Below, one piece after another: positions 1 to 64,000 of a stretch of 64,000 nucleotides of DNA (the stretch's first letter is position 1; the number at the start of each line of letters is the position of its first letter). A program made the position numbers and the translations under genes. The notes under the pieces were generated by a model. The model saw only the letters and a list, made by a program, of their open reading frames with translations, had not been told where the DNA came from and ran no database searches. Source of the stretch: Labilibaculum sp. (GTDB lineage: Bacteria; Bacteroidota; Bacteroidia; Bacteroidales; Marinifilaceae); contig NZ_OY761461.1 in NCBI RefSeq assembly GCF_963664555.1, positions 1,612,001 to 1,676,000 on the forward strand, in the 5' to 3' direction.

Positions 1-2850
1 AAATTCAGAATAGCCAATTACTGAGAATATTGTATTTTCTGGAATGCTGGCTATTGGAGAATTGCTTGAAGGGTCATTTAATGGTAATTCCGGAGTCCAT
101 TCATAAGTGTTTGCACCTTTTGCCCAAAGCTTGAATTCTTGCTTAGCCCCCACAATAGTGTCGGGTTTTATTGTGATGATTGGTGTTTGATGCACGTTGA
201 CTTTTATCTTATCTGTTAAGTTTTCGCAATTGTGTGTGGAAACAACTAATTGATATTCTGTACTTGTCAAAGGCGTTGCTGTTGGGTTGGCAATGTTAGG
301 ATTGTTAAGTCCTGTTGAAGGAATCCATAAATATTTATACTCCCTAAGACTATTTTGAGCTGTAGGATTGCCGCCAAGTTCTAATGATTCTCCAACACAG
401 ATCGATTTGTCTAATCCTGCATCTATGTTGCTAATCGGATTTATATTGTATTCAGTAGTATCTCGATTTTCACAGCCATTTGAGTCAGTAATTTTTAATG
501 CAAATTCAGTAGATTGAAGCGCCTTAAACTTTGGGTGCATTTCTTCGGAAACGAAATTGTTGTTTGATGAAGTCCAGATGTATCTGTATGGTGATCTTCC
601 ACCTTCGGCCATTACATCCGGTCCAAGTTCAATTTCAGAACCTTCGCAAATTAGGGTGTCTTTTCCAGCGTAAGCTGATGGAAGGGAGTAAGGATGGAGT
701 GTAAATTTCTGTTCTGATGAACATCCCTCTTTATTTTCCACTTTTAAATAAAATTCATATTCTTTGTCGACTTTATAAGTGAATTTATTGGTGTTTTCAA
801 ATAGTAAGTTTTTATTTTGATTCAACCATTCTGTTTTATAGTAGTCACTTGTTTGAATTGTGATTTGTTGGTTTTTACAAGCAAAATAATTGTCTTTTAA
901 ATCAATTACAGGAAGTTCGTGTACAAATATAAAACTTGTATCTTTTGCAACGCAACCGTATTCTGATTGTACTTCAAAAATCAAGGAATCTTTTTCGGTA
1001 GTAAGTACATTGTAGTTCAGATTATTACTGAGTATTTTGTTTTGGAATGTTTTCCATGTCCGGATAGTGCCATTTGTTATGGGATGTAAGCTTATACTTT
1101 CACCGTAACATGAGTATGTTTCATTATTTAATTCAATTATCGGGTTTTCATGATAAAAAATATTAATTGTGTCGTATACAACACCTCCGTAATTTTTGTT
1201 CAATTTAACCCAAACGGTATCATTAGTGGTAATTGACAGAGAAATTTTGTTCGTATTGCTTGCAATTTCACCTTTACTTTTAGAATACCAGTTTGCGGTG
1301 TAATTGCCATCAGGAATTGATAGTTGAATTTGTTCGCCGTGACAAACATTTAGATCTTCGCCTAAGCTTATTGGGGCATTAATGAAAAACAGATGCAAAT
1401 CAGATAATTCTGAAATATTGCCGGCAATGTCTACACTTTGTAAAGCCCAATAATATTTGCCTTCAGAGAGATTCGCTAACTCGATAGTTGTGTCTGACAG
1501 TTCATGTTGTGAAGTCAATAAATTTTCACCGGTAGTTAGATTAGTATAAAAAGGATAGAATTCAGATCTGCCGGCTGTGGTTCCAAGTTTTAATCTGTAT
1601 TGAAGACTGCTTGGGGTAGATATATTATCACTGCCTTTGTTCCAATTTAAAGATACATTAGGATAACTTGTTACTGAATTCAATAAGGTTGGAGGGGCTG
1701 GTTTTTCGTATGAGAAACTGAAATTATTAGTATAGAAAAGAGATTTAGGACCTTCTGGGATTTGCGTGCCGGAAATGAATATATCAGCTTTACCATCTCC
1801 ATTAAAGTCTGTAACGGCCAGGCAACCTGCAAAAACATTTGGAAATACGATGTTGGAATTAGAAAGTAGACCGTTGTCATTGGTATACAGCACGGTTTTT
1901 GGGCTTGTATTGTTAATTCCTCCTATGCTGATCAAATCTAAATCTTCATCACCATCATAGTCCAGCCATTCTAAATCGCAGCCACCAAGTGGAACAGATA
2001 AGTTTTGAGAAAACTGTAAAGTTCCTTTATTGTTTGTGTATACTCTTGATTGATAGTTTTCACCATCATATCCAGCAATTACAAGGTCAGGGAATCCGTC
2101 ATTGTTGATGTCGCCCCATTTTGAATCTCCATCTGTCACACCATCCAGTTCTATTACTTTATGGAAAGCAATGCCTTTTTCATTTCGATATAAATAACAA
2201 ATTCTGCGGGCGCCTTCCGATTTTCCTGTGATTAGAAGATCTGTCCATCCATCTTTGTCGTAATCAATTGATGTTGTACTTCCTGAATAAATACTTGCCA
2301 GATTGTGTTCTTGTGAATAGAAGCTTTCATTTTTGTTGTTTATATATGTTTTTGTAATGATTTGATTTTTATCATTCAAACCTGACAAAACCAGATCAAG
2401 AAACCCATCATTGTTAAAATCAAACCAAGTATGGCTGCTAAGGTTGACATTTTCGAATGATGTTGCCATTTTTACATATGAGTTTCCGTTGATATTTTTA
2501 AACAGGAGAGTGTGTTTAATACCATCCGTATCCATTCCGGTATAAAATAAATCGAGGTAGTTGTCATTGTTAAAATCCAATAAGGAGAGAGAACCATTGC
2601 TGAGAGGTATTAATTCGGGAACAATCATTTGAGAAAAGTGATCATTGTTATTGATATATATGCTGGTTACATATTTATCTGGTTGTTCGCCCATTAATAC
2701 TAAATCTTGGCGCCCATCGTGATTGATGTCGCCCCAAACACATTTACTATTATTCAAATTGGGAATGTTGGTGAAAACTTTCTCCTGAAACTGAGCCAGA
2801 CACAAATTAAAACAAAGGCAAACTATGGGGATTAAAAATATTTTTTTCAT
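1..2850 (-). CDS. Secreted FG-GAP/VCBS-repeat protein with Ig/FN3-like domains (C-terminus outside window)
   Basis: The reading frame is open from an ATG at 2848-2850 to the window edge (950 codons, no stop). It begins with a signal peptide of the form MKKIFLIPIVCLCFNLCLAQ. Residues about 25-380 hold repeated calcium-loop motifs typical of FG-GAP/VCBS beta-propeller repeats, such as GDINHDGRQDL, DFNNDGFLDL, DYDKDGWTDL and DFNGDGKADI. An FN3-like segment follows at about 385-470, then repeated Ig-like units with paired cysteines (CHGEQIQL, CYGESISL, CKNQQITI, CEGSEIELG, CVGESLELG). Such proteins are usually exported by the type IX system and end in a sorting or gliding-type C-terminal domain; that end is not visible here. 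It lies 27 bp downstream of the HEAT-like gene on the same strand, probably in one operon. Ligand and role are unknown. Confidence 0.85.
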   Translation of the reverse strand, partial: MKKIFLIPIVCLCFNLCLAQFQEKVFTNIPNLNNSKCVWGDINHDGRQDLVLMGEQPDKYVTSIYINNNDHFSQMIVPELIPLSNGSLSLLDFNNDNYLDLFYTGMDTDGIKHTLLFKNINGNSYVKMATSFENVNLSSHTWFDFNNDGFLDLVLSGLNDKNQIITKTYINNKNESFYSQEHNLASIYSGSTTSIDYDKDGWTDLLITGKSEGARRICYLYRNEKGIAFHKVIELDGVTDGDSKWGDINNDGFPDLVIAGYDGENYQSRVYTNNKGTLQFSQNLSVPLGGCDLEWLDYDGDEDLDLISIGGINNTSPKTVLYTNDNGLLSNSNIVFPNVFAGCLAVTDFNGDGKADIFISGTQIPEGPKSLFYTNNFSFSYEKPAPPTLLNSVTSYPNVSLNWNKGSDNISTPSSLQYRLKLGTTAGRSEFYPFYTNLTTGENLLTSQHELSDTTIELANLSEGKYYWALQSVDIAGNISELSDLHLFFINAPISLGEDLNVCHGEQIQLSIPDGNYTANWYSKSKGEIASNTNKISLSITTNDTVWVKLNKNYGGVVYDTINIFYHENPIIELNNETYSCYGESISLHPITNGTIRTWKTFQNKILSNNLNYNVLTTEKDSLIFEVQSEYGCVAKDTSFIFVHELPVIDLKDNYFACKNQQITIQTSDYYKTEWLNQNKNLLFENTNKFTYKVDKEYEFYLKVENKEGCSSEQKFTLHPYSLPSAYAGKDTLICEGSEIELGPDVMAEGGRSPYRYIWTSSNNNFVSEEMHPKFKALQSTEFALKITDSNGCENRDTTEYNINPISNIDAGLDKSICVGESLELGGNPTAQNSLREYKYLWIPSTGLNNPNIANPTATPLTSTEYQLVVSTHNCENLTDKIKVNVHQTPIITIKPDTIVGAKQEFKLWAKGANTYEWTPELPLNDPSSNSPIASIPENTIFSVIGYSEF

Positions 2851-2877
2851 TTTTTTACTATTCAGGAATGGGAAGAA

Positions 2878-3816
2878 TTAGTATTCTTCGTTTATAATTT
2901 TGTAGTCAGGATGTTGTAAAAACCAATCGCGGCATATTTGAAGAGCTTCGGTATAATCATTCGTGTCTATATCTCCGCTATCACTTATTTTAAGAGGAAA
3001 GTCTTTTATTACAGGAGCCAGATACTCCATGATTCTGTATCCGCATACGATCATCTCTGTCGATTCTGCATTGGAAGACTCACAGTTTTTTTCATTGCTG
3101 TTTAATAACCCGATTAAAAAATCAAAAGCTTCTCTCTGATGTGTGTAGATAAGATCAGGAACGTAATCATAAACTAAATCATCATTTGCCTCCATCATCT
3201 TAATCTGTTTCATACAGAATTCCATTGCTGCATGATCTCCAATTCTTGCCAGTGCCAGTTTGGCTGCCCAGTATGGTTCATTGCTTTTGATAATTCCAGA
3301 TAACAGCAGTTCTGTAATGCTTTTTAGAGTAGAGTCAGGATTAACATATCCAGCTAATCTGATTAGTTCATGATAGTAAGGGGGGGTTAGGTAGAGTAAT
3401 TCCAGAATTTTGTTTCGGGCCTTATTGTTATAGCTTTTTTTAGCGTAATCTTTCAGTAAATCGCTTACAATACCGCAGATGCCGGAGTTTGAGTCATTAA
3501 ATCCTTTTAACAGAAAATTAACCACATCCTGTTTAAGGATAGAATTTGTGTCATTTTTAGTTAGGTTATTGGCAATAAGGTAAGCGTATTTTCGAACTGC
3601 GTCAATTGAATCAATTCTGTATACTTCTAAATCATTTAAGATTTCAAGCTTATTTGTGCTAAAATCACTTGGCGTATTATGATATGAATCAGGATTTGAT
3701 ATTACATCCTTAAAGAAGGATTGTATCCCTTTTCTGTTTAACTCCTGTGTAAATGAGGTGTTTGAGAAAAATAACACAATAATACCACATGTAATTAACT
3801 TAAAAATTGATTTCAT
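2878..3816 (-). CDS. Secreted HEAT-like repeat protein
   Basis: 312 residues from the ATG at 3814-3816. I chose this over a start 32 codons upstream because it begins a clean signal peptide (MKSIFKLITCGIIVLFF, cleavage near SFTQ). The mature part is helical, with repeated units resembling HEAT/armadillo-type repeats, for example WAAKLALARIGDHAAMEFCM. No catalytic motif is visible. HEAT-like repeats normally act as protein-protein scaffolds, and location would be periplasm or cell surface. It is the upstream partner of the FG-GAP gene, 27 bp away, so the two products may act together. The HEAT assignment rests on pattern only and the specific function is unknown. Confidence 0.7.
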   Translation of the reverse strand: MKSIFKLITCGIIVLFFSNTSFTQELNRKGIQSFFKDVISNPDSYHNTPSDFSTNKLEILNDLEVYRIDSIDAVRKYAYLIANNLTKNDTNSILKQDVVNFLLKGFNDSNSGICGIVSDLLKDYAKKSYNNKARNKILELLYLTPPYYHELIRLAGYVNPDSTLKSITELLLSGIIKSNEPYWAAKLALARIGDHAAMEFCMKQIKMMEANDDLVYDYVPDLIYTHQREAFDFLIGLLNSNEKNCESSNAESTEMIVCGYRIMEYLAPVIKDFPLKISDSGDIDTNDYTEALQICRDWFLQHPDYKIINEEY

Positions 3817-4366
3817 AATTTTGTTTTGAAAATTATGTTCGAATATAGACAAATAAAATAAAATTGGAGAAAAACTTTGGGATATTATACTCTCTTGTTT
3901 GTTATAATGCATCTAAATTAATCATAGTTGCGTTTTATTTTAATGAGGTTTTTCTGTTTAAAATATTCACTTTAAAAAGGTTTTTAGAGTGAGTAAAATG
4001 ATGTTGGGTGATTCTGTAATGTCAGTATGTCTTTATTTTTAAGAGTTATGTGTCAATTTATTTTGTTGCGTGGAGAGCTGTGAAATATATTGTTTTCGAA
4101 GCTGATGAAGATATAATCTTTTACTCATTTCAACATAAAATTAAATTTAAACATTAATTTACTTGTTAATTAGAATATTTATTTTAAGGCTGATAAAATT
4201 GAGTGTTATTTAATAAATATTAACAAAAAATATTGTGTATTAACATATTAGTGTTTATTATTGTTGGCCGAATAATGTAACATATAAAATTTATTAGTTT
4301 TAGGCAATTTCAACCTGTTAAGGTTAATTTCCTGAGCTAGAGAATTAGATAAAACAGTAATCCAGA
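3817..4366. other. AT-rich divergent intergenic region
   Basis: 550 bp between the minus-strand HEAT-like gene and the plus-strand SprF-like gene. It must hold divergent promoters. A possible -7 element (TAGTTTTA, 4295-4302, one mismatch to TAnnTTTG) lies 65 bp before the 4367 start, but I find no TTG at the expected spacing. No RNA gene or ORF is supported. Confidence 0.4.
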
Positions 4367-5758
4367 ATGAGAGGGAAAATAATTTTATTGGTTTTTATTG
4401 TCGTGTCATTTCACCTCAAGGCTCAAAAAATACCCTTAGTTAACTATACAGAATCTCCATTGCAATACAATCCTTCAGCTATTGCCGGGTTACCGTACGC
4501 AAAAGTAAGTTTCTACAATCGCATTCAGAAAATTAAATCAGGTTCTGCTTTTACGACCTCTCTGGTTACTGGTGTTTTGCCGGTTTTAAATGATAAGAAA
4601 CGAGGCCATTTGGGCGCTGTAGGGGTGTCGTTTATGTCTGATGATTTATCGTCTGATGATTTGCTGAAGGAAGAGAGTTTTGCCGTTTCATTGGCCTATA
4701 AGTTGAAAGTGTCGGATCAATTAAATTTAGGTTTGGGTATTTCCTGGAATGTGCTTCAGCGTTTTTTTGACAACAATGGTTTTACAACGGGGAGTCAGTA
4801 TGTTTTAGGGGAAGGTTTTAGTCCAAGTTTAGCTATTAATGAAAATTTTCAGGATGTATCGGATGGATATTCTTCATGGAACTCCGGAATTCGACTCGAA
4901 AAAATGTATCGAAATAATAGTCTTAACTATTTTGTTGGTGCCTCACTGGCCAATTTAAATAGACCTGTTTACACTTCAGGGAACGATCAAAAAGAGAAGC
5001 TTTCTTATCAATACGGTCTTCAGTTTGGGTACAATCTTTTATTAGGGAATGAATTAAGTCTGTTAGTAGATGGTGATTTGAGATTTCAGGATGAGAATGA
5101 GTGGTTAAATCTTGGTTTGGATATGAGATATTATTGGAAGAATTCCAAGGGAGGTTTTTTTAAGGAAGGAAGTATTGCTTTAATTCCCCGGTATGTTGTT
5201 GACAAAGTTTATGCTCTTGCTTTAGAGTTTTCGCAATCTTTTTATTCAATAAGAGTTGGCCGTACCATTACATCTTCAAAAATAAATTCTAATTACATGA
5301 CAAGCAATGAAGTGATGCTTTCGTTGAATAAGAATTTTAGTCGGGAAAAGAAATCCGGCTTCTCTGATAAGATAAGAAATGCAAGTGGACTTGTACGCAA
5401 AAAGAAGGAGGAGTTTGTTTGGGATGATGAGTACTGGGATTATTCAACCGTTGATCAGCACAAAATTATAGATAAGAGTTTGAAGAAGTTTATTGACTCT
5501 TTGATTGAACGGATGCAAAAGCATAAAAACTCAATTGTTCATATACATGTTTTTACCGATATGATGGTAAATGATGCGAAGAATCTGGAAGTATCTGTTC
5601 ATAGGGCTGAAATTATTTCCGATTATTTCGAGCAGCATGGAATTGCAGGAAACAGAGTGGATTATTTTGGGGAAGGAAACTCAAATCCAGTTGTAGCCAA
5701 CGCATATGGTCAGGAAAGATTAAAGAACAGACGAATCAAATTTATTATTTATCGGTAA
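4367..5758 (+). CDS. PorP/SprF-family outer-membrane protein fused to an OmpA-like domain
   Basis: 463 residues. The N-terminus is a signal peptide (MRGKIILLVFIVVSFHLKAQ). Residues about 21-330 resemble PorP/SprF barrels: the early NPSAIAGLPYAKVSFYNR segment and alternating beta strands. PorP/SprF proteins partner with the type IX secretion system, and SprF of Flavobacterium is needed for SprB export. Residues about 360-463 form an OmpA-like peptidoglycan-binding domain, with HVFTD in place of the usual GHTD, then VHRAEIISDYF and a final NRRIKFIIYR. The fusion would tether the barrel to the cell wall. It is first in a tight run with the barrel gene at 5763 (4 bp gap) and the 1516-residue gene. 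The distant SprB-repeat gene at 30231 is an obvious candidate client; that link is inferred. Confidence 0.8.
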   Translation: MRGKIILLVFIVVSFHLKAQKIPLVNYTESPLQYNPSAIAGLPYAKVSFYNRIQKIKSGSAFTTSLVTGVLPVLNDKKRGHLGAVGVSFMSDDLSSDDLLKEESFAVSLAYKLKVSDQLNLGLGISWNVLQRFFDNNGFTTGSQYVLGEGFSPSLAINENFQDVSDGYSSWNSGIRLEKMYRNNSLNYFVGASLANLNRPVYTSGNDQKEKLSYQYGLQFGYNLLLGNELSLLVDGDLRFQDENEWLNLGLDMRYYWKNSKGGFFKEGSIALIPRYVVDKVYALALEFSQSFYSIRVGRTITSSKINSNYMTSNEVMLSLNKNFSREKKSGFSDKIRNASGLVRKKKEEFVWDDEYWDYSTVDQHKIIDKSLKKFIDSLIERMQKHKNSIVHIHVFTDMMVNDAKNLEVSVHRAEIISDYFEQHGIAGNRVDYFGEGNSNPVVANAYGQERLKNRRIKFIIYR

Positions 5759-5762
5759 GTTA

Positions 5763-7529
5763 ATGAATAAAGGGGTTCACCATATAATAAGTTTGAGTAG
5801 AAATAAAGATCAGGGAGCCCGGATATTTGTCCGGATTTTGTGTTTCCTATTTATTCAGTTGAGTTCATTTCTTGTTGTTTGTGCTCAGGATGTTGAGCAA
5901 GTAATCAATGCAAAAAAGATTGGTGTTTCGGGTAGTATCTCAGCCAATAATGTTAATTATTCGGCAATAGGAGTTAAGCGCAACAGAGACGCACATACGT
6001 TTTATGCTACGGGCAGTTTGAATTTGTCACTGTTTGAACAGTGGTCAATTCCTTTAAATTTTACCTATTCCAATCAGGATGTAGAATTATCACATGGAGT
6101 TAGTTTTAACCAGATAGGTATATCTCCAACTTACAAGTGGGTGAAGCTGCATGCGGGTTATTCTGCCATGAGTTTCTCGCCTTATAGTTTAAGCGGACAT
6201 AGTTTTTTAGGAGTAGGGCTTGAGCTGACTCCACCAATAAAACTAAGCGCCAGCCTTATGTTTGGAAGGCTTCGGAAAGCGGAAGAACCAGTAGGTACGG
6301 AAAAGGAAACATTGTTCTCCTACAAAAGGATGGGTTACGGTTTAAAGCTAAATTACAAAGACAAGGGGGATGATTTGAGTGTTATTGCATTTGGGGCTAA
6401 GGATGATGAGAATTCAGTAAAACTCATTCCAGACAACACCGAAATCACACCCATGGAAAACCTGGTATTGGGAGTGAATGTTCGTAAAAATCTGTTCAGT
6501 AAAATATTTGTTGGTGTTGAATATACCAATAGTATGCTGACGCAGGATAAAAGACTTGAAAACAGGGGCGAAAAGAATACCGGTGTATTCGTACTTACCA
6601 ATGGCATTATGAACGCCAACTCATCCAGTTCTGTTTATACCGCTATCAAAACTGATGTATCCTATCAAAGTCAGGATTTTTCTGTGTCGATGTTGTACGA
6701 AAGGGTTGATCCGGAGTACCAAACATTGGGAGCCTATTATTTTACCAATGATATGGAGAATATATCAGTGACAACTGCCAAACAGTTTTTAAAGGGACAC
6801 TTAAATATTTCTGCAAATGCCGGTTTGCAAAGGAATGATCTGAAAAATGAGAAAAAATCAAGGATGAATAATGTGGTTGGAGCTGTAAATGTTGGAATAC
6901 AAACAGGCGCCAAAACGAATCTGAATTTATCCTACTCAAACTATAGTTCTTTCACGAATATCCGATCCGATTTCGAAGATATAAACGAAGTGAATCAGCA
7001 ACAGGTTTATGATACCCTCGATTTTACCCAGGTTTCTCAGAATATGTCACTTACTCTGTCGCAGGTTTTGGGTGATGTGAAAAATGCAGATGCCAGACAA
7101 AATTTAAATGTTAATCTGAATGTGCAAATGGCTTCGGAAAAACAGGAAGGGCAGGATAAAAAGCCTGGAAATAAATTCTACAGCACCGGAATAACGCATA
7201 GTATTAGTTGGAAAAACAGTGGAGTTTCATTGTCCTCCTCAATAAATGGGAATTACAACGATATGGAATCGGGTGACGCCTTAACTCTTGGGCCAACACT
7301 GAGTTTGTCCAAAAGGTTTAAAAAGAATTTGAGAAGTTCGGTGAGCGGATCCTGGAACAGATCTTATCAGAACGGCGATTTCGCAAATCGGATTTATGTG
7401 ATTCGCTGCAATAATTCTTATGCAGTAAAGAAGCATAGTTTTACTCTCAGCATGAATTATATGAATAGGCACGAAGAGAAAAAATATGCAGAGTTCACGC
7501 TTAGTATGGGTTACAATTACAGTTTTTAA
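5763..7529 (+). CDS. Outer-membrane beta-barrel protein of unknown function
   Basis: 588 residues. After a long basic N-terminus (about 23 residues) comes a hydrophobic signal core (ILCFLFIQLSSFLVVCAQ). The mature chain is almost entirely alternating amphipathic strands (GLKLNYKDKGDDLSVIAFGA, NVGIQTGAKTNLNLSYSNYS) and ends in an aromatic residue (SMGYNYSF), the usual signature of a BAM-inserted outer-membrane barrel. There is no plug or TonB-box domain, so it is not a normal TonB receptor. It starts 4 bp after the SprF-OmpA gene and ends 14 bp before the 1516-residue gene, so co-translation is likely. I infer a structural or channel role in the same surface complex. I do not recognise a named family. 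Confidence 0.75.
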   Translation: MNKGVHHIISLSRNKDQGARIFVRILCFLFIQLSSFLVVCAQDVEQVINAKKIGVSGSISANNVNYSAIGVKRNRDAHTFYATGSLNLSLFEQWSIPLNFTYSNQDVELSHGVSFNQIGISPTYKWVKLHAGYSAMSFSPYSLSGHSFLGVGLELTPPIKLSASLMFGRLRKAEEPVGTEKETLFSYKRMGYGLKLNYKDKGDDLSVIAFGAKDDENSVKLIPDNTEITPMENLVLGVNVRKNLFSKIFVGVEYTNSMLTQDKRLENRGEKNTGVFVLTNGIMNANSSSSVYTAIKTDVSYQSQDFSVSMLYERVDPEYQTLGAYYFTNDMENISVTTAKQFLKGHLNISANAGLQRNDLKNEKKSRMNNVVGAVNVGIQTGAKTNLNLSYSNYSSFTNIRSDFEDINEVNQQQVYDTLDFTQVSQNMSLTLSQVLGDVKNADARQNLNVNLNVQMASEKQEGQDKKPGNKFYSTGITHSISWKNSGVSLSSSINGNYNDMESGDALTLGPTLSLSKRFKKNLRSSVSGSWNRSYQNGDFANRIYVIRCNNSYAVKKHSFTLSMNYMNRHEEKKYAEFTLSMGYNYSF

Positions 7530-7543
7530 ACAAACAGCAGAAA

Positions 7544-10500
7544 ATGAAGTTCGATTCAATAGAGAATAAATTAGTTCAAGATGGAATTTGCAAGGCAACG
7601 ATGAGGCAATCGCTGCGAAATTTGATGTTGCTGATTTTGCTTGTTTCTGTATTTAAAGTTGGATTTTCTGCAAATCATTTTGCTGTTGAAAATGATATTG
7701 ATGAAATAAAACTCTTTCAAGAGGATTCTGTTCAATCGCAAGGAGCTTCGATGGCTGCATCTTTGCTTAATCCGAAGGATGTTAAGCGAATGGCGAAATT
7801 GATTGCTACCGCAAAAAAAATCAGAACCGAATCACGTAAGCTCCAGGACTTAATCAATTCATCAAAATCATTCGATTTGCCGTTGGGTAAAGATCAGTCA
7901 ATGGGAGTGGGAGGAGTTACGATATGCATCGATTCCGTATTTCTAACTCCGAAAGGAGGCGAACTTTGTGCTTCAGCATTAATTGATGTACCTCTTGCAA
8001 AAAGACAACTTGGATTTGCCGGAAGCCGGATTGGCTTTAACCGTGGCGGATTTACCGGCGATGCCCGATTGATGCTGATTGGGAATCAGTCTTTTCCGCT
8101 TAACAAGAACATGACAATGGTATTTGTAGGGGAGAATAAAAAAACCTTTGTTGATTGGGATTGCAACGGATACAGGGGAATGGGCTTGCAGGGAAAGCTT
8201 GAGTTTAGCCGCGATGTACTATTGCCTGCCGATACCATTAATACGACTAAGGTTTCTGCAGCTTTCGAAACCAGTATTACTACATTTTCTGATTTTGTTG
8301 TTGATGTGAGCTTGGATCCTTTTCAGGTGAAAGGTCTTACCGATTTTAAGTTTAAGGCTAGCAATGCAGTTTTTGATTTTAGTGATACCCGAAATTCTTC
8401 AGGGATGGTTTTCCCAAAAGGCTATCAATCTACCTCAATGCCTGAATTAAATAGTCCGCTTTGGCAGGGATTCTATTTAAAAGATTTAAATGTTGAGATT
8501 CCAAGTCAGTACCGCAAGAAAAATCAAGAGGAAAATATAAGTCTCTTTTTGCGAAGTGCTGTTATTGATGAAATGGGCTTTACAGGAGAATTCGGAGGAA
8601 CCAATTTAATTCCTTTGGAAGAAGGGGACATGAGTGGCTGGGCATATTCGTTGGATACTCTGGGAGTGGGATTAAAGTACAATAAGTTACAAAAGGCATG
8701 GTTCAATGGTGATATTTTAATACCAATTGCCGGTGATACAGATCATTTGGGCTATTATGGTTTAATTCAACCTGATGATAAATATTATGTGAAAGCAACA
8801 GTAAAGGAAGATATGGATTTTCCGCTGTTTAATGCTGATGTGAAATTAGCACCTTCATCATATTTAGAGGTTGATGTTGAAGATCACCGCTTTCATCCTA
8901 AAGCGGTATTGCATGGTTCAATGGTGCCAAAGACGAAGCTTTTAAATATTGGAGACATTTCTTTTGAAGGACTAATGGTGACTACCAGGGAACCCTTTCT
9001 GGATGCAGATCGTTTTAGTTTAGGACGAGAGGATGCACCTAAAAAGTTAGGTTTCTTACCGATTCAACTCAACAGAATTACATTAACGAAACGAAAAACG
9101 AATGAATACGGTTTGGGTTTGGACATGACCGTTAATGTTAGCAGTAGTTTTAGTGGGATTGCAGAAGCTATTATTTTGGCCGAAAAAGATCCTGAACGAA
9201 TAAAATTTAAGTATGCAGGATTGGATATCGGCAAGCTGGGTATTGAAGTAAATCAGGGCAGTTATCAATTAAAAGGTTTTGCACAATGGTACAAAAATGA
9301 TCCTCTGTACGGATCCGGTTTTAAAGGAATGGTTGATGCCAAATTTACACCTGGAATTGCTTTGCAGGCTTCAGCGCTTTTTGGCAGTGTTGAAGGATAT
9401 CGATATTGGTATGCCGATGGTATGTTTACTTTGCCGAGTGGTGTTCCTGTATTTCCAGGTTTAAGTATTTACTCTTTTGGTGGTGGTGTTTACAATAGAA
9501 TGTCGCATAGCGGAACAGCTTTAGGTGCAGGCAGTATTGGGGCAACTCCCAGCGGAATTGTTTATGTGCCAAACAAAAAGGCCGGGCTTGGTTTAAAAGC
9601 GAGAGCCGATCTGGCTTCACCAGATAAAGCGGCAGTAACAGTTGAAACAATTTTCGAGATGTCGTTCAATAGCAATGGAGGATTGAATTACATTTCATTT
9701 GAAGGAAACGGGAAATTTTTATCTCCCTTAAATATTCCGGGTACTGATGCTATGCAGGCAAGTTGTATGAAGTTGTCTAAAAGTCTGGACAAAGGATTAA
9801 ATAATTTGGTAGATGCAGTTAATATTCCGGGATTAAAGGGACAATCGGATGTTCAAACGCAAATGTTTGGCTCTGAAAGTGAAATTGCCGGAAAATCTGT
9901 GGTGGCGGCAAAAGCAAAAGTCAGCTACGATTTTCCCAATAAAAGTTTGCACGGAACATTCGATTTGTTCATGAATGTGCCGGGAGGAGTTATTCAGGGG
10001 GTAGGATCGAATGGAAGAGCAGGCTGGGCCGAATTGCATGTCGATCCTAAAGATTGGTACTTCTACATGGGAACACCCGAAGACCGGGTAGGCATCAAAC
10101 TCATGCGCATACTAAAAACAGGCAGCTACTTTATGGTGGGAACAAAAATACTGGGCAGTCCGCCTCCTCCGGATGAAGTTGCAGATATTCTGGGTGCAGA
10201 TGACTTGGATTACATGAGAGATTTTAATGCATTGGGAACAGGGAAAGGCTTTGCTTTTGGCTCCAATGTCAGTATCAGTACCGGAAATCTGAATTTCCTT
10301 ATTTTCTACGGCTATTTTAATGCCGGTGCCGGTTTCGATATCATGTTAAAGAATTATGGTAACGAAGTGCGGTGCAAGGGGAGTGGTAAATCGCCGGGTA
10401 TTGATGGCTGGTATGCCAACGGACAGGCTTACGCTTATCTCGACGGAGAAATTGGCATTCAGGTGAGAGTATTTCACAAACGAAAAAGAATACACATTCT

Positions 10501-12094
10501 GCACATAGGTGCTGCCGCATTACTTCAGGCGCAATTACCAAATCCATTATGGATGAAAGGCATTGTTGGTGGTCGTTATAGTGTTTTGGGTGGTTTGGTA
10601 AAAGGCCGTTGCAAATTCGAAGTGGAAATTGGCAATAAATGCGAACTGGTAGGAGGAAGTGTATTGGACGAACTGGAAGTGATTTCGGATGTTACGCCTC
10701 AAAACGGAAGAGCTGAAGTAGATGTTTTTACCGCTTTTCAAACTGTTTTTAATCTGGAGATTGAAAAGCCGTTCGAAATGGTCGATTTGGATGAGATTGA
10801 AAAAACTTTCCGTGTTAAACTGGATGAGATGAGTTTAACGGCTGATGGAAAGTCAATAGAAGGAGAAATAGAATGGAATGAAAATAAGGATGTGGCTATT
10901 TTTAACTCTTTAGATATACTGCCTCCAGAATCGAAAATTGATTACAAGGTAAAGGTGAGTTTTGAAGAGAAAATTGGTGGCGTATGGAAAAAAATGAAAG
11001 GTCAGACTCAGGAAGAGAAGGGCAGTTTTACTACCGGAGTGGCTCCTGATTATATTCCGGCACGTAATATTGCCTACTCTTACCCGGTATCGAACCAATT
11101 CAATTTCTTTAAAGACGAATACAAGTTGGGTTACATTAAACTCAGAAAGGGACAACCCTATTTATTTAAGCCGGACGATAAATGGGATCAGAAAATGAGA
11201 ATGACCCGAAAAGATGGAAGTGCATTATTAGGCGATATTTCTTATACCGACCGAACTGTAAATTTTGAAATACCAAAGGGATTAACTACCAACTCTGTTT
11301 ACAAACAGGAACTGGTAAACATTCCAAAATTTAGCGCCGGTAAAATGGATGCTAATGTTGTAATTAAGAAAAGCGGGAACGAGGATGCGACTGTAAATAA
11401 TAAAAAAGCCAAAGAAGGCTCTAGTATTACTACTGTAGAAGAAAAGCAGGTGTACGAGAACTTCTTTAGAAGCAGTAACTACAATACTTTTAAAGAGAAA
11501 TACAAAAAACTGCAATTCGGACAGAGTTGGGAATGGCCTGTATATACAGGTGTTTACCAGGCAAACGTAATGTTTAATTCTCCTGAAGTGTTTGGTAAGA
11601 ATGAATTGAAGGGGGGAGACGATTACAAACCATTAATACAGTTCGAAGCTCGACAAAACAACCCTTGGTTTAAAAATGGTTTGAATCCATTGATGTATGG
11701 CGAATATCCTTTGGCCGGAAAATACACCTTAGATTGGCGCAAACCAGATGTTTTGGGAACGCCTCCGGTTTTTGCCGTGGGAATCTCACAGGACATTACC
11801 AACCCTTTAATTACAGAAACCAATTATACAGGAGAAGATCCGCAGGTACAAACACAATATTTTAACCTGAATTACAATATCGCAGCTGTAGCTTACGGCG
11901 ATTTCAAAGATTTTAGAGACAAGGTAGCTAAAGTATCATTAACGCCTCAGAAAGAGAATTTGAGTAACCTGTTGAACAGTCATTTTCCTTTTCAAACCGG
12001 TGGAAAATACGAAGTAATCATTCGTTATGTATTGCCTGGGATCAATAAGGAGACTTATTCGAACAAATTGGTGGTGCCTTATTTAATGGACTAA
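7544..12094 (+). CDS. Giant secreted protein (1516 aa), unknown family, predicted part of surface complex
   Basis: 1516 residues. A second possible start at 7601 (MRQSLRNLMLL) gives a tidier signal peptide ending VGFSA; the upstream ATG at 7544 is kept because it sits 14 bp after the preceding stop. The chain is rich in beta strands, with repeated Gly/Asn/Asp turns and long barrel- or solenoid-like stretches (residues 130-900), a Gly-rich stretch near 630-680 (SIYSFGGGVYNRMSHSGTALG), and Ig/invasin-like segments near the C-terminus (about 1090-1300). I see no protease, toxin or T9SS sorting motif, and the end (SNKLVVPYLMD) is not a Por tail. Its place behind SprF-OmpA and the barrel suggests it is a component of the same machinery. 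Function is not recognised. Confidence 0.7.
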   Translation: MKFDSIENKLVQDGICKATMRQSLRNLMLLILLVSVFKVGFSANHFAVENDIDEIKLFQEDSVQSQGASMAASLLNPKDVKRMAKLIATAKKIRTESRKLQDLINSSKSFDLPLGKDQSMGVGGVTICIDSVFLTPKGGELCASALIDVPLAKRQLGFAGSRIGFNRGGFTGDARLMLIGNQSFPLNKNMTMVFVGENKKTFVDWDCNGYRGMGLQGKLEFSRDVLLPADTINTTKVSAAFETSITTFSDFVVDVSLDPFQVKGLTDFKFKASNAVFDFSDTRNSSGMVFPKGYQSTSMPELNSPLWQGFYLKDLNVEIPSQYRKKNQEENISLFLRSAVIDEMGFTGEFGGTNLIPLEEGDMSGWAYSLDTLGVGLKYNKLQKAWFNGDILIPIAGDTDHLGYYGLIQPDDKYYVKATVKEDMDFPLFNADVKLAPSSYLEVDVEDHRFHPKAVLHGSMVPKTKLLNIGDISFEGLMVTTREPFLDADRFSLGREDAPKKLGFLPIQLNRITLTKRKTNEYGLGLDMTVNVSSSFSGIAEAIILAEKDPERIKFKYAGLDIGKLGIEVNQGSYQLKGFAQWYKNDPLYGSGFKGMVDAKFTPGIALQASALFGSVEGYRYWYADGMFTLPSGVPVFPGLSIYSFGGGVYNRMSHSGTALGAGSIGATPSGIVYVPNKKAGLGLKARADLASPDKAAVTVETIFEMSFNSNGGLNYISFEGNGKFLSPLNIPGTDAMQASCMKLSKSLDKGLNNLVDAVNIPGLKGQSDVQTQMFGSESEIAGKSVVAAKAKVSYDFPNKSLHGTFDLFMNVPGGVIQGVGSNGRAGWAELHVDPKDWYFYMGTPEDRVGIKLMRILKTGSYFMVGTKILGSPPPPDEVADILGADDLDYMRDFNALGTGKGFAFGSNVSISTGNLNFLIFYGYFNAGAGFDIMLKNYGNEVRCKGSGKSPGIDGWYANGQAYAYLDGEIGIQVRVFHKRKRIHILHIGAAALLQAQLPNPLWMKGIVGGRYSVLGGLVKGRCKFEVEIGNKCELVGGSVLDELEVISDVTPQNGRAEVDVFTAFQTVFNLEIEKPFEMVDLDEIEKTFRVKLDEMSLTADGKSIEGEIEWNENKDVAIFNSLDILPPESKIDYKVKVSFEEKIGGVWKKMKGQTQEEKGSFTTGVAPDYIPARNIAYSYPVSNQFNFFKDEYKLGYIKLRKGQPYLFKPDDKWDQKMRMTRKDGSALLGDISYTDRTVNFEIPKGLTTNSVYKQELVNIPKFSAGKMDANVVIKKSGNEDATVNNKKAKEGSSITTVEEKQVYENFFRSSNYNTFKEKYKKLQFGQSWEWPVYTGVYQANVMFNSPEVFGKNELKGGDDYKPLIQFEARQNNPWFKNGLNPLMYGEYPLAGKYTLDWRKPDVLGTPPVFAVGISQDITNPLITETNYTGEDPQVQTQYFNLNYNIAAVAYGDFKDFRDKVAKVSLTPQKENLSNLLNSHFPFQTGGKYEVIIRYVLPGINKETYSNKLVVPYLMD

Positions 12095-12135
12095 AGGAGA
12101 TATGAATTATGAATTATGGCCGTTGTGGTTAGATA

Positions 12136-12183
12136 TACCCCAAACCTCTAAAGAGGTTTACAGGCAGCGTTTTTTTTGGGGTA
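12136..12183. repeat. Palindromic repeat (second family), degenerate copy
   Basis: Begins TACCCCAAACCTCTAAAGAGG and closes with TTTTTTTTGGGGTA. It is a divergent form of the palindromic repeat seen at 21435, 26571 and 26847 (CCCCTAAAGGGG core). It lies between two plus-strand genes and could also fold as a terminator for the 1516-residue gene. Confidence 0.5.
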
Positions 12184-12219
12184 CAAAAAAGAGAGTAATG
12201 AAATTTTAAGCAATAAAAT

Positions 12220-13554
12220 ATGAAAAGAAAACTAAACTACTTACTGTTCGGACTACTGTTAGGTCTTATTGGAACAGTTCAATCGTGTGATAAAAGTGAT
12301 GATCCAACGATTCCAACTGTTGTTACAAAAGATGTAATAGATATTACAGAAACATCAGCCACATTGGTGTTTGATTTTGAATCAGGAGGAGGAGAAATGA
12401 TTGATTGCGGAGTTTGTTATGGGAAAAATCCTGATCCAACTGTAAAAGACAGTGTTGTAATTTACGATTATTTTAGACCTGATGGGTATGAAAATCTGTA
12501 TGAAAATGATCATGTAATGATTATGAATAAGCTTGAAGATGGAGTAAAATACTATGTTCGTGCTTATGCAAAAAATGAGGTTGGATTAGCATATGGAAAT
12601 CAAGTTGAGTTTACAACTATCGCGTCCAAACTGCCAAAATTAGCTGCAGAATTATTAGAGTATGATTCAAGAACAGCAACTTGTAAGGTAAATGTAACAT
12701 ACGATGGTGGCTGCAATATAACAGAGCATGGTGTTGTAATAGGTAAAGACAGGTTTGTGGATACAAAAAAATATTTGCAAAAAGAAGTCATGGGAGAAGG
12801 AAAGGGAGAGTTTACCATTACTTTAAACGGCCTAAGGTGGGAGACAGATTACCATTTAAAAGCCTACGCAATCAATGAAAATGGAACAACATATACCGAA
12901 GATGTTGAGTTCACCACCCCCACAATTTATGGATCGTTTACCGATGAGCGTGACGGGAATGTATATCGCACGTTAAAAATTGGTTCTCAAACCTGGATGG
13001 TTGATAATCTAAGATACTTACCAAAGGTCTATCCCATTAAGGAAGGCAACCCACTTCAGGCATATACTTATGTTTCAAATTATTCTGGAGCCGATGTAAA
13101 TGAAGCTAAGAAAACAGATTATTATAAACAAGGCTTTGTCTTCTACAATCTTGTTGCAGCACAGTTATCCTGTCCTGAGGGATGGCATTTGCCTACCGAT
13201 GAAGAATGGATACAATTCGAATTGGAAATGGGAATGAATAAAGACGAAGTTGAAGTAGCTGGACGTAGGAAAACAATAGATGCAAGTAAACTAATTAGGA
13301 GCGATGCTTACGGTCTTGGAGGTACAAATGAAACTGGATTTGATGTTTTTGGTGCAGGGAAAAGATCTATAAACAGCACTGGAGTAGGGTATTATACAGC
13401 ACAGTGGGGAACTGCATTTTGGTCAAATACCAAAACAGAAAATGAAGAATATTGGGTGAGACAATTTGATGGCAGATATGAAGAAGCTTATATGTCAAAG
13501 TATAGTTATAAAAAAGAATATGGCTTATGTGTTCGCTGTGTAAAAGATGAATAA
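12220..13554 (+). CDS. Lipoprotein with fibronectin-like domains and C-terminal Fib_succ_major domain
   Basis: 444 residues. The N-terminus is a lipoprotein signal ending GTVQSC, giving lipidated Cys23. Two FN3-like repeats follow at about 35-130 and 135-230; both show the YYVRAYAKNEVG or YHLKAYAINENG pattern common in Bacteroidetes surface lipoproteins. Residues about 237-443 match the 'Fibrobacter succinogenes major paralogous domain': DERDGNVYRTLKIGSQTWMV at the start, then CPEGWHLPTDEEW, and a closing YGLCVRCVKD. This family is secreted, usually surface-exposed, and of unknown biochemical function. It lies within the toxin/secretion locus but in its own transcription interval; no direct link to the toxins is shown. 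Confidence 0.85.
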   Translation: MKRKLNYLLFGLLLGLIGTVQSCDKSDDPTIPTVVTKDVIDITETSATLVFDFESGGGEMIDCGVCYGKNPDPTVKDSVVIYDYFRPDGYENLYENDHVMIMNKLEDGVKYYVRAYAKNEVGLAYGNQVEFTTIASKLPKLAAELLEYDSRTATCKVNVTYDGGCNITEHGVVIGKDRFVDTKKYLQKEVMGEGKGEFTITLNGLRWETDYHLKAYAINENGTTYTEDVEFTTPTIYGSFTDERDGNVYRTLKIGSQTWMVDNLRYLPKVYPIKEGNPLQAYTYVSNYSGADVNEAKKTDYYKQGFVFYNLVAAQLSCPEGWHLPTDEEWIQFELEMGMNKDEVEVAGRRKTIDASKLIRSDAYGLGGTNETGFDVFGAGKRSINSTGVGYYTAQWGTAFWSNTKTENEEYWVRQFDGRYEEAYMSKYSYKKEYGLCVRCVKDE

Positions 13555-14255
13555 AGCAATTTCTCCCGCTTCCGCACATTGCATCGTGTGGTAAGTTTGG
13601 CTCTTACCCCAAAAGGGGCTTTAGAAAAGGGTGCAGGGATAGAGGAGAAGTAGATAGTAAGAAATAAGCAACAGGTTAAAAAGCCTGTAAAAGTTCTTTG
13701 ACAAGTTTGAAAACACACACACAAGATACTCTTGTTCGGAATTGGAAAACCCGAAATGTGAGTAAATACAATGTTTTGAGTGGATCGATTTTGGAAAACC
13801 TGCCTGTTTATTGTGCAGACTCGTTTTATGGCTTAAAAAATCATCTTGATTGATGGGTAAGGCCATTTTCCGGCATAAAATTTCAAGTTGAAGGCCTTGC
13901 AAAGTAATTTTTCAGGTGAAAAATTATTTTCATTGGTAGTCAGGCTGATTTTTCAGCTGAAAAGTAGCCGAAGCCAATGTGCCGAATCGTTTTTTACGTT
14001 GATTTTTTGATTCGATCGTCGTGTAAAACGATTTTTCAGCTGAAGAATCGTTTCAATCGTCGAAAGAGGTCATTTTTCAAAAAAAGAAGTGATTCGGTAC
14101 TGCTGAAAAACTAAAATAGAGAAGCTCAAATGTATTTGCTTCCAGTAGGATAATGCTTATTGCAATTGCTTTAAAAAACGGCAGGCTGAATTGTTCTGTT
14201 TCCTTTAAGGCAGAAAAGCGGTAAGCCAATAGTAACAATGCTAAAATAGAAGTAT
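13555..14255. other. Noncoding palindrome-rich region
   Basis: 700 bp without a supported gene. A degenerate REP lies at 13563-13592 (CCGCACATTGCATCGTGTGG), followed by a piece of the second palindrome family near 13607. From about 13860 to 14110 there are several hairpins centred on TTTCAGCTGAAA-like sequence: a 9-bp stem at 13907-13926 (AATTTTTCA-GG-TGAAAAATT), a perfect TTTTCAGCTGAAAA near 13950, and a near-perfect 22-bp palindrome near 14030 running from CGATTTTTCAG to GAAGAATCG. They form the leader of the gene at 14256. Whether they act as RNA structure, protein sites or mobile repeats cannot be told. Confidence 0.6.
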
Positions 14256-14993
14256 ATGAATAAAGTTTCTTATTACTTATTTTCTCATAATGCCTTGTTC
14301 ACCTTTGTAAAAGATAGTATTGGCATTATAGAGGAATCGCCGGCAGAGGATTTGGGCTTAAAAGTCTTTTTAGACATGGTGAAAGCCCGGTTTCAGATTT
14401 ACGAATCGGTGTTGCAGCACGATAAAGTAGATCCTTATACGGCAAAATTAAATGCTGCCGATCACGAAAGAGATGATCGTTTTTTAGGTTTTAAAGGATA
14501 TGTTTTGGTTTGCATGTACCGCAAACAGGAGGCCGTACAAATGGCCGCACAAGAAATTAATCGTGTCATTCATCGCTATGGCGGCGATTTGTATCGTATG
14601 GCCAATGCCGAAGAATCGGCAGCGCTCGACAATTTAATTATGGATTTAAAAGCAGAGCCTTACAAAACACACATTGCAACGATTAAGGCCGAAGAGTGGT
14701 TTGCCGAAATGGAGGCAGATCAGCAGGCATACAAAGCTTTGGTGCAGGAACAGGTGGTACAATCCAACAGCAGTTCGCATTCGGTAATTAATGCCCGAAA
14801 GCCATTGGTGAAAGCATGCCGTTCGCTGCTTAGCATGATTGAATTGCAGCAAACTGCAAGCGAAAATCCTGCCATCAGTATTTTAATCGATCAGCTAAAC
14901 AATCACATTTCGAAAAGTGTTGCGAATGCACGTTTGTCGCACTCGCTTACCGGAAATGAAACAGAAGCAGAAAAGGAAAACTTAGTAGAATAG
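14256..14993 (+). CDS. DUF6261-like helical protein
   Basis: 245 residues, no signal peptide, almost wholly alpha-helical. Composition and the order of segments (FLDMVKARFQIYESVL, DHERDDRFLGFKGYVLVCMY, NAEESAALDNLIMDL, SVINARKPLVKACRSLLSMI) recall the DUF6261 family of Bacteroidales, which is about this length and has no known function. The gene stands alone between two repeat-rich stretches and interrupts the otherwise surface-protein gene order, so it may be a separate insertion. Base composition is richer in G and C than the toxin tips downstream. Family naming is from memory of the pattern. Confidence 0.6.
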   Translation: MNKVSYYLFSHNALFTFVKDSIGIIEESPAEDLGLKVFLDMVKARFQIYESVLQHDKVDPYTAKLNAADHERDDRFLGFKGYVLVCMYRKQEAVQMAAQEINRVIHRYGGDLYRMANAEESAALDNLIMDLKAEPYKTHIATIKAEEWFAEMEADQQAYKALVQEQVVQSNSSSHSVINARKPLVKACRSLLSMIELQQTASENPAISILIDQLNNHISKSVANARLSHSLTGNETEAEKENLVE

Positions 14994-15110
14994 ATTGCTC
15001 TGATTGAAGAACAGGAGTTTTGTGGTGTTTTTAAACTTGTAAAGAAAGTAAGACTGTTAGGAGTTAAGAACTATGAGTTAGGAGTTATGAATTAAAAATG
15101 AGGATCCTGT

Positions 15111-15231
15111 TCCCGCACGATTGCATCGTGTCGCAAGTAATGGCTGTTACCTGAAAGTCCCCTTTCGGGATAAGGGTAGAAAAGATGAGGAGCAGCGGAT
15201 GTAGTAACACACGATGCAATCGTGCGGGAGC
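15111..15231. repeat. Short REP-bounded element with RAYT 3'-end remnant
   Basis: Two inverted REP palindromes, at 15111-15131 (TCCCGCACGATTGCATCGTG) and 15207-15231 (CACGATGCAATCGTGCGGGA), enclose about 75 bp. The sequence just inside the right REP (GGATGTAGTAACACACGATG) matches the 3' end of the RAYT gene and its flank at 20581-20600. The middle holds a fragment of the second palindrome family (AAGTCCCCTTTCGGG). It reads as an internally deleted RAYT unit, i.e. a miniature non-autonomous element, lying 70 bp before the toxin gene. The rest of 14994-15303 shows no gene. Confidence 0.65.
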
Positions 15232-15303
15232 AGAGGTGCGGTTTTGGAAGAAGGAGAGTCCAAAAAGGAATAAAAAAAATGATCAGAAATTATTGATTGA
15301 ACT

Positions 15304-18300
15304 ATGAATAAACAAATACCACGGAACATTGTTTCCATTCTTTTACTATTTATTGTTCTGTTGTTTTCAGCAGGTACAAGTAATGCGCAGCATTATCCGG
15401 TACAGTGCAATGTTCAGCTTATTCCACCCTATTCGGTACATTTGGCCGATTATTATCAGGGGAGCAATCAAAAACTATTGGTCAATCTCACGCTAAAAGA
15501 TTTAAATCACGCCGATCTTTCGGTACGATTGCGAATCAGCATCGAAGGACAGGGCATTAAACTGATTACCAAAGACGATTTTATTCCCAAAGCTCCCGTT
15601 CTGCTTCAGGCAGGTACACCCGAGCTGTTGTACGGCGATCGTTTGGAAGAGTATTTGGCGCCCGAGCACATGAATTTTTCGGGAATCACCCAAAAGCAGT
15701 TCCTGAAAACCGGACGCCTGCCCGAAGGCGTTTACAAGTTTACGGTAGAAGTATTTGAAGCCCGCCGACAGGAAAAAGTATCGAACATGGCCACCAGCAT
15801 GGCTTGGATGCTCTTAAACGAACCACCGGTAATTACTGCACCAGCCAATAACAAACTGCTGAAGGCTACCGATCCGGCCTCCATCTTTTTCAATTGGCTG
15901 CCACGGCACATGAACTCACAAAATGCCTTGGCAGATGTAGAGTACGAATTTACAATGGTGGAAATCTGGCCTGTAAATCAGTCGGCCGAAGAGGCAATTC
16001 GTTCCAAAGAGCCATTGCTGAAAACCGTTTTTCGCAACACATCTTTTGTTTACGATGCACAATACCCCATGCTGGTGCCCGGACGCCAATATGCCTGCCG
16101 GGTACGAGCCTTTAGCAGCCAGCAAAAAGAGATGTTTAAAAACGAAGGCTATTCGCCTGTGGTAAGCTTCGTGTTTGGCGAAGAATGCAAGCCACCTTTA
16201 TTTGTTGATGTAGATCCGGCCCTGGGCGGATCGGCGCAGCTGAGTATTGTACCCCAAAGCAATCACAGCTCGTTTACCGTGCAAATTCGCGATGTTGCAG
16301 GCGAGAAGTGGTACTCCCAGCAGTCGAACCAGCCCGATTTTGAGCTGAAACAGCTAAAACCGGGCGCTGCCTATCAGTACAAAGTGCAGGCACAATGCGA
16401 AACCCTCGAAAGTGAGTTTACCCCAATCAGTCAGTTTAGCCTTTCGAAAGAGCAGGCCGAGGTAGAGTGCGGACAAAGTGTTGCTATTCCTGAAATAGAC
16501 GGCAGTCCGGCATTGAATCAGCTTACTGCGGGAGATGTAATTAATGCCGGAGGCTTTAAAGTAACCGTGAAACTGGCAAGTGGCAGCAGAGGTACATTTA
16601 CCGGAAGCGGTGTGGTGCGCATTGGCATGTTGGGCAATATTGAACTGCGAACCGTTTTCGATAATATTAAGGTAAATGAAAGCTACCAGCTAACCGCCGG
16701 AGAAATACGTGTGGTTGGCTCGGATATTTATGCTCTGGGCAGCGATATTCGCGATCAGGCCGACGATTTTTTCAACAACGATATTTGGGACAGTGTTGAT
16801 GACGCCATAGCAGATGCCGAAAGTATCGTAGATGAGATCAGCAATCTGCAAACAGACATGGGTAATAACAGCCTGAATAATGAATTGGAAAAAGCCAAAA
16901 GAACCATCGAAAAAGGGCGCGATCAGTTGGCTGTAGGGAATCAGGAAGGAGCTCAATTAGTAAAAGAGGGTGCCGATAAAGTAGCCCAAATTCTCGATCA
17001 GGTAAACAGCGGCGATTTTCAGATTACCGCTAACGGCATTTTCTTTCTGGCTCACGACAATCAACACTATGGTTTCGACAGCCACGAAATTGGATTGACA
17101 GAGGAAGAGAAAAAAGCCTATCTGCCTTACTACCAAAGCCTGCAGTTGGGCGATACCACCAAGCAGTATTACCTAAAAGCATGGAAAAGCATTGGCAGCA
17201 ATGGCAACGATGAGGTGAAAGTAGAAATGCAGCTAAGCGATGGTATGAAGGCCGACACCGTTCATTTTATGAATGCAATGGGAGCCGAAATTACGCCACA
17301 AAAACAGGGCGGTACTTTTAGCTTGAACCTGCGAGGCAGCTTTCACGAAGATGTACAACAAATTACGGCCTACTACAATGTAAAAGACGACAGCACCAAA
17401 AAAACGAAGAAAGTACTCTTAGGCGCACTGAATGTAATCAGCTACGATCAAATAGAAAAGAATCTGGTTCTGGTGCCGGTTAATGGAAACGCTACAAGTA
17501 TACCACAGGCACAGCTCGAAACCTACTTGAACGATACTTACAGCCCCGCCAATGTGCGATGGACAGTGAGCCGGCATGCCGGCGTGCAAGTAGAATACAG
17601 CGACGACATGAGCCAGGGATTGGACGATGGCGAATCGAAAATGTTGAGCAATTACACCAATGAAATGAACAAGGTGATTAAGGCCTTGAAACGCTCTGGT
17701 GATTACGACCAACACAAAACCTACCTGTTTTTGGTTGATAAAGCCCAAACTACCAGCAAAGCGGGTTTTATGCCTAAAAAGAGGCCTTGGGGTTTTGTGT
17801 TTACCAATATTCATTACAACAACAGCAAGGCATTGTGCCGAACCATTTCTCACGAGCTAGCTCACGGCGAATTCCGCCTAAGCCACCCCTTCGACGATTT
17901 TCCTTCTATTTTGGGAAATCCCACTCAAAATCTAATGGACTATGCCGACGGACAACAACTGCGCAAATACCAGTGGGACGACATTCACAACTTGAGGGAT
18001 GTGGAGTTGTATGGGCAGGATGAAGAGGGGAATGCGAGTATGGCTGAATGTACATTGGAAAAAGTAAAAGAGTATTTCTTACAAACAGATAGTTATACTA
18101 AATTAATTTCGAGAAAGAAGATATATGACAATATCTATACAAATTTTGATGACCTGATGAAGAAGTTGGAAGTTAATTCCAAGGCTGAGAAAAAAGAGGA
18201 AGTTGAGAATATAGACGGTTGGTCTTTAAGAGCTTCTACTTTAGATGAGAATGAAAAGGGTTTTTTGTACGAGCGTATTTTAAAGAAAATAGAAGAAAGT

Positions 18301-19443
18301 GAGAACGATAAAGAAGTTGAATTTAATCTTACAGAAAAAGGAATCTATTTGGGGAAAGCTAAAATAGGGGAGGAAAATTATAATCTTGCAATTTATTGTG
18401 ATAAAGATAAGTCTGTAATAAAGAAAGCTCAATTGAAGGATTATTGTGAATTAATCGATAATGTAGAGCTTAATAAGCAAATTAAAGTTGCTGAAATTGG
18501 AGATTATTTACTTCTAGCCTTTTTCAAGGATGAAAAAGTTGAAATGGTAGTTCAATTTATGAGTGACGATGATGATGAATTTAAAAAGTTATTGACTGCC
18601 TTTAAGGTTTTGAAGGGAGAGGAGAAGTTTGAGGAAGAAAGTAAAATAAAAGAATTGAAAATTAAAGTTGATCAAATAGTTAAAGTTTTTACTGATACAG
18701 ATACTGTAATACTTAAAGATATTGTGAATACAATAAATACTTATAGTAAAGATTTTGGAATAACGACAAAAGATAGAATGTCTCATTTTTTAGCTCAGAC
18801 TGGCTATGAAAGTGGTGGGTTCAAAGATTCGAAGGGAGAAAGTGGTTGTTATACAAGCGGTAATACATCAGGATGGAAGATTTGGTTTAATTTGACATGG
18901 AAAGAATCACCATTCGATATGGATTATGATACAAGTTTAAATACATTTAAGAAAGGATCTAAGAAATTGCCGTGGACTTCTCTTAAATGTGACTCTACAG
19001 ATACTAGTTGTATTGAGGTTCCTTTTGATTTTGTATGTTCTAAGGATAATCCTATTAAGAGAGAAGCTCTAACTAAAAAATTATTTAGTTACGTTTATCA
19101 AGGTGAAGGAGGAAATGGAAATAGCATAAGTGAAGATGGATATAAATATCGTGGACATGGAGCAATTCAACTAACATGGAAGAAAACCTATGTGGCTTTT
19201 GATAAATGGTTAAAGGATAATTATAAAGAAAATTATAAGGATGTTGTCGCTAATCCCAAGCTAATTGATGAAAACAAAGATATATTTATTCTATCAGCTA
19301 TGTGGTTTTGGAAAACTAACAATATTAACAAAGTTGCAGATAAAGGCAGTGTACGAAAGGTGACACTCAAAATTAATTCTAAAGGTTTGGAATGGGAAAA
19401 AAGAGAAGATATTTTCAACAAATTACAAAAAGAAATTAAATAG
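15304..19443 (+). CDS. Polymorphic toxin: N-terminal export module, FN3, coiled coil, zincin peptidase, GH19-type lytic tip
   Basis: 1379 residues. Signal peptide 1-29 (ends SNAQ). Residues about 30-295 are a conserved Bacteroidetes exoprotein module (VQLIPPYSVHLADYY, LSVRLRISIEGQG, GRLPEGVYKFTVEV, RQYACRVRAFSS), possibly the one databases call TANFOR. FN3-like at 295-385; a beta module at 395-490; coiled coil at 500-585. Residues 653-910 form a metallopeptidase-like module with H850-E-L-A-H854, H861 and a Met-turn NLMDY at 876-880, the layout of pre-toxin zincins. A linker starting GWSLRAS follows, then a GH19 chitinase/lysozyme-like tip: HFLAQTGYESGGF (E1169 as expected acid), YQGEGGN near 1265, YKYRGHGAIQLTW at 1280-1292. 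The predicted role is peptidoglycan cleavage in rival cells. DNA after 18060 is visibly more AT-rich, as usual for swapped tips. A candidate immunity gene follows after 2 bp. Confidence 0.8.
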   Translation: MNKQIPRNIVSILLLFIVLLFSAGTSNAQHYPVQCNVQLIPPYSVHLADYYQGSNQKLLVNLTLKDLNHADLSVRLRISIEGQGIKLITKDDFIPKAPVLLQAGTPELLYGDRLEEYLAPEHMNFSGITQKQFLKTGRLPEGVYKFTVEVFEARRQEKVSNMATSMAWMLLNEPPVITAPANNKLLKATDPASIFFNWLPRHMNSQNALADVEYEFTMVEIWPVNQSAEEAIRSKEPLLKTVFRNTSFVYDAQYPMLVPGRQYACRVRAFSSQQKEMFKNEGYSPVVSFVFGEECKPPLFVDVDPALGGSAQLSIVPQSNHSSFTVQIRDVAGEKWYSQQSNQPDFELKQLKPGAAYQYKVQAQCETLESEFTPISQFSLSKEQAEVECGQSVAIPEIDGSPALNQLTAGDVINAGGFKVTVKLASGSRGTFTGSGVVRIGMLGNIELRTVFDNIKVNESYQLTAGEIRVVGSDIYALGSDIRDQADDFFNNDIWDSVDDAIADAESIVDEISNLQTDMGNNSLNNELEKAKRTIEKGRDQLAVGNQEGAQLVKEGADKVAQILDQVNSGDFQITANGIFFLAHDNQHYGFDSHEIGLTEEEKKAYLPYYQSLQLGDTTKQYYLKAWKSIGSNGNDEVKVEMQLSDGMKADTVHFMNAMGAEITPQKQGGTFSLNLRGSFHEDVQQITAYYNVKDDSTKKTKKVLLGALNVISYDQIEKNLVLVPVNGNATSIPQAQLETYLNDTYSPANVRWTVSRHAGVQVEYSDDMSQGLDDGESKMLSNYTNEMNKVIKALKRSGDYDQHKTYLFLVDKAQTTSKAGFMPKKRPWGFVFTNIHYNNSKALCRTISHELAHGEFRLSHPFDDFPSILGNPTQNLMDYADGQQLRKYQWDDIHNLRDVELYGQDEEGNASMAECTLEKVKEYFLQTDSYTKLISRKKIYDNIYTNFDDLMKKLEVNSKAEKKEEVENIDGWSLRASTLDENEKGFLYERILKKIEESENDKEVEFNLTEKGIYLGKAKIGEENYNLAIYCDKDKSVIKKAQLKDYCELIDNVELNKQIKVAEIGDYLLLAFFKDEKVEMVVQFMSDDDDEFKKLLTAFKVLKGEEKFEEESKIKELKIKVDQIVKVFTDTDTVILKDIVNTINTYSKDFGITTKDRMSHFLAQTGYESGGFKDSKGESGCYTSGNTSGWKIWFNLTWKESPFDMDYDTSLNTFKKGSKKLPWTSLKCDSTDTSCIEVPFDFVCSKDNPIKREALTKKLFSYVYQGEGGNGNSISEDGYKYRGHGAIQLTWKKTYVAFDKWLKDNYKENYKDVVANPKLIDENKDIFILSAMWFWKTNNINKVADKGSVRKVTLKINSKGLEWEKREDIFNKLQKEIK
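17260..18035 (+). repeat. Pre-toxin cassette, copy 1 of a 776-bp direct repeat
   Basis: This segment encodes the zincin module of the full-length toxin and recurs without indels at 23100-23875, at roughly 95% DNA identity by eye. Homology starts at GTTCATTTTATGAATGCAAT and stops after GATGAAGAGGGGAATGCG, exactly where the two C-terminal tips begin to differ. The shared block would allow homologous recombination to swap tips. Confidence 0.85.
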
Positions 19444-19445
19444 TT

Positions 19446-19919
19446 ATGAAGTTAAAAATAGTACTGGGATTAATGATATTGTCATTAAGTTCTAATTTGG
19501 TTAGCCAAAATGCTGAGTTAGAGGGTGGTTTATTCCAAAACATTGATGAGCCATCCATTTATCATTATTATAAAGGGAAACAATTATTGGTTTATTGGGT
19601 GTATGAGAATAATCCGAACAAGGTAGTCGAAATAGATACTTTGAATTATGGATTTTATAATGTATGTGACATACCAAGCATTGACAGTTTAAAGCAAAGT
19701 GGTAAGTATTATTTTGAAATTGATGCTGAAGATTTTGAAGAAGGGGAACGTTTTGATCGTGACTGTGGAGAGATGGAAATTTACAAAGAAGGAGATAAAA
19801 CCATGATGAATATTTATTACAGTAGTTCTCAGCAATTTGTCACATATATGAAAATTGAAGTACTTCCTGAAAAGGTTCAAAGATATTTGCAAAAGAAAGG
19901 AGTTAGTGTTTCGAAATGA
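19446..19919 (+). CDS. Candidate immunity protein for the GH19-type toxin (secreted)
   Basis: 157 residues, with a signal peptide (MKLKIVLGLMILSLSSNLVSQ). The mature domain is small, acidic and of no family I know (LEGGLFQNIDEPSIYHYYKG, FEEGERFDRDCGEME). It begins 2 bp after the toxin stop codon, so it is almost certainly co-translated. In polymorphic toxin loci the gene directly behind the toxin is usually its immunity gene. A periplasmic location fits a toxin that would attack peptidoglycan. The role is inferred from position and export signal only; no lysozyme-inhibitor family motif is recognisable. Confidence 0.65.
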   Translation: MKLKIVLGLMILSLSSNLVSQNAELEGGLFQNIDEPSIYHYYKGKQLLVYWVYENNPNKVVEIDTLNYGFYNVCDIPSIDSLKQSGKYYFEIDAEDFEEGERFDRDCGEMEIYKEGDKTMMNIYYSSSQQFVTYMKIEVLPEKVQRYLQKKGVSVSK

Positions 19920-19935
19920 TATTTCTTCCGCTGTC

Positions 19936-20620
19936 CCCCGCTCCCGCACGATTGTATCGTGTGGTTTGTGAAAGATATGTGGTAAGTAATGTAATTAGGT
20001 ATTACTGATTAACTGTTTGGTGTAAATTTTAAGATGAGTCGTAATTATAAATTTTACAATCCGGAGGGAGTTTATTTTATAAGTTTTGTTGTGGTAGAAT
20101 GGCTGGATGTATTTACCAGAAGTGAATACAAAGACATAATAATTGACAGTTTGCATTATTGTCAAAAGCATAAGGGGATGGATATTTTTGCTTGGTGTAT
20201 CATGACCAATCATGTTCATTTAATTTTTAGAAGTGTAGATGGTCAAAAGCCAGAATTTCTTTTAGGTGATTTTAAGCGATTCACGAGCAAGGCAATAGTG
20301 GAGGCAATAAAAGATAATCCTAGAGAAAGTAGGAAAGAGTGGTTGTTAGAGCAATTCCTAAAAGCGGGAGCAAAATCTTCTAACGTTAAGAAGTATCAAT
20401 TTTGGAGACACGATAATAAACCAATCGAGTTGTGGAGTAATAAAGTGTTTGATGAGAAAATAAATTACATCCATAACAATCCAGTTGAGGAAGGTTTGGT
20501 CTCTTATCCTGAAGATTATGTATATAGTAGCGCAAGAGATTATAGAGGAGATAAAGGGGTATTGAATGGAGTAATTGTAGTGATGTAGTAACCACACGAT
20601 GCAATCGTGCGGGAGCGGGG
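19936..20620 (+). mobile_element. REP-associated transposase unit (RAYT) with inverted REP ends
   Basis: The transposase gene lies between two 31-bp inverted repeats at 19936-19966 and 20590-20620, which differ at one position by eye. Each contains the hairpin CACGATTGTATCGTG (or its TGC-loop form) preceded by CCCCGCTCCCG. This is the usual RAYT/REP arrangement. Copies of the REP and of the 5' leader recur at 15111, 21308, 22509, 22966, 26404, 26680 and 28024, all inside the toxin region. Confidence 0.85.
20034..20588 (+). CDS. REP-associated tyrosine transposase (Y1_Tnp family)
   Basis: 184 residues. The HUH metal-binding motif is NHVHLI (His60-His62) and the catalytic tyrosine is Tyr145 in NYIHNNPVEEG, both in the expected order for Y1/IS200-like transposases of the RAYT clade. 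Length is normal for this group. These single-copy domesticated-type enzymes nick at REP hairpins and spread REP sequences. All key residues are present, so the gene looks intact and may drive the REP copies seen around it. Its first codons (MSRNYKFYNPEGVYF) recur in truncated form upstream of several nearby sequences, including the orphan toxin at 23064. Confidence 0.9.
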   Translation: MSRNYKFYNPEGVYFISFVVVEWLDVFTRSEYKDIIIDSLHYCQKHKGMDIFAWCIMTNHVHLIFRSVDGQKPEFLLGDFKRFTSKAIVEAIKDNPRESRKEWLLEQFLKAGAKSSNVKKYQFWRHDNKPIELWSNKVFDEKINYIHNNPVEEGLVSYPEDYVYSSARDYRGDKGVLNGVIVVM

Positions 20621-20724
20621 CTGTTATCGTAATTGATACATATACCAAAGTTATTGCTGATGCAGAATACTAGTTAATATTTCAGAAGATGAATTACAAT
20701 TGTATAATAAGCAAATAATAAAAG

Positions 20725-21300
20725 ATGAATAATAAAACTTTAACACTTAAGTTGTGTTATGCTTTTTTAATAATTATATCTGCCATAATGCTAATTTATT
20801 ACAGAATATTATTTCCATGTAATAATAAATGGTATGTATTGTTATTGTTAGGTATATCCTTTATTTCTTTCCCTATTTCTTTAAATAGATTTTTGAAGCT
20901 ATTTAAAATTAATTACAGTAATATATTTTGGACTATTGTAATTTCGTTGGCTTTATTCTTTTATTCTTTTAATAAATCAAATGATATTGCAATAAGTGAG
21001 ATTAAAGAGAATGGAGGAGTTGTTAAAGTTGCTGTTGTGTATAAGCGATATTCTAGCATTCAAAGTTCGGAATCTATTAGTATAAAATATATTGTGGAAG
21101 GGAAAAGTATAAGTGCAAAATATAATTGCAGTAAAAGTATTTATAATCAGCTGGTTGTAGGAGATACGATTTTAATTGTATATTCCTTGAAGTGTCCTGA
21201 ATGGAACTTGCCTTTTAATTATTTCCCAACCTCAAAAGATATTCTGCAATGTAAAGAGGGTTGTCGGATTGAGAATGGAAGATTAATAATATCTGATTAA
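20725..21300 (+). CDS. Membrane protein with three TM helices, candidate orphan immunity protein
   Basis: 191 residues. Three hydrophobic helices lie in the first 85 residues (about 7-27, 37-54, 67-84), followed by a roughly 105-residue soluble beta-rich domain (VVKVAVVYKRYSSIQSSESI, YNQLVVGDTILIVYSLKCPE). I know no named family with certainty, though small membrane proteins of this layout are common among Bacteroidetes immunity and accessory genes. It sits alone between the RAYT unit and a RAYT relic in the toxin-tip graveyard and is strongly AT-rich like the tips. An immunity role is inferred from context only. Confidence 0.55.
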   Translation: MNNKTLTLKLCYAFLIIISAIMLIYYRILFPCNNKWYVLLLLGISFISFPISLNRFLKLFKINYSNIFWTIVISLALFFYSFNKSNDIAISEIKENGGVVKVAVVYKRYSSIQSSESISIKYIVEGKSISAKYNCSKSIYNQLVVGDTILIVYSLKCPEWNLPFNYFPTSKDILQCKEGCRIENGRLIISD

Positions 21301-21307
21301 TGTGCCT

Positions 21308-21510
21308 CCCCGCTCCCGCATGATTGTATCGTGTGGTTTGTGAAAGATATGTGGTAGTTAATGCAATTAAGTATTAATGATTAACTGTTTAGAGTAAATT
21401 TTAAGATGAGTCGTAATAATAAATTTTATCCCTATTACCCCAAACCCCTAAAGGGGCTTACTGGTGCGGTTTGGAAAGTCTCCTTCAGGGGATTTAGGGA
21501 CAGAAAAGAA
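21308..21510 (+). repeat. Chimeric repeat: REP + RAYT leader + second palindromic repeat (copy 1)
   Basis: A REP (21308-21338, one change inside the hairpin) is followed by the RAYT upstream leader and its start codon at 21406. RAYT homology then breaks after codon 7-8 (AATAAATTTTA) straight into a second palindromic repeat (CCCCAAACCCCTAAAGGGGC ... CTTCAGGGGATTTAGGG). The same junction occurs at 26404-26640 and 26680-26950, so the chimera itself has been copied. No protein is supported. Confidence 0.7.
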
Positions 21511-21665
21511 GTAGTACCGTTAAGCTACTCCAGTGGAGGCTATGGATTATGGAAGATATTAAATTGGAAATATTGTTGTATGAAACATCAGAAGGATTTG
21601 GAATTAGAAACTAAACTAATTTTTTGAATAATATTGAATTTGCTAATAAAAATCAAATAAAAGCT

Positions 21666-21848
21666 ATGAAACTCAGACTAATTATTTTAACGCTATTTAT
21701 CTCTAACAGTTTGTTTGCACAACGTGCCAAAGAGAAACAGGTTTACTTTAAAGAGTGGCATTTTCCTACCGTAGTAGTACCTGCCAGTATAAATGAGTAC
21801 AAAATTGTTTATGCACCTATTAGTTTAAGTAAAATTAAATTTTACTGA
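21666..21848 (+). CDS. Short secreted ORF, probably broken gene start
   Basis: 60 residues starting MKLRLIILTLFISNSLFAQ, a good signal peptide, then about 40 residues with no known motif and a stop at 21846-21848. The open frame of the toxin-tip remnant starts at 21829 in another frame and overlaps its end. It may be the first part of a gene broken by a frameshift or by the joining of two fragments, or a real small periplasmic protein. I favour a broken gene. Confidence 0.4.
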   Translation: MKLRLIILTLFISNSLFAQRAKEKQVYFKEWHFPTVVVPASINEYKIVYAPISLSKIKFY

Positions 21849-22233
21849 TGTAAAACTGACTGATGTGGTTTGGAGTGGTGCTAGTTCTCTAATAAAAGAT
21901 CCTAAAATGAATATCGTAATATCATCAGTTAGGGGTGCACTAAAGGGAGCTTATGAAGAATCCGATAAGGGATTTGAGGAAGCATCTTTAGTTGCTCTTG
22001 AAATAATGGAAAATGAAATAATTATTGCGATTATCACTCATGGTTTAGTTGGTCAAACTAATTATCTTAATTTGCTTGAAAAAACTTTTAAGAAAAGCCC
22101 TAAAGCAGTGTATGATAAATTAATTTCATTAGGGATAAAACCAAAGGATATTCAATCTGTATCAAATCAATTTGTTAGTAATGCATTGAAACTAACAATA
22201 AAAAATTTAGGAAATGAAAAACAAAAAAAATAG
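21829..22233 (+). pseudogene. Toxin-tip remnant without delivery module
   Basis: An open frame of about 134 codons from just after a stop at 21826-21828, with only a GTG (21865) as possible start. It reads VKLNFTDVKLTDVVWSGASS, then a helical region with hydrophobic and glycine-rich stretches (IAIITHGLVGQTNYLNLLEK). The 'TDVVWSGASSLIKDP' kind of entry resembles C-terminal tips of other Bacteroidetes polymorphic toxins, and there is no signal peptide or zincin module. It overlaps the next gene (22214) by 20 bp, as toxin and immunity genes often do. Likely a cut-off tip left by recombination; its activity is unknown. Confidence 0.5.
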
Positions 22234-22495
22234 AGAGTATTGGCTTTATGTTATAGGTTTAATTGTTTTAGGTTCATTGTATATTTCAGTTTTGCGTGAT
22301 TATGAAAGATATATAAATAGAGACATTAAAGTTAGTACTAGGGCTAGAGTGTTTAAAGCAATTGTACAGCATTTGGATTCAATTGGTGGTCCAACTTTTG
22401 TATATGGTTTTTTTGGATTAATAGCAATGTTTTTTGTCTATAAAATTGTATTAGGAATACTTAAAAATATGAAAGATAATTCGGAAGAGAGTTAG
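22214..22495 (+). CDS. Small two-TM protein, candidate immunity protein (paralog 1)
   Basis: 93 residues with two hydrophobic helices (about 11-27 and 62-84). The intervening loop reads TRARVFKAIVQHLDSIGGPT. It overlaps the end of the toxin-tip remnant by 20 bp. Its layout and loop match the product of 22678-22962 (RVFKAIVQHLD against LQHFLKYLDE; FFGLIAMFFVYKIVLGI against FLTFVMLWLGIRAIRGY), so the two are paralogs. Position and membrane topology suggest immunity to a membrane-acting or periplasmic tip. The family is not known to me. Confidence 0.6.
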   Translation: MKNKKNREYWLYVIGLIVLGSLYISVLRDYERYINRDIKVSTRARVFKAIVQHLDSIGGPTFVYGFFGLIAMFFVYKIVLGILKNMKDNSEES

Positions 22496-22508
22496 GTTGA
22501 TATTTATT

Positions 22509-22659
22509 CCCCCTGCTCCCGCACGATTAGCTTCCCCCCGCTAGTGCGCGATTGTATCGCGTTCTAAGTCATACAGGTTTTCTTGTGTGATAAAGGAACA
22601 TTGGAAGGAGTGGTTGTAGTGATGTAGTAACCACACGATGCAATCGTGCGGGAGCGGGG
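22509..22659 (+). repeat. Internally deleted RAYT unit
   Basis: On the left are two damaged REP copies (22509-22529 and 22535-22563). On the right is an intact inverted REP (22629-22659), preceded by GATAAAGGAACATTGGAAGG and TGGTTGTAGTGATGTAGTAA, which match the last codons of the RAYT gene (20551-20590). The transposase body is missing. It separates the two paralogous 2-TM genes, so it may have been involved in their duplication. Confidence 0.7.
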
Positions 22660-22677
22660 ATAATACAATAAAACAAT

Positions 22678-22962
22678 ATGAGCAAGAACAAAAAGGATAA
22701 GGACTGGAAACCATGGCAAGAAAACTTGTTTGGATTCATAGTAACAGGATTATTAATAATTATGACATGTTTTTTTTACGATGAAAGTGTCCATGACGAA
22801 AGAACTGGTACTAAAAGTAAAGGATTACAACACTTTCTTAAGTATTTGGATGAATCATTTGGTAAAGAATATGTTTTTGTTTTTTTAACCTTTGTTATGC
22901 TTTGGCTTGGCATAAGAGCCATTAGAGGGTACATAAAGGATCAAAGGGAAAAGGAAGAGTAA
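22678..22962 (+). CDS. Small two-TM protein, candidate immunity protein (paralog 2)
   Basis: 94 residues: a basic N-terminus (MSKNKKDKDWKPW), one helix at about 18-33, a loop, and a second helix at about 64-84. It is related to the 93-residue protein at 22214-22495 in length, topology and loop sequence, but clearly diverged. It has no toxin directly upstream and is bounded on both sides by RAYT debris, so it looks like an orphan immunity gene, a common feature of toxin-tip reservoirs. Function is inferred from this context. Confidence 0.55.
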   Translation: MSKNKKDKDWKPWQENLFGFIVTGLLIIMTCFFYDESVHDERTGTKSKGLQHFLKYLDESFGKEYVFVFLTFVMLWLGIRAIRGYIKDQREKEE

Positions 22963-22965
22963 TCC

Positions 22966-23099
22966 CCCCGCTCCCGCACGATTGCATCGTGTGGTTTGTG
23001 AAGGATATGTGGTAAGTAATGCAATTTGGTATTAATGAATAATTGTTTAGTGTAAATTTTGATATGAGTCGTAATAAGTTGTTTTACAATGCTGAGGGA
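22966..23099 (+). repeat. REP and RAYT leader fused to the orphan toxin
   Basis: A REP at 22966-22996 is followed by the RAYT upstream leader (GTGGTAAGTAATGCAATT ...) and the RAYT start codon at 23064 with its first codons (MSRNKLFYNAEG). At 23100 the sequence switches in frame to the toxin cassette (GTTCATTTTATGAATGCAAT). The RAYT gene reads GGAGGGAGTTTATTTTATAA at this place, so a short stretch of microhomology (GAGGGAGTT-ATTTTAT) lies at the joint. Confidence 0.8.
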
Positions 23100-25481
23100 G
23101 TTCATTTTATGAATGCAATGGGAGCCGAAATTATACCGCAAAAACAGGGCGATGCTTTCAGCTTGAACCTGCGTGGCAGCTTTCACGAAGATGTGCAGCA
23201 AATTACGGCCTACTACAATGTAAAAGACGACAGCACCAAAAACACGAAGAAGGTACTCTTAGGCGCACTGAACGTAATCAGCTACGATCAAATAGAAAAG
23301 AATCTGGTTCTGGTGCCGGTTAATGGAAATAGTACAAGCATACCACGGGCACAGCTCGAAACCTACTTGAACGATACTTACAGCCCCGCCAATGTGCGAT
23401 GGACAGTGAGCCGGCATGCGGGTGTACAGGTTGAGTACAGCGACGACATGAGCCAGGGATTGGATGATGGCGAATCGAAAATGCTGAGCAATTACACCAA
23501 GGAAATGAACAAGGTGATTAAGGCCTTGAAACGCTCCGGTGATTACGACAAACACAAAACCTACGTGTTTTTGGTTGATAAAGCACAAACTGCAAACAAA
23601 GCGGGTTTTATGCCTAAAAAGAGGCCTTGGGGTTTTGTGTTTACCAATATTCATTACAACAACAGCAAGGCATTGTGCCGAACCATTTCTCACGAGGTCG
23701 CTCACGGCGAATTCCGCCTAAGTCACCCTTTTCAGGATTTTCCTTCCATTCCCGAAAACTCTACCCAAAACCTAATGGACTATGCCGACGGACAACAACT
23801 GCGCAAATACCAATGGGACGACATTCACAACTTGAGGGATGTGGAGCTGTGGGGGCAGGATGAAGAGGGGAATGCGGCCACAATTAATCCTATTAATAGC
23901 CAATATACTCTTCTTTTTGACTTGGTTAATAAATATGCAGAATCAGCACCGCCCCCTTTAGATTCATATTTTGGACTTATTGACCGTGCAATAACGAATT
24001 CAATAGCAAGTGTGCCACTGACCTATACTGATGATTATGCAGATACCTGGACTGATGTGGATAAAAAATGGATCGATGAATGGTCTTTAAGAGCCAAAAG
24101 TTCAGCCGATGTGTTAAAAGAAACGTGTGCTATTTCAGCAATTAAAAAAACAGGAGCAGGTAAGAAAATTGATAAAATAATTCTAAAAGAGAAACATATT
24201 TATCTAGCAAAATATACTATCAAAGATGATATATATCCAATAGCTATTTATGGTGATGGAACAAATCATAAACTTGAAAATATTATAACTAAAAGGCAGG
24301 TAAATAATTTGGATAGTTTGATAAGTAAAACAAATATTAAACATATTTATTGCGATGATGCTTTATTTTCAAAGTATCTTGTGATTGCTTTTTATGAAAA
24401 AGATAAAAATAAACCTTCTATGATGATTCAGGTTATGCCACCTGATAATTTCACCATTAATGATATTAAAGAGAGGTGGCTAAAATATTTAGGTATTTAC
24501 ATGGAATCTTTAGACGGAAAAACTATTGATGAAATATTTTTGGAATATGATGTTTTAACAGCTTCGCAAATTGCATATGTTAGAAATTTGATAGAAAAGG
24601 AAAAGGACGAAACAAAAAGAGGAGATTATTATCAGGAGTTACAAACCAAAGTTGCTTATCACAACCAAGTTGACAATGTTAATTCGCCTTATAGGACATG
24701 TAATGTAACCTCATTGGCTATGGGATTTGAGATGTTAGGTGTTTCGAAAGAAGACTATATTGCCAAAGCAGAAAAGGATGGTCTGACTATTTCTGATGAT
24801 GTAAAAAATGGTGATTTTGAAGACTTACTAGAGCATATAAGAAAAGAAAAGAAATTTGGTGATCGTACTTCGGCTAGTACATGGACTAAGCTAGCCAAAT
24901 ATAATGGCTTAAAGGTTGTGGAAAAGGCCGCAGGTTCATCTAAAAACAAACCAGAATTAACAAAATACTTAAATGAGCGTTTACGTGCAGGAGATGGTAT
25001 ATTAATGTCTATTGCATATGAAAAAGGACATATTGTGCGTCTTCAAAGTATAAATGATACCAAAGTTGTAATAGATGATCCTTATGGTACGGTTAGTAGT
25101 TTGGCAAAACGAGAATTTAAAGGATTAAATTCGTCAAGCACTTATGATAGGAATACTGCCGACATGAGTGATTCTGGACAAAAAGGAGAAGATTGTCCAG
25201 TTGCATGGAATGAGTTTGATGTATCGGTTGAGCAAGGCAATGGAGGTAACGAAGAAATTAAAGCTGATAAAATATTTAAATATGAGGTTGATGGTATAGT
25301 TTCAAAAGAATCTTTTGAAGACTGGCTAAAGGGAAAAGCGATTAAAAATATAGGGGAATACGATACCCGTGAGGAAACCAAAACCGAGACAGTTAAAGGA
25401 AAAACAATAACTACAACAACAAAATATTATATAACCAAAGGTGCAACGGTAAAATATTATCGCATTTTTTCAAAACCATAA
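23064..25481 (+). CDS. Orphan toxin cassette: RAYT-derived start, zincin module, C39-like peptidase tip
   Basis: 805 residues from the ATG at 23064. Residues 1-12 are the start of a RAYT protein; there is no signal peptide and no export module. Residues 13-271 are the zincin module (H210-E-V-A-H214, NLMDY Met-turn), nearly the same as in the full-length toxin. A diverged linker (EWSLRAK onward) follows. From about residue 530 comes a C39-like papain-fold peptidase: YHNQVDN and RTCNVTSLAMGF with Cys546, KGHIVRL with His656, and VIDDPYG (Asp671/672). A secretory-type leader is missing, so in this form it should stay in the cytoplasm. It most likely stores a tip that recombination can move onto the secreted toxin. 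A candidate immunity gene follows after 4 bp. Confidence 0.75.
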   Translation: MSRNKLFYNAEGVHFMNAMGAEIIPQKQGDAFSLNLRGSFHEDVQQITAYYNVKDDSTKNTKKVLLGALNVISYDQIEKNLVLVPVNGNSTSIPRAQLETYLNDTYSPANVRWTVSRHAGVQVEYSDDMSQGLDDGESKMLSNYTKEMNKVIKALKRSGDYDKHKTYVFLVDKAQTANKAGFMPKKRPWGFVFTNIHYNNSKALCRTISHEVAHGEFRLSHPFQDFPSIPENSTQNLMDYADGQQLRKYQWDDIHNLRDVELWGQDEEGNAATINPINSQYTLLFDLVNKYAESAPPPLDSYFGLIDRAITNSIASVPLTYTDDYADTWTDVDKKWIDEWSLRAKSSADVLKETCAISAIKKTGAGKKIDKIILKEKHIYLAKYTIKDDIYPIAIYGDGTNHKLENIITKRQVNNLDSLISKTNIKHIYCDDALFSKYLVIAFYEKDKNKPSMMIQVMPPDNFTINDIKERWLKYLGIYMESLDGKTIDEIFLEYDVLTASQIAYVRNLIEKEKDETKRGDYYQELQTKVAYHNQVDNVNSPYRTCNVTSLAMGFEMLGVSKEDYIAKAEKDGLTISDDVKNGDFEDLLEHIRKEKKFGDRTSASTWTKLAKYNGLKVVEKAAGSSKNKPELTKYLNERLRAGDGILMSIAYEKGHIVRLQSINDTKVVIDDPYGTVSSLAKREFKGLNSSSTYDRNTADMSDSGQKGEDCPVAWNEFDVSVEQGNGGNEEIKADKIFKYEVDGIVSKESFEDWLKGKAIKNIGEYDTREETKTETVKGKTITTTTKYYITKGATVKYYRIFSKP
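23100..23875 (+). repeat. Pre-toxin cassette, copy 2 of the 776-bp direct repeat
   Basis: Same length as 17260-18035 and aligned without gaps. Protein differences are few (about 17 of 258 by eye), including HELAH to HEVAH and VELYG to VELWG. Repeat copies are direct and about 5.8 kb apart, so recombination could delete the intervening genes and place the C39 tip on the secreted carrier. Confidence 0.85.
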
Positions 25482-25485
25482 AACA

Positions 25486-26388
25486 ATGAAAACTAAATTA
25501 TTAATAATAATGCTATTGTGCTCGCATAATTTATCGGCACAGAGTGAATTTCAGGAATTCGTAAAGTTATTTCCAAAATACGAATGGAGTGAATTATCAT
25601 CTATTTTTAAAACTAGAGAAAAAACAGGGAAGTCTATAGACCCAGAACTGGCTAATAAAAGCATATTTGGAGAGTATTCAGGAAGAGTAAGAAAGCAGAC
25701 AATTGATTATCCATACCCTACAAGCGCTCCTCATACAAGAGTGAATGATACCTGTTATATACAATATCATGGCGGTTATCATGGTATTTATGATTCTCAT
25801 TCCGATTCTAAACCGAATACATTACTTCCGTTGGCACGGGTTGATTTTAATAATGATATTGTAATGCTAGTGCTATATTACAAATATTTCAATTTCGAAG
25901 AAAATTATTACAATTCAAGTCAAGAAGTTTACTTGTTTAGGAAAACGGACGAGCAGATGTTATCAGCCATAAATTTTCATGGTGGAGGAACATGGAGAGT
26001 GTTTCTTGAAAAAGACACAACGATTACTTCTTATGAATGGTTTCCTAAACCAGGCGATACCGATCCTACTCCCGATAAAGTTTTACGAAGAATTGAATAT
26101 AAAATAGATCTTGATGGTTATTTTCATCAAACAAAAATAGAAGACCCCTACGAGAGTGGCATCTTAATAGAAGGAAGAGTGCAAGATAGCGATGGCTGGA
26201 CCAATGTAAGAGAAACTCCTGATGGAAAATCAAAAGTACTATATAAAGCTTTAAGTGATAGCCCTATTTATGTTGAAAAAATTGAAAATTCTAATTGGGG
26301 AAGGGTGGTGCAGATTCAAATGGGAAAATCACCTGATTTAATATTTAAGTTTAGTGGTTATATACATTTAAGTAGAGTTAAACAATAG
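25486..26388 (+). CDS. Candidate immunity protein with C-terminal SH3-like domain (secreted)
   Basis: 300 residues. Signal peptide 1-18 (ends LSAQ). The middle domain is of no known family (HGGYHGIYDSHSDSKPN, YYKYFNFEENYY). Residues about 222-300 look like a bacterial SH3 domain: GWTNVRETPDGKSKVLYKAL, then NSNWGRVV and GYIHLSRVK. It starts 4 bp after the orphan C39-like toxin and is the natural immunity candidate for it. A periplasmic location means it would meet the toxin on entry. Secreted SH3-domain proteins with other roles also exist, so the immunity role is inferred from position. Confidence 0.6.
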   Translation: MKTKLLIIMLLCSHNLSAQSEFQEFVKLFPKYEWSELSSIFKTREKTGKSIDPELANKSIFGEYSGRVRKQTIDYPYPTSAPHTRVNDTCYIQYHGGYHGIYDSHSDSKPNTLLPLARVDFNNDIVMLVLYYKYFNFEENYYNSSQEVYLFRKTDEQMLSAINFHGGGTWRVFLEKDTTITSYEWFPKPGDTDPTPDKVLRRIEYKIDLDGYFHQTKIEDPYESGILIEGRVQDSDGWTNVRETPDGKSKVLYKALSDSPIYVEKIENSNWGRVVQIQMGKSPDLIFKFSGYIHLSRVKQ

Positions 26389-26403
26389 TATTTTCTGCTC
26401 TCG

Positions 26404-26640
26404 CCCCGCTCCCGCACGATTGTATCGTGTGGTTTGTGAAGGATTTTAGAAGGTGAGGTTGCATCGTGTGGTTTGTGAGAGATATGTGGTAGGTAATGCA
26501 ATTAAGTATTAATGATTAATTGTTTAGAGTAAATTTTGATATGAGTCGTAATTATAAATTTTATCCCTAATTACCCCAAACCCCTAAAGGGGCTTATTGG
26601 TGCGGTTTGGGAAAGTCCCCTTCAGGGGATTTAGGGGTAG
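26404..26640 (+). repeat. Chimeric REP/RAYT-leader repeat (copy 2)
   Basis: REP at 26404-26434, a second partial hairpin near 26465, then the RAYT leader with its start codon near 26541, and the same break into the CCCCTAAAGGGG palindrome as at 21308-21510 (ending ATTTAGGGGTAG). Immediately followed by another copy at 26680. Confidence 0.7.
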
Positions 26641-26679
26641 ATAAGATGAGGAACAAGAAATAGGAAATAAGAAAGCAAC

Positions 26680-26950
26680 CCCCGCTCCCGCACGATTGTA
26701 TCGTGTGGTTTGTGAAGGATTTTAGAAGGTGAGATTGTATTGTGTGTTTTGTGAAAGACATGGGTAGGTAATGCAATTAAGTAGTAAAGATTAACTGTTT
26801 AGAGTAAATTTTGATATGAGTCGTAATAATAAATTTTATCCCTATTACCCCAAACCCCTAAAGGGGCTTACTGGTGCGGTTTGGAAAGTCCCCTTCAGGG
26901 AATTGGAACGAAGAGGAAATCGACGAAGTCCATTTAGGGGTAAGAGATGA
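26680..26950 (+). repeat. Chimeric REP/RAYT-leader repeat (copy 3)
   Basis: REP at 26680-26710, RAYT leader, start codon near 26815, then the second palindrome. In this copy the right arm is interrupted by about 27 extra bases (GAACGAAGAGGAAATCGACG) before CATTTAGGGGTAAG. The interval 26389-27135 contains copies 2 and 3 and no gene. Confidence 0.65.
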
Positions 26951-27060
26951 GGGATAGGAAAGCCGAAAAATAAGACAGTTATGAATTAGAAATTATGCTT
27001 TGTGTTCTTTGTGGTAAAATTTTAAAAAGATCTTTTTGCGGGAGCCAAAAGCTAAGTTGA

Positions 27061-27084
27061 ATAATAATAATAATAATAATAATA
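27061..27084. repeat. (ATA)8 microsatellite
   Basis: Eight perfect ATA units, 51 bp before the start codon at 27136. Such tracts can change length by slippage and could alter promoter spacing; no effect is shown. Confidence 0.9.
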
Positions 27085-27135
27085 CGAGAATGTCGAAAAT
27101 CGATAAGAGTAGACACCATTTAATAGAATTTAAAA

Positions 27136-27843
27136 ATGATTAAAAAATTTTTACTAATTGCCCTAACAGTTTTTTGTATTGCAGAAGTAAGTGCACAACA
27201 GCTGTTATCACCATCTTTTACTTTTTCGCACAAGAAAACGGCTTACCTAACTCTTGTTGATGGAACAGAACTGGAAGGGATTATAAAAGATGTTGATAGA
27301 AAAAAAGGGTTAATAAAGTACATTAAAATCGAAGACAAAATAGGAAAGAAACACAAATTGAAGCCTGCTGCTATTGTACACATGTATCTGCCGGCAAGTG
27401 GCCTGGATAAATTGAGTAAAGCAATTTCATTTTTGGAGGATATGAAAAAATGGAACAATCAAAAGTTGAATCAGGACTTGTTGCGCCAGGGCTATGTTTA
27501 CTGTGAAAATACACAGGTGTTGGTAAAAAAGAAGGAGAGAACAATGATGTTACAATTGCTAAATCCTGAGTTTAGTAATGAAGTGAGAGTGTTTCACGAC
27601 CCAATGGCAAAACACACTATGGGAATTGGTGTTGCAGGTATAAATGCAACGGGTAACATTGCCAAATCATACTATGTGAAAAAAGCTGATGAAGATGTTG
27701 CTCATCTAATCAAAAAAAGCAAATACAATAAGGAATTTGCTAAACTTTGGGGTGGGTGCGATGCCTTAATTCAAAAAACCACTGATATTAAATGGAGAGA
27801 TTTAACCCAACACATTTTGGACTATTCTGATTGTGGTAATTAA
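27136..27843 (+). CDS. Secreted protein of unknown function
   Basis: 235 residues. Signal peptide MIKKFLLIALTVFCIAEVSA. The N-terminal mature part has a small beta motif (YLTLVDGTELEGIIKDVDRK) seen in many Bacteroidetes periplasmic proteins; the rest is mixed, with two cysteines near the C-terminus (WGGCDALIQ, YSDCGN). It stands alone after the repeat-rich stretch and before the FN3 gene. It is not next to a toxin tip, so immunity is less likely; it may belong with the secretion or adhesin part of the locus. No family recognised. Confidence 0.55.
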   Translation: MIKKFLLIALTVFCIAEVSAQQLLSPSFTFSHKKTAYLTLVDGTELEGIIKDVDRKKGLIKYIKIEDKIGKKHKLKPAAIVHMYLPASGLDKLSKAISFLEDMKKWNNQKLNQDLLRQGYVYCENTQVLVKKKERTMMLQLLNPEFSNEVRVFHDPMAKHTMGIGVAGINATGNIAKSYYVKKADEDVAHLIKKSKYNKEFAKLWGGCDALIQKTTDIKWRDLTQHILDYSDCGN

Positions 27844-28023
27844 AAGATCATAAATCAAAACAAAATTATTATTACTGCTGGCACGCTTTTATAATTCGTG
27901 TCAGCAGAAATATATAAAGAATCTTTCACTTGGGTTTCTGTGCAGCAGTTTTGAAAGTATTCCATGGTGGTTCCGAAAGTTTTTGGGATAGAGGTAAAGA
28001 GGTAAGACTGTTATGAAGGTAGT

Positions 28024-28054
28024 AGCCACACGATGCAATCTTTCGGCAGCGGGG
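28024..28054. repeat. Degenerate inverted REP
   Basis: GCCACACGATGCAATC followed by GGCAGCGGGG. It has the right orientation and spacing for a REP, but the second hairpin arm is mutated (TTTCGG for GTGCGG). It is the last REP-like sequence at the right side of the toxin region. Confidence 0.6.
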
Positions 28055-28089
28055 AAGAGAAACAGGAATAGTTTAAAATATAATAACTA

Positions 28090-30180
28090 ATGAAACATCT
28101 TATAGCCCTATTTTTATTGAGCTTATGCATAAGCAATGCTTTTTCGCAGGAAAACGATGCTGAGTTTAAACGTGGTGTTGCAATTTTGGCTTCGCCCAAA
28201 AAAGATAAAGTGTTGCTGCGTTGGGCTCCTAACCATCATATTCTTTGGAAGCAGGCCAGTACAAACGGCTATACTTTGGAACGGTTTGTTTTGTATCGCG
28301 ATGGGAAACAATTGCCTCAGCCCGAATACAAATTGTTGCAGGAAGGATGTAAAGCAAATAATGAGCCATGGTGGGAAAATGCCATGCAGGATTCTCTTGC
28401 AGCCGATTACGATTGGCTTTGCGTAGCGGCTCAGGCTCTTTATGGCAAAGAGTTCGAAATGATTGATGAAAAGCAAAATCCAATGATGCAGATGGTTTAT
28501 AAAACCAGAGAACAGGAGAACCGGTTTTCATTTGCCATGTTTGCTGCCGATCAATCGGCCAGAGTATCTGCGGCAATGGGCCTGAATTATACCGATACGG
28601 ATATCAGGGAGAATGAAATGTATTTGTATCGGGTTTATCCTACAAATTTAACTGTTGAGGTGGATACGGGCTATGTATATACGGGAGTGGCTGATTATCA
28701 ACCCTTGCAAAAACCATTGGGACTGCATGCTAAGGCAGATGGAAAAAGAGCATTAATTGTATGGAATCAATTTCTATTATCAACGACTTACAATGCTTAT
28801 ATGGTGGAACGATCGGATGATGGAGGAAACTCTTTTCACTCAATAAGTGAATCGCCAATGGTTCTTACCTATGGCGATGATGGAGATATTCCTATGGATA
28901 TGATGAAGCCCGATTCCTTACCTGAATTGTTGAAAGAATATCAATATCGAATTTATGGACGCACTGCTTTTGGCGAAACAGGCCCTTATTCCGAAGTGGT
29001 TAGCGCAATGGGAAGGCCACAGTATCTAATAGGATATGAAGACTTGGATCAGCAGATTAATGATAATGGAGAGGTGGAAATTCGATGGAAACTGGATTCT
29101 GTCGGAGATCAATATGTGAAGAATATGCAGGTGCTGAGAGCTGGCTCATCAACAGGAAATTTTAAGGATGTTTCGGGTGAGTTGAATGGGAAAGCCCGGT
29201 CTTTTGTTGATATGGAACCATTAAGCACCAATTATTATAAAATTAAGGCAACCGGAGTAAACGACGACAGCTTCTATTCGGTGCCGTTGCTGGTGCAGCT
29301 TCAGGACAGTATTCCTCCGGCTGCTCCTGTAAACTTGCAGGGGCGAATCGATTCTACTGGTTTGGTACACCTAAGTTGGGATGCAGGGCAAGAGAAAGAT
29401 ATAAATGGATACCGTGTTTTCCGATCCAATTTCATGATTGATGAATTTAGCCAGATCACCAAAGTTCATACTCGCGATACTTTTTTTATAGACTCCATCG
29501 ATTTGTACAATTTAACCCCTAAAATTTATTACAAGGTAGCGGCTGTCGATCAACGTTTTAATCAATCTGAATTGAGCGAGGCTTTGCTACTTCAAAAGCC
29601 TGATACCATTCCTCCTGTACCTCCTGTATTTTCGAATTACGAAATTACCGATGAGGGAATATATTTAAGTTGGGTGCATAGCTTTAGCGTGGATACTAAA
29701 TACGAGAAACTGATACGAAAATCAAAAGAAAGTGTAGTGTGTGATACCATTGCTCGTTTTTCTAGTACCGATTCCATAAGTTCCTATTTGGATAAAAGTC
29801 CTAAAAAAGGAATTGCTTACCAGTATTGTATTCTTGCCGAAGATGCCGGAAAAAACCAATCTCCCGCCGAAAAGTGGCTGCAGGCTGAAATTGCCGATGA
29901 CGGATTCCGTCCTGAATTAAAAGCAGTACAGGCAGTGGCAAAAATAAATGAAGGACATGTGCTTCTTACATGGAAAGCAACAAACAAAGATGTTGTTCAA
30001 ATAAATATATATAAAGCTGCAGAGGGAAAAGAATTAACATTCTATCGGCTTATTCAAAATAAATCGGAGTTTAAAGATGTTGATGTAGAGCTAAATACTC
30101 ACTATCGGTACCGACTGCAGGCTGTGTACAAAGATGGAGGTAAATCTCCTTTTACCGAACTACTGCAAATTCATTACTAA
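28090..30180 (+). CDS. Secreted multi-fibronectin type III protein
   Basis: 696 residues. Signal peptide 1-19 (ends NAFSQ). At least four FN3-like units can be seen, at about 210-310, 320-405, 410-505 and 510-600, plus a fifth near 615-696 (GHVLLTWKATNKDVVQINIY ... YRYRLQAVYKDGG). Typical FN3 strands include VHLSWDAGQEKDINGYRVF and PKIYYKVAAVDQRFNQSEL. The first 200 residues are a separate domain (RGVAILASPKKDKVLLRWAP). It has no sorting tail. It is followed after 50 bp by the SprB-repeat adhesin, so the two probably share a transcript and a surface role. Gene order with the SprF-OmpA side of the locus is the basis for calling it part of one system; this is inference. Confidence 0.75.
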   Translation: MKHLIALFLLSLCISNAFSQENDAEFKRGVAILASPKKDKVLLRWAPNHHILWKQASTNGYTLERFVLYRDGKQLPQPEYKLLQEGCKANNEPWWENAMQDSLAADYDWLCVAAQALYGKEFEMIDEKQNPMMQMVYKTREQENRFSFAMFAADQSARVSAAMGLNYTDTDIRENEMYLYRVYPTNLTVEVDTGYVYTGVADYQPLQKPLGLHAKADGKRALIVWNQFLLSTTYNAYMVERSDDGGNSFHSISESPMVLTYGDDGDIPMDMMKPDSLPELLKEYQYRIYGRTAFGETGPYSEVVSAMGRPQYLIGYEDLDQQINDNGEVEIRWKLDSVGDQYVKNMQVLRAGSSTGNFKDVSGELNGKARSFVDMEPLSTNYYKIKATGVNDDSFYSVPLLVQLQDSIPPAAPVNLQGRIDSTGLVHLSWDAGQEKDINGYRVFRSNFMIDEFSQITKVHTRDTFFIDSIDLYNLTPKIYYKVAAVDQRFNQSELSEALLLQKPDTIPPVPPVFSNYEITDEGIYLSWVHSFSVDTKYEKLIRKSKESVVCDTIARFSSTDSISSYLDKSPKKGIAYQYCILAEDAGKNQSPAEKWLQAEIADDGFRPELKAVQAVAKINEGHVLLTWKATNKDVVQINIYKAAEGKELTFYRLIQNKSEFKDVDVELNTHYRYRLQAVYKDGGKSPFTELLQIHY

Positions 30181-30230
30181 ACAATTATTTTCAGATACCA
30201 GATCATTTTATCATCCATAAAACCATTACT

Positions 30231-33200
30231 ATGAAATTGAGATTTTTACTGTTTTTTATACTTGTTTTTTTATTGGGGAGCTTTTCGGTAAAGGCGCAAG
30301 GCTTGAAGTATAATGGGGAGGTGGAGATAAAAATTTTTGTAAGTCGATTGGAAGCCAAATTGGTTAATGAGAATAAGGATGGAACCCCAGATAATAAGTT
30401 AAGAATTAATAAGAAATATGGAACTGGAGATTATTTCGAATCTAAATATGTGACCGGAACTTGTTCAGATAATCCCCCAGATTGGGAAGATTGGACTGGA
30501 TTAAACATGGGATTGCCAATAAGTATTCATTCAAGTAAATATAACCTATCGGACACTGACACTACTTTGAAGAGCTACTTTGGAATAAATAACAATAAGG
30601 TTAGTTTCGAGTTCGAAATATGGGAGTGGCAAGGTAAGACTACTTTGCATAGTGGGAAAAAGCGTTACTATAGAAGTATTGAATTGGATATATGGGACAT
30701 AATCAAAAATGATCCTAGTCCCGGGTGGCATAAAATAAGTCCCAAAATAGGAGATGGGGCGAATTGGGCTGTTGAATTAGAATATTCCATAACGCCACCT
30801 GCACCTACAATAGAGAAAATAATTTCTAGGATTACGGAAGAGGATAGTGAACTTGTTATTTCAAGTCAGGATCTTGGAGGGAATATCAAATACGAGTGGC
30901 AGATGAATGTTGATGGAAAAACCAGAACATACAGCAAACCAACTGGAATGACAGATTGGACGAAATACAACGATTGTATAATGGATTGTGATAATTCTGG
31001 AGGGGATTTAAGTGCTCAAAGATCTACTTCTCTTCAAAAAGAGATAATACCCATAGGAGATGGTTCTTGTGATGAGCAATGTATGCAGTTCGCTAAAATT
31101 TATGAAGATGTAGAGGAAATTGTATGGGATTATCCTAAGGATAAAACATCAAATACCAATAAAACGAATAGTTCAACTCTTACCTACAATATACCTGAAT
31201 TTGATGGATTCACTAAAAATTACAAATTTGTTGCATACAGTTATGTAGAAACAACAGGGAAGGCTACGTTGAAAAGTTTGGATTATGCAACAATTGCAAT
31301 AGTAGATGTTTTTCCTCATTTCCCAAAAATACAGCCAATTTTAGACTCGGATAAAAAAATAGTTACCTGTGCAGGAGGAAGTAATGGAGAAGTAACCTTT
31401 AAAGTTGATGGTGATCTTGGTAAGGGAGTAGATAGATATAGAATTCTAGTCATCAAAGATTCGCAGAGCCTTGTTCAAGGTCCAATTCATAAAGGTTTAG
31501 ATGATGATGTATTAGGTCAACCTAAAGAAATTACAATAAAAGATTTAGAGGCAGGAACATATGAAGTTGTTGTAAATAATCTATTTATCAATACTACCGT
31601 AGATACAACTGATTTTTTTAATAAGCACGTTGGTGTTCAAAATCGTTTTATGGTAGGGCATGATACAATTAGTTTTACTATTGCTCAAAATAATGAAATT
31701 CAGTTGATTAATAATGCCCTATTTATTTCCAACGGTAAATGTGATCAATATGTGGTTGCTATAGACAATATCACCGCTAAAGGTGGGCTTGGCGGCTATA
31801 AGTATAGTTTGAATAATGAAAATATTGGAACCAGCCCCAGAGTTTTAGCCAATACTTTAGAATTGCCAGATTATGGTAAAGGGAAGGATATCCCTTTGTA
31901 TATAGAAGATGTTGCAGGTTGTATAGGTCAAGGGATTGCTGTCCTGTCAAGAGATGCTGAGTTTAAATTTTTTGTCGCAAATGAAAATCTTCCAATAATT
32001 TCTTGTTTTGGGGGTACTACTAATTTTCAAGTATCTGCACAAGGGGGGAGTGGCACCTATCAATTTGAATTAGATAAGAAAATTGATAGTAATTCACCTA
32101 TTTCGAATGAATTGATTGATTTTGATGTGAATGCAGGCAAACATGTATTTTATGTAAAAGAAAATCATGGGTGTTCTTCAAATATTGAAAGAACATTTGA
32201 ACAAAACGAAGCTGTTGAAATTTATGATTTTGAAAGAACGAAAAAGGTAATTGGTAAAGAAATTCATATTAGTTGTAATGGAGCAGAAGACGGGGAAGTG
32301 AAATTCATGATTAAGGGAGGAACACCTCCTTATTCGTATACTCTTATTGGTCCAATGTTAACACCAAAGTCAGAAACTAATATTAGCAAAGAGACTGAAG
32401 TTGTAATAGGAGGATTAAAAGCTGGAGATTATACTTTAAAAGTGTTTGATGCGAATAATTGTCCTTTAATTGTTGAAAAGGAATTTAAATTGATTCAGAC
32501 TGAATCTTTGGTTGTAACTCCTAAGTATGCAGACTATTCAGGTTTTAATTACAAATGTTTTGAAGATTATGAAACAGTTGAACTTCGGGTTAGTGGAGGA
32601 ATTAATCCTTATGTGTTAAGCTATGATGGTGCCAAAAAGAGTATAAGTAATTCTGGAGGAGTTGCTGAGTTTGATGTGCAAGGTACAGCACCTATTATCA
32701 TTATTACAGATGCATTGGGATGTGAGCCTGATTTTAATCTTACTTTAAAAGAGCCGAAAAAGTTGACGGTTGAGATAATTCCAAATAAATTTACTTCTGG
32801 CACGGGAGAAATTTACCATATCAAAAAGAATGGAGGTACCGATAAGTTGGATGTAATTATTGAAGGTGGGATTACTCCATATAATATTAATTTTCAGAAA
32901 TATGATGATAAAAGTGGAGTTTGGAATTTTGTAGAGAATAGATCCTCTAACTTGAGTGTGAATACATTTAATGTAACTGCTGGTACCTATAAAGCTATTG
33001 TTAATGGGAAGTATGCTTCCTGTACAGCAAATTCAGCTATCACATTGAGGGAACCAGCCAAATTAGAGTTGCCAATAACATACCATAAAACAAATGGATA
33101 TGATATTGCATGTAAGGATTCAAAAGGTGCAATTACTGTAAAGCCTACGGGAGGGATTCCCCCTTATGCTTTAACTGTAAATGGTGGTGTGTCTTTGTCA

Positions 33201-36200
33201 TTTTCTAATTTAGTTAGTGTAGAGAAGTATATTAATGAATTACCTGCCGGGACTTATGATTTAACTCTAACAGATTATTACAATATTAAGCTTAACAGCA
33301 AAGTAGATTTAATAGAACCTGAAGCTTTAACATTAGATCTTGCCACAACAACTTATGAAGGTGGTTATCAAATAAAATGTTCAGATTTATTGGGATATGT
33401 TAATGTAGAACCTGATGGAGGAGTTGGTTCAACTTACACAATAGTTCAGAAATGTGATTTGAAATCAGATGTAAAAAAGGAAGATGTTAGCAAAACTACA
33501 TTTGATAATCTTGAAGAAGGATTTTATACATATAAACTTAGTGATCTTAATGGTTGTTTTATTGAGGAATCGATAGATATAACCAAACCAAAAGAACTAA
33601 CAATTAATTTTGGAGCTATTAAAATCCCATCTTGTAACGAATTCGACATGGGAGATAAATCTAAAAAGGAAGACGGACAAATTGAGCTTACGATTAGCGG
33701 AGGAGCAACTCTCGGCTATAAAACCAATATCTATCAATCGGATGGAGTCTTACCTGATGTTAGTAAAGTTGAAGTGAATGGAAATTCACCAGTATTTAAT
33801 TCTCTTGTGGAGGGAGAATATAAATTTATCACAATAGACGGGAATGGATGTAAAGTTGAAGAAACCAAAAAAAAACTTGGGCAACCAGATTTATTAATAT
33901 TGGATGTAAGTAAAATGATGGTGACTGAACCCACATGTTTTGATTACAGCGATGGTCACTGGGAAAGTAAGATTCTGGGAGGAACAACTGCAACGGGTCA
34001 ATATACTTATGAAATAAATGGTGTAGGAGGCAGTACTGGAAGTACGTTTAACCGAAACAATTTAGCAGCCGGCAAATATATAATGGAGATTTCAGACGAT
34101 AATGGTTGCTATTACCAATTGGAAAAAGAATTAAAGGAGCCCGATTTCATTATTAATCAGTTGAATGTGTTAGGTATAGATATACTGAAAGAAGGAGGTG
34201 TTGCTGATTTTAGATGCTTTGGATTCAATGATAAAACTAATATAAAGGTAAATGGAGGAACGGCAAATTACGATGTTCTAATAAATAAAAATGGAAATTT
34301 ATTCCAGGTGATAAATAATGTTGCGGAAGATTTATTAATTCCAACTAATAATTTGGGTGCAGGTAGCTATACGATTTTAACAACAGATAGTCGTGGATGT
34401 ACGTCAGATCAAGGTGTTTTTCAATTAAATCAACCAACCAATATTATCTCTAGTCATTTTATTGAAACATTTGAAGACCGTAGAACAGGAGTGGATTTCA
34501 ATTATACTTGTTTTGGTGAAACTCAAAGTATAGAAGTGTCTGTTGAAGGAGGAATTCCACCCTATCAAATAACATATGATGGTGAATCAAAGAAAATTAC
34601 TAATTCCGGGAGTTCTGTTGATTTTATTATTTCAGGAACAAACCCAATTTTCAATATAATTGATGCGAATGATTGTGTATATAATTACGATCCAATATTA
34701 ATCGAACCATCAAAATTAACTTTGGAGCTATCAAATAATACATATAAATCAGACAATTTTAACATCAAATGCTTTAATGGTACAGATAGTATTTGGGCAA
34801 AGGCTACAGGGGGAATAACTCCTTATAAATTTGAATTACTGGATGAAAGCAATACTCTAATTGCAACCAAAGTATCCAATGATGAAACATTTTTTGAAGA
34901 TCTACCTGCTGGTATTTATCATGTAAAGGTAATAGGAGCATTTAGTAACAGCTGTTTTGCTACAGATAATATTAGCTTGAAAGAACCAGAACCTATAAGT
35001 GCAAATTTAGATATGTCTGACCACAATGGATTCGGAATTTCTTGTCATGGCTCAACAGATACTATTAAAGTAGAAGCCTTTGGTGGTATCTCTCCCTACA
35101 GCATTCATTTAAAAGGAATGGGAATCGAGAAGGATTTTACTGACATAAGTGATGAGCAGGTAATTTTTAACGACTTACCAGCAGGCAAATATCAAGTAAG
35201 CATTACTGATCAGTTTAAAGCTTATGAGTATGTAAAGGATACGGTATTAACCGAACCAACAGTACTTAAATTTGATATTGAAACATCGCATTACGAAGGC
35301 GGGTTCGAAATCAGATGTTCTTATTTAAAAGATTCAGTTAAGATCACTCCTTATGGCGGATTGCCAATTACGAATGCATCCAAATATAAAATCGTACAAT
35401 CAGATGAACATGAAAATCATCAGTTAGGAAATATTATTGCTGGGAAAAATCTTGCATTTAAAAATTTAGATGCCGGAATGTACAGCTATATAGTTTCTGA
35501 TGATAATGGGTGTTCTGTTAGCAATATAGTAACGCTTGTAAAACCGGATTCTTTGCAAATTACAGATGTTGCTTTTACAATACCAACATGTCACGCAAAG
35601 GACATGGGGGATATTTCGAAAAGAACAGACGGTGAAATAAAGGTGCAGGCAATAGGAGGTGTAAATTATTCAGGAGGCTATTATGATTTTCTATTAAATA
35701 AGGTGCCACTTGCCGAAGCAAAAGATCGGTTGGATTCAATTAGAGGGATCTCAAATGCAACATTTATTCAACGGGAGACAGGGGAATACATTATCAGGGT
35801 AACTGATGTTAATGGTTGTATAACAGAACGAAATAAACAACATTTGGAGCAAGCAGATTGGTTGCATATTGAAAGTTTTAATTCTGTTATTCCGGAATGT
35901 TACGAAGCAAAAGATGGATTTTGGACGAGTGAAGTATTAGGTGGAACAAGTGCTTCGGGAAACTACTCATTTATTATTTCTAAAGATGAGCAGGATTTTA
36001 GAAATGGTACAACGGGTAAGGAATGGAATCAGGATGGGTTAGGCAAAGGCAAATACCTTCTCGAAATAACTGATGATTTAGGCTGTTACTACAAACAAGA
36101 GGAAGAATTACAGCAACCTGCCGAAATGGCCATCGATTTTGATGTGATGGGCGTTACTGATTTTGGAAATAATGATGGAGCAGTTCAGGCGAGAGTTAGT

Positions 36201-38354
36201 GGTGGAAATGGAGACTATCGATACCAATGGTATCACAAAGGTGAAAAATACTCAAATGGTACGTTTAAAAAAATTGAAGAGCTTTATGCTGGAGAGTATA
36301 CTGTTGAAGTTTGGGATAAGAACAATTGTCCCTATGGTAATAATGAGTTTGGAGTTGCGAATGGTTTGAAGAAGACGGCTGGTGTAATGGAGCCAGGAGG
36401 TAAATTAACTATTGTTGCCAATCCTGTTAAGACCAGTTATTATGGAGCTGAAGATGGAGTGTTGGAAGTTTCAGCTGTTGGTGGATGGCCTTATGCCGTT
36501 TGGCCGGGATATGAATTTTCTTTAAATCAGGGGGCTTGGTTAGTGACCAGTAAATTTGAAAATTTAAAAGCCGGATTGTACCAACTACGGGTAAAAGATA
36601 GTAAAGGAGTAAAAGATTCAATAGAAGTGGTAATTGAAGAGCCTGACGAAATTTTGATGGAATTAGAGAAGAGTAACTGTCTTTGCTTTAACGATGAAAG
36701 TGGTAGTGTAAGGGTTAGCGCAACTGGGGGTACTGCACCTTATACCTATGCAATTAATTATGCGGTAGATTTTTCTAAATCGAATGAATTTACGGATCTA
36801 AAAGCCGGAAATTACCGTGTTTTTGTAAAAGATAAGTTGGGTAATATTCAAAATCAATATATTGATATTGATGAACCGGAAGACCTTAAGGTAGAATTGT
36901 CAGATTTAACACATAGTACCTGTAACAGTAGTAACGGTTCTGTGAAGATTGAAATAACAGGAGGTACGCCGGAATATTATATCAATTGGGGTGATTTTTA
37001 TCCGGCTAACAAATTACAACCAAACACTCTGGCAACTGGTAATTATAAAATTGAAGTTACTGATGCCAACTCATGTGTAGCTTCACAATCATTTTCAATA
37101 GTAGAAAAGAGTGGCCCTGAAATTAGTTTGATAGACTTGAAAGAAGTGAGTTGTCATGAATCCACAGATGGGGAAATATCTATTGATATAACAAATGGAA
37201 CAGAGCCATATGATGTGATTTGGAAAGGCCTCGAAAGTTTAAATCCAAGAGAAATCAAGCAATTGGGAAAAGGGAAGTATTCGCTCGTTGTTAGTGATGC
37301 AAACAATTGTTTTGCAGAGGCAGAATATGAAATTACGGGCCCGGAAGAATTGGAATTATATGTGAGTAGTTTACAATCTCCAAATTGTGTTGGAATTGAT
37401 GATGGAAGTATTCTGTTGACTGCTGTTGGAGGAAGTCCTGACTATATCTATAATTTAAATGGTAAATCAAACATTAACGGATGGTTTCCTAATTTAGGAG
37501 CTGGGGACTTGCAAATAGAGGTTACTGATGCAAATGTCTGTAAAAAAACTTTAGAGGCCGAATTGAGTGCACCGGTGCCCGTTAAGATAGAATTGCCTTA
37601 CGAGTATGTGTTATGCCGGAATCAAACAGAAACAGTAAATTCTGGAGTGGATGGAGCTTCAAGCAAGTGGTTTTTTGGAGGCAATCAATTTAGCGTTAAC
37701 AACGAGGTAGAACTCAATGAAGAAGGGGATTATCGATTGGTTGTAACAACAGAAAAAGGATGTGAGGCAGAGCACGAATTTGCAATAACATTTCTTGATT
37801 ATGAAGTAGTGGCTGATTTTATTATACCTGTTGAGGCCATTGTTGGCGATACTATTGTTGCAGTTGATATTTCATGGGAGCAACCCGATTCGGTAAAATG
37901 GCATTTTCCAGACGGATTAGAAGTGGTGAATAGAGAAGAGGCATCAATTTGGTTGAGAGTACTGGAAGCGGGAAACCACACAATTGGCATGTCCATTTTT
38001 AAAAATGAATGCAGTGACTATATGGAAAAGCAAGTTAGGGTTGAAAGCAACAGTACTAAACGGAAAGCAGGATTTATTCAGCCTGATCAAGTTTATATAA
38101 CTGAGGCAAAATTATATCCTAATCCAAATAGGGGCGATTTCCATTTAAAGCTTCTCTTGAGCAAAACAGCAGACGTGAGCTTGGAAATATATGATGTAGA
38201 AAGAGCTCTTAAAATAGATACAGATGAAGGACATAATAATGCGGTTTATCAATTCGATTTCAATAATAGATCCATATTTAGACCAAACAATGTGTATGCA
38301 GTTGTAATTATAGTTGGAAAAGAAAGACGAGTACTGAGATTCCTTGTGTACTAA
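30231..38354 (+). CDS. Giant SprB-repeat adhesin with T9SS C-terminal sorting domain
   Basis: 2707 residues. Signal peptide 1-23 (ends SVKAQ). Residues 25-370 are a unique N-terminal region with an Asn/Cys-rich insert. From about 380 to 2480 there are roughly two dozen SprB-type repeats, each with a Cys near the start and GGxxPY in the middle (for example MIKGGTPPYSYTLIG, VEGGIPPYQITYDG, ATGGTAPYTYAINY). Ig/PKD-like segments follow at about 2500-2610. The last 85 residues (AKLYPNPNRGDFHLKLLLSK onward) are a type A Por-secretion tail. SprB-type adhesins are exported by T9SS and carried on the cell surface; SprB itself drives gliding with SprF as partner. The SprF-like gene at 4367 is a candidate partner. 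Likely contact or adhesion role. A terminator follows. Confidence 0.9.
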   Translation: MKLRFLLFFILVFLLGSFSVKAQGLKYNGEVEIKIFVSRLEAKLVNENKDGTPDNKLRINKKYGTGDYFESKYVTGTCSDNPPDWEDWTGLNMGLPISIHSSKYNLSDTDTTLKSYFGINNNKVSFEFEIWEWQGKTTLHSGKKRYYRSIELDIWDIIKNDPSPGWHKISPKIGDGANWAVELEYSITPPAPTIEKIISRITEEDSELVISSQDLGGNIKYEWQMNVDGKTRTYSKPTGMTDWTKYNDCIMDCDNSGGDLSAQRSTSLQKEIIPIGDGSCDEQCMQFAKIYEDVEEIVWDYPKDKTSNTNKTNSSTLTYNIPEFDGFTKNYKFVAYSYVETTGKATLKSLDYATIAIVDVFPHFPKIQPILDSDKKIVTCAGGSNGEVTFKVDGDLGKGVDRYRILVIKDSQSLVQGPIHKGLDDDVLGQPKEITIKDLEAGTYEVVVNNLFINTTVDTTDFFNKHVGVQNRFMVGHDTISFTIAQNNEIQLINNALFISNGKCDQYVVAIDNITAKGGLGGYKYSLNNENIGTSPRVLANTLELPDYGKGKDIPLYIEDVAGCIGQGIAVLSRDAEFKFFVANENLPIISCFGGTTNFQVSAQGGSGTYQFELDKKIDSNSPISNELIDFDVNAGKHVFYVKENHGCSSNIERTFEQNEAVEIYDFERTKKVIGKEIHISCNGAEDGEVKFMIKGGTPPYSYTLIGPMLTPKSETNISKETEVVIGGLKAGDYTLKVFDANNCPLIVEKEFKLIQTESLVVTPKYADYSGFNYKCFEDYETVELRVSGGINPYVLSYDGAKKSISNSGGVAEFDVQGTAPIIIITDALGCEPDFNLTLKEPKKLTVEIIPNKFTSGTGEIYHIKKNGGTDKLDVIIEGGITPYNINFQKYDDKSGVWNFVENRSSNLSVNTFNVTAGTYKAIVNGKYASCTANSAITLREPAKLELPITYHKTNGYDIACKDSKGAITVKPTGGIPPYALTVNGGVSLSFSNLVSVEKYINELPAGTYDLTLTDYYNIKLNSKVDLIEPEALTLDLATTTYEGGYQIKCSDLLGYVNVEPDGGVGSTYTIVQKCDLKSDVKKEDVSKTTFDNLEEGFYTYKLSDLNGCFIEESIDITKPKELTINFGAIKIPSCNEFDMGDKSKKEDGQIELTISGGATLGYKTNIYQSDGVLPDVSKVEVNGNSPVFNSLVEGEYKFITIDGNGCKVEETKKKLGQPDLLILDVSKMMVTEPTCFDYSDGHWESKILGGTTATGQYTYEINGVGGSTGSTFNRNNLAAGKYIMEISDDNGCYYQLEKELKEPDFIINQLNVLGIDILKEGGVADFRCFGFNDKTNIKVNGGTANYDVLINKNGNLFQVINNVAEDLLIPTNNLGAGSYTILTTDSRGCTSDQGVFQLNQPTNIISSHFIETFEDRRTGVDFNYTCFGETQSIEVSVEGGIPPYQITYDGESKKITNSGSSVDFIISGTNPIFNIIDANDCVYNYDPILIEPSKLTLELSNNTYKSDNFNIKCFNGTDSIWAKATGGITPYKFELLDESNTLIATKVSNDETFFEDLPAGIYHVKVIGAFSNSCFATDNISLKEPEPISANLDMSDHNGFGISCHGSTDTIKVEAFGGISPYSIHLKGMGIEKDFTDISDEQVIFNDLPAGKYQVSITDQFKAYEYVKDTVLTEPTVLKFDIETSHYEGGFEIRCSYLKDSVKITPYGGLPITNASKYKIVQSDEHENHQLGNIIAGKNLAFKNLDAGMYSYIVSDDNGCSVSNIVTLVKPDSLQITDVAFTIPTCHAKDMGDISKRTDGEIKVQAIGGVNYSGGYYDFLLNKVPLAEAKDRLDSIRGISNATFIQRETGEYIIRVTDVNGCITERNKQHLEQADWLHIESFNSVIPECYEAKDGFWTSEVLGGTSASGNYSFIISKDEQDFRNGTTGKEWNQDGLGKGKYLLEITDDLGCYYKQEEELQQPAEMAIDFDVMGVTDFGNNDGAVQARVSGGNGDYRYQWYHKGEKYSNGTFKKIEELYAGEYTVEVWDKNNCPYGNNEFGVANGLKKTAGVMEPGGKLTIVANPVKTSYYGAEDGVLEVSAVGGWPYAVWPGYEFSLNQGAWLVTSKFENLKAGLYQLRVKDSKGVKDSIEVVIEEPDEILMELEKSNCLCFNDESGSVRVSATGGTAPYTYAINYAVDFSKSNEFTDLKAGNYRVFVKDKLGNIQNQYIDIDEPEDLKVELSDLTHSTCNSSNGSVKIEITGGTPEYYINWGDFYPANKLQPNTLATGNYKIEVTDANSCVASQSFSIVEKSGPEISLIDLKEVSCHESTDGEISIDITNGTEPYDVIWKGLESLNPREIKQLGKGKYSLVVSDANNCFAEAEYEITGPEELELYVSSLQSPNCVGIDDGSILLTAVGGSPDYIYNLNGKSNINGWFPNLGAGDLQIEVTDANVCKKTLEAELSAPVPVKIELPYEYVLCRNQTETVNSGVDGASSKWFFGGNQFSVNNEVELNEEGDYRLVVTTEKGCEAEHEFAITFLDYEVVADFIIPVEAIVGDTIVAVDISWEQPDSVKWHFPDGLEVVNREEASIWLRVLEAGNHTIGMSIFKNECSDYMEKQVRVESNSTKRKAGFIQPDQVYITEAKLYPNPNRGDFHLKLLLSKTADVSLEIYDVERALKIDTDEGHNNAVYQFDFNNRSIFRPNNVYAVVIIVGKERRVLRFLVY

Positions 38355-38390
38355 ATTGATTTTAAAAGTTTCTTAATGATTTTAATTAAT

Positions 38391-38427
38391 AATCCCACTT
38401 TAAATATTTGTTTGAAGTGGGATTATT
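38391..38427 (+). terminator. Rho-independent-type terminator of the adhesin gene
   Basis: Perfect 10-bp stem AATCCCACTT / AAGTGGGATT followed by ATTTTT, 37 bp after the stop codon at 38354. Confidence 0.8.
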
Positions 38428-38598
38428 TTTGAGGTAATATTCCCTGTTATGATCTTCAAAAAAACAATTTTATTAGATTTTGATTTGTTGGTGAATAATG
38501 ATAATTTATAAAATGTAAAGAGGGGAGTGTAAAATGTTAAGAGGGGCATGCAAGATGTGTTTTTGTTCCACAAAAACTCTTGTGCCTTCCGGCAGGGA

Positions 38599-38620
38599 CT
38601 TTTCATCCCAGGATGAAAAG
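38599..38620. repeat. Perfect hairpin upstream of mobC-like gene
   Basis: CTTTTCATCC-CA-GGATGAAAAG, a 10-bp stem with a 2-base loop, 33 bp before the mobilization gene. It could be part of an oriT, an operator for the ribbon-helix-helix product, or a terminator. Confidence 0.5.
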
Positions 38621-38652
38621 CTTGATTGTCCTACAGACAAAAAGGAATAGAT

Positions 38653-39015
38653 ATGAGACCAAAATTAGAAGAACATGATAAATTGGAAGATGGAGTTAGG
38701 GTTCGCCTGACGAAATTAGAGAAGAAATTGCTTGTGGAAAGATGTAGGGAGGAAGGCTATCGAAACCTGAGTGATTTTTGCAGAGCCAAGTTGGTCAAAA
38801 GAAGAGAGATCAAAAAAGTAGAGGTTAGTAGGGAGTTTGTGATCATTATCAAAAAGCTCGATTATGACCTCAATCTCAATCAGGTTTCTAAAGCCATCAA
38901 CAGCCAACAGATCTACCATCCGCTGGCGGCAGATCAGATGGTATTTCAACAGCTTTTAAAGGAGCTTCGAAACTGTTTTTCCGTTCTGCAAAATTATATG
39001 GATGTGATAGAATAA
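38653..39015 (+). CDS. MobC-like mobilization (relaxosome) protein, orphan
   Basis: 120 residues from the ATG at 38653, chosen over an upstream TTG because AAGGA stands at proper distance. The N-terminal half reads VRVRLTKLEKKLLVERCREEGY then NLSDFCRAKLVKRR, the ribbon-helix-helix pattern of plasmid/transposon mobilization accessory proteins (MobC/MbpC type). The second half is helical (LLKELRNCFSVLQNYMDVIE). Such proteins help the relaxase nick at oriT. No relaxase gene follows; an IS element begins 230 bp downstream. With the integrase fragment at 44372 it marks a decayed mobilizable element. Confidence 0.75.
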   Translation: MRPKLEEHDKLEDGVRVRLTKLEKKLLVERCREEGYRNLSDFCRAKLVKRREIKKVEVSREFVIIIKKLDYDLNLNQVSKAINSQQIYHPLAADQMVFQQLLKELRNCFSVLQNYMDVIE

Positions 39016-39279
39016 GGATTTTAAGTCAAATGCTTTTTAGTTGAGAAATCCTTCTCCCTGATAAACAAAGATATTTCCTCCATCTGTATCTCCTTCATCT
39101 GTTTATCACGCATGAACATTGCGATTACATCAACAAGTCAAGCTTGTACAAAGTTTTGATGGATTTTTAATCCTAATTATTTGGGGGAAGTATAAAAATC
39201 CAACAAAAAGCTTGACATTTCTTACGCCCTTCGGTCAATTAGGGATGTGGAATTGCAACAAAATTTGGTACAAAAAAGA

Positions 39280-39517
39280 TTAGGCTGCCAATTTATAATA
39301 TGCTCTTAATTCAATTTCTTTTTCTAAAGGTGTTTTATATCCCAAACTAGAGTGTATTCTTTTAATATTGTACCAATTTTCAATATAATCGTATACTTGG
39401 TTATATGCATGAGTAAACGATTTAAACTCATTTCGGTATATCATTTCCGACTTAATGGTTTTAAAAAAGCTTTCAGCTACGGCATTATCCCAACAATTTC
39501 CCTTTCTGCTCATGCTT
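39280..39517 (-). pseudogene. IS3-family OrfB, C-terminal part (outer copy)
   Basis: Encodes the last 79 or so residues of the DDE transposase: MSRKGNCWDNAVAESFFKTI (catalytic Glu in AES), then NIKRIHSSLGYKTP and the C-terminus. It lines up with residues 217-295 of the intact OrfB at 40690-41577. The missing N-terminal part lies at 43381-44015, on the far side of the IS21-family insertion. Confidence 0.9.
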
Positions 39518-39605
39518 TGCATATTCCGGTGATGCTGACCCCTTGTCCGGGTGATACTGACCCCTCACAGAATTGAGGTTCAAAGAACTTGATGGTCTGA
39601 CAATA

Positions 39606-40325
39606 TTACCGTTTTTTTCTTAAACTTTCTCCTTTTAATTCGATTCGGTATGAGGTGTGTACCAGACGGTCCAGAATTGCATCGGCTATGGTTTCCTCTC
39701 CAATGATGTCGAACCAGCTGGCCACGGGCAATTGACTGGCGATAATAGTGGAGGCTTTTCCATGCCGGTCCTCGATCATCTCCATCAGATCCAACTGTTG
39801 CTGCTGTTCCAAATGAGAGAGTCCAAAATCATCGAGTATTAGCAGATCCGTTTTGGCCACCTTTTCAAAGAACTTGTATATGGTTCCTTCGAAGCGGGCT
39901 ACTTTGGTTTTCTGCAACAGCTTTTGCGTGTTGTAGTAGGCAACTTTAAAGCCCTGCACACACGCCTGATGACCAAGTGCCGAAGCTAAAAAGCTTTTTC
40001 CGCAACCAGTGGCTCCTGTGATTAGTACGGATTCACCACGCGACAGGTAATCGCCTGTCGCCAAGCTTGTAATCAGAGTCCTATCTACTCCTCTGGCAAC
40101 CTCCATCTTCAGCTCTTCGATAGATGCCTGATAACGAAAACGGGCATTCTTTTCCAGTCGCTCGAAGCGCTTTTGCTCTCTGTCCTGCTGTTCAGCCTGA
40201 AGTAGTATTTCAAGTCCTTCACTCAGGGAGAGTTCGTGGTGCCTTCTGGTTTCCTGCAGAGCCATCCAGGTTCGATTCATTCCATGCAGTCGTAATTGTT
40301 TAAATTGGGTTTCAATTTGCATCAT
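39606..40325 (-). CDS. istB: IstB-like ATPase of IS21-family element
   Basis: 239 residues. Walker A is GATGCGKSFLASALG and Walker B is TDLLILDDFG, with a sensor-like TIIASQLPVASW following; this is the AAA+ IstB family and of normal length. IstB assembles on DNA and directs IstA to the target. Its start codon overlaps the last 14 bases of the istA reading frame, the normal translational coupling. Intact, but its partner istA is broken by an IS3 copy, so the element should not move by itself unless an intact IstA is supplied from elsewhere. Confidence 0.9.
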   Translation of the reverse strand: MMQIETQFKQLRLHGMNRTWMALQETRRHHELSLSEGLEILLQAEQQDREQKRFERLEKNARFRYQASIEELKMEVARGVDRTLITSLATGDYLSRGESVLITGATGCGKSFLASALGHQACVQGFKVAYYNTQKLLQKTKVARFEGTIYKFFEKVAKTDLLILDDFGLSHLEQQQQLDLMEMIEDRHGKASTIIASQLPVASWFDIIGEETIADAILDRLVHTSYRIELKGESLRKKR

Positions 40326-40655
40326 AGCTATTCAATTTAAGTGTGGATTGTGAGTAATAGGCTTTTCCGCGGATATTCCGGTGCTCGGGTAAAGCCGGTT
40401 TATTTATCTGATCTATCATGTCTGAGGTTTTGTTATTGATCACATTAAGCAAGAACCTGTACGAACAGATCTCGTATTTCAAGGCCACCTTACAGGCTTT
40501 CCTGAAGTTTTCCGGATTGGTTTTTCTATGCAGGTTCAAGAGTCCGTCACAGGTCCGGTACAGCTGTTCGGGATGCTTATTCTGCTTAAAGACCATACTG
40601 ATTAACTCATGGAGTTCAGGACAGCCTGTCTGAGCTTTTCGAAGATAGTACCCGG
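40312..40655 (-). pseudogene. istA: istA, C-terminal part
   Basis: Continues the istA frame after the IS3 insertion: PGYYLRKAQTGCPELHELIS, then the HPEQLYRTCDGLL motif typical of IstA C-termini, ending at a stop that overlaps istB. Joining it to 41919-43161 (one GAC copy removed) gives an unbroken frame of 528 residues, so the only visible damage is the insertion. Confidence 0.85.
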
Positions 40656-40689
40656 GACTGGAATTGCAACAAAATATGGTACAAAAAGA

Positions 40690-41577
40690 TTAGGCCGCTA
40701 ATTTATAATAAGCTCTTAATTCAATTTCTTTTTCTAAAGGTGTTTTATATCCCAAACTAGAGTGTATTCTTTTAACATTGTACCAATTTTCGATGTAATC
40801 GTATACATGGTTATATGCATGAGTAAATGATTTAAACTTGTTTCGGTATATCATTTCCGACTTGATCGTTTTAAAAAAGCTTTCAGCTACGGCATTATCC
40901 CAACAGTTTCCCTTTCTGCTCATGCTTCTGTTTATCTTATCATTATCCATAAAAATATCCCTTATTTTATTGCAGGCATATTGAACGCCCCTATCCGAAT
41001 GAAGAATAAATCCATCTATTATTTGTCTTCGCTTACGTGCAATATTCCATGCCTTAAGAACCGTGTTTTCATAGGTCATATCTTTACTTAACGACCAACC
41101 AACAACTTGTCTATCCGCCAAATCAATCATCGTTGTGAGGTAAATCCACTTGTCATTAACTCTAATATAAGTAATGTCAGATACCCATACTTTACCTAGC
41201 TGTTCAACTTTAAATTGCCGGTCAAGAGTGTTTTTTTCAATCTTATAACCATGCTTAGAGTAAGTTGTATTAATAAATCGCTTTTTAGGCTTGAACCGAA
41301 TGTTTTCTGCCTTCATTAGTTTACCAACATAAGTTCTAGATATTTTATATCCAATCTTCTCCAATTCAACCTGAATACGCGGACTTCCATAGGTTTGTCT
41401 ACTGTCTTTAAATATCTTTTTAATCTCATTTACCAGAATCGCTTTTCTTGAGTACTTCTTTTTGGTAAGTTTAATTGACTTCCAGTGGTAATATGAATTC
41501 CGGCTTACTTTTAAATGCTTACACATCTTCCCAACAGGATATATCTTTTTATGCTTATCCATAAAATTATAGATCAA
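40690..41577 (-). CDS. IS3-family transposase OrfB
   Basis: 295 residues as an independent frame. HTH_21-type region at the N-terminus (VGKMCKHLKVSRNSYYHWKS), then the rve integrase core: KVWVSDITYIRVNDKWIYLT (first Asp), ILHSDRGVQYACNKI (second Asp), NAVAESFFKTIKSE (Glu), giving a full DDE triad. The first codon is TTG and the frame is open upstream into OrfA, so it is probably made as an OrfAB fusion by -1 frameshifting at the A6G run (41607-41613) rather than from its own start. Confidence 0.9.
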   Translation of the reverse strand: MIYNFMDKHKKIYPVGKMCKHLKVSRNSYYHWKSIKLTKKKYSRKAILVNEIKKIFKDSRQTYGSPRIQVELEKIGYKISRTYVGKLMKAENIRFKPKKRFINTTYSKHGYKIEKNTLDRQFKVEQLGKVWVSDITYIRVNDKWIYLTTMIDLADRQVVGWSLSKDMTYENTVLKAWNIARKRRQIIDGFILHSDRGVQYACNKIRDIFMDNDKINRSMSRKGNCWDNAVAESFFKTIKSEMIYRNKFKSFTHAYNHVYDYIENWYNVKRIHSSLGYKTPLEKEIELRAYYKLAA

Positions 41578-41861
41578 TTGTCGCTCTTGGAGAAGATGCT
41601 GACCGCCTTTTTTAATATATCACGTTCTAATCTAGTTTCTTTTAATTCTGCTCTTAACTGGGATATCTCTTGCTGTTCCGGACTTAAAGAAATATTACCT
41701 TTTCCTGTGAAAGATTCTTTATTGCTTAATGTTTCTCTTCGCCATCTTCGAATCATGCTGTCGTTTAATCCGTAATCTTCAGACACTTGCTTCGCGCTTT
41801 GTCCCGATTTAAGTAGATTCACAATCATCAACTTAAATTCTGTTTCATAATGTTTCGCCAT
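41574..41861 (-). CDS. IS3-family OrfA (HTH)
   Basis: 95 residues. HTH_Tnp_1 region (AKHYETEFKLMIVNLLKSGQ, VSEDYGLNDSMIRRWRRE) followed by a leucine-zipper helix (QEISQLRAELKETRLERDIL). OrfA binds the IS ends. The sequence AAAAAAG near its 3' end (41607-41613) is the classic IS3 slippery site; after a -1 shift the reading continues GGQHLLQERQLIYNFMDKH into OrfB. Confidence 0.9.
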   Translation of the reverse strand: MAKHYETEFKLMIVNLLKSGQSAKQVSEDYGLNDSMIRRWRRETLSNKESFTGKGNISLSPEQQEISQLRAELKETRLERDILKKAVSIFSKSDN

Positions 41862-41918
41862 AATTTAAATATAAGAATTTCGGGCGTAACCATTGTACCA
41901 ACAAATGTAGCATGTCCA

Positions 41919-43161
41919 GACTTCGGTCCAGGTAATGGTTGTGGGCGGAACACAAGTGTTCCCGGTCGGTACTGTAGGTTCCCTTACCGTAGCTTTGTAT
42001 GTGCACAGCCACCTGTTTGCCTTTGGCATAAATGTAAACCATGGCGCGGGTGTAAATGACCTTTACCTTCACTCCAATGTAGGCGAATGGCACACTATAG
42101 TAGTGTTTGTCTTCACTCAGGTAGACGTGATTATTCTTGGCTGCCTTAAGTGTCCGGTAGTATTTTAGCTCGAAAGGCTGTTCCGGTAAGCTGCTGAGCA
42201 GATGCTTCTCATCGGCGAGAAAACGCTCTTCACGGCAGTAAGGCTTCTGCTGCATACGGGTCTGGTTGTGTTCGCGGTTCTTCTGGCCGATGGCCTGATT
42301 CAGGTCTTTCAGACTAAAAAACTGCAGGTTCCGTATTTTTGCATAAATCCTTGTGTAGATCAGCCGAACCTGGTTCTCAACAAGTGCCTTGTCCTTTGGT
42401 TTGCGTGCCCGTGTAGGAATCACAGTGGTGCCGTAATGGTTGGCAAAATCCTCCATTGCCCGGTTAACATCGGGTTCATACCTGCTGGCTTTTACGATGG
42501 CCGCCTTCAGGTTATCCGGTACCAGTACCTGAGGGACTCCTCCAAAGTATTCCAGACTACATCCCAGAGCGTATAAAAAATCACCAGCACTTTGACTCTT
42601 TACGGCCATGGCAAAACTATAGTCTGAATAAGGCAAACAGGCCACAAAGACCTGACAGTGGATTACTTCTCCGGTCTGCACATCCACATAATTTAGCTTT
42701 TTACCGGCAAAGTCAATAAAAAGCTTCTCGCCTGCCTGATGCTGCAACACCATTGAAGGTTTGGAAGCAATCAAATGTTGTGACAGGTGATGGCAGAACT
42801 GAGTATGGCTGTAGCCTTGGGCATACTCCAGACGGTACTCTTCCCACAATAGCTTTCTGGTAACCCCGGTACGTTTCAGTTCACTGGTAAAGTAATTCAG
42901 TTTTCCCTTAAAATGCTCAAAGCGTTCATCCTTATAGGCTGGATTACCGGGATGAAACCTGGCTTCCAATACGGGATCATCCAGCAACAACAGGCTGTCA
43001 ACATCCGTTTTCAATCGGGATAGTTTATCCAGGTACGCCTTCACGGTATTCTTGCTTACACCCAGATCCCTGGCTATGGTTTTCTTTGGGCTTCCTTGCT
43101 GATGCAAGCGCAGTAATTGTTTGATCTGACTCATAGGTTTTGGTTTTCCAGCCATCTGCAT
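41919..43161 (-). pseudogene. istA: istA, N-terminal part (IS21-family transposase), interrupted
   Basis: HTH at the start (MSQIKQLLRLHQQGSPKKTI, ARDLGVSKNTVKAYLDKL), then the DDE core: KLFIDFAGKKLNY (Asp), PQVLVPDNLKAAIV (Asp), KDKALVENQVRLIY (Glu). About 414 codons remain before the IS3 insertion, after HYLDRSLD. The frame then reads through into the IS end (MLHLLVQWLRPKFLYLNYG) and stops, so a truncated product is possible. The rest is at 40312-40655. Confidence 0.9.
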
Positions 43162-43380
43162 TCGTTTTAGTGGTCATCTACTTTCTGCCACTAAAGAACC
43201 AAAACCTGTGTTATTTTGAAAAGAGGGGTCAACATGATCCGGATTTTTGTTGATCGCTTTTCAGCTAAGGGGTCAGTATCCGCCGGATTGTCACTCTTTT
43301 TGACTTCTCCCTACGCAGGAAAAACCTTGTTTTCCGATCCGGATTTCAGGGGGTCAACATGATCCGGAATATCCATGCTT

Positions 43381-44015
43381 CTGTTTATCTTATTATTACC
43401 CATAAAAAGATCCCTTATTTTATTGCAGGCATATTGAACGCCTCTATCTGAATGAAGTATAAATCCATGTATTATTTGTCGTCGCTTACGTGCAATATTC
43501 CATGCCTTAAGAACCGTGTTTTCATATGTCATATCCTTACTTAATGACCAACCAACAACTTGTCTGTCCGCCAAATCAATCATTGTTGTTAGGTAAATCC
43601 ACTTGTCATTAACTCTTATATAAGCAATGTCAGACACCCATACTTTACCTAGCTGTTCAACTTTAAATTGTCGATCTAGAGTGTTTTTTTCGATCTTATA
43701 ATCATGCTTAGAGTAAGTTGTATTAACAAATCGTTTTTTAGGCTTGAATCGAATGTTTTCTGCCTTCATTAGTCTGGCAACATAAGCTCTGGATATCTTA
43801 TATCCAAGCTTCTCCAATTCAGCCTGAATACGAGGACTTCCATAAGTTTGTCTACTGTCTTTAAAAATCCTTTTAATCTCATTTACCAAAACAGTTCTTC
43901 TTGAGTATTTCTTTTTAGCAAGTTTAACAGACTTCCAGTGGTAATAAGAATTCCGGCTTACTTTTAAATACTTACACATCTTCCCAACAGAATATGTTTT
44001 TTTATGCTTATCCAT
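43381..44015 (-). pseudogene. IS3-family OrfB, N-terminal part (outer copy)
   Basis: About 211 codons matching the start of OrfB at 40690-41577, with the first two catalytic Asp motifs (KVWVSDIAYIR, ILHSDRGVQYAC) and ending KINRSM where the IS21-family element begins. The catalytic Glu lies on the other fragment (39280-39517), so this piece cannot be active. Confidence 0.9.
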
Positions 44016-44026
44016 AAAATCATATA

Positions 44027-44314
44027 TTAATTGTCGCTCTTGGAGAAGATGCTTACCGCCTTTTTTAATATATCACGTTCTAATTTAGTTTCTTTTAGTT
44101 CTGCCCTTAACTGGGCTATCTCTTTTTGTTCCGGACTTAGTGAAATATTGCCTTTCCCTGTAAAAGATTCTTTGGCGCTTAAATTTTCTCTAAGCCACCT
44201 GCGAATCATACTGGCGTTTAATCCGTAATCTTCAGATACTTGCCGTGCGCTTTGTCCCGATTTAAGTAGATTCACGATCATCAACTTAAAATCTGTTTCA
44301 TAATGTTTTGCCAT
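44027..44314 (-). CDS. IS3-family OrfA (outer copy)
   Basis: 95 residues, same family as the OrfA at 41574-41861 with about a dozen changes (for example SARQVSEDYGLNASMIRRWL). The A6G slippery site is kept at 44060-44066. The gene is intact, but the downstream OrfB is split, so at most a DNA-binding OrfA or truncated OrfAB could be made; such products can inhibit transposition of related copies, here possibly the inner one. Confidence 0.85.
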   Translation of the reverse strand: MAKHYETDFKLMIVNLLKSGQSARQVSEDYGLNASMIRRWLRENLSAKESFTGKGNISLSPEQKEIAQLRAELKETKLERDILKKAVSIFSKSDN

Positions 44315-44371
44315 AATTTAAATATAAGAATTTCGGGCGTAACCATTGTACCAACAAATGTAGCAGGTCCA

Positions 44372-44510
44372 AATCGATACTTTTCTTCAAAGAGATATCT
44401 AATCTTTGACCATCGACAGTGATTCTTACGAAGATTGGAGATTCTCCATTTTTCAGTTGAGTAGTTTTTCTTGCAAAAAATAAAATAGAAGTAGTTTGTC
44501 TCATTTTCAC
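44372..44510 (-). pseudogene. Tyrosine integrase, N-terminal fragment
   Basis: About 46 codons from the ATG at 44508-44510: MKMRQTTSILFFARKTT, then GESPIFVRITVDGQRLDIS. This is the Arm-type DNA-binding start shared by Bacteroidetes phage/transposon integrases. It is cut by the outer IS3 end, and no catalytic part is present anywhere in the window. Lying 250 bp past the 3' end of tRNA-Ser and pointing away from it, it fits the usual place of an integrase in a tRNA-targeting element. Confidence 0.75.
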
Positions 44511-44701
44511 TGGTTTTTGAATGTTTTAAAACGATTTGTCAAAACTAGCAAACGAGTGATTTTTGAAGGGAGCAAAATAGTGTATTGCAGTGCATTAGCA
44601 CCTGTTCGAGGTGCAGCAAAATTAAGCTTTCCAATCTACACCGAATGCTACACCTTTTTATTGCTGTTTTAGGTGTTTGATTGCGTTGGTACTAAATGAA
44701 T

Positions 44702-44735
44702 AAAGCCTTGTAAACGTTAAGTTTACAAGGCTTTT
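44702..44735 (-). terminator. Terminator of the tRNA cluster
   Basis: 14-bp perfect stem AAAGCCTTGTAAAC / GTTTACAAGGCTTT with a 5-base loop, 24 bp beyond the tRNA-Ser 3' end. Confidence 0.8.
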
Positions 44736-44758
44736 CCTTCTATTGCATTTCTGCATGG

Positions 44759-44843
44759 CGGAGAGAGAGGGATTCGAACCCCCGGTACGTTGCCGCACAA
44801 TAGTTTTCAAGACTACCGCATTCGACCACTCTGCCATCTCTCC
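44759..44843 (-). tRNA. tRNA-Ser (anticodon TGA)
   Basis: 85 nt. Acceptor stem GGAGAGA / TCTCTCC, long variable arm, T-loop GGTTCGAATCC, anticodon loop CTTGAAA. Last gene of the minus-strand cluster. An integrase remnant lies just past its 3' end. Confidence 0.95.
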
Positions 44844-44854
44844 AATAATATTTG

Positions 44855-44927
44855 AGCGGGAAACGAGACTCAAACTCGCGACCCTCAGCTTGGAAGGCTG
44901 ATGCTCTATCAACTGAGCTATTCCCGC
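44855..44927 (-). tRNA. tRNA-Gly (anticodon TCC), copy 1
   Basis: 73 nt. Acceptor GCGGGAA / TTCCCGC, D-loop AGCTCAGTTGATAGAGC, anticodon loop CTTCCAA. Confidence 0.95.
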
Positions 44928-44967
44928 ATGCAAGAAACACGTTTGTTCCTTGATTAAAAAATTAAAG

Positions 44968-45049
44968 TGGGGAGAGCAGGATTCGAACCTACGAAGACGA
45001 AGTCAGCGGAGTTACAGTCCGCCCCAGTTGGCCACTTTGGTATCTCCCC
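44968..45049 (-). tRNA. tRNA-Tyr (anticodon GTA), copy 1
   Basis: 82 nt. Acceptor GGGGAGA / TCTCCCC, anticodon loop CTGTAAC, long variable arm, T-loop GGTTCGAATCC. Confidence 0.95.
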
Positions 45050-45071
45050 AATAATAATTTCAAAAAAAGTG

Positions 45072-45144
45072 AGCGGGAAACGAGACTCAAACTCGCGACC
45101 CTCAGCTTGGAAGGCTGATGCTCTATCAACTGAGCTATTCCCGC
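45072..45144 (-). tRNA. tRNA-Gly (anticodon TCC), copy 2
   Basis: Identical by eye to 44855-44927. The spacer to tRNA-Tyr is also repeated (GCAAGAAACACGTTTGTTCC), showing tandem duplication of a Tyr-Gly unit with a period of 217 bp. Confidence 0.95.
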
Positions 45145-45184
45145 ATGCAAGAAACACGTTTGTTCCTTGGTTAAAAATTTAAAG

Positions 45185-45266
45185 TGGGGAGAGCAGGATT
45201 CGAACCTACGAAGACGAAGTCAGCGGAGTTACAGTCCGCCCCAGTTGGCCACTTTGGTATCTCCCC
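45185..45266 (-). tRNA. tRNA-Tyr (anticodon GTA), copy 2
   Basis: Same as 44968-45049. First gene of the cluster, 44 bp after the promoter -7 box. Confidence 0.95.
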
Positions 45267-45309
45267 AAATGCAATGTATGTAAAGAACTTTGTTTCTTGA
45301 TTGCGGATG

Positions 45310-45339
45310 CAAATATAGGAGCTTTACTACAAAATACAA
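45310..45339 (-). promoter_or_regulatory. Promoter of the tRNA cluster
   Basis: On the minus strand: TTG (45339-45337), 19 bp, then TATATTTG (45317-45310), an exact match to the Bacteroidetes -33/-7 consensus. The stretch from 45340 to 45690 holds nothing else I can support. Confidence 0.75.
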
Positions 45340-45690
45340 GGGGTGCCTGCGTTTTTTTTTCAAAAAAAATGAAATATTTATGTAAGTGTTTGATTTCCTA
45401 TGAAATATTTTTTCAATATAATTCTCTTAGAAATTTGAGTCGTCGGTTTTTTATGAAATAGGATCAGTTTTATTACGATCTGAAAATTGAATTTAAGCTA
45501 ATTTTGCTTTTGTAAATTTTCTGATGGAGATATTAAGAGGTGTATTTAATCGGATCTCTTTTAAGGCTGTTTAAAGAGTAAATAATTGTGATAGGAGAAG
45601 ATGTTGATTTATGCCTGTAAACCATCGTCAGTGCTTTCTCTTGTCGCAAATCGTAATATTTCTCAGCTTGCATTTTAGAAAAAAAAAACA

Positions 45691-45725
45691 AAAAAAAAGG
45701 AGACTAATCAATAGTCTCCTTTTTT
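45691..45725 (-). terminator. Terminator of the TPR gene
   Basis: 8-bp stem GGAGACTA / TAGTCTCC with A-run on one side and T-run on the other, 17 bp beyond the stop of the minus-strand gene at 45742. The shape works in both directions. Confidence 0.8.
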
Positions 45726-45741
45726 ATATTTTGAGTTTGTT

Positions 45742-46440
45742 TTATTTTATCATTGATTTAGCTCTTGTGATGTATTTTTCAACGTCACGGGCTTCTGCCG
45801 ATTTTGCAAAATCTTGTTCGATAGTTTCGTAAGCTGTTAGTGCTTTTTTGTACTCACCTAACATTTCGTAAGCAAGTCCGGCTTTTTGCAAATAGATAGG
45901 TGTTGTGAAATCATTTGTATTAAAAGAACTTGCATCCATATAATTTGAAGCGGCTTTTTTAGTATCTCCTAATTCCATATAAGCATCACCAATAGCAGCT
46001 TTTGCAAGAGCGCTAAGTAAAAAATCATCAGAACTGAATTTTTCTAAATAATCAATTGCATTTTGGAATTCACCCATTCTTAAATAAGAAACACCGGCAT
46101 AATATTTTGAAATATTTCCTGCTGGAGTTGAGTTAAACTCATCAATAATATCCAGAAACCCAGGGTAATTTTCATCTCCGTTTAATGCAAGGTTAAATGA
46201 ATCTTTCTCGAAATATCTTTGAGCCTGAAATAACTGATTTTGAGCACGCTCATTAAGTGGAGCTTTGTAGTATTTTTGATAAGCAAAAACTCCTACTGCT
46301 AAAATGATTATAACTAAAGCAATAGTGGACAGTTTTTTCTGATTCTTCTCAATATATTGTTCGGTTTTGCTTAGTGCTTCTTCTAAATTTTCAAAATTAT
46401 CTTCAGATACCTGATTGTTTTTATTTTTTGACATGCTCAA
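45742..46440 (-). CDS. Membrane-anchored tetratricopeptide repeat protein
   Basis: 232 residues (a start two codons in, at 46434, is equally possible). An N-terminal cytoplasmic helix is followed by one TM segment (LSTIALVIIILAVGVFAYQ, about 39-57) and then TPR units: NISKYYAGVSYLRMGEFQNA, LAKAAIGDAYMELGDTKKAA, LQKAGLAYEMLGEYKKALTA. The layout is like YfgM, which assists protein folding at the membrane. It lies divergently beside recF, a gene order common in this phylum. A perfect -7 box (TACATTTG on the minus strand, 46468-46475) stands upstream. Partner proteins are unknown. Confidence 0.8.
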   Translation of the reverse strand: MSMSKNKNNQVSEDNFENLEEALSKTEQYIEKNQKKLSTIALVIIILAVGVFAYQKYYKAPLNERAQNQLFQAQRYFEKDSFNLALNGDENYPGFLDIIDEFNSTPAGNISKYYAGVSYLRMGEFQNAIDYLEKFSSDDFLLSALAKAAIGDAYMELGDTKKAASNYMDASSFNTNDFTTPIYLQKAGLAYEMLGEYKKALTAYETIEQDFAKSAEARDVEKYITRAKSMIK

Positions 46441-46610
46441 ATATTATTAGGTTTATTTTTTCTAACGCAAATGTAATTTTTTTTACTAAATATCAGACAT
46501 TTTTTCAGTAAAAAATGAAGATGGGAATTTAGATTGTTATAGAACTAAATAAGTAAATCCAAATTGATTTAATTTAGTAATTTTGCAACAGTCATCTAAT
46601 CTATTCATAC

Positions 46611-47711
46611 ATGCATCTGGAAAAATTATCTCTCTTAAATTATAAGAATATACTTGATTTGGAATTGAATTTTTCACCAAAAATCAACTGTTTTATTGGG
46701 AATAATGGGATGGGGAAAACTAATTTGCTGGATGCTGTTTATTATTTAAGCTTTTGTAAATCATACTTTTCTGTTGGCGACCAGCAAAATATAAATCACA
46801 ATGAACAGTTTATGGTGTTGGAAGGAACTTACCGACGCAAAGATTTAAATGAGGTGGTATATTGTGGTGTAAAGCGCGGGCAGAAGAAAAATTTTAAAAG
46901 GAATAAAAAGGAGTATAAAAAACTTTCGGAACATATTGGTTTATTGCCTATTGTAATGGTTTCTCCGGCAGATGTTAGTTTGATTACAGATGGTAGTGAG
47001 GAACGCCGCAGGTATATGGATAGTGTAATTTCGCAATATGATCGTAAATATCTGGAAGATTTAATTCGTTACAATCGTGTTTTGCAGCAAAGAAATAAAT
47101 TGCTGAAAGATTTTGCGGCAGGAAGCAGATTTGATGAAGACACGCTTAGTATTTGGGACGAACAAATGATAGTGCTGGGAACTTCTATTTATGAAAAGAG
47201 AAAGGATTTCTTGAATAAATTGATGCCTGTTTTTCAGGAGTATTATCAGATGATTTCCTTAGGGAATGAAACTGTAAATTTGGATTATAAATCACTTTTA
47301 CATGACAACTCATTACGTGATCTTCTCATAAATGCCCGTTGGAAAGATCAGGTAACCCAGTATACAACGGTTGGAATTCATAAAGACGATTTGGAATTGA
47401 CTTTGGGTGGATATCCTATCAAAAAAATGGGTTCTCAGGGACAACAAAAGACTTACCTGATTGCTCTAAAACTTGCCCAATTCGATTTTATCAAGCAAAT
47501 TGCCGGATTTAACCCTATTCTTTTGCTGGATGATATTTTCGATAAACTGGATTCGCAGCGAGTTGAACAGATTGTGAAATTGGTTTCTGAAGATCGTTTT
47601 GGTCAGATTTTTATCTCTGATACCAATCGTGATCATTTGAACGAAATACTCTCGGGAATGGAACAGGAATACCAATTATTTATTATTGATAAAGGAGCCA
47701 TAGTAAGTTAA
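46611..47711 (+). CDS. recF: DNA replication/repair protein RecF
   Basis: 366 residues, normal length. Walker A GNNGMGKTNLLDAVYY near residue 30, SMC/RecF signature GSQGQQKTYLIALKLAQ, and Walker B NPILLLDDIFDKLD, in the expected order for RecF. RecF binds ssDNA-dsDNA junctions and helps RecOR load RecA at stalled forks. The DUF721/DciA-like gene follows after 5 bp, probably on the same transcript. A -7-like box TAATTTTG lies at 46578-46585, 25 bp before the start, though without a clear -33 TTG. Confidence 0.95.
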   Translation: MHLEKLSLLNYKNILDLELNFSPKINCFIGNNGMGKTNLLDAVYYLSFCKSYFSVGDQQNINHNEQFMVLEGTYRRKDLNEVVYCGVKRGQKKNFKRNKKEYKKLSEHIGLLPIVMVSPADVSLITDGSEERRRYMDSVISQYDRKYLEDLIRYNRVLQQRNKLLKDFAAGSRFDEDTLSIWDEQMIVLGTSIYEKRKDFLNKLMPVFQEYYQMISLGNETVNLDYKSLLHDNSLRDLLINARWKDQVTQYTTVGIHKDDLELTLGGYPIKKMGSQGQQKTYLIALKLAQFDFIKQIAGFNPILLLDDIFDKLDSQRVEQIVKLVSEDRFGQIFISDTNRDHLNEILSGMEQEYQLFIIDKGAIVS

Positions 47712-47716
47712 ATAAA

Positions 47717-48007
47717 ATGAGAAGAAGCCAAACTCAAAAAATAGATGAATTAATTCGACAGGTACTTAAGGAAAGTAATCTGGATGGCCGATTGAAAGAA
47801 TATGAGTTGGTTAATTCGTGGGAGAAAGTGATAGGCAAAACCGTAGCTAACGCTACTACAGATATTTATATTCGTAACCGGAAGTTATTTGTAAAAGTAC
47901 GCTCGTCGGTTATTCGGAATGAACTGTTGATGATTCGTGAAGGCTTAATGCGTGCTTTAAACAGAGAAGTACAGGCGAACATTATCGATGAGATCATTGT
48001 CCGGTGA
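47717..48007 (+). CDS. DUF721/DciA-like protein
   Basis: 96 residues. The core VNSWEKVIGKTVANATTD, LFVKVRSSVIRNELLMIREG and ANIIDEIIVR fit the DUF721 family, whose wider members (DciA) load the replicative helicase in bacteria lacking DnaC. It follows recF at 5 bp, consistent with a replication or repair role. The Bacteroidetes form is short, lacking the long N-terminal extension of other DciA proteins; equivalence in function is inferred. Confidence 0.8.
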   Translation: MRRSQTQKIDELIRQVLKESNLDGRLKEYELVNSWEKVIGKTVANATTDIYIRNRKLFVKVRSSVIRNELLMIREGLMRALNREVQANIIDEIIVR

Positions 48008-48013
48008 AAAAAA

Positions 48014-48041
48014 GGCGCATTGTGTATGATCATAATGCGCC
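48014..48041. terminator. Convergent bidirectional terminator
   Basis: 8-bp stem GGCGCATT / AATGCGCC between the convergent DUF721 and ndk genes, with an A-run before it (T-run for the minus strand). Confidence 0.75.
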
Positions 48042-48049
48042 CAGTATTT

Positions 48050-48484
48050 TTAACAGTTTGCTGATGAGAATATCTCAGTTCCGGCGAAATGGAAAGCTCC
48101 TTCAATACAAGCATTTTCATCACTGTCCGATCCATGAACAGCATTGCGGGACATCGATTCCGCAAACTCTTTACGAATTGTTCCTTCTTCAGCTTCGGCT
48201 GGATTTGTTGCTCCAATTAATTTTCTGAAATCTGCAACAGCGTTATCTTTTTCGAGAATTGCAGCAACAATAGTTCCCGAGCTCATAAAATCGGTAAGAT
48301 CTTCATAAAATGGTCTCTCTTTATGAACTTCATAAAACTTCTTAGCCTGATCTTTGGTTAGTTTAGTATATTTCATGGCTGCAATGCGGAATCCTGCATC
48401 GTTAATTTTTGCCAGAATAGCGCCAATATATCCATTTGCAACAGCATCTGGTTTTATCATGGTAAAGGTTCTATCACTTCTCAT
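48050..48484 (-). CDS. ndk: Nucleoside diphosphate kinase
   Basis: 144 residues, close to the usual length. The N-terminus [13 protein letters not shown] carries the conserved Lys11, and the active-site histidine is His117 in NAVHGSDS. It transfers the gamma phosphate between nucleoside tri- and diphosphates through the phosphohistidine. The C-terminus has a few extra residues past the usual end (FSSANC). A consensus promoter lies just upstream at 48513-48542. Confidence 0.97.
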
Positions 48485-48512
48485 ATATGTGTATAGTTAA
48501 ATGTTTCGAATA

Positions 48513-48542
48513 CAAAAATAATGATTCTGAGCACTTGTGCAA
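48513..48542 (-). promoter_or_regulatory. ndk promoter
   Basis: Minus strand: TTG (48542-48540), 19 bp, TATTTTTG (48520-48513), an exact TAnnTTTG match, 28 bp before the start codon. Confidence 0.75.
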
Positions 48543-48634
48543 CTGTTAAATTAACAAAACAGGGGATTGAGGATTTAATTTTTTTTAGTATTCATCATAT
48601 CCATCAAATCATTAGTAAATCTATCATACTTCCA

Positions 48635-48664
48635 TTGTTAAAATAACGATCTATTGTATCTTTA
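48635..48664 (+). promoter_or_regulatory. Promoter of the DHH phosphoesterase gene
   Basis: TTG (48635-48637), 19 bp, TATCTTTA (48657-48664), one mismatch to consensus. Transcription would begin near 48671, which rules out the upstream TTG start and supports the ATG at 48699. Confidence 0.7.
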
Positions 48665-48698
48665 CCAGCTTATAATAATTATTACAAGAAAAAAAGGA

Positions 48699-49727
48699 AT
48701 GAATAATTTGCAAAATAGAATTGATGCAGAGCTGATTAAGGAAGTGGAAATATTGCTTGATGAGTGTGCAAAAATTTCAATTATACCGCATTCGGGCCCC
48801 GATGGTGATGCTATTGGATCTTCGTTGGCCTTGCATCAGTATCTGATAAAGAAAGGAAAGCAGGCTCAAATAATTAGTCCAAGTGCTTATCCGGTTTTCT
48901 TAAAATGGCTGCCTGGAAATTCTGATGTCTGGATTTATACCAATGGAAAGAAAAAGGCTGAGGAATATATTAATTCATCTGATCTTATTTTTATTGTAGA
49001 TCATAATTCGTTCAAACGATCGGGAGATTTGGAAGCTGTGTTGGAGAAAGCGACGGCAAAAAAAATTATGATCGATCATCATCCTGAACCTGAGCAAATT
49101 GTCGATTTGATGTTTTCGGATACTCAAATGTGTTCTACCTGCGAAATGATGTATGAATTCATTGAGGCTTTAGGCGATGAAGACATGATTGATGAATCAA
49201 TTTCAGAATGTATTTATACCGGAATTATTACTGATACTGGAGGATTAAGTTACAATTCCTCTCAGCCCAGAACTTATCAGGTTGTGGGGAGTTTGCTCGC
49301 AAAAGGAATTGATAAAAATAAAATTCATTCGAATATCTACGACAATTTTTCTCCGGACAGAATGAAGTTGTTAGGACATTGTTTGGATCAGGGATTGGAA
49401 GTTTTATCCGAGTTTAATACAGCAATTATAACTTTAACAAAGGAAGATTTAATCCGTTTTAACTACAAGGATGGCGATACGGAAGGGTTTGTGAATTATC
49501 CTTTGTCCATTCAGAACATGCTTGTTTCGGCAATTTTTATTGAAAAGGATGATGTCGTTAAGATATCTTTCCGATCGAAAGGTGATGTTCCTATTAATAG
49601 GGTGGCCAGGGATTATTTTAATGGTGGCGGGCACATCAATGCTGCTGGTGGTAGAACTGAGAAGTCATTAAAGGAAGCAATTGATCAATTCAAACAGGTT
49701 TTGCCTGAATTCTATGGGAGCTTGTAA
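48699..49727 (+). CDS. DHH-family phosphoesterase (NrnA/oligoribonuclease type)
   Basis: 342 residues from the ATG at 48699. DHH motifs: PHSGPDGDAIGSSLA, DLIFIVDHNSF, KIMIDHHPEPE, TGIITDTGGL. The C-terminal DHHA1 domain holds the nucleic-acid binding GGGH in YFNGGGHINAAGG. NrnA-like enzymes degrade nano-RNA and can hydrolyse pAp; members of this group also cleave cyclic dinucleotide products. The catalytic metal-binding residues all appear present. A long-frame start 15 codons earlier (TTG) is rejected because it lies before the probable transcription start. A terminator follows at 49829. Confidence 0.9.
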   Translation: MNNLQNRIDAELIKEVEILLDECAKISIIPHSGPDGDAIGSSLALHQYLIKKGKQAQIISPSAYPVFLKWLPGNSDVWIYTNGKKKAEEYINSSDLIFIVDHNSFKRSGDLEAVLEKATAKKIMIDHHPEPEQIVDLMFSDTQMCSTCEMMYEFIEALGDEDMIDESISECIYTGIITDTGGLSYNSSQPRTYQVVGSLLAKGIDKNKIHSNIYDNFSPDRMKLLGHCLDQGLEVLSEFNTAIITLTKEDLIRFNYKDGDTEGFVNYPLSIQNMLVSAIFIEKDDVVKISFRSKGDVPINRVARDYFNGGGHINAAGGRTEKSLKEAIDQFKQVLPEFYGSL

Positions 49728-49828
49728 AGAAACCAACTTGATTTTATAATTTAAAGAAGTAATAAATCAAATGGGTTCAGCTTGTAAGGAATAGGAATTG
49801 AAAAACTATATTTAGAATGTAATAATTT

Positions 49829-49862
49829 ACAGCGCAGATTCATCATCTACGCTGTTTTTTTG
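49829..49862 (+). terminator. Terminator after the DHH gene
   Basis: Stem ACAGCGcAGA / TCTaCGCTGT with a 7-base loop and a T7 tail, between convergent genes. Confidence 0.75.
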
Positions 49863-49864
49863 TT

Positions 49865-50572
49865 TTATTTTTCTCTGTGGATCAGAAAAATAGCAGGTCT
49901 TTTGTGTAGATTCGGCAGATTGTTTTTCCATGCTTGTACCGACATGGTTTTGATGTATTCCGATTCGAGAGAGATGTCGGCGGCAATACAAAGTTTCGTA
50001 GCAGGACTGCAATTCTGAAGCAAATCTTCAAGCATTTTCATGTTTCGGAAAGGAGTCTCGATAAATAGTTGTGTTTGACCTTCGCTTAGGGAACGGTGAT
50101 CCAAATGTTTTATTTTCTTGCTTCTCTCGTCACTCTGGATAGGTAAATATCCGTTAAAAGCAAAGTTTTGCCCGTTAAAGCCGGATGCCATTAAAGAAAG
50201 TAATATGGAGGAAGGTCCAACCAATGGCACAACCTGTATGTTTTTGGTGTGGGCAATTTTTACAACATCGGCTCCAGGATCAGCAACACCCGGGCATCCG
50301 GCTTCCGAAATAATCCCCATGTCATGATCTGTAATAGCGTCTAAATAAGTGGAAATGTCTTTTGGTGACGTGTGTTTGTTTAGTTCATAAAAAGTAAGCT
50401 CATCTATGTTGATATCCTGATTCACTTTTTTTAGATAACGACGTGTTGTTCGGATATTTTCCACAATAAAGTGTTTAATATCTGGAATCAGTTGTTGAAT
50501 GTTATTTGGTATTACCTGATCGATTTCTGTATCTCCCAAAGTCGTTGGGATTAAAAAAAGTTTGCCTTTCAT
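49865..50572 (-). CDS. RsmI-like SAM-dependent methyltransferase (tetrapyrrole methylase fold)
   Basis: 235 residues. Start KLFLIPTTLGDTE, then HDMGIISEAGCPGVADPG and VVPLVGPSSILLSLMASG, the conserved blocks of RsmI, which 2'-O-methylates C1402 of 16S rRNA. It is shorter than Escherichia coli RsmI (286 residues) and lacks its C-terminal domain, as do many Bacteroidetes relatives, so substrate identity is less sure. The gene is convergent with the DHH gene. A perfect -7 box (TACATTTG on the minus strand, 50590-50597) stands upstream. Confidence 0.85.
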   Translation of the reverse strand: MKGKLFLIPTTLGDTEIDQVIPNNIQQLIPDIKHFIVENIRTTRRYLKKVNQDINIDELTFYELNKHTSPKDISTYLDAITDHDMGIISEAGCPGVADPGADVVKIAHTKNIQVVPLVGPSSILLSLMASGFNGQNFAFNGYLPIQSDERSKKIKHLDHRSLSEGQTQLFIETPFRNMKMLEDLLQNCSPATKLCIAADISLESEYIKTMSVQAWKNNLPNLHKRPAIFLIHREK

Positions 50573-50672
50573 AAATGATATATTTTCGGCAAATGTACTA
50601 AATAAGTCTGTTACTCTTTAACTGTAAGGTTGTCAAATGCAGTTTTGTTATCTGTAATCATTCTGAATAGTT

Positions 50673-50702
50673 TTGAAGTTATCTTGATTTGTTACATCTT
50701 TG
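50673..50702 (+). promoter_or_regulatory. Promoter of the BASS-like transporter gene
   Basis: TTG (50673-50675, within TTTTG), 19 bp, CATCTTTG (50695-50702), one mismatch to TAnnTTTG. It places the transcript start after 50700, so translation should begin at the ATG 50730. Confidence 0.65.
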
Positions 50703-50729
50703 CAGTTCATCGATGATATTCATTACAAT

Positions 50730-51656
50730 ATGACACAAATTGCACGTAAAATAATACTTAATCGAAACTTCATTTTGGTTCTTGCTGTTGTTTTGGGTTT
50801 ACTAATTGGCGATTGGGCGAGTCTGTTAAAAGAGTATACTTTTTACATCTTAGCAATTGTAATGACCTTTTCAACCACCGGAATTTCTACCAGGGCGATG
50901 TTTCCTTTAAAACAAATGATTGCACCTATGCTGATGGGATCATTTTTGAATTATGTGGTGTTTGGGACTGTAATCATTGCCTTGTCGTATTGGTTGATGC
51001 CAACGCCCGAACTTTTTCTGGGGTTTGTAGTTATTGCTTCAACTCCTCCTGGTGTTGCCGTAATTCCTTTCTCGCACATTTTAGATGGCGATTTAAAATA
51101 TGCCATAGTAGGAACTTTGGGAGCCTTTATTTCGTCCTTGTTTTTTGCACCGCTGATTGTTGGTTTGTTTTCAGATATTGATGGAGGCATTGATCCGCTC
51201 GATTTATTTATAAGTATGGTGCAGCTTGTTTTAGTTCCCCTGCTAATATCGAGATTACTGCTTTGGCAACCAATTAAGCCTGCAATCGAAAAGGTGAGAG
51301 GAAAAATTGTTGATTGGGGATTTGCTTTGATAATTTTTACAGCAGTTGGGTTAAATAGGCAAGTATTTTTTTCTAATTTTGATATACTCTTACTGGTGTC
51401 TCTGGTTCTTTTTCTTGGGATTTTTGGTTTGGGATGGATTTATGAACTATTTAGCCGTAAACTTGGCATTAAAGCTCCGGCAGCGATGACTCAGAATCTT
51501 TTGGTTACGATTAAAAGTTCAGGTTTTGCAGTTGTTACAGCTTTAACATTATTTGGAGAAGAAGCAGCAATTCCTTCTGCCGTAATGGCTGTTTTTGTTC
51601 TGGCTTATTTGCTTTATCTGTCTATTAGAAAAGAGCTAAGGGATTCAGGTAAGTAA
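50730..51656 (+). CDS. BASS-family (bile acid:sodium symporter-like) membrane transporter
   Basis: 308 residues, with about nine to ten hydrophobic helices spread evenly. Motifs such as FVVIASTPPGVAVIPFSHIL and LVTIKSSGFAVVTALTLFG match the two discontinuous-helix crossover regions of BASS transporters. Family members move organic anions such as bile acids, pantoate or pyruvate with sodium; the substrate here cannot be told. The MBL hydrolase gene begins 42 bp later and may share the transcript. Confidence 0.75.
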   Translation: MTQIARKIILNRNFILVLAVVLGLLIGDWASLLKEYTFYILAIVMTFSTTGISTRAMFPLKQMIAPMLMGSFLNYVVFGTVIIALSYWLMPTPELFLGFVVIASTPPGVAVIPFSHILDGDLKYAIVGTLGAFISSLFFAPLIVGLFSDIDGGIDPLDLFISMVQLVLVPLLISRLLLWQPIKPAIEKVRGKIVDWGFALIIFTAVGLNRQVFFSNFDILLLVSLVLFLGIFGLGWIYELFSRKLGIKAPAAMTQNLLVTIKSSGFAVVTALTLFGEEAAIPSAVMAVFVLAYLLYLSIRKELRDSGK

Positions 51657-51698
51657 TCTTGATTAATCAAGTAAGGGAATTCGAATTAGAAATACAAT

Positions 51699-52466
51699 AT
51701 GGTGAAATTAACTTTTTTAGGAACAGGGACTTCTCAGGGAGTTCCAATTATTGCTTGTAAATGTCCTGTTTGTTTATCCAAAAATTACAAGGATAAACGA
51801 TTACGTTCTTCTGTGTTGATAAATGTTGATGATCAGAATTTGGTAATTGATAGCGGACCCGATTTTAGATATCAGATGCTGCGTGCAAAAGTTGAGAATA
51901 TTTCTGCAATCATCTTCACACATGAACACAAAGATCATACCGCTGGTTTAGACGATATTCGTGCATTTAATTGGGTGAATAAAAAAGCCGTTTCCATTTA
52001 TGCTGAAAAGAGAGTGCAGGAATCTTTAAAGAAAGAATTTTCTTACGTTTTTGCTGAATTTAAATATCCGGGAATTCCCCAGATGAACTTAATTGATGTC
52101 ACTGATGAGGCTTTTCATATTAACGGTACAAGCATACAGCCCATTCGGGTGAAGCATTTGAAATTGCCTGTTTATGGTTTTCGAATTGGTGATTTGGCTT
52201 ACATTACAGATGCGAATTACATATCCCCAGAAGAAAAGGAAAAGCTGAAAGGTTTGAAAGTTTTGGTGTTAAATGCTCTCCGAAAAGAAGCTCATATTTC
52301 ACATTATACTCTTTCGGAGGCATTGGAAATTGTGAAAGAATTACAACCCGAAAAGGCTTATTTTACTCATATCAGTCATCAGATGGGTTTTCATGATGAG
52401 GTGGAAGCTGAATTGCCTGAAAATGTATTTTTGGCTTACGATGAATTAGAGATAGAGGTAGGGTAA
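51699..52466 (+). CDS. MBL-fold metal-dependent hydrolase (PhnP-like)
   Basis: 255 residues. The N-terminus LGTGTSQGVPIIACKCPVC is typical of PhnP-type enzymes (zinc-finger-like cysteines). Metal-binding motif FTHEHKDHTAGLDD (HxHxDH), further ligands in DSGPDFR, YITDANY and THISHQMGFH. PhnP is a phosphoribosyl cyclic phosphodiesterase; close Bacteroidetes relatives are annotated only as MBL hydrolases, and no phn genes are nearby, so the substrate is open. Confidence 0.85.
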   Translation: MVKLTFLGTGTSQGVPIIACKCPVCLSKNYKDKRLRSSVLINVDDQNLVIDSGPDFRYQMLRAKVENISAIIFTHEHKDHTAGLDDIRAFNWVNKKAVSIYAEKRVQESLKKEFSYVFAEFKYPGIPQMNLIDVTDEAFHINGTSIQPIRVKHLKLPVYGFRIGDLAYITDANYISPEEKEKLKGLKVLVLNALRKEAHISHYTLSEALEIVKELQPEKAYFTHISHQMGFHDEVEAELPENVFLAYDELEIEVG

Positions 52467-52495
52467 TTGCTTTTGATGATTTAATTGAAAGAATT

Positions 52496-53668
52496 TTATT
52501 TTTCCGCTTTTGTCATAAAAATCACACTTATTCCTCCAAGAACAAAGAAGATTGCTCCAGCGAGTATCAAGGCTGATGAAATACTGAAATGGTCAGTGTA
52601 CCAGCCTAAAAACGGACCAATAATAGCAAAACAAATTCGAATAATAAAATTCCTGACAGAGAGCACCGTTGCTCTCATGTCCGATTCGGTAATTTGGTTG
52701 ATGTAATTTTTTAAAATAGGAGTGGCAATTCCCCGTACAAAATAGAAAAAGAAAAGGACACCAACCCCAATCAATGAATTGAACCATCCTGTCAGCATAA
52801 AGCCTCCCGAGATTCCAATAACGATAAAAATAGAAGTCCCTGTTTTTCCAAGATATTCCTCAGCTTTATGTGCTGAAAGGGCTGTAATTCCTACGGTTAG
52901 GTTCAAAAGAGTCCAGATTACTCCAATGGTGCTTACTTCCATGTTTAAATCCCGAAGATAGGGTTGAATAAACCAGGCAAGTGTGAGTGTTGCACATCCA
53001 ATAACAGATGAAAAAACAATATTCCAGCGTAATTTGGCATTGTCCCAAAGAGAGAATTTTACAATGCCCAGAATATGATTGAATCCAACTTTTAATTTTA
53101 TTGAATTCTGATTTGGATCTACTAGTAAGATGGAGGCTGGAATTGCAATGAATGCAATGAAGGACTGAAAAATGAAGGGAGTCCTGAGACTAATTAGAGC
53201 CAAACTGCCACCGGCAATACCAGCCAGAGCTTCGGCAAAATTCCCAACCGACATTACTCTGCTTTCCTGTTTTAGATATTCTTTCTCTCTATTCATTTTA
53301 AGCAGGCTATCGTATAGCATGGCAGAATCGGAACCTGATATAAAGCTGCTGCCAATTCCCAATATCAATTCAGCAATTAAAAAGCCGTTAAAGCCTGAGC
53401 TAAACGAGTAGACTACAAAGCCCAAACAGCCTAGAATCGAACCTAAAATCAAAGACTTTTTTCGGCCCCAAACATCAGCAATATATCCCGATGGAATTTC
53501 CAGAGCAACTACTGCTACTGAATAAATTCCCTTAAGGGTTAGTACATTCTGCATACTCAAACCATTCTCCTGATAAAAGAGAACAATAATGGGCATGGTG
53601 AGCATGAACCACTTGGCAATTTTAATCAAATACAGTTTTGGGATATTTCCGGAAATAGATCTTGTCAT
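52496..53668 (-). CDS. Major facilitator superfamily transporter
   Basis: 390 residues, about twelve TM helices. The MFS A-like motif is GYIADVWGRKKSLILG at the 2-3 loop. A central loop (LVDPNQNSIKLKVGFNH) separates the halves. Single gene, convergent with the MBL gene. A -7 box (TATCTTTG, minus strand 53693-53686) lies 18 bp before the start. The substrate is not evident; drug or solute efflux are both possible. Confidence 0.85.
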   Translation of the reverse strand: MTRSISGNIPKLYLIKIAKWFMLTMPIIVLFYQENGLSMQNVLTLKGIYSVAVVALEIPSGYIADVWGRKKSLILGSILGCLGFVVYSFSSGFNGFLIAELILGIGSSFISGSDSAMLYDSLLKMNREKEYLKQESRVMSVGNFAEALAGIAGGSLALISLRTPFIFQSFIAFIAIPASILLVDPNQNSIKLKVGFNHILGIVKFSLWDNAKLRWNIVFSSVIGCATLTLAWFIQPYLRDLNMEVSTIGVIWTLLNLTVGITALSAHKAEEYLGKTGTSIFIVIGISGGFMLTGWFNSLIGVGVLFFFYFVRGIATPILKNYINQITESDMRATVLSVRNFIIRICFAIIGPFLGWYTDHFSISSALILAGAIFFVLGGISVIFMTKAEK

Positions 53669-53976
53669 TACTTTAATTTGAGATGCAAAGATACTTGCAC
53701 ATTCGAAATAGAAAAGCCTTTGTTCTTAATTATTTGATCTTCATGATATTGTTTTTTGAGGAAAACGGAATGGCTTTTGTGTTCATATTTAGCATTATAT
53801 GTTTTTGGAAAGCCAAAAGGAGTCGTATTCTTTGTATTCAATCAGGCTGTTTGTAAAACTGAATTAAATGGTGATGATGACGAAAATATTTTGTGTAAAT
53901 TAGAAGGTGAGTAGTTGGTTGTGTGAGCTGTAGTATAATAAGAAGAGATGATATCAAATCTAAAATACCTGAAACT

Positions 53977-55785
53977 ATGGGAATGACATTAATCGAGAAG
54001 ATCTTGGCAAATCACTCCAAAGAGAGTGTTGTAAAGCCTGGCGATATTATTGATGTTGAGATTGACATTCGTGCCGCCCGGGATTTTGGGGGAGCGAATG
54101 TGGTTAAAAATATTCAGGAGCATAACTTGAAGATTGCCGATCCAAAAAAAACTTATTTTACTTTTGATTGTAATCCTACAGGGTCAGATCAGAAATATGC
54201 AGTAAATCAGCAAATATGTCGGTTGTTTGCGCGGGATAATGGCGTGAAAGTATTTGATATCAATACAGGTATTGGAACGCATACCTTAATTGAACAAGGT
54301 CTCGCTTATTCGGGAATTACTGCTGTAACTACAGATTCTCATGCCAATATTTTGGGGGCTGTCGGCGCATTCGGGCAAGGTATGGGCGATAAGGACATTG
54401 CTGTTGCCATTCATAAGGGAAAAGTTTGGTTCAAAGTCCCTAAATCAGTTAAAATAAATTTAAATGGAAAGCGGCCGGAGGGAATTTATGCCAAGGATAT
54501 TGTTTTGGGATTATTGAATCAGTTTGGAGCGAATTCTCTTCTTGGATATGCTGTGGAGATTTATGGCGGGGAAGTAGATCACTTCACTCTTGATGAAAGA
54601 ATCACAATTTCATCCATGGCTACAGAAATGGGATGTATCATCATTTTGTTTACTCCCAATGATGCCATTATGGAATACAGTCAATTTCGAAATGGAAGGG
54701 AGTTTGATGTAGTGAAAGCTGACCTTGATGCCGAATACGATCAGGTGTTTGAAATAGATTTGGAAGAGTTTGTTCCCCGGGCTTCTTTGCCGGGAGAACC
54801 TCACAACACTGTTCCGGTTAGCAAAGTCAGAGGAGTGAAAATAGACTCGGCCTTTATTGGAAGCTGTACCAATGGACGAATGGAAGATTTTCGGGTTGTG
54901 GCGGATATCCTAAAAGGGAAAAAAGTAGCTCCTGGTGTCGTTTTTAAGATCGTTCCCGCGACCGATGAAATTTGGAATGAATGTTTAAAAGAAGGCTTGA
55001 TTAATATTTTTAAAGAAGCCGGAGCCATGGTTTCCAATGCTGGTTGCGCAGGTTGTGCTGCCGGTCAGGTAGGACAGAATGGTGAAGGAGAGGTAACCAT
55101 TAGCACCGGGAACAGAAATTTTCCAGGCAAGCAGGGAAAAGGAAAGGTGTATTTGGCATCACCAGCTACAGTAGTTGCTTCTGCAATTGCCGGTTGCATT
55201 ATTCCGCACGATGAAATACCAGAGCATCCCGTAACATTTGGTCCCCGAAAAGAAAAAGAAGTGGGTACAATGCTTCATTCAAGTTCTGAGGTGTTGATTA
55301 GACCTAAGAGAATTGAAGGGCGTGCTTGGTACATTCCCATGGATAATATCGATACAGATATGATTTATCACAATCGATATCTTTCTATTACTGATATGGA
55401 TGAAATGGGACAGTATACTTTTGATAATCTGGAAGGATACGAAGATTTTGCACAAAAAGCCAAGTCGGGCGATATTGTGATTGCACACAAAAACTTTGGA
55501 AGTGGCAGTTCCCGGCAACAGGCAGTTGATTGTTTCAAAGCATTGGGAATACAAGGCATTCTTGCAGAATCTTACGGAGCAATCTACGAGAGGAATGCCA
55601 TTAATGCAGCTTTTCCAATTATGACTTGCGTTGATATTTCAAAACTAAACCTAGCTGATGGTGATACAATTCTTTTGGATTTAGAGACGGGCAAAATCAC
55701 CAATACAACTAAAAATATCTCGGTGCAGGGAGAACGTTTCTCTGAAGTTCAACTGGAAATTTACCAAAACGGAGGACTCTTTTAA
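53977..55785 (+). CDS. Fused aconitase-superfamily dehydratase (LeuC-LeuD type), copy 1
   Basis: 602 residues from the ATG at 53977 (a GTG at 53923 and ATG at 53983 are alternatives). Residues about 1-410 are the LeuC-like large subunit with iron-sulfur cysteines in FIGSCTNGRMEDF and NAGCAGCAAGQVG; residues about 430-600 are the LeuD-like swivelling domain (WYIPMDNIDTDMIYHNRYL, NFGSGSSRQQAVDCF). In most bacteria these are two proteins. Substrate could be 3-isopropylmalate, citramalate, homocitrate or another 2-/3-hydroxyacid. There are no leuA or leuB genes nearby. The arginine of GSSRQQ is kept. The next gene encodes a paralog of the same architecture. Confidence 0.85.
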   Translation: MGMTLIEKILANHSKESVVKPGDIIDVEIDIRAARDFGGANVVKNIQEHNLKIADPKKTYFTFDCNPTGSDQKYAVNQQICRLFARDNGVKVFDINTGIGTHTLIEQGLAYSGITAVTTDSHANILGAVGAFGQGMGDKDIAVAIHKGKVWFKVPKSVKINLNGKRPEGIYAKDIVLGLLNQFGANSLLGYAVEIYGGEVDHFTLDERITISSMATEMGCIIILFTPNDAIMEYSQFRNGREFDVVKADLDAEYDQVFEIDLEEFVPRASLPGEPHNTVPVSKVRGVKIDSAFIGSCTNGRMEDFRVVADILKGKKVAPGVVFKIVPATDEIWNECLKEGLINIFKEAGAMVSNAGCAGCAAGQVGQNGEGEVTISTGNRNFPGKQGKGKVYLASPATVVASAIAGCIIPHDEIPEHPVTFGPRKEKEVGTMLHSSSEVLIRPKRIEGRAWYIPMDNIDTDMIYHNRYLSITDMDEMGQYTFDNLEGYEDFAQKAKSGDIVIAHKNFGSGSSRQQAVDCFKALGIQGILAESYGAIYERNAINAAFPIMTCVDISKLNLADGDTILLDLETGKITNTTKNISVQGERFSEVQLEIYQNGGLF

Positions 55786-55916
55786 ATGGTTAACCGCAAA
55801 GGTAAACGAAAGATAACACGAAGTCACACAAAGTGAAAATTAGGAGACTCTTTGTGCTACTTTGTGCAGTAATTTGAGTTTAAGATTAGTTATTGGTTAA
55901 AAAATACGTTAGCACT

Positions 55917-57698
55917 ATGCAAAACCTAACTTTCGTTGAAAAGGTATTTCGGGCAAAATGTGGAAGCATTGTTTTCAAAATTCCCGATATTGTTCTGACT
56001 CATGACAATACGGCCAGTATCAAAATTACATTTGAAAAAATGGGGGGCGGTCAAGTGAAAAATCCTGATCAGCTTCTGGTCGTTCTCGATCACAATGCAC
56101 CGCCAACCAATGCCAAGTTGGCTACCGATTATCAGAGGGTTCGTGAATTGGTTCAGAAACAAGGAATCAAGAAGTTTTATGATGCAGGCTCAGGCATATG
56201 TCATCAAATCATGTCGTACCATGCCAAACCTGGAATGATAATCGTAGGCAGCGACAGTCATACATGCACTGCCGGCGCATTCAATGCTTTAGCTGCCGGT
56301 ATCGATCGCACGGAAGCTGCCGGATTATGGAAACGGGGAGAAACATGGTTTCGGGTGCCCGAATCCATTAAAATTATTCTAAATGGGAAGTTGCCGGAAG
56401 GTGTTTTTGCCAAAGATCTTTCTTTGTGGATTATCGGAATGATAGGTTCGGCGGGAGCCAACTATATGTCTATTGAATATCATGGTGAGGGAGTGAAAAG
56501 TCTTTCTATTTCTGATCGCATGACATTGGCAAATTTGGCTTCCGAAATGGGCGCTAAGAATGCTGTTTTTCCTCCCGATAAAGTGTTGGAAGATTTTTAT
56601 GAACAAAAGGTAAAAGGCATTTGGGCCGATGAAGATGCCCAATATTTTAAAGAATACGAAATTAATTTAAGCGATTTAGTTCCATTGGTAGCAGCTCCGC
56701 ATCATGTGGATAATGTAAAAACCATATCGGAAGTTAAAGGAGTAAAGTTAAATCAAGGATTAATAGGAACCTGTACGAACGGACGATTGGAGGATTTGCG
56801 GATTGCAGCCAGAATATTGGATGGCAAGCAAGTTGTTCCTGGTTTTCAGTTGTTGGTGGCTCCCGCTTCCAAAGAAATATATTTGGATGCGATTAAAGAG
56901 GGAATTATCACCAAATTGATGAAAGCCGGAGCTGCTATTTTGGGTTCTTCCTGCGGACCTTGTTTGGGAACCGGACAAGGAATTCCTGCCGATGGATTTA
57001 CCGTGATTTCAACCGCGAACAGAAATTTTTTAGGTAGAATGGGCAATAAAAATGCTCAAATATATCTTGCTTCTCCCGCTGCAGTAGCCTGTTCAGCTCT
57101 CACTGGTGAAATAACAGATCCAAGAATAAATATTTCCCGGCAAATCGAATTTCCATTTCAAAAACAGCAGAGTCGAACAATCCTAATTCAAGAATCGGAC
57201 AATCGAAAATCAAATGGAGTTTGGGATTACTCCGATGTTGATCATTTGAATACCGACCAAATGTTTGCAGGAAACTTAACCTACGAGGTTTTGAGTTCCG
57301 ATCCGGATGGAATTCGGCCACATTTGTTCAAAGGATTTGATGATTCTTTTGCTGATGGAGTAGAGGAAGGTGATATTTTGATTGCCGGAGAAAATTTTGG
57401 TTGCGGCAGTTCAAGAGAACATCCTTCAGTTGGATTGGCTCATGCAGGAGTACGTGCGGTGATCGTAAAATCGGTAAACCGGATCTTTTACAGGTCGGCA
57501 ATTAATCAGGGTTTATTACTCATTGTGAACCGCGAAATTGTTGAATCATACCATAGAAATGACGTGCTTGTGCTTGATTTTCAGGAGGGAGTCGTTCATG
57601 TTGGCGAAAAACGATTCGAAATACCGGTTTTACCCGATAAATTACAACAGATAATAAAATGCAAAGGCCTCGTAAACTGGATAAGAACTGTGATATAA
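55917..57698 (+). CDS. Fused aconitase-superfamily dehydratase (LeuC-LeuD type), copy 2
   Basis: 593 residues from the ATG at 55917 (an upstream TTG is less likely). LeuC-like part with cluster cysteines in LIGTCTNGRLEDLR and GSSCGPCLGTGQG; LeuD-like part with VDHLNTDQMFAGNL and NFGCGSSREHPSVGL. It is clearly diverged from copy 1 (its CxxC is SCGPC, against GCAGC), so the two probably act on different substrates or in successive steps. The 130 bp between them contains repeats of an AACCGCAAAGG / ACACAAAGTG kind common between Bacteroidetes genes. No terminator separates the two genes clearly. Confidence 0.85.
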   Translation: MQNLTFVEKVFRAKCGSIVFKIPDIVLTHDNTASIKITFEKMGGGQVKNPDQLLVVLDHNAPPTNAKLATDYQRVRELVQKQGIKKFYDAGSGICHQIMSYHAKPGMIIVGSDSHTCTAGAFNALAAGIDRTEAAGLWKRGETWFRVPESIKIILNGKLPEGVFAKDLSLWIIGMIGSAGANYMSIEYHGEGVKSLSISDRMTLANLASEMGAKNAVFPPDKVLEDFYEQKVKGIWADEDAQYFKEYEINLSDLVPLVAAPHHVDNVKTISEVKGVKLNQGLIGTCTNGRLEDLRIAARILDGKQVVPGFQLLVAPASKEIYLDAIKEGIITKLMKAGAAILGSSCGPCLGTGQGIPADGFTVISTANRNFLGRMGNKNAQIYLASPAAVACSALTGEITDPRINISRQIEFPFQKQQSRTILIQESDNRKSNGVWDYSDVDHLNTDQMFAGNLTYEVLSSDPDGIRPHLFKGFDDSFADGVEEGDILIAGENFGCGSSREHPSVGLAHAGVRAVIVKSVNRIFYRSAINQGLLLIVNREIVESYHRNDVLVLDFQEGVVHVGEKRFEIPVLPDKLQQIIKCKGLVNWIRTVI

Positions 57699-57748
57699 GC
57701 TCTTACTGACGTGCAGGTGATTTTTACTGAAAAAAAACGCAAAAATAC

Positions 57749-57780
57749 TTGTTTAGGAATGTAATAAATACCTATATTTG
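57749..57780 (+). promoter_or_regulatory. Promoter of the tRNA-Arg pair
   Basis: TTG (57749-57751), 21 bp, TATATTTG (57773-57780), exact TAnnTTTG, 19 bp before the first tRNA-Arg. Confidence 0.7.
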
Positions 57781-57799
57781 CATCGCCTTTTAAAGGAAT

Positions 57800-57874
57800 G
57801 GTCCAGTAGCTCAGTTGGATTAGAGCAATAGCCTTCTAAGCTATAGGTCCCAGGTTCGAGCCCTGGCTGGATCA
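57800..57874 (+). tRNA. tRNA-Arg (anticodon TCT), copy 1
   Basis: 75 nt. Acceptor GGTCCAG / CTGGATC, D-arm AGCTCAGTTGGATTAGAGC, anticodon loop CTTCTAA, T-loop GGTTCGAGCC. Confidence 0.95.
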
Positions 57875-57917
57875 CTCATTTTTTAAAGGCAAAAAAGAAA
57901 AAAAAGAAAACAAGGAC

Positions 57918-57992
57918 GGTCCAGTAGCTCAGTTGGATTAGAGCAATAGCCTTCTAAGCTATAGGTCCCAGGTTCGAGCCCTGGCTGGATCA
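57918..57992 (+). tRNA. tRNA-Arg (anticodon TCT), copy 2
   Basis: Identical to copy 1 by eye, 43 bp further on, a tandem duplication. Confidence 0.95.
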
Positions 57993-58000
57993 CAAAAAAA

Positions 58001-58031
58001 AGGATAACATTTCAGTTATCCTTTTTTTTTG
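58001..58031 (+). terminator. Terminator of the tRNA-Arg pair
   Basis: 8-bp stem AGGATAAC / GTTATCCT with a 6-base loop and a T9 tail, directly after copy 2. Confidence 0.85.
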
Positions 58032-58423
58032 TGCACTAAATTTGATTTTTCAAATCTGATATCCTAAATCAGCAAACAGGAAACAAATTTCAAATATCCG
58101 ATAAGTTTACTATTCTATAAGTTCTTTGCGAAATATATGCATAATTGAAGTCGCAATCGTACAATGTGTGTTCGTTATCGTACGTTTCCTTTTGAAACTA
58201 AATTGGGTTCTTTGTGTTGATTGTGTGACTGATACGTTTTTCGGCATCATATGTGATGAAGCAAATCCGATATGTGTTAAAATAGAGTTTTATGCCATTT
58301 TGCCGGGGCTTTAACTTTAGTCCAATGTAGTAGTTCAGAACAATTGTAAAAATCTATTTGTAACCATTCAATTTTTATTGTAGTCTAATTAACCACAGAA
58401 CAAACCAAGTAAATAAACTAATT
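58032..58423. other. Intergenic region, no gene seen
   Basis: About 390 bp. A small open frame (58126-58314) has no convincing start, codon pattern or motif. A near-consensus -7 box (TCTATTTG, 58353-58360) may serve the next gene. Confidence 0.4.
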
Positions 58424-60898
58424 ATGAGAGAAAGAATATTGATAATCATATTAATGATATGCAGTATTTCCAGTTACGCACAAGCAGATATGGGGGTGGA
58501 AATTAAAAATGGATCGTTAACAGGTATTGTTGTTGATGTAAAGACAAAGGAACCTCTACCGTATGTAAATGTGGTGATAAGAGATGTCAATAATAAAATA
58601 ATTACCGGAGGTATTACAGATGACAAAGGAACGTTTATTATTAAAAAAATTACCGAAGGGAAAAACACAGTTGAGATTCAATACATGGGCTACAAGTCAT
58701 ATGTTAGAAAATTTGATTTTTCATCCAAAATATCAGCACATAAATTGGGAACTGTTGAACTTGAAGAGGATACTGAACTTCTTGGTGAAGTAACGGTAAG
58801 AGCAGAGCTGTCCAGCGTAACTCAGAAAGTGGATAGAAAGGTTATAAACGTTGGTAAAGATTTAACTGCTGCCGGAGCCACAGCTTCAGAGGTTTTGAAC
58901 AATGTGCAATCGGTTAGTGTTGATAGTCAAACGGGAACAGTGAGCTTAAGAGGAAACGAGAATGTGAGAATATTGGTGGATGGTAAGCCGACGAATATTA
59001 GTGCAGCTCAATTGTTGCAGCAGATACCTTCTACCTCAATTAAAAGCATTGAATTAATTACCAATCCATCAGCAAAATATAATCCTGAAGGAATGAGTGG
59101 TATTATAAATATTGTATTGAATAAGAATGCAAATATTGGGTTTAATGGGAATGTGAATTTGGGCGTAACACGTGGAGAGAACACACGTGCTAATGGTTCT
59201 CTGGATTTAAATTACAAAACAGGAGCTGTTAATTTCTTTTTAAACTTTGGTGCAAATGGAGGAAAAAGAAATAATTATGGTGAAGTTTTTAGACATCCAG
59301 AAAATGCAGATGGTGAAATTATTTTAGCCGATGATATTCTTCAAAAATTTGAATTTAACAGCGATAACAACTCTCAGTTGTTAAAAGTGGGAGCCGATAT
59401 TTATTTAAATGATAAAAACACCCTTTCTTTTTACACCACTCAGAATTTTCACGATGGATTGATGAATGGGACAACAAAAATTTTTAGAGCGGATAATCTG
59501 GATAATGATAGCCGGCTTGAATCAAATACAAGCAATACAACGGGAACCTATAATTTAAACTATAAAATTGATTTCGAAAAGAAAGGCCATAGCCTGGAGT
59601 TCGAAAGCAACTTTAGTAAAAGTGATTCACCGGAGGATGCAGTCAGCGAGCAACTTCTAAACTTATCTGATTTGACATCAAATTATCGGGATGATGTTAA
59701 AAATGATTATACCAATAGTCTTTTTAATTTAGATTATACAAATCCATTATCAGAAAATACAAAATTAGAAATGGGCTTGGAGCTTAGAATTAACGATACA
59801 GAAAATTCAAAAGCCAGTAATCAGCACGAATTTGTATATGATAATTTGGGAAATAAAATTCCTGATGGAGCTTGGTTTGAAACCGTTCTAAAGCCCAATT
59901 CTGCATTTACATACGATAGGAACATTTATTCGGGATATGTTAATTTAAATCAAAAGTTGAATAAATTCTCAATGCAGCTGGGTGCTAGAATAGAGCAGTA
60001 CGAAGTAGATGGAAAGTTTAGTAAAGGAGATGAAAGTGCTAAGTATACAGATAGTAAATTTACAGTTTACCCATCCGTTTTTTTCACCTTTGCACCCAGC
60101 GAAAAAAATCAATTTCAGTTGAGTTATAGCCGCAGGGTCGACAGACCATCCATACAGCAGGTTAACCCAATTAGAGAATGGAGTACGCCTCTGATTAGTT
60201 CTTTTGGTAACCCTAATTTAAATCCTCAGTTTACAAATTCGTTCGAATTTAATTACACAAAAGGTCTTGAGAAAGGTTCTGTTACTTTGGGTACATTCTA
60301 TAGACGTGTTACTGATAATATTTCCAGAGTTCTAAATAAGGATCCTTTGGATGTTGAAAAGGTGGAGATGTCGTATTACAACACCGATAGTAACGATCGT
60401 TATGGAATAGAATTATCGGCAAATTATCAATTCTTTAAATGGTGGTCGATGAATGCAAGTTCCGATTTGTATATTCAGAAAGAAACCGGTGTTTCAAATG
60501 GAGAGAACCTTGAGATTACCAACAGTTCCTTCAATGCCCGGGTGTCCAATAGCTTTACGGCTACTAAAAAATTGAAATTTCAGTTGTTCGCAATGTACCG
60601 CGGAGGTGGCGAAGATTTACAATTTAAAGTGGATCCAATGTGGATGATCAATACAGGAGCAAGTTATACGGTGCTGAAAGGAAAAGGAACACTAACCTTT
60701 AGAGTAAACGATATTTTTGAAGGAATGAAGTTTAAGTTTGATTCAAAAGTACCTTACAACCAGGAAGGAGAGTTCCATTGGGAAAGCCGGACTGCATACC
60801 TGGGCTTCTCGTACCAATTTGGCAGTGGGAAGAACAAGGCCAAAAGAAGAAAGCAAAGAGATAGTCGCGAAACACAAGGTGGCGGTGGATTTATGTAA
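58424..60898 (+). CDS. Outer-membrane beta-barrel receptor with CarboxypepD-regulatory-like domain (OMP_b-brl_3 type)
   Basis: 824 residues. Signal peptide 1-19 (ends SSYAQ). Residues about 30-115 are a carboxypeptidase-regulatory-like domain (GIVVDVKTKEPLPYVNVVIR, GYKSYVRKF). Then a TonB-plug-like domain (VTQKVDRKVINVGKDL, SVDSQTGTVSLRGNENVRIL, IELITNPSAKYNPEGMSGII), and from about 230 the barrel, ending RTAYLGFSYQFG plus a basic Gly-rich tail (GGGGFM). This fits the OMP_b-brl_3 group of TonB-dependent-receptor relatives. The tail after the barrel is unusual. Ligand unknown; no SusD partner follows. A terminator lies at 60943. Confidence 0.9.
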   Translation: MRERILIIILMICSISSYAQADMGVEIKNGSLTGIVVDVKTKEPLPYVNVVIRDVNNKIITGGITDDKGTFIIKKITEGKNTVEIQYMGYKSYVRKFDFSSKISAHKLGTVELEEDTELLGEVTVRAELSSVTQKVDRKVINVGKDLTAAGATASEVLNNVQSVSVDSQTGTVSLRGNENVRILVDGKPTNISAAQLLQQIPSTSIKSIELITNPSAKYNPEGMSGIINIVLNKNANIGFNGNVNLGVTRGENTRANGSLDLNYKTGAVNFFLNFGANGGKRNNYGEVFRHPENADGEIILADDILQKFEFNSDNNSQLLKVGADIYLNDKNTLSFYTTQNFHDGLMNGTTKIFRADNLDNDSRLESNTSNTTGTYNLNYKIDFEKKGHSLEFESNFSKSDSPEDAVSEQLLNLSDLTSNYRDDVKNDYTNSLFNLDYTNPLSENTKLEMGLELRINDTENSKASNQHEFVYDNLGNKIPDGAWFETVLKPNSAFTYDRNIYSGYVNLNQKLNKFSMQLGARIEQYEVDGKFSKGDESAKYTDSKFTVYPSVFFTFAPSEKNQFQLSYSRRVDRPSIQQVNPIREWSTPLISSFGNPNLNPQFTNSFEFNYTKGLEKGSVTLGTFYRRVTDNISRVLNKDPLDVEKVEMSYYNTDSNDRYGIELSANYQFFKWWSMNASSDLYIQKETGVSNGENLEITNSSFNARVSNSFTATKKLKFQLFAMYRGGGEDLQFKVDPMWMINTGASYTVLKGKGTLTFRVNDIFEGMKFKFDSKVPYNQEGEFHWESRTAYLGFSYQFGSGKNKAKRRKQRDSRETQGGGGFM

Positions 60899-60942
60899 GC
60901 CTTATCCCCACATGGAAAATAAAAACTTTGCCTAAATTATGA

Positions 60943-60976
60943 AAAGGATAGTATTTAAAGCTATCCTTTTTTTTTT
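60943..60976 (+). terminator. Terminator after the OMP gene
   Basis: 9-bp stem AAAGGATAG / CTATCCTTT with a long T tail. Confidence 0.85.
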
Positions 60977-61040
60977 ATAAAATCTAAATTCTTAGTAAGT
61001 CTTCCTACCTTCGGGCAGTAGCACGAACAAAGAATATTCT

Positions 61041-61820
61041 ATGAATTTACCATCAGTTAATTTAATCTACTTTTCTCCAACAGGAACAAGTAGAAAAGTA
61101 GTTAAAGCCATTGGACAGGGATTGGAAGCAAAACAAATCAATGAGTTTGATATTACACAAACCAATTTTAAGGATAAGAATTTTGGTAACGAATTAACCA
61201 TTATTGGTGTACCTGTTTACAAAGGACGTTTGCCCGTTGAAGTAATTTCACGATTGAAAAAATTTAAAGCTGAAAATACACCCGTGGTTTTAGTCGCGGT
61301 TTATGGAAACAGAGATTTCGATGAGGCTCTGCTTGAGTTAAAAGATGTAAGTACAGCATTAGGTTTTACACCTGTAGCCGCAGCCACTTTTATCGGAGAG
61401 CATTCTTACTCAATCAAAAGTAAACCCATAGCAAAAAATCGTCCTGATGAGACCGATCTTCTAAAAGCAAAACAATTTGCGGGAGAGATTTTGGCGAAAT
61501 TGGAGAAGAACGAAGGTGCAGAATTAGCTGTTTCTGGTAATTATCCGTACAAAGAATTGCCAAATGCACCGGTAATGTCACCAAGAACCATTGACGTAAA
61601 ATGTACGTTGTGCAGTGTTTGTGCCGATGTTTGTCCGGTTGATGTTATTGAGGTAAACAAAGCAGTAATTACAAATGCAGAGGCTTGTATTTGGTGTTGT
61701 GCATGTGTTAAAGCCTGCCCGGAGGATGCCCGGATTTTTGATACACCGCTTATCAATCAGATCACAAATAATCTCTTCGAAAACTGTTCGGAACGCAAAG
61801 AACCCGTGTTTTTTATCTAA
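61041..61820 (+). CDS. EFR1-type flavodoxin-ferredoxin fusion
   Basis: 259 residues. Residues 1-170 are flavodoxin-like: IYFSPTGTSRKVVKAIG is the FMN phosphate loop and VPVYKGRLPVEVI follows. Residues about 186-240 hold two 4Fe-4S motifs, CTLCSVCADVCP and CIWCCACVKACP. This pairing is the EFR1 ('ferrodoxin') family, thought to carry electrons inside anaerobic or facultative cells; its exact partner is not known. Single gene with its own terminator at 61841. Confidence 0.9.
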   Translation: MNLPSVNLIYFSPTGTSRKVVKAIGQGLEAKQINEFDITQTNFKDKNFGNELTIIGVPVYKGRLPVEVISRLKKFKAENTPVVLVAVYGNRDFDEALLELKDVSTALGFTPVAAATFIGEHSYSIKSKPIAKNRPDETDLLKAKQFAGEILAKLEKNEGAELAVSGNYPYKELPNAPVMSPRTIDVKCTLCSVCADVCPVDVIEVNKAVITNAEACIWCCACVKACPEDARIFDTPLINQITNNLFENCSERKEPVFFI

Positions 61821-61840
61821 AAAACTCTGAAAAGAATAGA

Positions 61841-61869
61841 AAGGATAGCAGATTTGCTGTCCTTTTTTT
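61841..61869 (+). terminator. Terminator after the EFR1 gene
   Basis: 10-bp stem AAGGATAGCA / TGCTGTCCTT (one G-T pair) followed by T-run. Confidence 0.8.
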
Positions 61870-62295
61870 ATTCGTTTGTCCCTCCGGATTAGAATTTTTA
61901 CCTCTAAAATTTTATTTGGATTACAAATCTGTAGTTGTCCCGGGTTGTTTTCCCTTTTAAGTTACGGATTGCAGAACGATTGCTGATGTTATTGCTATAT
62001 CAGAAGATGAAACAATATAGTTTGCGTAATAAATGGCCTTGTCAGATGAATAAATCAAACTATTTGCTGAAATCCTTAACATTTCAGATGAAAATCCAAT
62101 GCAATCAGATGACAGCTGATCCATTCATTTCATAATCTGAAGTAATCATTTATTCATCTGATGATGTGATTTAATAAAATGAATGTATAATATTTCAGCT
62201 GAGAAATCTAATTAGTAAGCGTTAGCAAATAATTATTAGGCTGGATGTATGAAAATGGAGTAAGATCAGACTTTTTTTGTATTGTAAGTATTCAT
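61870..62295. other. Noncoding region with repeated TCAGATGA-type motifs
   Basis: Between about 61995 and 62210 the heptamer CAGATGA or its complement recurs: TCAGAAGATGAAA, GTCAGATGAATAAA, TTTCAGATGAAAA, ATCAGATGACAGCTGAT, ATTCATCTGATGATG, ATTTCAGCTGAGAAAT. The last resembles the palindromes upstream of the gene at 14256. No gene is supported. The region lies downstream of the minus-strand gene at 62296. Confidence 0.55.
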
Positions 62296-63045
62296 TTAGC
62301 TCTGAGAGCTGTTGTTTTTCTTGTTGTTATAGTATTCAGCATTGCGTTTGCAGTGGTGTTCACTTTGGTAAGCCTTTAAGATCCCGGGCTTATCCCGAAA
62401 AACAAATTTACCATAGCGTCGGATTTCATCAACCACTTGTTTAAGCAGAGTGAAGGCTTTGTTCCGGATTAGCAGCATCTCGTCCGGAATGTACATCTTG
62501 CTGTCTTTTATGGCCAGTAAATTACTTATTCGTTCATATTCTTCGGTGGCCTTGTCGCACAGGCTTAAATCGAAGTTGATGGCTTGCAGTGCTTCAACAT
62601 TGCTTTTTCCCAGTCGGGCCAATAGAGCCAAATCGAAAATGATACTGGCCAGCGAATTGCCTTTTTTAATATCTCTGATTTTTTTCAGCAGATCTTTATC
62701 ATTTCTAAAAGCAAACTGCATGTTGTCAATCAGGTATTTGCGCAGCTTTAGCAGGGCGGGAGTTTCGGCTTTAAAGTTGGTCATTGCCTGTTTCTTTTCA
62801 CCTGTCAGTTCCACCCAGTTTAGCTGTGCACGGCTCAGAGCCTTGGTGCGGGTATGCAGTTTATCAATTAAACCGACGGGCATATTTACGGCAGAAAGTT
62901 TCGGCAGATCTTCTGTTGCACGTGTGTGCAGCCGTTCGGCTTCATAGATGTAAATTTCGAATGGCATGTCGCAATGCTTTATGTTTTCATTTGCTATGGC
63001 ATTGATTTCATCCAGTAGAATTTCTAAATCTGATTGATCTGACAT
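62296..63045 (-). CDS. Helical protein of unknown function
   Basis: 249 residues from the ATG at 63043-63045 (a start nine codons earlier is possible). All-helical, cytoplasmic, acidic at the N-terminus and basic at the C-terminus (RDKPGILKAYQSEHHCKRN). No motif known to me. Length and helical nature are like the DUF6261-like protein at 14256, and both genes lie beside TTTCAGNTGAAA palindromes, but I see no convincing sequence alignment between them. Confidence 0.6.
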   Translation of the reverse strand: MSDQSDLEILLDEINAIANENIKHCDMPFEIYIYEAERLHTRATEDLPKLSAVNMPVGLIDKLHTRTKALSRAQLNWVELTGEKKQAMTNFKAETPALLKLRKYLIDNMQFAFRNDKDLLKKIRDIKKGNSLASIIFDLALLARLGKSNVEALQAINFDLSLCDKATEEYERISNLLAIKDSKMYIPDEMLLIRNKAFTLLKQVVDEIRRYGKFVFRDKPGILKAYQSEHHCKRNAEYYNNKKNNSSQS

Positions 63046-63388
63046 GGTATAATAGAATATGAGGTTTTGCATCTAAAAAAAACAGCTTGAATTTACCAAT
63101 AATTTTTAGATTCCTCCAATGTTTGTCTGGCAATTATGTTGTTTGCAATAACTCTGTTGTTTGGGATCTGGCTGAGTTTAGAATTTTTAATTTCATTTTG
63201 GAGGAAATATTAGGTGCAGAACCACAGATTTGTAATTTAGGAACTTGCTTAGTCAATTATTAGAATCCACTGATAAACACACAGCCATAAAAAAAGAATT
63301 TATTATATTTATTGTTCTGTAAGATGAAGAGTATCTGTTTACAATCAAACCTTGTTTATTTTACTTTAAACCTTAAAAATACGAACGC
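63046..63388. other. Divergent intergenic region before aqpZ
   Basis: About 340 bp, AT-rich. It must contain promoters for both neighbours; none is clear by consensus. Confidence 0.35.
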
Positions 63389-64000
63389 ATGAAAAAATTA
63401 GTCGCAGAATTTATAGGAACCCTATGGTTGGTTCTGGGTGGATGTGGAAGTGCTGTTTTGGCGGCCGCATATCCCGAATTGGGAATTGGATTTGTTGGTG
63501 TGGCAATTGCTTTTGGATTAACTGTGCTTACCATGGTCTATGCAATTGGGCATATTTCTGGTTGTCACCTAAATCCGGCAGTATCTATTGGTCTTTGGGC
63601 TGGCGGACGTTTCGAACTGAAAGATCTGGGGCCTTATATTGTGGCTCAGGTATTGGGAGGAATTGCCGGAGCTGGAATTTTGTATATGATTGCAAGTGGA
63701 AAAGCTGGTTTTGATATGGGAGGTTTTGCTGCGAACGGATATGGCGAGCACTCGCCCGGCGGATACGGCATGTTGGCAGCTTTGGTGAGCGAAGTGGTTA
63801 TGACCTTTATGTTTTTACTGATTATTTTAGGAGCAACACACTCAAAAGCACCAGCTGGTTTTGCAGGATTGGCAATTGGTCTGGGGTTGACTCTGATTCA
63901 TTTAATCAGCATACCGGTAACAAATACATCAGTGAATCCGGCGCGAAGTACAAGTCAGGCACTTTTTGTTGGCGATTGGGCTTTGGATCAATTGTGGTTG
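63389..64000 (+). CDS. aqpZ: Aquaporin Z (C-terminus outside window)
   Basis: 204 codons from the ATG at 63389 to the window edge. N-terminus [20 protein letters not shown] is typical of AqpZ; first NPA loop [13 protein letters not shown] near residue 60 and second [11 protein letters not shown] near residue 181, with the Arg of the selectivity filter. The family is an inner-membrane water channel. Only the last helix or so is missing. Confidence 0.95.

Follow-up and report, generated by a model that had tools for sequence, protein, structure and literature searches.

Hydro-lyases of the aconitase family act on several hydroxyacids, those of the citramalate, dimethylmalate and maleate type among them. 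In the isomerisation that links homocitrate, homoaconitate and homoisocitrate, the methanogen-type homoaconitase catalyses both halves; the homoaconitases of methanogens and of Thermus and Deinococcus are, we presume, the HacAB and LysT-LysU proteins. Passages of a study of fungal enzymes (Fazius 2012, PMC3556520) report that the homoaconitases tested interconverted only homoaconitate and homoisocitrate, and that homocitrate was converted to homoaconitate by aconitases from fungi and Thermus. Fungi, on these published results, require two members of the family for the isomerisation.

Organisation and active sites of A and B

The locus described here lies in a 64-kb stretch of the Labilibaculum sp. 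genome, the whole of which we call the window, and encodes two fused large- and small-subunit aconitase-type dehydratases, A and B, in tandem and in the same direction, with 131 nt between them. The frame of A, with the motif GCAGC, runs from an ATG at 53977 to a stop at 55785 (602 residues). That of B, with the motif SCGPC, stops at 57698; its start in the list of open reading frames is a TTG at 55893, and comparison with relatives favours the ATG at 55917, giving 593 residues. Side-by-side copies of A and B are also present in named Labilibaculum strains.

53977..55785, + strand: protein A, fused aconitase-type dehydratase of the GCAGC type; proposed homocitrate/homoaconitate half
54169..54171, + strand: Cys65 of A, at the His position of the catalytic Asp-His pair (alignment with 12 references and B)
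54865..54867, + strand: first of the cluster ligands of A, Cys297, within GSCTNGR
55045..55056, + strand: Cys357 and Cys360 of A, the remaining two cluster ligands (GCAGC)
55312..55782, + strand: LeuD/HacB-like small-subunit domain, spanning residues 446-602 of A
55917..57698, + strand: protein B, fused aconitase-type dehydratase of the SCGPC type; proposed homoaconitate/homoisocitrate half
56088..56093, + strand: Asp57-His58 catalytic pair of B, numbering from 55920
56772..56774, + strand: first of the cluster ligands of B, Cys285, within GTCTNGR
56952..56963, + strand: Cys345 and Cys348 of B, the remaining two cluster ligands (SCGPC)
57195..57695, + strand: small-subunit domain of B

Both proteins exceed the Pfam gathering scores for Aconitase and Aconitase_C, share ~30% identity in pairwise comparison and possess the three [4Fe-4S] cysteines. 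GCAGC and the three cluster cysteines are each kept in all 97 distinct relatives of A (four duplicates excluded). Among the 64 distinct relatives of B (one duplicate excluded, and five of them fragments shorter than 500 residues), SCGPC is kept in 58 and was not found in six, and the motif around the first cluster ligand is matched in 61. This conservation indicates that the two motifs are not due to chance and, with the reading frames, the Pfam domains and the pairwise identity, bears out the original prediction of two tandem proteins of the same build with different cluster motifs.

A has lost the catalytic histidine from the Asp-His pair of domain 1, which reads DH in all 12 references and in B. 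At this site the 97 relatives of A have Cys (63), Thr (33) or Val (1) and never His; the corresponding LDHNA of B is present in 64 of 64. The small domain of A reads GSSRQ and, for the most part, AIYER; at these places the LeuD-type references read GSSRE and either RIFYR or RIFFR. The alignment places three extra residues in the substrate loop of the small domain of B, as in the Deinococcus homoaconitase, and none in LeuD-type proteins. The small subunit from M. jannaschii carries a YLR motif, which we take to be the substrate-loop motif of homoaconitase; it is absent from A and B in this alignment, A having RYL followed by Ser, Ala, Thr or Gln and B mostly GNLTY.

Comparison with family models places both proteins in the broad homoaconitate hydratase subfamily TIGR01343 (A 393, B 483, cut-off 386). 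Neither reaches the homoaconitase equivalogs NF040615 and TIGR00139 (A 300 and 234, B 407 and 336; cut-offs 550 and 530) or the LeuC equivalogs TIGR00170 and TIGR02083 (A 199 and 350, B 193 and 395; cut-offs 560 and 611). The 12 reference proteins comprised ten of LeuC/HacA type together with the LeuC and the aconitase of the same genome. The nearest of these to B is the solved homoaconitase large subunit of M. jannaschii (46% identity over the large part, the only part compared), and B is 37% identical to a Deinococcus lysine-operon protein; A is far from every reference, the nearest being a Monoglobus LeuC+LeuD at 38%.

In trees with these references, the phylogenetic comparison put forward in the original prediction, the A proteins and the B proteins fall into two clades of their own, each with full support. 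Support is low where these clades join each other and the references (mostly 21-68% in IQ-TREE), and the branch of A is long; IQ-TREE sets B beside aconitase (68%), and FastTree sets B beside aconitase (0.91) and A beside the LeuC of the same genome (0.89). Because the deep branches are weak and the programs disagree, we draw no placement of A or B from the trees.

Gene context and co-inheritance

No leuA-, leuB- or citramalate-synthase-type gene occurs in the window, as had been noted from its sequence, and all PF00682 and PF00180 matches of the genome lie elsewhere. The absence does not extend to the genome, in which LeuA-, LeuC-, LeuD-, citramalate-synthase-like and LeuB-type genes stand together at 4.066-4.072 Mb; the LeuC is identified by its equivalog (645, cut-off 560) and the others by family and position. 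In PF00682 the LeuA-type, NifV-like and CimA-like proteins of the genome score 315, 235 and 165. The search for other leuC and leuD genes that the original prediction had proposed found a separate pair, so that the outcome it had named as refuting, A and B both within LeuCD and no further pair in the genome, did not arise. With the unreached LeuC equivalogs and the gene context, this upholds its view that A and B differ from the usual enzymes of leucine synthesis and may have a catabolic role.

The window itself contains no lysine-pathway genes, and its genes were set aside as pathway clues since the neighbours differ between genomes. It is in other genomes that A and B are met with lysine-degrading genes. 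A cluster of the order CitDE-CitF-DH3-HDIG-A(-B), in which DH3 is a relative of isocitrate and homoisocitrate dehydrogenases, is found in Cloacimonadota (L131, L136, L153, L165, L170), Delongbacteria (L164) and the Marinilabiliaceae JC017 (L157). Five of these clusters (L131, L136, L153, L157, L170) include lysine-ketoglutarate reductase (LKR), three of the five (L136, L157, L170) also saccharopine dehydrogenase (SDH), and that of L157 an antiquitin-type dehydrogenase. In G072 the row is B, antiquitin-type dehydrogenase, LKR and SDH, with B in two pieces ~180 bases apart and CitDE-CitF-DH3 together at another place; in G073 it is LKR, SDH, an arginine-deiminase-like gene and A. The L136 LKR matches entry 8dda, presumably the LKR part of alpha-aminoadipic semialdehyde synthase (E 3e-77), and the L157 SDH matches alpha-aminoadipic semialdehyde synthase 5l78 (1e-64) and saccharopine dehydrogenase 2axq (1e-60).

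The Labilibaculum sp. genome has its own LKR (8dda, E 2e-38) and an antiquitin-type dehydrogenase that scores 798 (cut-off 730) with the NCBIfam model for L-piperidine-6-carboxylate dehydrogenase and also matches antiquitin. SDH was not found in the window or in the ~0.37 of 4.97 Mb read, which included the surroundings of the pathway genes. DH3 scores 255 bits with the homoisocitrate and 218 with the isocitrate dehydrogenase model, a modest margin. The A-linked type of CitF is 78% identical to that of L157 and scores 496.7 with the citF model TIGR01584 (cut-off 501.45), against 531 for the L157 protein, and the acyl-carrier motif of this lyase, RSDC in 18 of 19 distinct copies, here reads KGDC. 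Elsewhere in the genome lie a second, canonical operon for citrate lyase (CitE, CitF, CitX-CitG, CitC), whose CitF scores 610 with the same model and is 40% identical to that of L157, and a citrate synthase paired with a canonical aconitase.

Co-inheritance was followed in 119 genomes from 118 families within one order, which are not independent. A, counted where the match reached 60% identity (leaving out G082, at 38%), occurs in 51. B, taken as second matches of 31-36% identity with E ≤ 1e-60, a definition that misses some copies, accompanies it in at least 43 of the 51 (44 counting G072) and occurs in at least two of the 68 genomes without A. DH3, defined by score band and frame length among the matches listed, a possible undercount with which tblastn agreed at the fetched loci, is present in at least 45 of 51 and, among the matches listed, in none of 68. 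The CitF-like lyase is present in 49 of 51 and two of 68; it forms a separate set with 67-84% identity to the L157 copy, other CitF-like matches showing 40-42%, and was counted at 67% or more (G015 and G082, at 42%, excluded). LKR is found in 47 of 51 and 20 of 68. The controls behave differently: citrate synthase is present in 34 of 51 versus 31 of 68, mitochondrial-type aconitase in at least 30 of 51 versus at least 28 of 68, and leuC in at least 11 of 51 versus at least 36 of 68, A being commoner where leuC is absent (the last two by score and frame length among the matches listed, AcnA-size frames not counted). In 12 genomes that have A together with both B and the lyase, citrate synthase, leuC and mitochondrial-type aconitase were not detected among the matches listed; DH3 is present in all 12 and LKR in 11. 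Eight of these reduced genomes have no PF00682 match above 66 bits, and so show no synthase that would feed a biosynthetic direction; the other four (G114, G098, G090, G026) have matches of 89-143 bits.

A candidate lysine-degrading route and its alternatives

From the observed proteins, families, shared inheritance and gene clusters we infer every substrate, every direction and the assignment of A and B to their halves. On balance we lean towards A and B being dedicated homoaconitase-type hydro-lyases of a catabolic alpha-aminoadipate lysine route that runs backwards. LKR would join lysine to 2-oxoglutarate and SDH would split the product into glutamate and aminoadipate semialdehyde, which the antiquitin-type dehydrogenase would oxidise to 2-aminoadipate, with transamination then giving 2-oxoadipate. 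DH3 would combine this with CO2 to form homoisocitrate, B would convert it to cis-homoaconitate, A would hydrate that to homocitrate, and the citrate-lyase relative (fused CitDE and CitF), acting as a homocitrate lyase, would release acetate and 2-oxoglutarate. On paper the sum, lysine + CO2 + 2-oxoglutarate giving acetate + 2 glutamate, would be redox-neutral and would suit an anaerobe. The suggestion of two isomerisations on different hydroxyacids comes close, except that the findings speak rather for a single isomerisation, in one pathway, of which A and B each catalyse a half; one biosynthetic and one catabolic role is not supported, since A and B occur jointly in at least 43 of 51 genomes and in one cluster in other phyla.

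This route draws its support from the co-inheritance, the reduced genomes, the gene clusters, the identities of LKR, SDH and the antiquitin-type enzyme, the likeness of B to the M. jannaschii protein and, by analogy with fungi and Thermus, the precedent for two enzymes; we count for it, too, the separate citrate-lyase operon and citrate synthase-aconitase pair of the Labilibaculum sp. genome. Against it count the homoaconitase equivalogs that A and B do not pass, the modest DH3 margin, the unstable deep branches, LKR in 20 of 68 genomes without A, the antiquitin-type enzyme missing above its cut-off in 28 of 51 genomes with A, the SDH not found in the stretches read, KGDC in place of RSDC, and the origin of the two-enzyme precedent in fungi and Thermus, the methanogen-type homoaconitase serving both halves. 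Four genomes are also exceptions: in G033 and G054 B and the lyase occur in the absence of A and of any PF00180 match, and the lyase is missing from G009 and G012, which do have A and DH3.

A smaller but appreciable likelihood attaches to the C6 acids, with DH3 carboxylating 2-oxoglutarate to isocitrate, A and/or B converting this to citrate and citrate lyase yielding acetate and oxaloacetate, amounting to part of a reverse citric-acid cycle or to a fermentation of glutamate, beside which the lysine genes would stand only as suppliers of glutamate. In its favour, isocitrate dehydrogenase, aconitase and citrate lyase are the homologues of DH3, of A and B, and of the lyase, and the L157 CitF exceeds the citF cut-off. 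In the Labilibaculum sp. genome DH3 and LeuB are the only PF00180 matches, so that DH3 might serve there as isocitrate dehydrogenase; among the matches listed, this genome and ten more of the 45 with A and DH3 have citrate synthase and no other isocitrate-dehydrogenase-type PF00180 gene. Reverse TCA is also the interpretation given, in a report on Antarctic-lake Cloacimonadota (PMC8542988), to a cluster, which may be a different one from that described here, with genes for ATP citrate lyase, aconitase and isocitrate dehydrogenase. One ordinary aconitase would suffice for these reactions, yet two divergent proteins are kept together, and A is kept beside a mitochondrial-type aconitase in at least 30 of 51 genomes. 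DH3, likewise, is retained alongside another gene of isocitrate-dehydrogenase type in 19 of 45 genomes (among the matches listed), the Labilibaculum sp. genome already has a canonical citrate-lyase operon, and the LKR, SDH and antiquitin-type genes of the clusters would stay unexplained. A citric-acid-cycle role fed by citrate synthase is weakened by the 17 of 51 genomes with A that show no citrate synthase.

That A and B serve an unrelated catabolic pathway and act on other acids (such as citramalate/citraconate/3-methylmalate, dimethylmalate or maleate/D-malate, or a different acid for each protein) seems improbable: the changed active-site residues of A and its identity of at most 38% to any reference would allow it, but the genes inherited with them, those of the lyase, of DH3 and of lysine breakdown, fit a C7 tricarboxylate better than smaller acids. 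Enzymes of the DH3, homoaconitase, SDH and LKR types also serve fungal lysine synthesis, and this coincidence is what speaks for a forward alpha-aminoadipate pathway with the lyase making homocitrate in reverse; we regard it as very unlikely, as eight of the 12 reduced genomes have no homocitrate-synthase-like PF00682 match above 66 bits and the clusters of L157 and G072 include an oxidising antiquitin-type dehydrogenase. Duplicated LeuCD enzymes of leucine or isoleucine synthesis, suggested by the FastTree position of A and by plasmid-borne relatives mostly annotated as 3-isopropylmalate dehydratase (among the matches listed, 25 of 578 and 25 of 605 records), are scarcely credible and were set aside on the separate leu cluster, the model scores and the negative association with leuC, the same eight genomes showing no isopropylmalate- or citramalate-synthase-like match above 66 bits.

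We give even weight, for and against, to the wider proposal of an undescribed anaerobic lysine fermentation common to Marinilabiliales/Bacteroidales, Cloacimonadota and Delongbacteria, in which the reversed alpha-aminoadipate route proceeds via carboxylation and ends in a homocitrate lyase, with A as a new catalytic form of the aconitase fold, able to hydrate homoaconitate although it lacks the classical Asp-His pair. Among the full texts of 5.39 million papers, outside subscription papers and preprints, homocitrate lyase gave no match, and no paper on a reversed aminoadipate route was found among the matches listed. If correct, the proposal would add a route of anaerobic lysine breakdown and an enzyme activity, homocitrate lyase, and would give a likely function to several hundred relatives (at least 561 stretches, not all necessarily orthologues). 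Some reverse-TCA gene sets of uncultured phyla would then be lysine-degrading, a warning that these genes by themselves are not enough to infer leucine synthesis or carbon fixation by reverse TCA, and it would be asked how aconitase-type catalysis proceeds with the domain-1 His replaced by Cys or Thr. The named Labilibaculum strains with adjacent A and B make the proposal testable.

Comparison with known systems

LeuCD of the archaeal/Clostridial type shares its fold family and domain order with A and B, but A has lost the catalytic His, and A and B stand outside a leucine context and below the leuC equivalog cut-offs. The homoaconitases of methanogens and Thermus/Deinococcus resemble B in the CGPC motif, in the three-residue loop insertion (Deinococcus) and in the 46% identity to the M. 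jannaschii large subunit; they differ from A and B, which are fused and whose context is lysine breakdown, not synthesis. The A-linked lyase has the CitD, CitE and CitF domains of citrate lyase, from which it differs in the fusion of CitD with CitE, in its separate CitF set and in its proposed substrate, homocitrate. The 3,5-diaminohexanoate fermentation of Fusobacterium and Cloacamonas acidaminovorans, as described in part of PMC3149608, also takes lysine to acetate and in overlapping phyla, but by enzymes other than the set proposed here, and the words 'saccharopine' and 'aminoadipate' do not occur in that article's main text. The fungal aconitase and homoaconitase, in the passages of PMC3556520 cited above, offer a parallel for two aconitase-family enzymes that split dehydration and hydration, as proposed for A and B; in the fungal pair an aconitase takes the first half in a biosynthetic direction, whereas A and B would be dedicated fused proteins with a catabolic role.

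The tandem proteins and the leucine genes

The original prediction of two fused aconitase-type dehydratases in tandem is borne out, the two co-directional open reading frames encoding proteins that are ~30% identical.

53977-55785, A, fused large- and small-subunit aconitase-type protein, co-directional with B
55917-57698, B, fused large- and small-subunit aconitase-type protein, co-directional with A

Both are taken in by the broad NCBIfam subfamilies 'aconitase/3-isopropylmalate dehydratase' and 'homoaconitate hydratase', and neither reaches an equivalog in a search of the NCBIfam models. The copy of A in Labilibaculum euxinus A4 (order Marinilabiliales, family Marinifilaceae in the NCBI taxonomy) is 98% identical, and Labilibaculum provides the nearest named relatives among the matches listed. 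A gene for a divergent MFS transporter (52496-53668, minus strand) is the neighbour of A at six loci of the Labilibaculum-like type, as it is in genome G007, and the same transporter type lies one frame away from A in G097; transport of a substrate or product is a possible role.

The genome, a single contig of 4.97 Mb, holds LeuA-type, LeuC, LeuD-type, citramalate-synthase-like and LeuB-type proteins together at 4.066-4.072 Mb, LeuC scoring 645 bits against a cut-off of 560. Its citrate synthase adjoins a mitochondrial-type aconitase, and a further 855-aa frame of AcnB-like size has aconitase-family matches. Since these proteins lie elsewhere, A and B are additional to them, and a leucine-related reading of the pair is set aside. 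The nearest model for the second synthase of the leu cluster (4067569-4068372, L089) is the Leptospira citramalate synthase (655 bits, cut-off 950).

Co-inheritance and gene order

Among 119 evenly drawn genomes of the order, A (counted at ≥60% identity) occurs in 51 and B, by the threshold used, in 45; 43 genomes hold both, often on separate contigs, and in G072 B was detected later, beyond the threshold-based count. Gene-neighbour analysis places two genes next to A, one for a relative of isocitrate/homoisocitrate dehydrogenase (DH3, ~398 aa) and one for a small protein with an HDIG domain.

Occurrence in genomes with A and in the other genomes of the sample. LKR, lysine-ketoglutarate reductase; CitF, citrate-lyase relative, sharing 67-84% identity with the L157 copy.
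DH3 (PF00180 search): 45/51; 0/68
CitF: 49/51; 2/68
LKR: 47/51; 20/68
Antiquitin-type dehydrogenase: 23/51; 7/68
Citrate synthase (control): 34/51; 31/68
Mitochondrial-type aconitase (control): 30/51; 28/68
leuC (control): 11/51; 36/68

In twelve genomes A and B occur together with the lyase, while the tabulated matches include no citrate synthase, no leuC and no mitochondrial-type aconitase; DH3 is present in all 12 and LKR in 11. Five of them (G051, G065, G083, G089 and G097) give just two candidates in an aconitase-family search, so that the family seems to be represented there by A and B alone. Searches with PF00682 found no match above 66 bits in eight of the 12 and matches of 89-143 bits in the other four. 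In at least eight genomes, therefore, neither an isopropylmalate, citramalate or homocitrate synthase of the usual kind nor citrate synthase seems to feed the pathway. A more distant set occurs in G082 (A at 38% identity, CitF at 42%, two LKR copies).

A scan of named genomes gave at least 561 relatives of A among at least 586 stretches. Within the best 80 of these loci, many on contigs that end early, clustering of the proteins assigns B to 36, the HDIG gene to 19, DH3 to 16, a CitF relative to 7 and LKR to 4. The fullest orders, in which SDH is saccharopine dehydrogenase and CitDE the fused partner of CitF, are as follows.

Cloacimonadota L136 and L170: SDH, LKR, CitDE, CitF, DH3, HDIG, A, B (CitDE and HDIG of L170 detected by tblastn alone)
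Cloacimonadota L131: begins at LKR, without SDH
Cloacimonadota L153: begins with an LKR fragment; second CitF present
Delongbacteria L164: begins at CitDE, at a contig end
Marinilabiliaceae JC017 (L157): CitDE, CitF, DH3, HDIG, A, B, aldehyde dehydrogenase, LKR, SDH

The identities of representative proteins were borne out by searches of Pfam, NCBIfam and solved structures. Within the order, G072 has B, a dehydrogenase, LKR and SDH in succession, and G073 links A to the same lysine genes.

In G073, SDH and A are separated by a gene that by eye resembles arginine deiminase (L077:5920-7176), and B of G072 (L260:1616-3559) matches in two pieces ~180 bases apart, as though interrupted by an insertion. 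Two successive CitF-like genes stand beside one CitDE at L226:5364-9048 and L153:2585-5829. In many genomes the HDIG-domain protein (L220:6969-7523, L157:9275-9826) accompanies DH3 and frequently A as well; Ala replaces the His of its HD pair (ILADVGK) in the copies examined.

A proposed lysine route and the citrate alternative

The enzyme families present fit one line from lysine to acetate and 2-oxoglutarate. Lysine would pass through saccharopine, aminoadipate semialdehyde and 2-aminoadipate to 2-oxoadipate, which would be converted via homoisocitrate and homoaconitate to homocitrate, and cleavage of the latter by the putative homocitrate lyase would yield acetate and 2-oxoglutarate. By the established stoichiometries of these enzyme types the reducing equivalents balance, two being used and two made. 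We favour, with moderate confidence, a role for A and B in lysine catabolism through homocitrate.

The pathway genes are scattered in the genome that holds the window, and the operon argument is therefore drawn from other species.

0.042 Mb, antiquitin-type dehydrogenase
1.141 Mb, LKR
3.838 Mb, DH3 and HDIG gene, adjacent
3.928-3.931 Mb, CitDE and CitF

SDH was not found in the ~0.37 Mb of the 4.97 Mb, plus the window, that were searched. At its acyl-carrier motif this CitDE (L219:10011-11234, 3.930 Mb) has KGDC, as against RSDC in 18 of 19 distinct copies. Loss of the serine, or its replacement in function, is possible, and the missing motif counts against the lysine route. Here and in G097 and G007 (families read by eye in the latter two) the lyase genes lie close to methylmalonyl-CoA-decarboxylase/carboxyltransferase-type genes, an arrangement that would fit further processing of 2-oxoglutarate to propionate. 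A NifV-like homocitrate synthase at 4.236 Mb (L088; 426 bits, cut-off 463) adjoins a frame that by eye looks like NifB, which raises the possibility that the organism fixes nitrogen and hence makes homocitrate for another purpose.

The serious rival has the same enzymes acting on C6 rather than C7 acids, that is, on citrate. Homology alone does not separate the two, a similar-sounding Cloacimonadota cluster is presented as reverse TCA in the account of PMC8542988, and DH3 is accompanied by no other PF00180 isocitrate dehydrogenase in a PF00180 search of the genome that holds the window. The pattern of co-occurrence also has exceptions, A and DH3 standing without the lyase in G009 and G012, and B and the lyase without A in G033 and G054. 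Genome incompleteness is the sole explanation at hand for these, and for the antiquitin-type enzyme missing from 28 of the 51 genomes with A.

Active sites of A and B

On the lysine route, the need for two aconitase-type proteins makes sense because the fungal homoaconitases tested perform only one half of the isomerisation, as described in PMC3556520. B has a canonical active site, whereas A keeps the cluster ligands and has lost the domain-1 His, which among 97 distinct relatives is replaced by Cys (63), Thr (33) or Val (1). This difference suggests that B would carry out the homoaconitate/homoisocitrate half and A the homocitrate half. A tree of A, B and reference proteins leaves the joining branches unsettled. 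LeuD-type references carry GSSRE and RIFYR or RIFFR, whereas A has GSSRQ (97/97) and mostly AIYER (90/97). The protein families themselves are already known; what would be new is their use in this route, together with the altered active site of A.
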